Positions 1 to 22,337 of a stretch of DNA of 22,337 bases are shown piece by piece. How positions within the stretch are numbered: position 1 is the stretch's first letter; each line of letters opens with the position of its first letter. The notes beneath the pieces were generated by a model that had not been told where the DNA came from, did not search any database, and was given only the letters and a program-made list of their open reading frames with translations. Origin of the DNA: a virus; IMG/VR virus record IMGVR_UViG_3300009149_000316, positions 1 to 22,337 of that record. One strand, written 5' to 3'. Position numbers and translations under genes: made by a program.

Positions 1-125
1 GATACATAGTCATAACCAACTAATAGTGTTGGTAAAGTCATATCAACACCTTCTGGTGAAGAATAGACTTTAAACCCTTCTGGAGCATCAACCTTATGTT
101 CTGATATAATATTCGCCAAAATCAT
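1..125 (-). CDS. Unidentified phage protein, N-terminal fragment
   Basis: This is the first 41 codons of a gene cut by the left edge of the window. The ATG at 125-123 is preceded in frame by a TGA stop at 128-126, so translation cannot begin further upstream. The visible peptide begins MILANIISEHKVDAPEGF and continues to a segment reading TLPTLLVGYDYV. It lies 36 bases downstream of the lysozyme gene, on the same strand and with no terminator between, so it is probably the next member of the baseplate operon. I do not recognise the family from this fragment, and baseplate involvement is inferred from position only. Confidence 0.6.
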   Translation of the reverse strand, partial: MILANIISEHKVDAPEGFKVYSSPEGVDMTLPTLLVGYDYV

Positions 126-161
126 TCAGCTAAGATACTAACAAAACCAACCACTAACAAG

Positions 162-680
162 TTAATATTTGGACAAGGCAGCATTATAAATCTCAAATAG
201 CTTATTAGAAGTATGTTTAGATTTATTTATACCATCTTTATCGTAATAAGAAAAACCAGCTTTATGTACCACACCATTTGAATCGATAATATCCGTTGTT
301 ACTGGTATTGATGCCCATTCTAGACATAGTTTATTTAATGCATTATCAAAACTTGCTTTATTAACCAAAGAACCCTTGTTTATACTACCTAATCGTTGAT
401 TTATTAAACTTACCCCTTTTTTATCTTGATTTTCTTTGGTCATTGGTAGGTTTTTACCATCACTAACCCATGTGTTATGTATAAATTGATAACGACCAGC
501 AGCTGTTGAATTGTTGGCTTTTGAGTACCAATTTCTATTACCATGTGAAATATTGGTGTTTGGAGTCCAACCTTTTATTATTCTGAAACCAACCAAAACA
601 TCATAGCCATTTTTTGAAACACCTAACGTTCCTTCGGCATATGCTATCATATCTAATAAGGCTTTTTCTTCTCTTGTCAT
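162..680 (-). CDS. Lambda-R-type lysozyme (GH104 transglycosylase)
   Basis: This 172-residue protein resembles the endolysin R of phage lambda along most of its length. Shared landmarks are LDMIAYAEGT near the N-terminus (lambda: LDMLAWSEGT), GYDVLVGF (lambda: GYDVIVGG), STAAGRYQF (lambda: STGAGRYQL) and EWASIP (lambda: IWASLP). The catalytic glutamate of lambda R corresponds to Glu16 here. Family members cleave the MurNAc-GlcNAc bond of peptidoglycan, forming a 1,6-anhydro product. There is no signal peptide or membrane segment. The gene starts 4 bases after the stop of the giant hub gene, inside the baseplate operon, so it may be a virion-associated lysozyme analogous in role to T4 gp5 rather than, or as well as, the lysis enzyme. 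No holin or spanin is visible nearby, which favours a tail role, but this is inference. Confidence 0.85.
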   Translation of the reverse strand: MTREEKALLDMIAYAEGTLGVSKNGYDVLVGFRIIKGWTPNTNISHGNRNWYSKANNSTAAGRYQFIHNTWVSDGKNLPMTKENQDKKGVSLINQRLGSINKGSLVNKASFDNALNKLCLEWASIPVTTDIIDSNGVVHKAGFSYYDKDGINKSKHTSNKLFEIYNAALSKY

Positions 681-684
681 AATA

Positions 685-3600
685 TTAAATTTGTCCTAAT
701 GCATTTATTTTTTGTGTTTCTGTTGGGAAAGGTCCAATATATTTCACTGGATAACCTAAAGCCCCATCATTAACAACATCTGTCACTTCACCACTTGTTT
801 CTGGATATATATTTGTTTTTGTTAATTGTCTTCTTTGATAATATTTATTATCTGTTTTCTTAACTAATATCTTATATCCGTTTAAATCAGTTGAATCAAC
901 AATATAACCATCACTCAATTGAACTTCTTTTAAAAATATTGTATCGCTTATATTTCCACCAATTATATAAGCAATATTGTTAGCAACTTTATAAATCATA
1001 TCACAATGACTACTTTGATAACTACCAGTTCTTTTTTTACATAATATATCACCAACTTCAGCTTTTATTTTTAAGCCATTAAACATTGGAAAAGCTTCAT
1101 AACCATTAACACCATTCATTGCAGCTGTCACATAATAATAATGCATAGCATTTTTTGGAAAATTAGCATCACCAGCACTCATTAAATATGAAATAAACAC
1201 AGCACTCCATGGTTGTTTGTTTGAACCATAGTCAGCAGCACTAGGTCCGGGAGTTGCCTTAGCATAAACATCCAAATATTGTGTCCCATCAGCCTCTTTT
1301 AGTGTTCCATTTTTCCAATTTATTACTTCTTGATTAGCTGTATCTATTAATTTTTGAACATTAGGGATTGTGCTACCATCAATAATTAAATTATTTGTGT
1401 TTACGTAATCTTTAGCCAATGAATCAACTCTTTTCTTGACATCCAATAAAATATTGTAATAATCATCAATATAATTACTTAATCCTCTTCCACCACCATC
1501 ACCTCTATTTGTTCCATTGTTTGTTCCATCATTCAATGTGGTACTAGCCTCAATACTATCCAACATCGACATATATAAATCAGATGCGTCTAATATTGGT
1601 GTTTCTATATTTCTAATTCTAACACCAGTAAATACCGTTGACATATAATTAGGTTTTATTGAGTGTTTGACCTTAATAACCATATAAGCACCATGAAACA
1701 TAGGTATATTGTTTAATTGAAAATACATCATTGGTTGAATCATAGAATTACCCATCATTTCAACTTCAGCTTTATAGCTTCTAACCGAATAAACATCATA
1801 AATATTTTGACCTCCATATGTCTTTCTATTTTCAGCACCTTTACTTGCAATCTCATCAGTTATTTTTAATGATTCATCTGTTTCTGTAAATTCATTCTGG
1901 TCTAAAGTTATATCTTTAAATATGTTTTGATTTTGTTGACTATAATTAACCGCAAAAACAGCTACTTTATCTTCATGGTCTTCAGCATCGTTAGTAAAAT
2001 CTTTTGCTAACGTATTTTGAAGATTTCCAAATTCATCACATCTGAATTGAATTCCATCATCTAAATATTCAGAATCTTTAAAATCTAAATATTTAGATGG
2101 TTGACCAATGTAAACACAAACAAAGGATGGACCGATAGAACCAGCTTTGAAACCATCAATCGAAGACATAGGCTCAAATAATGTTTCAAGTGTTTCTGTG
2201 TCTTTATAATTTATAAAAGTAGGTAATGGGGTAAAATTAAAATTATTTATTGAAAGTAAATTAGTTACCACATTATAAAAACTAGCTTCAGGGTTGTTTT
2301 TAAGCGCATCAGCAACAGGTAATGGGTTAATATATAAATCATCACCAATATCTTTTAATGAACGATTTACAAACCTAAAAGTGTCTATTAGAGATACAGC
2401 ATTTCGACCACCTTTAAGGGCTAACGCTATATCAACATCACTTCTGTTTTTTGATAAAATTATATTTTCAAAAGAATCGGTTCCACCAATCCATTTATCA
2501 TATATGTTTTTACAAGTTCTATATATTTGCAATTTTATTATATTATCATTATCTGTTCCAAAAATTTCTTGTTTTCTTTGTTTATTCCTACTATTTATTC
2601 CAGAATCTATTGGTTTCAATTTATTAATAAGTGTAGTGAAATATGTTGTTAAATCATTGCTACTAACATAAATACCATCAGTTTTTGTTGAAAATAACTC
2701 AAGGTTTCGCCAGATTTTATATGTTGAATTTGAAATGAAAACTTCTTCAGATAATAATTCTAACAAGAAACTACTACCTTTTGAACTATCTTTTAATTCA
2801 GTTACAAAATTGTAATCAAATTGTGATTCACCATAATATGGTGAAAAAATAATATAATCATCAAAGGTTAGTTTACCATTATGTGTTGCAGTTAACTTAC
2901 TTTTAACAACATTGGTGTTGAAATTGGTGGTGAGACTAACACCAAAATTAACTGTACTAAATAGAGCTCCACCAACAGCTGCTGGTGACATAATTTCATT
3001 CCAAGTTGTAACCCAATTACTAGGAGTGCCATTATAAACTTCTAAATAAGAAGATAATAAATCCCAGTCAGATTGTACACCATTATCTAATTTAACAAAA
3101 TCAAAAAAGACTCGTTTAAATTCGTTCTTAACTTGTTCTGGTAAACCTAAAAGTACGTTTTCTAAATTTTTATAACCAGTATTCAATGTATAAAACCTAG
3201 CACTAGGAAACATCATTGGGGCTGATTGGTAGTCACCATCATTGTTTGAAGTAATATATTGAGTTCTGGTTGGTAATGAATCACCGACAGAATAAGTTGG
3301 GATGAAAGATTGGGTGCCAGAACTCCATAAAATAGGGTCTTGGGGACCAGAACCACCTTCATCTACTGGTTTTGTATCTGCCCTCCACAATAAAGCACCA
3401 ATAAATGAAATCCAAAGTTTTGGACAAGAAATGAATCCACCACGATTTCCAAAAGTATTTAAAATTTCGTTAACATCGAAAATACCTTTTTGGTCTTTAT
3501 TTAATAAACCATTCCATGGAAGTGTGTGAAGAAATAATAATGCTTTAGAATATTCACTTTCTTGTTCATTATATAGTCTACTACCAAAAAGACCTACTGG

Positions 3601-6516
3601 GGCTGAATCATCATCACTACCGATACTAAAATTAGAATCATCAGTATCAACGGCCACCTGAAAATTAATAAAAGGTATTGTAACATTGCCAGATTTATCT
3701 TTTAAAAATTCTGATAAAAGTTCTCTATTTTCACCAAGTCTTTCACGTGTTTTATCGCTACCGCTAGTTACTGATATACCATTATCTATTGCACTGTCTG
3801 GTGAAAAAAGTGGTATTAGAGAAATAGTGTTTGGTATTGGCTGACCAAAAGTTTGTTCTATCAGTCTATAGCTATCTGGTTTTATATCATAAATTGTACT
3901 AGAATTTGTTATTCTTTTTGATGATAAAACGGTGCTTTTAACATAAACATTGTCATCTGAATTCGCATTATCAAAAAACATAATTCTAAATTCCCCTTCT
4001 TCAAGACCAGCGGTACCAAAATTAAGTGTTTTAAATTCTTGTATTCCATAAGAACCACCGAATTGGTTGAAACCAGCATCTGAAAAATCTTGATTGAAAC
4101 TAGATTGTGATTTTTTTAATGAATCTAAGTTTAATATATTATCTAACGAAGTTGTTGGAATTGTTTTAACAGAAGCATTGAAATCTTTAGGTGTGAAGAA
4201 TTTAACATAAATTCCACCATCATCTGTTTTAGGGTTTGCTGTTGAATTAACAAAATTAGTTAAAAATATCTCTCCACCATCAGCGTTATCTTTTGTTGAT
4301 AGAAATTTAAAATCATAATTTAATTTCCCAGAATCTGGAACAGAAATGGGTATCAAGTGTTTTGTTTTAGAATCCACCAAACTTGATGCATTAGAATTAG
4401 GGGCAAAAATATAGTTGTAGTAATAACTATCACCAACAACACCACCGTCTTCTTCAGAAAGGTATTTAACTATTTGATATTCAGAATTATCATTTATTGC
4501 TGTAGTGTTTAATATTTCAAAAGGGCTTAATTGTGACAAAGATTGAACTACAATATCATTTTTTATTTCTGAACGTATTGCATCACCTTCAGCATTTGCC
4601 ATTGCTTCAATTTCTTCCGTTGTTAGTTTATAGTTTGTGTATCCCAAATATGTCATAGCTCTAATCAAAGCTAAACTAATAACATCGTCTCTAGAATTAC
4701 CGTTTATTCTACTATATGGAAATTTGTCAATAAATAATCTTGTATCGACTGGATTTGTTGGTAACCAATTATTTTGTGATTGGTTTTCGATTATTTCAGC
4801 TTCTTCACTTTTTGTTTTTGAAATTAAGAATGCGTTTAATAAATCATCAATAAATGCTAATTCTTCAACATTACTTGGATTCCTTAAAACACCAGCTTCA
4901 CCTAAATATGTTTCTATAAGTCCTTGTTTAGCGTCTTCTTTTCGATATTCTGGCCAAGGATAGTAAGATGGTTGTAAATTTGATTGTTGTCCATTGCTAT
5001 CTAACGCTATTGGTTTTATGTCATAAGCATTAGGGTTGTCGGTATTTGGACCAAATTTTTTTAATTCATTTTCTCTAGGTAAAGAGTTTACTGTCGATTT
5101 CGAGACATCAAATAAAACAGACATAAAAGCCTCTACTGATGATGTAAATATAGAAATAATGTTTCTTACTGTTGGGGAGAAACCTAGCAGTTCTTGAACT
5201 TTTAATCTTAGAGTTTCTCCAGCATTCTTTTGTAAAGTTTTTATTTCTACGTCTAGTTTAGCTTCTATTTCACTAATTTTGGCATATTGTTTTCTAAAAT
5301 CAATAACATTAAAATTAGATGTTATTCCATTTTTTTTTGCGTATTCAAATAATTCACTTCTAGTGTTTTCTATTTCACTTTTTTCTAAACCGACAAAAGC
5401 ATTTGATAATGTTTGAGTGTCGGCACTAAACGGATTAAGCATGTTTATGTTTAAGTTAACATATTTACCAACATTAGAGAATTTAAAATCACTTTCTTTA
5501 AAAGTTATGTTATTTATGGGGTTTTCATTAAAAATCCTAATTTTTTCAAATATATATGTGTTGTAATATTCTATAACTTTATTGAAATCGACATTAGGTT
5601 TAGGTACTACATATTTATATTCAGTTAAATCATCATTTACATCTGTTTTCTGTCCAAATACAAAAAGAACTAACTTTATCGCATCTATTTGTTCCCCTCT
5701 TTTGGTGTTGGCTCTATTTAAATCACCAATTCCTTGGTCTGTTTCTTTTAGTTTTTGACCAACACTATCTATTTCTGAAATAGCTAACAATAATTCATCA
5801 AGAGTTAATAACGCATTATTAGTTTTTTTTAATTCACTATATTTTTTTTCACCTAATTTTGTGTATGGAATAGCTTTTAAATAACCAATAAGCATATCGG
5901 ATAACATAGCATAAGTATAACCAATAAAATTAGCTGTTATCTCAAAATTACCAGTTTTTGAATTAAATTTTGAATTATATTTCGTCATATGTAATTCGTA
6001 TTCAACTGGTAAACCATAGTAACCTTTGACGGTTAATTTAAATAACGGATAAGGTAGTTGAAAAAAAATAGCGTATTTATTTTTTGAATTACTTATGTAT
6101 TCTTCATTTTGATAAATGGCACTTCCTCTTAAATCAACAAAATTAATAACAATTAAAGGAGCATTAGACGAATTAAATTCTATATCTATTGATGTGATAC
6201 CTAAAGCCTCACTATCGCTACCAGATTCATCAAAGCTAGTTGTTAAGTCAGTATAACTAGTTGTTAGTTTTTTCTTACCATCATCTCCACTACCTTCAAT
6301 AAAGGTAACTTTAGCACCTTCAGAGCTTACATTAAAATTTTTAGAACCAGTAGAAGTCAATAATGTTCTAGCTTTCTTTGTTGTTTCTAATTGGACTGTT
6401 ATTGATAAGTCTTCTAAAGGAACTGAAATATTTGTAGATGAATTTTGACCATCAAAATTATTTGGGTCAACCAATGATGTTTTTCCAGCACTACAACCAA
6501 TTTTTTTATTCGCCAT
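685..6516 (-). CDS. Giant baseplate hub protein with C-terminal DUF2272 domain
   Basis: This 1943-residue protein is far longer than a typical hub protein. The first ~210 residues contain a baseplate-type segment with the runs LPYPLFKLTVKGYYG and FNSKTGNFEI. Residues ~430-480 hold a helical stretch (LLGFSPTVRNII) of a kind I associate with large phage baseplate proteins. Residues ~1575-1640 look like the gp27/VgrG-type hub barrel: YKAEVEMMGNSMIQP, then PMFHGAYMVIKVKHSI and a final TVFTGVR. A Gly/Asn-rich linker (~1665-1678) leads to a DUF2272-like domain (~1725-1895) with PWSAVFISYLM, GDILC, SHCDMIY around His1837, and IIGGN. DUF2272 is related to CHAP/NlpC-type hydrolases, so cell-wall cleavage is plausible but unproven. 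The ATG overlaps the end of the upstream 106-residue gene by 11 bases, and the lysozyme gene follows after 4 bases, indicating one operon. Confidence 0.8.
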   Translation of the reverse strand: MANKKIGCSAGKTSLVDPNNFDGQNSSTNISVPLEDLSITVQLETTKKARTLLTSTGSKNFNVSSEGAKVTFIEGSGDDGKKKLTTSYTDLTTSFDESGSDSEALGITSIDIEFNSSNAPLIVINFVDLRGSAIYQNEEYISNSKNKYAIFFQLPYPLFKLTVKGYYGLPVEYELHMTKYNSKFNSKTGNFEITANFIGYTYAMLSDMLIGYLKAIPYTKLGEKKYSELKKTNNALLTLDELLLAISEIDSVGQKLKETDQGIGDLNRANTKRGEQIDAIKLVLFVFGQKTDVNDDLTEYKYVVPKPNVDFNKVIEYYNTYIFEKIRIFNENPINNITFKESDFKFSNVGKYVNLNINMLNPFSADTQTLSNAFVGLEKSEIENTRSELFEYAKKNGITSNFNVIDFRKQYAKISEIEAKLDVEIKTLQKNAGETLRLKVQELLGFSPTVRNIISIFTSSVEAFMSVLFDVSKSTVNSLPRENELKKFGPNTDNPNAYDIKPIALDSNGQQSNLQPSYYPWPEYRKEDAKQGLIETYLGEAGVLRNPSNVEELAFIDDLLNAFLISKTKSEEAEIIENQSQNNWLPTNPVDTRLFIDKFPYSRINGNSRDDVISLALIRAMTYLGYTNYKLTTEEIEAMANAEGDAIRSEIKNDIVVQSLSQLSPFEILNTTAINDNSEYQIVKYLSEEDGGVVGDSYYYNYIFAPNSNASSLVDSKTKHLIPISVPDSGKLNYDFKFLSTKDNADGGEIFLTNFVNSTANPKTDDGGIYVKFFTPKDFNASVKTIPTTSLDNILNLDSLKKSQSSFNQDFSDAGFNQFGGSYGIQEFKTLNFGTAGLEEGEFRIMFFDNANSDDNVYVKSTVLSSKRITNSSTIYDIKPDSYRLIEQTFGQPIPNTISLIPLFSPDSAIDNGISVTSGSDKTRERLGENRELLSEFLKDKSGNVTIPFINFQVAVDTDDSNFSIGSDDDSAPVGLFGSRLYNEQESEYSKALLFLHTLPWNGLLNKDQKGIFDVNEILNTFGNRGGFISCPKLWISFIGALLWRADTKPVDEGGSGPQDPILWSSGTQSFIPTYSVGDSLPTRTQYITSNNDGDYQSAPMMFPSARFYTLNTGYKNLENVLLGLPEQVKNEFKRVFFDFVKLDNGVQSDWDLLSSYLEVYNGTPSNWVTTWNEIMSPAAVGGALFSTVNFGVSLTTNFNTNVVKSKLTATHNGKLTFDDYIIFSPYYGESQFDYNFVTELKDSSKGSSFLLELLSEEVFISNSTYKIWRNLELFSTKTDGIYVSSNDLTTYFTTLINKLKPIDSGINSRNKQRKQEIFGTDNDNIIKLQIYRTCKNIYDKWIGGTDSFENIILSKNRSDVDIALALKGGRNAVSLIDTFRFVNRSLKDIGDDLYINPLPVADALKNNPEASFYNVVTNLLSINNFNFTPLPTFINYKDTETLETLFEPMSSIDGFKAGSIGPSFVCVYIGQPSKYLDFKDSEYLDDGIQFRCDEFGNLQNTLAKDFTNDAEDHEDKVAVFAVNYSQQNQNIFKDITLDQNEFTETDESLKITDEIASKGAENRKTYGGQNIYDVYSVRSYKAEVEMMGNSMIQPMMYFQLNNIPMFHGAYMVIKVKHSIKPNYMSTVFTGVRIRNIETPILDASDLYMSMLDSIEASTTLNDGTNNGTNRGDGGGRGLSNYIDDYYNILLDVKKRVDSLAKDYVNTNNLIIDGSTIPNVQKLIDTANQEVINWKNGTLKEADGTQYLDVYAKATPGPSAADYGSNKQPWSAVFISYLMSAGDANFPKNAMHYYYVTAAMNGVNGYEAFPMFNGLKIKAEVGDILCKKRTGSYQSSHCDMIYKVANNIAYIIGGNISDTIFLKEVQLSDGYIVDSTDLNGYKILVKKTDNKYYQRRQLTKTNIYPETSGEVTDVVNDGALGYPVKYIGPFPTETQKINALGQI

Positions 6517-6826
6517 ATAATAATTTATGTGTTTTTATTTGTGTTGTATATCTTCCTACCGCACTTTCATAAGGAAAAGGAATTCTTAAAACTGCCATAT
6601 CTGGTATGTTAAATTCTAAACCACCATATTCTGGGTTTGCAAGTAATATCAACCAACCACTGTATGCATTATTATAATACGTATCACTTAATTTGTCAAG
6701 TCTACTTACACCTTGTTTATAAATAGCCGTTTTATCTGAATCTTCTCTTGGTATTGCTATCTTTGGTAATGGTTTAATTCCACCATTATCTCTAAATTTA
6801 CTATATCTGTCGTAATATTGTGCCAT
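6506..6826 (-). CDS. LysM-like baseplate protein (gp53 / tail protein X-like)
   Basis: This 106-residue protein has a central segment, RLDKLSDTYYNNAYSGWLI, followed by LANPEYGG and IPDMAVLRIPFP. That order (R-x-D-x-L-S, a Tyr pair, a Trp, then an IPxxxxLRIP strand) is typical of the LysM-like fold in phage tail protein X and the T4 wedge protein gp53. It probably sits in the baseplate near the hub rather than acting as a free peptidoglycan binder. It begins one base after the stop of the tube-initiator-like gene and its last 11 bases overlap the start of the giant hub gene, so translation of the three is probably coupled. The LysM-like assignment is fairly secure. Whether the protein corresponds to gp53 specifically is not. 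Confidence 0.7.
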   Translation of the reverse strand: MAQYYDRYSKFRDNGGIKPLPKIAIPREDSDKTAIYKQGVSRLDKLSDTYYNNAYSGWLILLANPEYGGLEFNIPDMAVLRIPFPYESAVGRYTTQIKTHKLLYGE

Positions 6827-6827
6827 T

Positions 6828-9800
6828 TTAAATTATAATATCTTTTGTTATTGCTTTATTATCTAAATTTAAATAACTCATTTTTATTTGATATTTAAAA
6901 TCAGCGTTATCACTAAAATTAAAATTATCATCGTTATAATCAAATGAAAAATTAAAATTAGTTTCTTGAGCACCTGTTAGTATTTTACCAACCCCAAGAT
7001 TATGTGGGTATCCAATAGCATCAAAAATTATAAATTTAACATCATAATCTTTACTATATCCATCAACAACTGCAACGTTTATAAAGGCATTCCCTTTTGC
7101 TGTTTTATTAGTTATATCTCTAACATAGTCTAATAAAATATTAACATTTATGTCTTTATTAGTATCGCTAATTTCATCTGCTGACATTACTGGTACGTTA
7201 TCACCACTATTTGTTTGGTCAGAAGCTAATTCTTGATTTACTTCAGGGATATCAGTAGATGATGTTTCTTTTATTAAAAATCTATCATTATATTTAGCTA
7301 AATCTTTAAATCCATTAACAATCGTGTATGGTTTATTAGAATTATGTTCTGATGTTGCTAAATTAGTACCTTGAGTAGTACCCAAAGTTTGAGTTTCTAT
7401 TGGTGTTTGATTAGATACTTTTGCTATATAATCAGCTCTTGGGTCATAAACATGTGCATTGGCATAATAATTAAATGACAAGGCATTTTGTAATTTATTA
7501 ATTGGGCCCATTAGTGTTGACCCACCTATAAATTTAAATGACATATTAACATTAGCTATCATTGGTTGAACTCCAGAACCTTCTGGATTAAGGTCCCATA
7601 CCAAAGGCTCATATTCAATATTTATGTTATCAATAATAATTTTGGTGTTATAAAAATCACCAAGTCTTAAAATACATACTGGCGGTCTACCAAAAGCTAA
7701 GTTATCAGCCCCTTGTGCTTCAAGTGTTGGGCCTTGTCTAGTACATTGTTGTAAGAATGTCAATCTAGAATTTAACCCTTCAGGTGTTGTTGAATGAAAA
7801 CTTGGGTGAAAATATTTAATTTTCTCTCTAAAGCTATCAAAAACAAATTTATCGGTATTGGTTAATTGTTCAAAATAAGCAGACTCATTATAAAACCTAT
7901 TTGTTATTTTAGTATTTATTTGTTGAGTATTATTTTGAACAATAGGTTGTGGTTGAATTGTTTCTTCAGCAGCTAATTCATTACTATATTCAAATGTTAC
8001 CTCTGCTCTTCTATCTTGTTTACAGTCAATTGAATCTGTTTGTTGTCCAGACCCAACAACACAACCAGTTCCTGTTAATGTTTTAGTAGTTGGTTTAGGA
8101 AATCTTTTACTTATTTCACTATCTGATTTTCCATTAAAAATACCTAAAGTATTGAGTAAATAATCTTTAACACTTGCACTTCTACCATTTGCTAATGTCG
8201 TATTTGCTGAAGCATTACCTTGTGCGCTTGCATATGCGCTAATCTTAACAATACAAAACTTGCATTTATTATCTAAATAAGTTGATAAGGCTGGTCCATA
8301 AGCTGGGTCACTAAAACCACTATATGATACACCATCAATTTCTATTGGTTGTTTCCAACCATTAAGACCAAAATTGTTGATGTCATTCCATGCTGTTTGA
8401 CTGGTAACACCACCTACATATGAACCAATACCAGCACCAGTACCTTGTGGGTTAGTAGTATAATCTATTTGAGTTGACGCACTTAATCCGTTTTCATATC
8501 CTAAAGATAACAAATCACCTACATCTACATTATCATTTGGAAAATAAATTGAAAACTTATTAGGTGGAACTTCTGGTGTTAATACAGCTGTTTGTTGAAT
8601 TATTGTTTGTGTTTGAGCTATAGAACTTTTTTCACTAACAGTTAATTTATCAGCAAAATAACTGTTTGGGTCTACGCAACCAGCAAAAAATGAAGCAACA
8701 TAATTATCATCAGGACCATTTGGGTTTCTGAATGCGTTGATATAACTAGGGTGGTCAACTACAATACTAAAGCTAAGATTACCAGTTCTTTCCGTATTAT
8801 TATAGGTATAAACTGACTCACCTCTACCAATAAAATCATTTTTTTCCCAACTTACGTTACTAGCTTCATTAAAGGAAATGTTATATGGTGGAAACCACAT
8901 AATTCTACCCTTTTTACCACTTAATAAATCACCCATACCTTTTTCTACTGGTGGTAAATCAGCCCAATTGTCAGACCAAGCTAGATTTTCAATAGAAAAC
9001 ATGTATTTTTTTGGGTCTACTCCAACATAATTATTTTCATCATATAATTTATCAGTTTTATATGGTGCTACTTTAACAAAACCAAATTCATCTAGTGTTG
9101 AATTATTACTTTGAAATCTGTAAGGTACTGTTTTATTAAGACCTGAACTTCTAATCATTTTAGAAACTTGGTCGTATCTGTCGTTTGTTGTCCAACTTCT
9201 ACAATAAGTGTTTTCAGCTGAATCTTTTTTACCATCAAAAAAACCATCTTGAGTATATCTATCACCTTTTATTACCGCACTACCTTTTGAAAACCCACCA
9301 CCATTAGATGTTTGAATTTGGTTAGATGTTTTATTCATATCTCCTTTTGTACTAACAATATTTAACATTCCATTTGAATTGAATAATTGTTGAGTTTTTC
9401 CTAATAAAGTTTTTTTCGGAAAAATAACTGGATTAAATTCAGGAAATGTATTAACATTATTGTCTTGATTACTTCCCCAAGTAAATGTTGGTGATTTTAT
9501 ATTATTACCAACATAACTATCTCCTTTTAAACCCGTTTCTTCAGTATTAAATCCTTTGAAACCGTAAGCCTCAAGCATATTTGTTCTATTATAACTTATT
9601 TCTGGTATCAATGAAGTTCCATTGGTTATAAAATTATATACATTACCATCCTCATCACCGAAAGCATATATGTTTGATTCAATTGCTTTTTGACCTTGAT
9701 TGTTTTTATATCCCGGAACATAACCACTTCTAAATCTTGATATATCAGGGCTATCATATTGTGAAGTTCCATTTATATTTGCAAACACATTAGTTATTAA

Positions 9801-10883
9801 CGCAGCAACTTGTCCTTTACCAGTATTTAATATCATACTGTTTGCTCGTTCAATATTTGGTGAATCACTTTCTGATAAAAATATTGAACCAGCATCTTCT
9901 AAATAACTTTTAGGTAATGTAAAACCAAGTAATCTTGATGTGTAATCCGCTACTCTACCACCTGTACCTGAAGGTACTGTAATTTTATAATTAGGTCTAA
10001 ATCCAGCTAATGTCCCATCTTTAATTAAACTTAATATATTATCTTGAACATTTAATCCACCCAATATATCTTCTTGTAAATTAAATGCAGCATTATTTGC
10101 TAAAGATAATGCCAATTGTTGCCCCCCAATTAACCCTAATTTAGTATCATTGACAATTCCTGATGCACCTAACACTCTACCAGCTAATGAACTTCTAAAA
10201 TCAAAATTTGTAACTACACCACCTTTGGCTAAACCTAACCCTTGACCGTTTAATATACTACCAATAACGTTTGACGCTTGAATGGAAGGTGAACCACCTA
10301 AATTCAAACCACCATATTCATCAAGATAACCACCTATTTGTTGAGAAAAACCAGCTGGTTGTAATGAAATCCAATCTGCTGCATCTACTTGACTACTTGA
10401 ATCTAAATATAGGTTTGTTATTGTCGCATTTTTTCTTAATTCAGCATATTCTGTTTTACCTAAAATACCATATTCTTCTACTTCTTGAGATGAACTGGTT
10501 GGATATGAATCCACACCCACTGGTAGAGTTATATCACCAAATAATCCTTGAATTATTGGAATATCTTCAATATTAATTAATGAAGGTGCTGTTTGATTTG
10601 AATTTTTAAATTGATTAGGTAATACTGCTATTTCATATCTAATAAGTCCTTCAGTTTCTAATGGTAAACCAAAAGGTATTACATTTGAATTGTCATTAAT
10701 ACTAGTATCTAATACTGGTTCACCAATTCTCTGACTTCCATTAATTGAAGTTGATATTTGTGGATAAAATGGAAGTAAATTTCTATTTAATAGAAAATCC
10801 CTAATACCATAACTAACGGCAATATCATTGATATTGTTTTTTGTACTAGGTGTAGGGGCTGATGTGTTATAATAAATTGGCAT
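6828..10883 (-). CDS. Baseplate / tail-tube-initiator-like protein with OmpA-like domain
   Basis: I place the start at the ATG at 10883 (MPIYYNTSAP), giving 1351 residues. An in-frame ATG 48 bases upstream would add a hydrophobic leader, but it lies beyond a promoter-like motif. The first ~600 residues are unrecognised and rich in Gly, Asn and Ser. Residues ~655-715 (RIMWFPPYNISF, FIGRGE, TYNNTERTGNLSF, VDHP) and ~1030-1150 (FGRPPVCILRLGDF, NIEYEPLVWDLNPEG) resemble T4 gp48/gp54-type tube-base proteins, which nucleate tube polymerisation. Between them lies an OmpA-like module, ~870-965: ISAYAS, then N-TT-L-A-NG-R-S-AS-V-KDY-L, matching the peptidoglycan-binding signature NX2LSX2RAX2VX3L, and DRRAEVTF at its end. 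Its first strand may be FSIYFPND at ~765-775, implying an internal insertion. This is the first gene of the baseplate operon. Confidence 0.75.
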   Translation of the reverse strand: MPIYYNTSAPTPSTKNNINDIAVSYGIRDFLLNRNLLPFYPQISTSINGSQRIGEPVLDTSINDNSNVIPFGLPLETEGLIRYEIAVLPNQFKNSNQTAPSLINIEDIPIIQGLFGDITLPVGVDSYPTSSSQEVEEYGILGKTEYAELRKNATITNLYLDSSSQVDAADWISLQPAGFSQQIGGYLDEYGGLNLGGSPSIQASNVIGSILNGQGLGLAKGGVVTNFDFRSSLAGRVLGASGIVNDTKLGLIGGQQLALSLANNAAFNLQEDILGGLNVQDNILSLIKDGTLAGFRPNYKITVPSGTGGRVADYTSRLLGFTLPKSYLEDAGSIFLSESDSPNIERANSMILNTGKGQVAALITNVFANINGTSQYDSPDISRFRSGYVPGYKNNQGQKAIESNIYAFGDEDGNVYNFITNGTSLIPEISYNRTNMLEAYGFKGFNTEETGLKGDSYVGNNIKSPTFTWGSNQDNNVNTFPEFNPVIFPKKTLLGKTQQLFNSNGMLNIVSTKGDMNKTSNQIQTSNGGGFSKGSAVIKGDRYTQDGFFDGKKDSAENTYCRSWTTNDRYDQVSKMIRSSGLNKTVPYRFQSNNSTLDEFGFVKVAPYKTDKLYDENNYVGVDPKKYMFSIENLAWSDNWADLPPVEKGMGDLLSGKKGRIMWFPPYNISFNEASNVSWEKNDFIGRGESVYTYNNTERTGNLSFSIVVDHPSYINAFRNPNGPDDNYVASFFAGCVDPNSYFADKLTVSEKSSIAQTQTIIQQTAVLTPEVPPNKFSIYFPNDNVDVGDLLSLGYENGLSASTQIDYTTNPQGTGAGIGSYVGGVTSQTAWNDINNFGLNGWKQPIEIDGVSYSGFSDPAYGPALSTYLDNKCKFCIVKISAYASAQGNASANTTLANGRSASVKDYLLNTLGIFNGKSDSEISKRFPKPTTKTLTGTGCVVGSGQQTDSIDCKQDRRAEVTFEYSNELAAEETIQPQPIVQNNTQQINTKITNRFYNESAYFEQLTNTDKFVFDSFREKIKYFHPSFHSTTPEGLNSRLTFLQQCTRQGPTLEAQGADNLAFGRPPVCILRLGDFYNTKIIIDNINIEYEPLVWDLNPEGSGVQPMIANVNMSFKFIGGSTLMGPINKLQNALSFNYYANAHVYDPRADYIAKVSNQTPIETQTLGTTQGTNLATSEHNSNKPYTIVNGFKDLAKYNDRFLIKETSSTDIPEVNQELASDQTNSGDNVPVMSADEISDTNKDINVNILLDYVRDITNKTAKGNAFINVAVVDGYSKDYDVKFIIFDAIGYPHNLGVGKILTGAQETNFNFSFDYNDDNFNFSDNADFKYQIKMSYLNLDNKAITKDIII

Positions 10884-11129
10884 AAATAATACTTTGTATA
10901 TAAATACTATTATAAGCCAATTTTTTTTCAAATAAACGTCTTTTTAAAAAAAGACAGTATTTCCCCTTAATTTTATCAAAAAATAATCATTTAATTATCA
11001 ATTACTAAATATTTTATATATTTTTATTTTATGATAGGCAAAATTACGGTTTTTTTTTGACATAATCAAGCTAATTAAATAATTATATTCAATAAATTAA
11101 TTAAATAATTAATAATCAATTAAATAAAA
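10884..11129. other. AT-rich intergenic region with repeats
   Basis: This is the longest gene-free stretch in the window. It contains a weak inverted repeat, GTCTTT/AAAGAC, at 10938-10955, which lacks a T-run and is a poor terminator. The half next to the tape measure gene holds AATTAAATAATTA twice exactly (11073-11085 and 11099-11111), plus a related copy starting at 11118. I see no open reading frame and no good terminator for the tape measure transcript, so read-through into the baseplate operon is possible. Confidence 0.6.
10899..10906 (-). promoter_or_regulatory. Candidate promoter element TATTTATA, baseplate operon
   Basis: TATTTATA on the coding strand ends 15 bases before the chosen ATG. 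It is followed by TACAAAGTA, closely matching the sequence upstream of the gene starting at 15007. On its 5' side it touches a 12-mer, CTTATAATAGTA (10916-10905), that also occurs upstream of the tail tube gene. It is one of seven similarly placed motifs in the window. The promoter role is inferred. Confidence 0.4.
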
Positions 11130-11132
11130 TTA
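11073..11132. repeat. AT-only short direct repeats
   Basis: AATTAAATAATTA occurs at 11073-11085 and again at 11099-11111. A diverged copy (AATTAAATAAAATTA) begins at 11118 and runs into the stop of the tape measure gene. The spacings are 26 and 19 bases. The units contain no G or C, so chance similarity in AT-rich DNA is a real alternative. Confidence 0.5.
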
Positions 11133-13706
11133 ATTTTTACCACCATTAATTACTCTAGCTGTTTCGGCATGTATCATATTTGTGATGTTTCTAATGAAAA
11201 CTGGGTCCTTAGATAGGTCAATAAGAGAATGTATTGATATGGGTTGAGTTCCGGGACTGGTTAACTTAATTTCACCACTAAATCTTATATCACCAAACTC
11301 ATGTCTCATTACTCCACCGCTATTTACAGAAGCCGAACCATTATTTTTATTATTAAATTTTGATAAAGCTTCGGCAACTGCACCTCCCGGTTTCATGGCC
11401 AATAATTCATCTTTATTATCAATTGGTGTTATTTTACCACCTTGAATAACACCATTACCTTTTGTAAAATCCTTACCTAAATTCTTTTTATTTCTAGGTA
11501 TTATTCTATTTTTTTCTTTAGGTACCACCCCGTTTTTAATCTTAGGTATTACCCCATCATTAATTGGTGAATTAAAAATAGCATCGTTTGTTGGTTGGTT
11601 AAAAGCATCACCAGCTACATTACCAAATGTACTACCAAGTAGTGCTCCACCACCAACAGCGGCAGCAGACAATGCTAATGAAGCCCCACCTGTGAATGGT
11701 GCTAAAGCCAATCCAAGTAATCCACCAGCAATAGCTCCAGCAGTCCCCCAGTTATCACCTTCCTTTGTTTCTTTATTACCAAGTTTTTTACTTATCTCTC
11801 CACCAAACCAATCACCAGCAGCCCAACCAGCAATACCAGCACCTAAAACACCAATAGATTTTGTTAAAAAACCTAACTTACCACCAAGCATATTTGTTAA
11901 ATTAGATATGGCACCTCCTTTACCAGTAGTTCCAAGATTAAAACCTTGAGCTAAAGTTATTCCATTCAGTATCCAATTCGCTTTCCCAAATAACCACCCT
12001 AAAGCTTTAAAACTTAATACTGTTGCGAGAGTACCCGTAGGTCCAAGCCAAAGACCAATTTCTGCAACTGTTTTAACAAATCCAGCTCCAAATTTGGCTA
12101 ATTCGCCAATATTTTTTCCTAATTCTTTTAATTCATTTTTAAACTTTTCATTCTTAAACAAATCTTTAATCAAAGGACCTAATACTTGGTCAATACCATC
12201 AACAATAGGTAACATTGTTGTTTTAACCATATTTATCAGATTGGTAATTTTCTCATCAAAACTAACAGCTGCTTTAGCTCTTTCAGCTAAAGTTTTTTTA
12301 TTCTGCATTTCGGATTTTATTAATTGTTGACCACTAATACCTAAATCTTTTATTAATTTTTTATCACCCTTAACATCAATAATAAATGCGTTTCCTTTTT
12401 CATCCAATTGTGCTGTATTGGTTAAAAATTCTTGCATTTCTTTTCCTTCTTCTCCACCACCAATGCTAAACGAAAGTTGTTTTTTTATTTTGGTAAATTT
12501 TGCAGCATTCTTACCAGCTTGTGCTAAATCTTCATAAGCAATACCTGTTTGTTCAGCTATTTTTCTTAATCTATGCATTTCAAGTGAAGTTATATCAAAT
12601 TCACCAGTTTTACTATTAAAAATAGCACTTGATTCAGCTGCTTTACCAATTTCTTCAGTTAAACCAGCCATATCATTTCTAGCCATATACATCAAATGAA
12701 ATGGGTCTGACATTTTAGCCCAAGACCCACCTAATACTTGTAATTGTGCTGACATTTCAACTGCACCATCAATATCAAATAACTTCTCAGCCATATTACT
12801 AGCAAAGTTCATATCAACACCTAACTTAGAAACAGTTTGAGCCATCTTAGCTAGACCTTTAACACCACCTTTGAAGTTATACTTGTTTAACATTTTCATG
12901 TTATTCTGGATGTTCTTAACTACCTTAGATGAGTTGATACCTATCTTGCTAGTATTATTTAAAGTATCTTCAATATATTTAGCAGTTCTTTCAGCTGAAT
13001 ATCCTTGTTGTTCAAATTCGGCTGTTAATTTAGCAGCACCTTCAACACCTAATGTCGTAGCAGCTGCCATTGCAGAAATAGCTTGAGTACCTTCATTACC
13101 TAATAAAACGCTTCTACCTAATTCTTCACTAAAAGAAGATTGTAATTTGGCTAACTCTTTAACACCCATTCCCCACTCATTGGTTGAAAGAGCTGTTTCT
13201 CTAATAGATGTAGATAATGTTTTAGCTCGTCCACCAAGTAAACCCATTTCCAAGCTTGATTGCTTGATGGATTTATCCATTTCAAATAATCCCCAACTTT
13301 TTAGTTTACCAAAAGAGTTTTTGAAGAAATCTGGAACTTTATGGAAATTTTTAACCATGCCAGCACCCATGCTGGTAAATGTCATTTTTAATTTTTTAGC
13401 CTCTTTAAGTTGGTCAATAAGTATTTTCTTCTGCTCTAACAACTCATCTGTTTGTGCATTTAATACTTGTAGCTTATTTTTAGCTTCTTCTAATCTGGTA
13501 GCATCACCAGCTCTCAGAGCATCAAGTATTTCTTCTTGAAATAAAAGTGCTTTCTTTTCATTATCAGCAATAGTTTTATTTAAAGCTTTAGCTTTATTTA
13601 AACCAGCAATATATGCGTCAAGCCCAGAATTTATTTCTTGTTGTGCTGCCGCTTGCTCTTTTAAAAGTCTAAGTTGTTCTTTTAATTCTTTTTTACTTAA
13701 AGCCAT
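11130..13706 (-). CDS. Tail tape measure protein
   Basis: This 858-residue protein has the architecture of a tape measure protein, which sets tail length, occupies the tube lumen and is ejected ahead of the DNA. The first ~110 residues are strongly charged and heptad-like (KKELKEQLRLLKEQ), predicting a coiled coil. The middle (~130-480) is helical and Ala/Lys-rich. Hydrophobic Gly/Ala segments, which could insert into the host inner membrane, lie at about 560-590, 615-640 and 655-700 (for example GAIAGGLLGLALAPFTGG). After them come three tandem octapeptides (DGVIPKIK, NGVVPKEK, NRIIPRNK). I see no lysozyme or peptidase motif. The ATG lies 2 bases after the stop of the upstream gene, so the pair is probably translationally coupled. 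Its position downstream of the chaperone and tube genes matches normal tail synteny. Confidence 0.85.
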   Translation of the reverse strand: MALSKKELKEQLRLLKEQAAAQQEINSGLDAYIAGLNKAKALNKTIADNEKKALLFQEEILDALRAGDATRLEEAKNKLQVLNAQTDELLEQKKILIDQLKEAKKLKMTFTSMGAGMVKNFHKVPDFFKNSFGKLKSWGLFEMDKSIKQSSLEMGLLGGRAKTLSTSIRETALSTNEWGMGVKELAKLQSSFSEELGRSVLLGNEGTQAISAMAAATTLGVEGAAKLTAEFEQQGYSAERTAKYIEDTLNNTSKIGINSSKVVKNIQNNMKMLNKYNFKGGVKGLAKMAQTVSKLGVDMNFASNMAEKLFDIDGAVEMSAQLQVLGGSWAKMSDPFHLMYMARNDMAGLTEEIGKAAESSAIFNSKTGEFDITSLEMHRLRKIAEQTGIAYEDLAQAGKNAAKFTKIKKQLSFSIGGGEEGKEMQEFLTNTAQLDEKGNAFIIDVKGDKKLIKDLGISGQQLIKSEMQNKKTLAERAKAAVSFDEKITNLINMVKTTMLPIVDGIDQVLGPLIKDLFKNEKFKNELKELGKNIGELAKFGAGFVKTVAEIGLWLGPTGTLATVLSFKALGWLFGKANWILNGITLAQGFNLGTTGKGGAISNLTNMLGGKLGFLTKSIGVLGAGIAGWAAGDWFGGEISKKLGNKETKEGDNWGTAGAIAGGLLGLALAPFTGGASLALSAAAVGGGALLGSTFGNVAGDAFNQPTNDAIFNSPINDGVIPKIKNGVVPKEKNRIIPRNKKNLGKDFTKGNGVIQGGKITPIDNKDELLAMKPGGAVAEALSKFNNKNNGSASVNSGGVMRHEFGDIRFSGEIKLTSPGTQPISIHSLIDLSKDPVFIRNITNMIHAETARVINGGKN
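11487..11558 (-). repeat. 24-bp in-frame tandem repeat in the tape measure gene
   Basis: Three consecutive 24-base units encode DGVIPKIK, NGVVPKEK and NRIIPRNK. The consensus is a polar residue, G or R, two aliphatic residues, then P-K/R-x-K. The DNA units have diverged, so the repeat is not recent. It lies just after the last hydrophobic segment of the protein. Confidence 0.7.
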
Positions 13707-13708
13707 TT

Positions 13709-15007
13709 TTATTTATTTTTTTTTAATGATTTATAACCACCTTCATTATAGAATTTTAGAAGAACCTCAAATTTATTTCCTTCATCAACATCTTTTTTAT
13801 ACTTAACAATCTCACATTCAAATACATCTAATTTATCAGGATATTCATCTCTAACATAAATTTTATATTTACTATTTTTCAATTCAATTCCGTTTTCGTT
13901 TCTTATAATTTTTGCACTATACTTTTCATCAGTTTTTAACTCAATATCGCCTAAACTATATGGTTTAATTGGAGTATATGATACTATTTCATGTTTAATA
14001 AATTGTTTTCCTATTTTTTCAGATATTTCTTTATTCCTGTATTTATTAACTAATTGAAGAGTTGCTAAGATACCAGTACCTGTTGCTTTTTTACCTTTAA
14101 GTTCGGACATAAATAAATTCCATAAACTTGGGGCTTTATAAAAAGCTGCTTTTAAATTAGGGTCATTTAAAATATAATCATAAGCTTTTTTAGCGTCTGA
14201 TTGTAATTCATCAGCATCCGTTCCTAAAGTATCTTCTGGTTCAGCATCTGGTTTAGCATCTGGTTCTGCTGTTGGTTCTGGTTTATTATTTGTAGAAAAA
14301 GATACTTTTTTTATTAAAATATTAAAAACAAATTTATTATTTTCTTCACCTCTATTAACGCCTACTGTTTTAAACATAATATTACCATTATCATCATAAA
14401 AAGGGTTTTTAGATAAATCTATTGTAAGTATAACTGGTTGTGATTTAGAACCTTGTTTCCTTAGTTCTAACATAACACTATTGTTGTTTTTTTTAATTAC
14501 ATCAGCATCATATTTATATTTCGAATCAAAAAAGATTTCATCACCAATATCTAAATTTTTTAATTGTTCATAATAATCATTGATTAAATCTGTTGGAGAT
14601 TTATCTAATTCATGGTCTAATTCAATTGAGTCCATTGGAGAACCACTTTTTAAATCATTTTCATCTTTAAAAACCTTTAACCCAATAACGTTGTTAATAG
14701 TTATTGAACCACAACTACCAAAACTAACTTTAAATGTGTTACCATAAACCATGGTATTAAAGTTGGCATCAATACTACAACCTTTTGATTTGGTATTTTT
14801 GTTTATATCTTTTATTACTTTATGGCCATTAACTTCACCTAACGCAAAATCGTATTCACCATTAGAATTTGTAATAACAGAAAAGAACTTAGCTGTTGGG
14901 TTATCATTAAAAAATAATGTTAAATCTTGTGGTTCTGGTGCTTTTCTCGCTTCGTTTAAATATGGTTCTATTAACTTATAAAGTCTTTCATTTAATATTT
15001 TATTCAT
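13709..15007 (-). CDS. Unrecognised virion-type protein
   Basis: The reading frame is open from 15022, but I prefer the ATG at 15007 (MNKILNERLYKLIEP, 432 residues) because the upstream ATG is embedded in the TATTTATG promoter-like motif. The first ~20 residues look like an amphipathic helix. A β-rich, Asn/Lys/Asp-rich region follows, then an acidic Pro/Glu/Asp linker (around PEPTAEPDAKPDAEPED, ~255-275), a compact helical part (KAAFYKAPSLWNLFMSELKG, then GILATLQLVNKYRNK) and a final β-rich segment. I recognise no catalytic motif. It lies between the tail assembly chaperone and the tape measure gene, 2 bases from the latter, so a tail or head-tail structural role is likely by position only. 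The residue positions are estimates. Confidence 0.6.
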   Translation of the reverse strand: MNKILNERLYKLIEPYLNEARKAPEPQDLTLFFNDNPTAKFFSVITNSNGEYDFALGEVNGHKVIKDINKNTKSKGCSIDANFNTMVYGNTFKVSFGSCGSITINNVIGLKVFKDENDLKSGSPMDSIELDHELDKSPTDLINDYYEQLKNLDIGDEIFFDSKYKYDADVIKKNNNSVMLELRKQGSKSQPVILTIDLSKNPFYDDNGNIMFKTVGVNRGEENNKFVFNILIKKVSFSTNNKPEPTAEPDAKPDAEPEDTLGTDADELQSDAKKAYDYILNDPNLKAAFYKAPSLWNLFMSELKGKKATGTGILATLQLVNKYRNKEISEKIGKQFIKHEIVSYTPIKPYSLGDIELKTDEKYSAKIIRNENGIELKNSKYKIYVRDEYPDKLDVFECEIVKYKKDVDEGNKFEVLLKFYNEGGYKSLKKNK

Positions 15008-15020
15008 AACTACTTTATAC

Positions 15021-15028
15021 ATAAATAT
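15021..15028 (-). promoter_or_regulatory. Candidate promoter element TATTTAT before 15007 gene
   Basis: The coding strand reads AATAGATATTTATGTATAAAGTAGTT and then the chosen ATG. Apart from one inserted base, it parallels the AATAGTATTTATATACAAAGTA found before the baseplate operon. It follows directly after the hairpin terminator at 15040-15066, as expected for a promoter opening a new unit. Confidence 0.4.
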
Positions 15029-15039
15029 CTATTAAACTA

Positions 15040-15066
15040 AAATTCCCCACTTTAGGTGGGGAATTT
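15040..15066 (-). terminator. Intrinsic terminator after the tail assembly chaperone
   Basis: AAATTCCCCAC (15040-15050) pairs perfectly with GTGGGGAATTT (15056-15066) around a TTTAG loop, giving an 11-bp stem. It adjoins the stop codon of the chaperone extension frame (15069-15067) and precedes the next gene. T-rich flanks on both sides mean it could work in either direction. Confidence 0.85.
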
Positions 15067-15345
15067 TTATGTGTTTTTTATTTCGCCAGCTTTTATTTTA
15101 TTTTTGAGTGCTTCTCCACTAACTTTTGTGGTTCTAGAACCTTTAGAATTTTTAGAAACAGCTTGTTGTTTCATCTCTTCTGCCTGTTCTTCACGCTCTC
15201 TAGCGTCTTTACTTAATAACCCTAAAAAGAATCTTCGTTCATATGTTGGCATTAACATTATATCTGAATAAGACATATTCTTCAAATGCTGAGTACAAAT
15301 GTAAATTTCTTCTAAAAGAGGTATTTTATAACTAGAGGTCAGGCC
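15067..15345 (-). CDS. Frameshift-expressed C-terminal extension of tail assembly chaperone
   Basis: This frame ends at 15067 and is open upstream into the end of the preceding chaperone gene. It contains no ATG or GTG before the codon for Met at LKNMSYSDIM. Residues PLLEEIYICTQHLKN, followed by MSYSDIMLMPTYERRFFLGLL and a charged helix (REREEQAEEMKQQ), have the look of the T part of phage G/GT chaperones and gp51-like proteins. The conserved-looking EEIY segment lies before the only possible late starts (TTG at 15285, ATG at 15276), so an independent start would remove it. I therefore annotate this as the product of frameshifting at the T7 run at 15352-15346. The fusion would be 512 residues (+1 shift) or 513 (-2 shift). 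Separate translation from the TTG or the internal ATG remains the alternative. Confidence 0.65.
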   Translation of the reverse strand, partial: GLTSSYKIPLLEEIYICTQHLKNMSYSDIMLMPTYERRFFLGLLSKDAREREEQAEEMKQQAVSKNSKGSRTTKVSGEALKNKIKAGEIKNT

Positions 15346-16606
15346 AAAAAAACCTGAGGTTAAGTGGAAGAAAGGTTTCTATGGAACCACCTCCGGGGGT
15401 TCCAACCGTGATATTCAAATCAACACCACTTTCAATTTCTTCAACATATTTAGTAAATTCTTTCCCTTCAAGTAATCTAATTGAACGAACAAATTGTCTG
15501 ATAACATTTCTATCTCTAGACCCATTAACTTCAACAATCATTCTATCTAATGAATAAATTGAAGTATTGTTAACTAAACCACCTTGTTTTGTTTCCGCAT
15601 CAACTATTTTACTTATATCATCGATATCACCACAATTTAAAAATCTAAATTTAATTTGTGTTTTAGATAATTTCATTTCATAATCAAAAAGACCTTCACT
15701 ATCAGGTTCGGCACCTAATTTTTTATAATTTAGATTATTCAAATCGATATCTATATCAAATGGTTCATCTTTTTCATCCAACATTGTAACTGGATACATT
15801 TCACCATAACCTGTAGCTCTTAACCAAATCATTATAGCATTTCTATCTCCAACATGTAAGTCTCTATATCTTAACCCTTCTTCGAGTAATTTTCTATTTA
15901 TTAAAATTTCTAAAAACTCACCGCTTTCTAATAGATTAGGACTTGTAAGTATATTTTCATCAGAAGTAGTCATATAAGATAATCTTACCGATGGTTTTTT
16001 ATTTTTATATATTTTACCTTCAGATGGTAAAGGTATCACATCAAATGGTGAATTATAATTAGGCTGACTCAAACTAACTATATTTGGGTCGATACTTGAT
16101 GGGTTTTTACCAAACGACTCAATGTTTTTAGCGATAGGCTCTCTAAATGGTTCTGGTTCTCTTTCTTGCATATTTTTTGGTTTTATTTCTTCTAATGGTA
16201 ATTCTCTATTCATAGCATCATCTAATTGTTTTTGATACTTCTCAATCATAATTTTATTTCTTTCCAGTTGTTGGTCACGAAGGTCTAGCTGATTTTGGCT
16301 ATGATTTTCTGTTGCTTTACCATAAGAAATAACTGCTTGTTTTTCTATTTGTTTTTCTGCGAATTCGGATTCTATTACAACACCACTTTCATCACGCATT
16401 CTTAATTGTTCTTCGGTTCTTTTTTTCATTTGCTCAAGAGCACTAAGTTGTCCTGTTGGCAAATCATCAGAAGATGATTTTTCAAAAACTTCTCTTGTTA
16501 TTAGTTTTGTTTCTTCATCGTACTTTTCTGAACCATAGGTTGCAAAATTTTCATCGTTTGGTTTTTTACTTCCAGAATTTGGAAATACGTTTGGTTTTTT
16601 ATCCAT
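15332..16606 (-). CDS. Tail assembly chaperone, gp26-like (G-type product)
   Basis: This 424-residue protein has a charged, probably disordered or coiled-coil N-terminal half (~1-185; for example LRDQQLERNKIMIEKYQKQL). The C-terminal domain from about residue 190 begins FDVIPLPSEGKIYKNKKPSV and continues MTTSDENILTSPNLL, a segment seen in T4 gp26-like proteins (T4_baseplate family). The protein ends LRFFWPDL, a typical terminus for the family. T4 gp26 is ~208 residues, so the N-terminal half here is additional. Such proteins act as assembly factors binding the tape measure protein before tube polymerisation. The gene lies between tube and tape measure, the usual location for G/GT chaperones, and its last codons contain a T7 run leading to the extension frame described separately. 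Regulation is probably through its own TATTTATT motif at 16643-16636. Confidence 0.75.
   Translation of the reverse strand: MDKKPNVFPNSGSKKPNDENFATYGSEKYDEETKLITREVFEKSSSDDLPTGQLSALEQMKKRTEEQLRMRDESGVVIESEFAEKQIEKQAVISYGKATENHSQNQLDLRDQQLERNKIMIEKYQKQLDDAMNRELPLEEIKPKNMQEREPEPFREPIAKNIESFGKNPSSIDPNIVSLSQPNYNSPFDVIPLPSEGKIYKNKKPSVRLSYMTTSDENILTSPNLLESGEFLEILINRKLLEEGLRYRDLHVGDRNAIMIWLRATGYGEMYPVTMLDEKDEPFDIDIDLNNLNYKKLGAEPDSEGLFDYEMKLSKTQIKFRFLNCGDIDDISKIVDAETKQGGLVNNTSIYSLDRMIVEVNGSRDRNVIRQFVRSIRLLEGKEFTKYVEEIESGVDLNITVGTPGGGSIETFLPLNLRFFWPDL
15346..15352 (-). promoter_or_regulatory. Candidate programmed frameshift site (T7 run)
   Basis: On the coding strand AGG-TTT-TTT-TGG ends the zero frame nine bases before the last sense codons and TAG stop. 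After decoding the two Phe codons, a -2 slip or a +1 slip on the T7 run keeps the Phe tRNA paired with TTT. Either slip enters the frame GGC-CTG-ACC that is open to 15067. A -1 slip gives TTG-GCC-TGA and stops at once. Confidence 0.6.
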
Positions 16607-16635
16607 GTTAAAACTTTAAATTTATATTATTTTAA

Positions 16636-16643
16636 AATAAATA
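16636..16643 (-). promoter_or_regulatory. Candidate promoter element TATTTATT before chaperone gene
   Basis: The coding strand reads ATATATTTATTTTAAAAT, 29 bases before the chaperone ATG and just downstream of the terminator at 16687-16710. The same ATATATTTATT core occurs before the tail tube gene. Confidence 0.4.
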
Positions 16644-16686
16644 TATGATTTAAGATTTTTTTGTAAACATAATAAAAATAAAATAA

Positions 16687-16710
16687 AAAAACCACCCATA
16701 GGTGGTTTTT
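16687..16710 (-). terminator. Intrinsic terminator after tail tube / 36-residue gene
   Basis: On the coding strand AAAAACCACC pairs with GGTGGTTTTT around a four-base loop (10-bp stem), followed by a T-rich tract continuing TTATTTTATTTTT. It begins 3 bases after the stop codon of the 36-residue gene and would end the tail tube transcript. Confidence 0.85.
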
Positions 16711-16712
16711 AA

Positions 16713-16823
16713 TTATTTTTTTAATCTAGATATAATTTCTAGATTTTTATCTATCATTTTTTTATTTTTAGCTTTATTGGCTCTATTACCCTTAGGTTTA
16801 ATTTCTTTTTTTGATTTAGACAT
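16713..16823 (-). CDS. 36-residue lysine-rich small protein
   Basis: This is a short frame from the ATG at 16823 to the TAA at 16715-16713, beginning MSKSKKEIKPKGNRANK and ending IISRLKK. Twelve of its 36 residues are Lys and two are Arg, so it is highly basic. The ATG is 11 bases downstream of the tail tube stop codon, and the stop falls 2 bases before the terminator hairpin, so the frame fills the space between tube and terminator neatly. The spacing argues that it is a real gene. I recognise no family. A nucleic-acid- or membrane-binding role would be guesswork from charge alone, and translation has not been shown. Confidence 0.55.
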   Translation of the reverse strand: MSKSKKEIKPKGNRANKAKNKKMIDKNLEIISRLKK

Positions 16824-16834
16824 AATAAAAAAAA

Positions 16835-17323
16835 TTAGAAAAGTAATATAGCTCTATCGAATCTTAATGTTGCTGTTATTTCAGCCACACCATCATCATC
16901 CATAGACAAATCACCAAAACCAACATTAGTTAACATAGTTCCATCTAATAACCATTTTTCAATAACAACACCAGTTGGGTCAAGCATTTCTAACTCTACT
17001 GGTCTTTTATAACCAGCAGCATAACCTTGACGACCAGTAATTGATTCAGAGTGAAGACGAACCCATTCCATAATTGCTTGTGCAGCAGATGGACCGATTG
17101 GGTCACGGAAAGTAACATCAATAGCATCCCAAGTAAAACGACCAATAACCCATGTTGATGTGTTCAAGAATTGAATTTCTACTTCATTTTGAGCTATTGA
17201 TGGTCTTGAAGCAGATGATAACCACCATTGTTGAATCCCCAAATCAGCTGGGAAAGTAATTAACCAACGATTCTTTTTCTTAGGTTCGTATGGTAAGGGC
17301 ATTTTCATTAATAAATCAGCCAT
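16835..17323 (-). CDS. Tail tube protein (T4 gp19-like)
   Basis: This 162-residue protein is essentially the length of T4 gp19 (163 residues). It begins MADLLMKMPLPYEPKKKNRW and continues with WLITFP, VIGRFTWDAIDVTFRDP, a helix containing AAQAIMEWVRLHSES, and a final β-strand EITATLRFDRA, the order expected of the gp19 fold. The protein stacks in hexameric rings to form the inner conduit for DNA, inside the sheath. Adjacent genes (sheath upstream, chaperone and tape measure downstream) match tail synteny. The leader of ~107 bases contains a TATTTATT motif and a TATAAT box, in keeping with high expression. A 36-residue gene and a terminator follow. Confidence 0.9.
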   Translation of the reverse strand: MADLLMKMPLPYEPKKKNRWLITFPADLGIQQWWLSSASRPSIAQNEVEIQFLNTSTWVIGRFTWDAIDVTFRDPIGPSAAQAIMEWVRLHSESITGRQGYAAGYKRPVELEMLDPTGVVIEKWLLDGTMLTNVGFGDLSMDDDGVAEITATLRFDRAILLF

Positions 17324-17351
17324 AATATTTTGTTTTTGTTTTCTCTATTAG

Positions 17352-17378
17352 TACTATTATAAGTACATTATGTTATTT
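17352..17378 (-). promoter_or_regulatory. Sigma70-like promoter candidate before tail tube gene
   Basis: The coding strand has TTAACA, 16 bases of spacer, then TATAAT inside the 12-mer CTTATAATAGTA, followed by a ~30-base leader to the tail tube ATG. The same 12-mer occurs before the baseplate operon (10916-10905). The AT-rich background and the uncertain host sigma factor limit confidence. Confidence 0.35.
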
Positions 17379-17381
17379 GTT

Positions 17382-17389
17382 AATAAATA
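17382..17389 (-). promoter_or_regulatory. Candidate promoter element TATTTATT before tail tube gene
   Basis: The coding strand reads CATATATTTATTAACAAAT, 58 bases before the tail tube ATG, sharing ATATATTTATT with the chaperone leader. It lies in the gap after the OmpA-domain gene, for which I see no strong terminator. Confidence 0.35.
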
Positions 17390-17430
17390 TATGGAAAAAG
17401 AAAAAATAATTAAAAAAATATATTTTTATT

Positions 17431-18582
17431 TTAAAAGATACTACAACCAATTAGTTGTTCAATATCTTTATTTTTAGTTTTTTTATCACACTTAAGTTTA
17501 TTTCCTTTGAATTTCGTTTTTCCATCCAATTTAGCTATACCAGCAGCGTCACTAACTTTAATTACTTCAAATCTATAATTTTTAATTATTTCATCTGGTT
17601 TAGGGTTTGGAGTAATTTCTTCTTTTTCGTAATCAACTATTATTGTTACTTTAACATATCTAAATTCTTTTGTTTTTTCTCTTAAAGCGTTTAATTCTTC
17701 TTGATTGGTTGCAGCAGCTTTAAATTCTTTAGTACTAACAACGTCAGAACCATTGTTAGGTATTTCTCTATGTGTTATTCTAGAACTAGAATCTAATTTT
17801 CTAATTAATTCAGAAACACTTTTGGTTCTTAAATCAGCTAATTTAATATTTCCAGTAACATCATTGTCGCCTCTAAATGTTGGAATACTTTCAGAATCCG
17901 TTGAAGATTCAATATTTGCTGTTATTATTTTACCACCTAATTTATGTATCTCATTAATAACGTTGGTTATCAATGTAACACCATTACCATTAAGTTCATA
18001 ACTAGCAGTGTTAAACAATTTATCATTGCCCATATTAATACTTAGCGTATCTCTAAACCTAATAATTGTTTTTATTGGTTCTTGTTTAACTGTGTCTGAA
18101 CTAACTTCAGCGTTTTTAAGCGCATAACCATGATTAGCGGCACTACTTAGTTGTGATAAATTAGTTAATACCTTTTCACTTACTTTATAATTTAATTTGT
18201 TTGCTTTAGATATCTCATTAAATTTATTAATAATGTTTTCAGCATTTTTAGCTAACCTATCTTCAGCATTTTTATAACCTTTTTCTTGTAAAAGGTCGGC
18301 CAATTCTTTAGTTTTAGCCTCATCTTCAAGAGTCGTCTTAATTTGAGACATAGTTTTAGCGTTTTTCAAAGCATCTTGAGCTGCTACTTTATTTACTCCA
18401 CTTAACCCGACTCCCAACAACATAGCAACACCCAAAACAACGTCTTTCCACCCCTCTTCTAATAAATCAGTACTTGAGTCTGAACCTATAAGATTAAGTT
18501 CATTAGAATTCATTAAACGAGCTTTTTGCTCATGTAACAATATTCTATCATATTGATTTGATGTTATTTTAATCTTAATCAT
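17431..18582 (-). CDS. Membrane-segment protein with C-terminal OmpA-like domain
   Basis: I choose the ATG at 18582 (MIKIKITSNQYDRILL, 383 residues). The in-frame ATG at 18606 lies within the terminator hairpin of the preceding gene and would add only eight residues. Residues ~45-70 (WKDVVLGVAMLLGVGLSG, then NKVAAQDA) form one hydrophobic segment that could be membrane-associated or an internal signal. A helical region (~70-150) follows, then an OmpA-like domain at ~175-320. This has TASYELNGNGVTLI, a strand ITANIESSTDS recalling the TD of OmpA, and N-IK-L-A-DL-R-T-KS-V-SEL-I, matching the peptidoglycan-binding signature NX2LSX2RAX2VX3L, and it ends RYVKVTIIVDY. The last ~60 residues are unrecognised. 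It lies between sheath and tube, so it may be a virion protein that engages the cell wall. Confidence 0.65.
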   Translation of the reverse strand: MIKIKITSNQYDRILLHEQKARLMNSNELNLIGSDSSTDLLEEGWKDVVLGVAMLLGVGLSGVNKVAAQDALKNAKTMSQIKTTLEDEAKTKELADLLQEKGYKNAEDRLAKNAENIINKFNEISKANKLNYKVSEKVLTNLSQLSSAANHGYALKNAEVSSDTVKQEPIKTIIRFRDTLSINMGNDKLFNTASYELNGNGVTLITNVINEIHKLGGKIITANIESSTDSESIPTFRGDNDVTGNIKLADLRTKSVSELIRKLDSSSRITHREIPNNGSDVVSTKEFKAAATNQEELNALREKTKEFRYVKVTIIVDYEKEEITPNPKPDEIIKNYRFEVIKVSDAAGIAKLDGKTKFKGNKLKCDKKTKNKDIEQLIGCSIF

Positions 18583-18584
18583 AC

Positions 18585-18592
18585 TATAAATA
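18585..18592 (-). promoter_or_regulatory. Candidate promoter element TATTTATA before OmpA-domain gene
   Basis: The coding strand reads AATATAATATTTATAGT immediately before the chosen ATG, directly after the terminator at 18601-18636. The short distance to the ATG would give an almost leaderless transcript if this is a -10-type box, so the role of the motif here is uncertain. Confidence 0.3.
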
Positions 18593-18600
18593 TTATATTT

Positions 18601-18636
18601 AAACAAAAAAACCCCAGCTACTGGGGTTTTTTGTTT
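18601..18636 (-). terminator. Intrinsic terminator after the tail sheath gene
   Basis: The core is AAAAAACCCCAG (18606-18617) paired with CTGGGGTTTTTT (18621-18632) around a three-base loop. AAAC/GTTT flanks lengthen the stem. A/T runs on both sides make it bidirectional, and it lies 12 bases beyond the sheath stop. Confidence 0.9.
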
Positions 18637-18648
18637 AAAATTATTTTT

Positions 18649-21498
18649 TTAGATATTATCGAATGAAGCACCAGTATTCATTATCACAAATTCAACTTGA
18701 ATAAATTCTAATGCTCTAGTTGGTTTCAAGAATATTTGACCAGTTAATTGATTTCTATCAATATCTTCTGGGTCTCTTGACAGAACTACACGGAAGTCAG
18801 TTAAACCTCTTTCACTTCTTATGTTATCCAATATTGGGTTAACAAGTGCTAAGAATTGATTTCTAACAACAGAGTCGTTTTGTTCGAATAACAATCTAAT
18901 AGATACAGCTGAAATAAGTTTTCTAGCTTGTAATAGAAGTCTTCTAACATTGATTCTATTAAGAGCTGTATCTTTAACTTGAAGAGTTTTATTACCCCAA
19001 ATTTTAATACCATCAGATGTGAAAGTAGCAATTGGGTTAATTCTGTTTTCATAAAGAAGGTCTCTATCAGCCAATGTAAGTTTCTTACGAGCTTGAATAG
19101 CATCAACATCACCACGTTGGATACCAGCAACGGCAAACCAAGGGAATGAAATGTTATCAGTCAACGCAATATTTCTAACAACATCTCTTGTCGGTGGAAC
19201 GTATATTAACACATTATTTTCAGCATCATTAATTTGAACCCAAGGCCAGTAAGTACAAGAGTAATTACTATCAAATTGGTCAGTTAATTGGTCCACAACA
19301 TCTTCAATTTCTAATAGTTCTCCACTAGAAGTATCTGGCATTGTCATGATATATAATGAGTCAGCCCTATCTTGTTCAATCATTTCGATTGAAGCTTCAA
19401 TTAAGTTTGTGTTGTCAAAGTCATCAATTCCCGGAGTTGCAAACACATTTATATTCACTGCTTCTGGATTTTTAAACGTCCAAATAGCTTCCAAATATGC
19501 GTAGTAATCCGAATTGATACCTAAATCGCCATTGGTAAGAGTTTTATTAACAAACGCACCACTTGTTAATCCAGCAGCACCAGCTGTACCATTGATAATA
19601 AAATTATCAAGGTTACTTCTTCTAGTTCTGTATATGTCCCATCCATCGAAACCACCATATGGTGCAAACGTAAATTTACGAGCATAAAGTTTTTCATATG
19701 GTCCGTTTAATAAACCAGCATCTGTTCTAAATTCCCAATCTCCAGTATCAAATAAGAATATTGGGTTATAAGTAGTTCCGCTATTGTTTATAACAACTGA
19801 TACGTTATCAATTGTAGCCCCAGTAGCATCGATATCCATGTGGAAACCGTTTGTTAATCCAGTCCATTCATTTGGTGTTGATGTTTTTGGAACACCTTTA
19901 TAGTCGAAGAAATCAGAGTCGATACCAATAGTCTCAGAAAGACCTAAATAATATTTACGCTTGTTTTCAAATGCACCATAAGTTTGCTTATACATTAAAT
20001 TAGGGTTAACTACTGAAGTATTACTATTTGTTTGGTAATCACGAATAGGGAAACCAATGAAACCAGCTGGAAAAGTATCTGAAGTATCAGATGTCTCGTC
20101 ACATTCAACAAGTACATATGAAGACTTAGAAACGTAAACCCCATCAAGAGTACCTATTCTTCTACCAATAAAATTAGCTGAAGTTGGGTCCATAGTACAA
20201 CGAGAAAAACTTTCAAGAATTGTTGGTTGTGCGTCTGTATCATAAAAACTTCTAATTCTAACATCAAATTCTTTAGAATCTGGTTTAATGTTAACAATTG
20301 AAATTTTAAATTGTTCGTTAGCAGCATTACCATCTGAAATTGTGTGTAATCTAAACAATCTAATAACTTTATTACCACGTAATTCTGAAACCACGTAAGG
20401 TGTAACTGCTGGTTGGAATTGTTGTAGGTAATCTGAATAATCATCTGCATAACTAATCAAAGATTGTTTTATACCACGAACCTTATCATCAGCATTAAGT
20501 GTTTTAAATAAATTTCCGTATAGTTCTTCAACAAATAATGCTGTCTTACCATCTTGCGCTGTTCTTCCTAATACTTTAGGTAGATAATTTTTTTGAGTTC
20601 TATCTAAAGATAATTGATAATTGAAAGCACCTTGTAAAGTTGAAACTCCACTCAATGAGAAGACACCTAACGGATTGCTTGTAGCACCAGAATATGCTGG
20701 GTCAAAAGCAACATTAGTTGTACCACTTACTTCGAAAGAAGGTAACTGATTTGATGAATTTATTGTTCCTCTAGAACGTAACAATGCAACTAGTTTATTT
20801 TCAACATCAGTATATGCCGTACCAGAATAGCTAATAGTAATACCAGTTGTTGTACCAGTATTATATATACCATCATTTCCAGTCTCTGTAACATATAAAT
20901 TAAATGAAGAACCAGTAAATATGTTTCCTGATTTAGAATAAGTAGCTGTAATGTCAACACTAGAACCAGTTGTTGCTGTTCCTAAATAAGCAAGTTTAGC
21001 TAATAATTCTGGACCAGCAACTGAATCACCTAATAAGCTTGTTACCAATGAATCAGATGAGCTAACACTAACCAATGTACCACCAGTTGTTGCTGAATAA
21101 GTAATCAAAGGAGAATAAGTCGTTCCAGTATTTGTTGTAGCAACAGTAGATGAATCTAAAGCTCCATCAAGTGTTATACCCCAAGCCAAACCACCATAGT
21201 AACCAGAAAACCCCAATACTCTTGTTACGAATAATTGGTTAGACTGAGAAAGATACGATTTAGCGATATAAGGTAATTCATATTTAGGAGCACCAGTATC
21301 TTTTATTTTAGTAGCATTTAATCCACCAAAAAAAGATTGGAATTCACCATAGTTACTTATAAAGATAGGTTGAAACGCTGGACCTATAGTCGTCTCACCA
21401 ACCAATCCAAGTGTTGTTACACCTACTTGACGTGTAACGAATGTTAAGTCTTTTTCTGAGGTATAGACACCCGGACTTACGAATACTTTTGTTGCCAT
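18649..21498 (-). CDS. Tail sheath protein (T4 gp18-like)
   Basis: This 949-residue protein forms the contractile outer tail cylinder. The N-terminus (TKVFVSPGVYTSEKDL, then VGVTTLGLVGETTIGPAF and a YGEFQSFFGG segment) and the C-terminal domain (from about residue 800: SDGIKIWGNKTL, INVRRLLLQARKLI, RGLTDFRVVL, FIQVEFVI) are characteristic of phage sheath proteins. T4 gp18 is 659 residues. The surplus lies mainly at ~105-300, a Ser/Thr/Gly-rich, β-type stretch that probably forms an extra surface domain. The start is the ATG at 21498, after the A/T-rich leader ATTAAATAATATG and without Shine-Dalgarno. The gene probably forms its own transcription unit, with a TATTTATA motif upstream and a strong terminator downstream. 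Confidence 0.92.
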   Translation of the reverse strand: MATKVFVSPGVYTSEKDLTFVTRQVGVTTLGLVGETTIGPAFQPIFISNYGEFQSFFGGLNATKIKDTGAPKYELPYIAKSYLSQSNQLFVTRVLGFSGYYGGLAWGITLDGALDSSTVATTNTGTTYSPLITYSATTGGTLVSVSSSDSLVTSLLGDSVAGPELLAKLAYLGTATTGSSVDITATYSKSGNIFTGSSFNLYVTETGNDGIYNTGTTTGITISYSGTAYTDVENKLVALLRSRGTINSSNQLPSFEVSGTTNVAFDPAYSGATSNPLGVFSLSGVSTLQGAFNYQLSLDRTQKNYLPKVLGRTAQDGKTALFVEELYGNLFKTLNADDKVRGIKQSLISYADDYSDYLQQFQPAVTPYVVSELRGNKVIRLFRLHTISDGNAANEQFKISIVNIKPDSKEFDVRIRSFYDTDAQPTILESFSRCTMDPTSANFIGRRIGTLDGVYVSKSSYVLVECDETSDTSDTFPAGFIGFPIRDYQTNSNTSVVNPNLMYKQTYGAFENKRKYYLGLSETIGIDSDFFDYKGVPKTSTPNEWTGLTNGFHMDIDATGATIDNVSVVINNSGTTYNPIFLFDTGDWEFRTDAGLLNGPYEKLYARKFTFAPYGGFDGWDIYRTRRSNLDNFIINGTAGAAGLTSGAFVNKTLTNGDLGINSDYYAYLEAIWTFKNPEAVNINVFATPGIDDFDNTNLIEASIEMIEQDRADSLYIMTMPDTSSGELLEIEDVVDQLTDQFDSNYSCTYWPWVQINDAENNVLIYVPPTRDVVRNIALTDNISFPWFAVAGIQRGDVDAIQARKKLTLADRDLLYENRINPIATFTSDGIKIWGNKTLQVKDTALNRINVRRLLLQARKLISAVSIRLLFEQNDSVVRNQFLALVNPILDNIRSERGLTDFRVVLSRDPEDIDRNQLTGQIFLKPTRALEFIQVEFVIMNTGASFDNI

Positions 21499-21544
21499 AT
21501 TATTTAATTTTTAAGTTTATTATTTACTTTATTCTTTTGTTTAT

Positions 21545-21552
21545 TATAAATA
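21545..21552 (-). promoter_or_regulatory. Candidate promoter element TATTTATA before tail sheath gene
   Basis: The coding strand reads GTTAATATTTATAATAAACAAAAG, with the motif ending 46 bases before the sheath ATG. It also contains an overlapping TATAAT. It lies in the 149-bp divergent region shared with the small plus-strand gene. Confidence 0.4.
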
Positions 21553-21600
21553 TTAACATTTTTTCAAAAGTGGCTCACTAATAAAATATAAAATTAAAAG

Positions 21601-21631
21601 AGTATGTCTTTTATCATACTTTTATCATACT
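21601..21631 (+). promoter_or_regulatory. Candidate operator: tandem CTTTTATCATA repeat
   Basis: CTTTTATCATA occurs twice head to tail at 21608-21618 and 21619-21629. The first copy also forms an inverted repeat, AGTATG (21601-21606) with CATACT (21615-21620), and CATACT recurs at 21626-21631. The array ends at the TATTTATA motif of the small regulator gene, the expected place for an autoregulatory operator of a ribbon-helix-helix protein. Confidence 0.45.
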
Positions 21632-21639
21632 TATTTATA
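21632..21639 (+). promoter_or_regulatory. Candidate promoter element TATTTATA before plus-strand small gene
   Basis: TATTTATA lies 8 bases before the ATG at 21648. It has the same orientation relative to its gene as the minus-strand examples, although this gene is on the opposite strand. That supports a directional function. Confidence 0.4.
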
Positions 21640-21647
21640 AAACAGCT

Positions 21648-21800
21648 ATGAATAGAGATAAAAATTTAAAAATCACTAGTAAAACACATGAACAATTAAA
21701 ACAATATTGCGAACAAAATGGTCTTAAAATGTTTGCTTTCGTTGAAAAATTAATTCGTGAAACTTGTATACCAAAAAAAGATTTATATGGGGAAAACTAA
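21648..21800 (+). CDS. Small ribbon-helix-helix-like protein
   Basis: This 50-residue protein is the only convincing gene on the plus strand. It begins MNRDKNLKITSKTHEQLKQY and continues CEQNGLKMFAFVEKLIRET. A short β-strand (LKIT), a first helix (KTHEQLKQYCEQNG), a turn (LKM) and a second helix (FAFVEKLIRE) fit the Arc/MetJ ribbon-helix-helix fold, which dimerises and reads operators with its β-ribbon. It is divergent from the tail sheath gene, separated by 149 bases that contain a tandem CTTTTATCATA repeat, so it may control itself and possibly the sheath. A terminator follows at once. The fold assignment rests on pattern only. A short non-DNA-binding helical protein is the alternative. Confidence 0.65.
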   Translation: MNRDKNLKITSKTHEQLKQYCEQNGLKMFAFVEKLIRETCIPKKDLYGEN

Positions 21801-21827
21801 AAAAGGGTTTCCCCCTTTTTTTTTTTT
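21799..21827. terminator. Bidirectional intrinsic terminator between convergent genes
   Basis: AAAAAAGGG pairs with CCCTTTTTT around a TTTCC loop, and a run of T continues on the plus strand to about 21827. A matching T-run exists on the minus strand (CCCTTTTTTAG). It lies at the stop of the plus-strand gene and a few bases beyond the stop of the minus-strand gene ending at 21831, so it can serve both. Confidence 0.8.
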
Positions 21828-21830
21828 GGT

Positions 21831-22322
21831 TTATTTATTAAACCTTATAAATAATGCTTGTAAAAATTCAGGTTCATCATTTTTAAATGTTTTTTCAAAA
21901 TTTGTTGTTACGTTTCTAATCTTAATTCTATTAATTGAATTTTCTTTAACCCATTTAACCTCATTTTCATTTAAATTAAAAAAAGCAATAACTTCACAAG
22001 ACATTCTTTTCCAAGAAGCCATTACCAAAGAATCTGACTCAGAATAAAATATCATTTGAGATTCATATGAACACCTATAAAAAAGTTTATCACCATTTTG
22101 CAATTTAATTGGTTTATCCAACCTATCAACATATCCAACCTTAAGTGTTCGAATGTATTTATCATTTTCATTTTGACTATCTTCATTTTCAATTATTGGA
22201 ATTATAAACGTTGTGTCATCTAATTCTAAAAATGTTTTTTCATATTTTTTATTGGTAAAATTCATAAATAAAAATAATACGAAAAATATCGATATTATTG
22301 GTAATAAATTAGTTTTTTTCAT
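21831..22322 (-). CDS. Unrecognised membrane-anchored protein
   Basis: This 163-residue protein begins MKKTNLLPIISIFFVLFLF, with two Lys before a ~17-residue hydrophobic segment. This is a signal anchor or an uncleaved signal peptide; no lipobox Cys or clear cleavage site follows. The remainder is polar, with an acidic stretch (ENEDSQNEND) and a β-rich C-terminal part (for example RIKIRNVTTNFEKTF). It would be anchored in the inner membrane with the polar part outside the cytoplasm. I do not recognise the family. The hydrophobic segment is single, so it is not a typical two-helix holin, although an accessory lysis or superinfection-exclusion protein is conceivable. The ATG is 15 bases from the window edge, so its promoter is out of view. 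Confidence 0.6.
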   Translation of the reverse strand: MKKTNLLPIISIFFVLFLFMNFTNKKYEKTFLELDDTTFIIPIIENEDSQNENDKYIRTLKVGYVDRLDKPIKLQNGDKLFYRCSYESQMIFYSESDSLVMASWKRMSCEVIAFFNLNENEVKWVKENSINRIKIRNVTTNFEKTFKNDEPEFLQALFIRFNK

Positions 22323-22337
22323 TTTTTTTGTTTTTTA

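Follow-up and report, generated by a model that had tools for sequence, protein, structure and literature searches.

The locus described here raises the question of how a second reading frame without an evident start of its own is translated behind a gp26-like gene. The window, by which the whole analysed stretch of 22,337 nucleotides is meant (IMG/VR record IMGVR_UViG_3300009149_000316), carries both frames on its minus strand, and they are called G and T below (Table 1). The zero-frame end of G reads AAC CTC AGG TTT TTT TGG CCT GAC CTC TAG, with a T7 run at 15352-15346 and the TAG at 15334-15332. The second frame, which is reached by a shift of +1 or -2, is open from 15378 to a TAA at 15069-15067 and encodes FFGLTSSYKIPLLEEIYICTQHLKNMSYSDIMLMPTYERRFFLGLL..., a short helical domain whose conserved beginning, FFGLT, is positioned at the shift site itself. 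Inspection of the window sequence revealed no ATG, GTG or TTG in this frame ahead of the TTG at 15285, and the -1 frame of G closes at once with a TGA at 15341-15339. The initial annotation had described G as ending in an overlapping, offset frame with no ATG or GTG before its conserved part and with a near-immediate stop in the -1 frame; these coordinates and the frame logic hold, except that the upstream TAG, placed there at about 15386, lies at 15381-15379.

Table 1. Features of the G-T locus and its surroundings in the window.
Feature	Position	Strand	Basis or remark
G part: gp26-like ORF (phrog_150), 424 aa and stop	15332..16606	-	ORF and profile match
Putative shift site TTT TTT TGG	15344..15352	-	P-site UUU (codon 1 or 2), new-frame GGC next
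T part after +1 shift (FFGLTSSYK...LEEIY...MPTYERRFF...), 94 codons and stop	15067..15351	-	frame open from 15378
TAG before the site, closing the +1 frame	15379..15381	-	sequence
24-nt segment before the site, strongly constrained at synonymous positions in the window's clade (CTT CCN CTT AAC NTC)	15353..15376	-	candidate stimulator, mode unknown
GGAGGTGG, Shine-Dalgarno-like	15387..15394	-	largely explained by Gly-rich peptide
Tail tube protein gene (gp19-like), directly upstream of G	16835..17323	-	
Candidate tape measure gene, downstream	11130..13706	-	weak similarity to immuto tape measure protein
Inverted repeat that includes the final base of the T stop codon	15039..15067	-	listed as terminator-like on the + strand

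Comparison of the 61 sequences of the window's clade showed that T is a coding frame. No stop was present in 5143 codons of the T frame versus 631 in the zero frame and 438 in the -1 frame, an openness far beyond chance. The aggregate, uncorrected pN/pS of T in this clade was approximately 0.46, and the sequence data establish purifying selection on T. A frameshift of the G/GT type calls for an overlapping second frame that is conserved as coding without its own start, and this criterion is satisfied.

A search of viral contigs and isolate phages yielded 309 junctions, 190 of them distinct. The T frame was found at +1/-2 in 184 of the 190, and a slip site UUU-Y (or CUU-U) was located at the same F-F/L codons in every one of these 184, so both the wide conservation of the offset and the UUU-Y rule can be read directly from the sequences. 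The sites were TTT TTT TGG (139; also the site of all 61 sequences in the window's clade), TTT CTT TGG (25), TTC TTT TGG (7), TTT CTA TGG (3), CTT TTT TGG (3) and TTT TTT TAC (2), with single occurrences of TTT CTT TAC, TTT CTA TTC, TTC TTT CGT, TTT TTT CAC and TTT TTT AGT. Isolates with this arrangement include Mel-JY01, Flavobacterium immuto, Rhodothermus RM378, Bacillus SP-15, Listeria LIS04 and Streptococcus GXN1. No relative was present in a collection of genomes with one entry per species. An alignment of relatives had been suggested at the outset as a check of the frame offset and the T run, and the offset passed it. For the T7 run the result was divided: a slip site stands at the same F-F/L codons, but an intact run is not essential, as TTTCTTT (26), TTCTTTT (7), TTTCTAT (4) and TTCTTTC (1) occur with the same offset.

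These broken runs also bear on slippage of RNA polymerase, which on a homopolymer such as the T7 run present in most sites could produce a mixed mRNA population. The offset is kept in dozens of sequences where the run is interrupted, and in some where the T runs are just 3-4 long, which makes this explanation very improbable. An insertion or deletion introduced by sequencing or assembly into the homopolymer of a truly continuous gene can practically be dismissed: the same offset was present in more than 180 distinct contigs and several finished isolate genomes, and the zero-frame codons and stop of G are conserved as well. One contig (L078) resembles an in-frame fusion, yet it carries several indels. 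As a candidate for a genuine in-frame G-T fusion this indel-rich contig was rejected.

Where the frame changes could be narrowed down from the stops. In 18 distinct sequences just 2 nt separate a +1-frame stop from codon 1, and in some junctions the zero-frame stop is as near as +15, so that the switch is confined to about 17 nt in which no start codon is found. The direction had been left open between +1 and -2 by the initial annotation. Full +1 re-pairing in the P site at codon 1 or codon 2 is possible at 184 of 184 sites, so the requirement that every site permit it is met. Phage Mu is known for -2 shifts (PMC5009743), and a ribosomal shift like the one proposed there would have tRNA-Phe on the second TTT re-pair two bases back within the T7 run, giving Phe-Phe-Phe-Gly-Leu; this is formally possible at 172 of the 184 sites, the window included. 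The corresponding requirement is not met, since full -2 re-pairing is forbidden at the remaining 12, namely TTC TTT (n=8, from two lineages) and TTT CTA (n=4, L006 and the immuto group), all of which keep the same offset. With 12 sites forbidding -2 and none requiring it, the shift is best read as +1, the direction that would explain every member, and -2 is considered improbable. The original offset thus stands, and of its two directions the relatives favour +1. As the sites of the window's own clade are all identical, the choice can only be made via relatives, and for the phage of the window itself the +1 direction is inferred through homology. The slipping codon seems to depend on the lineage, being codon 2 in TTC TTT and codon 1 in TTT CTA. 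Sites with CTT were dropped as evidence excluding -2; they do not discriminate, because the Leu anticodon GAG can pair with UUC through G-U. Just 2% of the sequences in the window's clade have T at position -1, directly ahead of the T run, so that the -1 heptamer U UUU UUU is avoided.

If T were translated as a separate protein, whether from a start codon of its own or through reinitiation behind the G stop, no shift would be needed. In 53 of 184 junctions an in-frame ATG precedes the site, so that T could be initiated separately in some of them. There is also a Shine-Dalgarno-like stretch upstream, and the annotated start of the cyanophage gp51 is an ATG that lies 5 nt beyond the beginning of the G stop. 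However, 61 of the 184, the window among them, lack any T-frame ATG, GTG or TTG up to and including the site, 18 of the 184 have a stop just 5' of it, and the conserved FFGLT start of T coincides with it. A separate downstream T gene with its own ATG had been named beforehand as the finding that would refute a shift. Only two relatives (L305 and L310) carry T as such an ORF, and in both the slip codon TTT has become TTC, a loss that is expected if TTT serves only for shifting. They can be regarded as a natural control, and separate expression of T in general remains quite improbable.

The reading preferred here is a pair of tail assembly chaperones encoded at this locus and made via a +1 shift, to which we assign a probability of roughly 0.85 in the absence of protein or reporter data. 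There is thereby strong support for the earlier proposal of a programmed shift that fuses G-like and T-like parts of a tail chaperone, and for its conservation, while the actual shifting of ribosomes and its efficiency are inferred. Most ribosomes would terminate at the end of the gp26-like ORF and produce G. A minority would slip by +1 with peptidyl-tRNA-Phe on a UUU of TTT TTT TGG and re-pair on the next UUU, after which GGC (Gly) would be taken in and the T frame read, giving a G-T fusion (...LRFF-GLTSSYK...). By analogy with lambda, G may coat the tape measure protein and T may recruit tube subunits.

The G part could be assigned to the T4 gp26 family on the basis of profile searches. G of the window matched phrog_150 (baseplate hub), the PHROG of T4 gp26, with an E-value of 4.9e-5; this profile matched 45 of 48 G members (best 2.9e-31), and T4 gp26 itself at 6.7e-71, while the Pfam family T4_baseplate matched 31 of the 48 aligned G relatives. 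Comparison of the G alignment with the single T4 gp26 sequence was weak (E 0.033), and the link therefore rests on the PHROG and Pfam profiles. The conserved domain starts at about residue 185; in the window's clade an additional N-terminal region, about 180 aa long, precedes it. The predicted structure of G (pLDDT 82.9) was closest in BFVD to phage hub chaperones, including the SP-15 protein and entries named 'baseplate hub assembly protein, bacteriophage T4-like'. Among 945 solved chains, the HK97 tail assembly chaperone 2ob9 was the best match to the G model (Z 5.2, 93 residues, 4.3 A), which is weak alone, as Z scores under 8 are common, and is only suggestive. The T model gave no significant fold match.

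The gene order may correspond to that of lambda, where a short G and a frameshifted G-T likewise follow the major tail or tube gene and lie upstream of the tape measure gene (PMC5009743). In the window the tube gene, G and T are followed by one unknown gene and then by the weakly similar tape measure candidate; in immuto and SP-15 an annotated tape measure gene follows. By this analogy the locus would work like lambda G/GT, although the chaperone function itself is inferred. Lambda differs in shifting by -1 (PMC5009743), whereas the locus in the window appears to shift by +1 at UUU-Y with a G of the T4 gp26 family. Terminator-like inverted repeats at 15039-15067 and 16687-16710 flank the G-T unit. 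The tail sheath ORF (18649-21498, 949 aa) has its sheath domains confined to the last third. No Rfam families or tRNAs were found in the window.

The T4 family has been described as lacking a G-T frameshift, and a +1 shift in tail chaperones was proposed earlier for HSTV-2 (PMC5009743). What is new here is a putative frameshift in a family described as without one, and one that is unusual in being read as +1 at a sense codon. The arrangement extends beyond the relatives with the +1 offset. In cyanophages S-PM2 and P-SSM2, Pelagibacter phage HTVC008M, KVP40 and Cr30 (a set comprising L351, L352, L353, L354, L355 and L356-L435), a T frame also overlaps the end of G, again at the Phe-Phe codons, but the phrog_150/phrog_634 match continues in the -1 frame, exactly at the canonical heptamer T TTT TTC/T. 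TTTTTTC was kept in 35 of 35 distinct relatives of P-SSM2, and the cyanophage-type sites differ from the window also by a Shine-Dalgarno-like GGAGGG element about 9-16 nt upstream of the heptamer. An ATG just after the G stop makes separate initiation of T possible at these loci. We know of no experimental test of a -1 shift in the cyanophages, HTVC008M, KVP40 or Cr30. In PA5oct (L319), Atu_ph07 (L318) and LR756511 (L293), T was found in the -1 frame at the same T TTT TTC heptamer, which indicates that the direction of the shift has changed within the family. The protein tree of G requires at least two such changes, which is uncertain owing to long branches.

T4 itself carries no frameshift here; its hub assembly chaperones gp26 and gp51 are encoded by two separate, divergently oriented genes (NC_000866 115802-117228, L294). 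On their sequences gp26 and gp51 are paralogs, being mutually similar with an E-value of 2e-6; gp26 covers phrog_150 positions 14-235 (G only), while gp51 covers 13-280, that is G and T in one frame. The T profile matched the C-terminal part of gp51 (221-247) with 44% identity over 27 residues, a weak result (hhalign E 0.014, probability only 3%), and a curator's note on KVP40 already likens its short ORF to the C-terminus of gp51. This suggests, as an inference from sequence, that T4 swapped frameshifting for gene duplication, with gp26 as G and gp51 as G-T, and the two hub chaperones of T4 resemble the products without and with the fusion, each given a gene of its own. With slightly better than even confidence, we propose that the T4 superfamily was ancestrally frameshifted and contains a +1 branch (relatives of the window, Mel-JY01, immuto, RM378, SP-15 and GXN1) with a sense-codon shift at UUU-Y, a -1 branch (cyanophages, KVP40, Cr30 and others) with U UUU UUC at the same Phe-Phe codons, and T4, in which the gene would have been duplicated into gp26 and gp51. 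A literature search on gp51 or hub-assembly frameshifts, which did not cover subscription papers, returned nothing relevant. T4-related phages show the G-T frameshift arrangement by the hundred, in two directions and at the same codons, and gp26 and gp51, long 'hub chaperones' of unclear role, would gain a concrete function that can be tested.

What could drive a +1 shift at a sense codon was considered from the surroundings of the site. The simplest candidate is slow decoding of the rare UGG in the A site, which accounts for 0.5% of codons; TAC, CGT, CAC and AGT also occur at this position. Within the constrained 24-nt segment that precedes the site, CTT is used for the two Leu codons in 100% and 93% of the sequences of the window's clade compared to a background of 16%, and CTC is present at -6 in 25% of this clade, though it is nearly absent elsewhere. 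Elements similar to the Shine-Dalgarno-like stretch, with strong anti-SD complementarity, were found about 20-45 nt upstream of the site in the main clades. Synonymous-codon resampling produced an equally strong element in 14% of resamples for the window clade, 25% for the immuto clade, 4% for Mel and 0.7% for L295; as most of the complementarity survives resampling in the window and immuto clades, the element is only suggestive. UGG, the constrained 24 nt and the Shine-Dalgarno-like stretch are all possible stimulators, none of them established. In the 61 window-clade sequences RNAalifold detected no conserved structure, either within the site or in its surroundings (best column-shuffle z about -2); the lack of a stimulatory structure and the sense codon in the A site both speak against the preferred reading.

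The influenza PA-X site UUU CGU, where Phe tRNA slips from UUU to UUC by +1, is shared by GXN1 as UUU CGU C, although the system of the window would use a bacterial ribosome and lies in another gene. The prfB frameshift (CUU UGA C; PMC10885494) is also a +1 slip in the P site on a pyrimidine codon followed by U, and the site of the immuto group, CUU UGG C, departs from it in a single base. The site in the window differs in having the sense codon UGG instead of a stop in the A site and no Shine-Dalgarno sequence 3 nt upstream. The relatives of the window provide a natural series of putative +1 sites with a sense A-site codon, a resource for studying how +1 slippage is driven. In L295-L301 a five-codon ORF of the +1 frame is opened by GGAGGTGG-ATG, and the TAG that closes it stands 2 nt ahead of the shift site.
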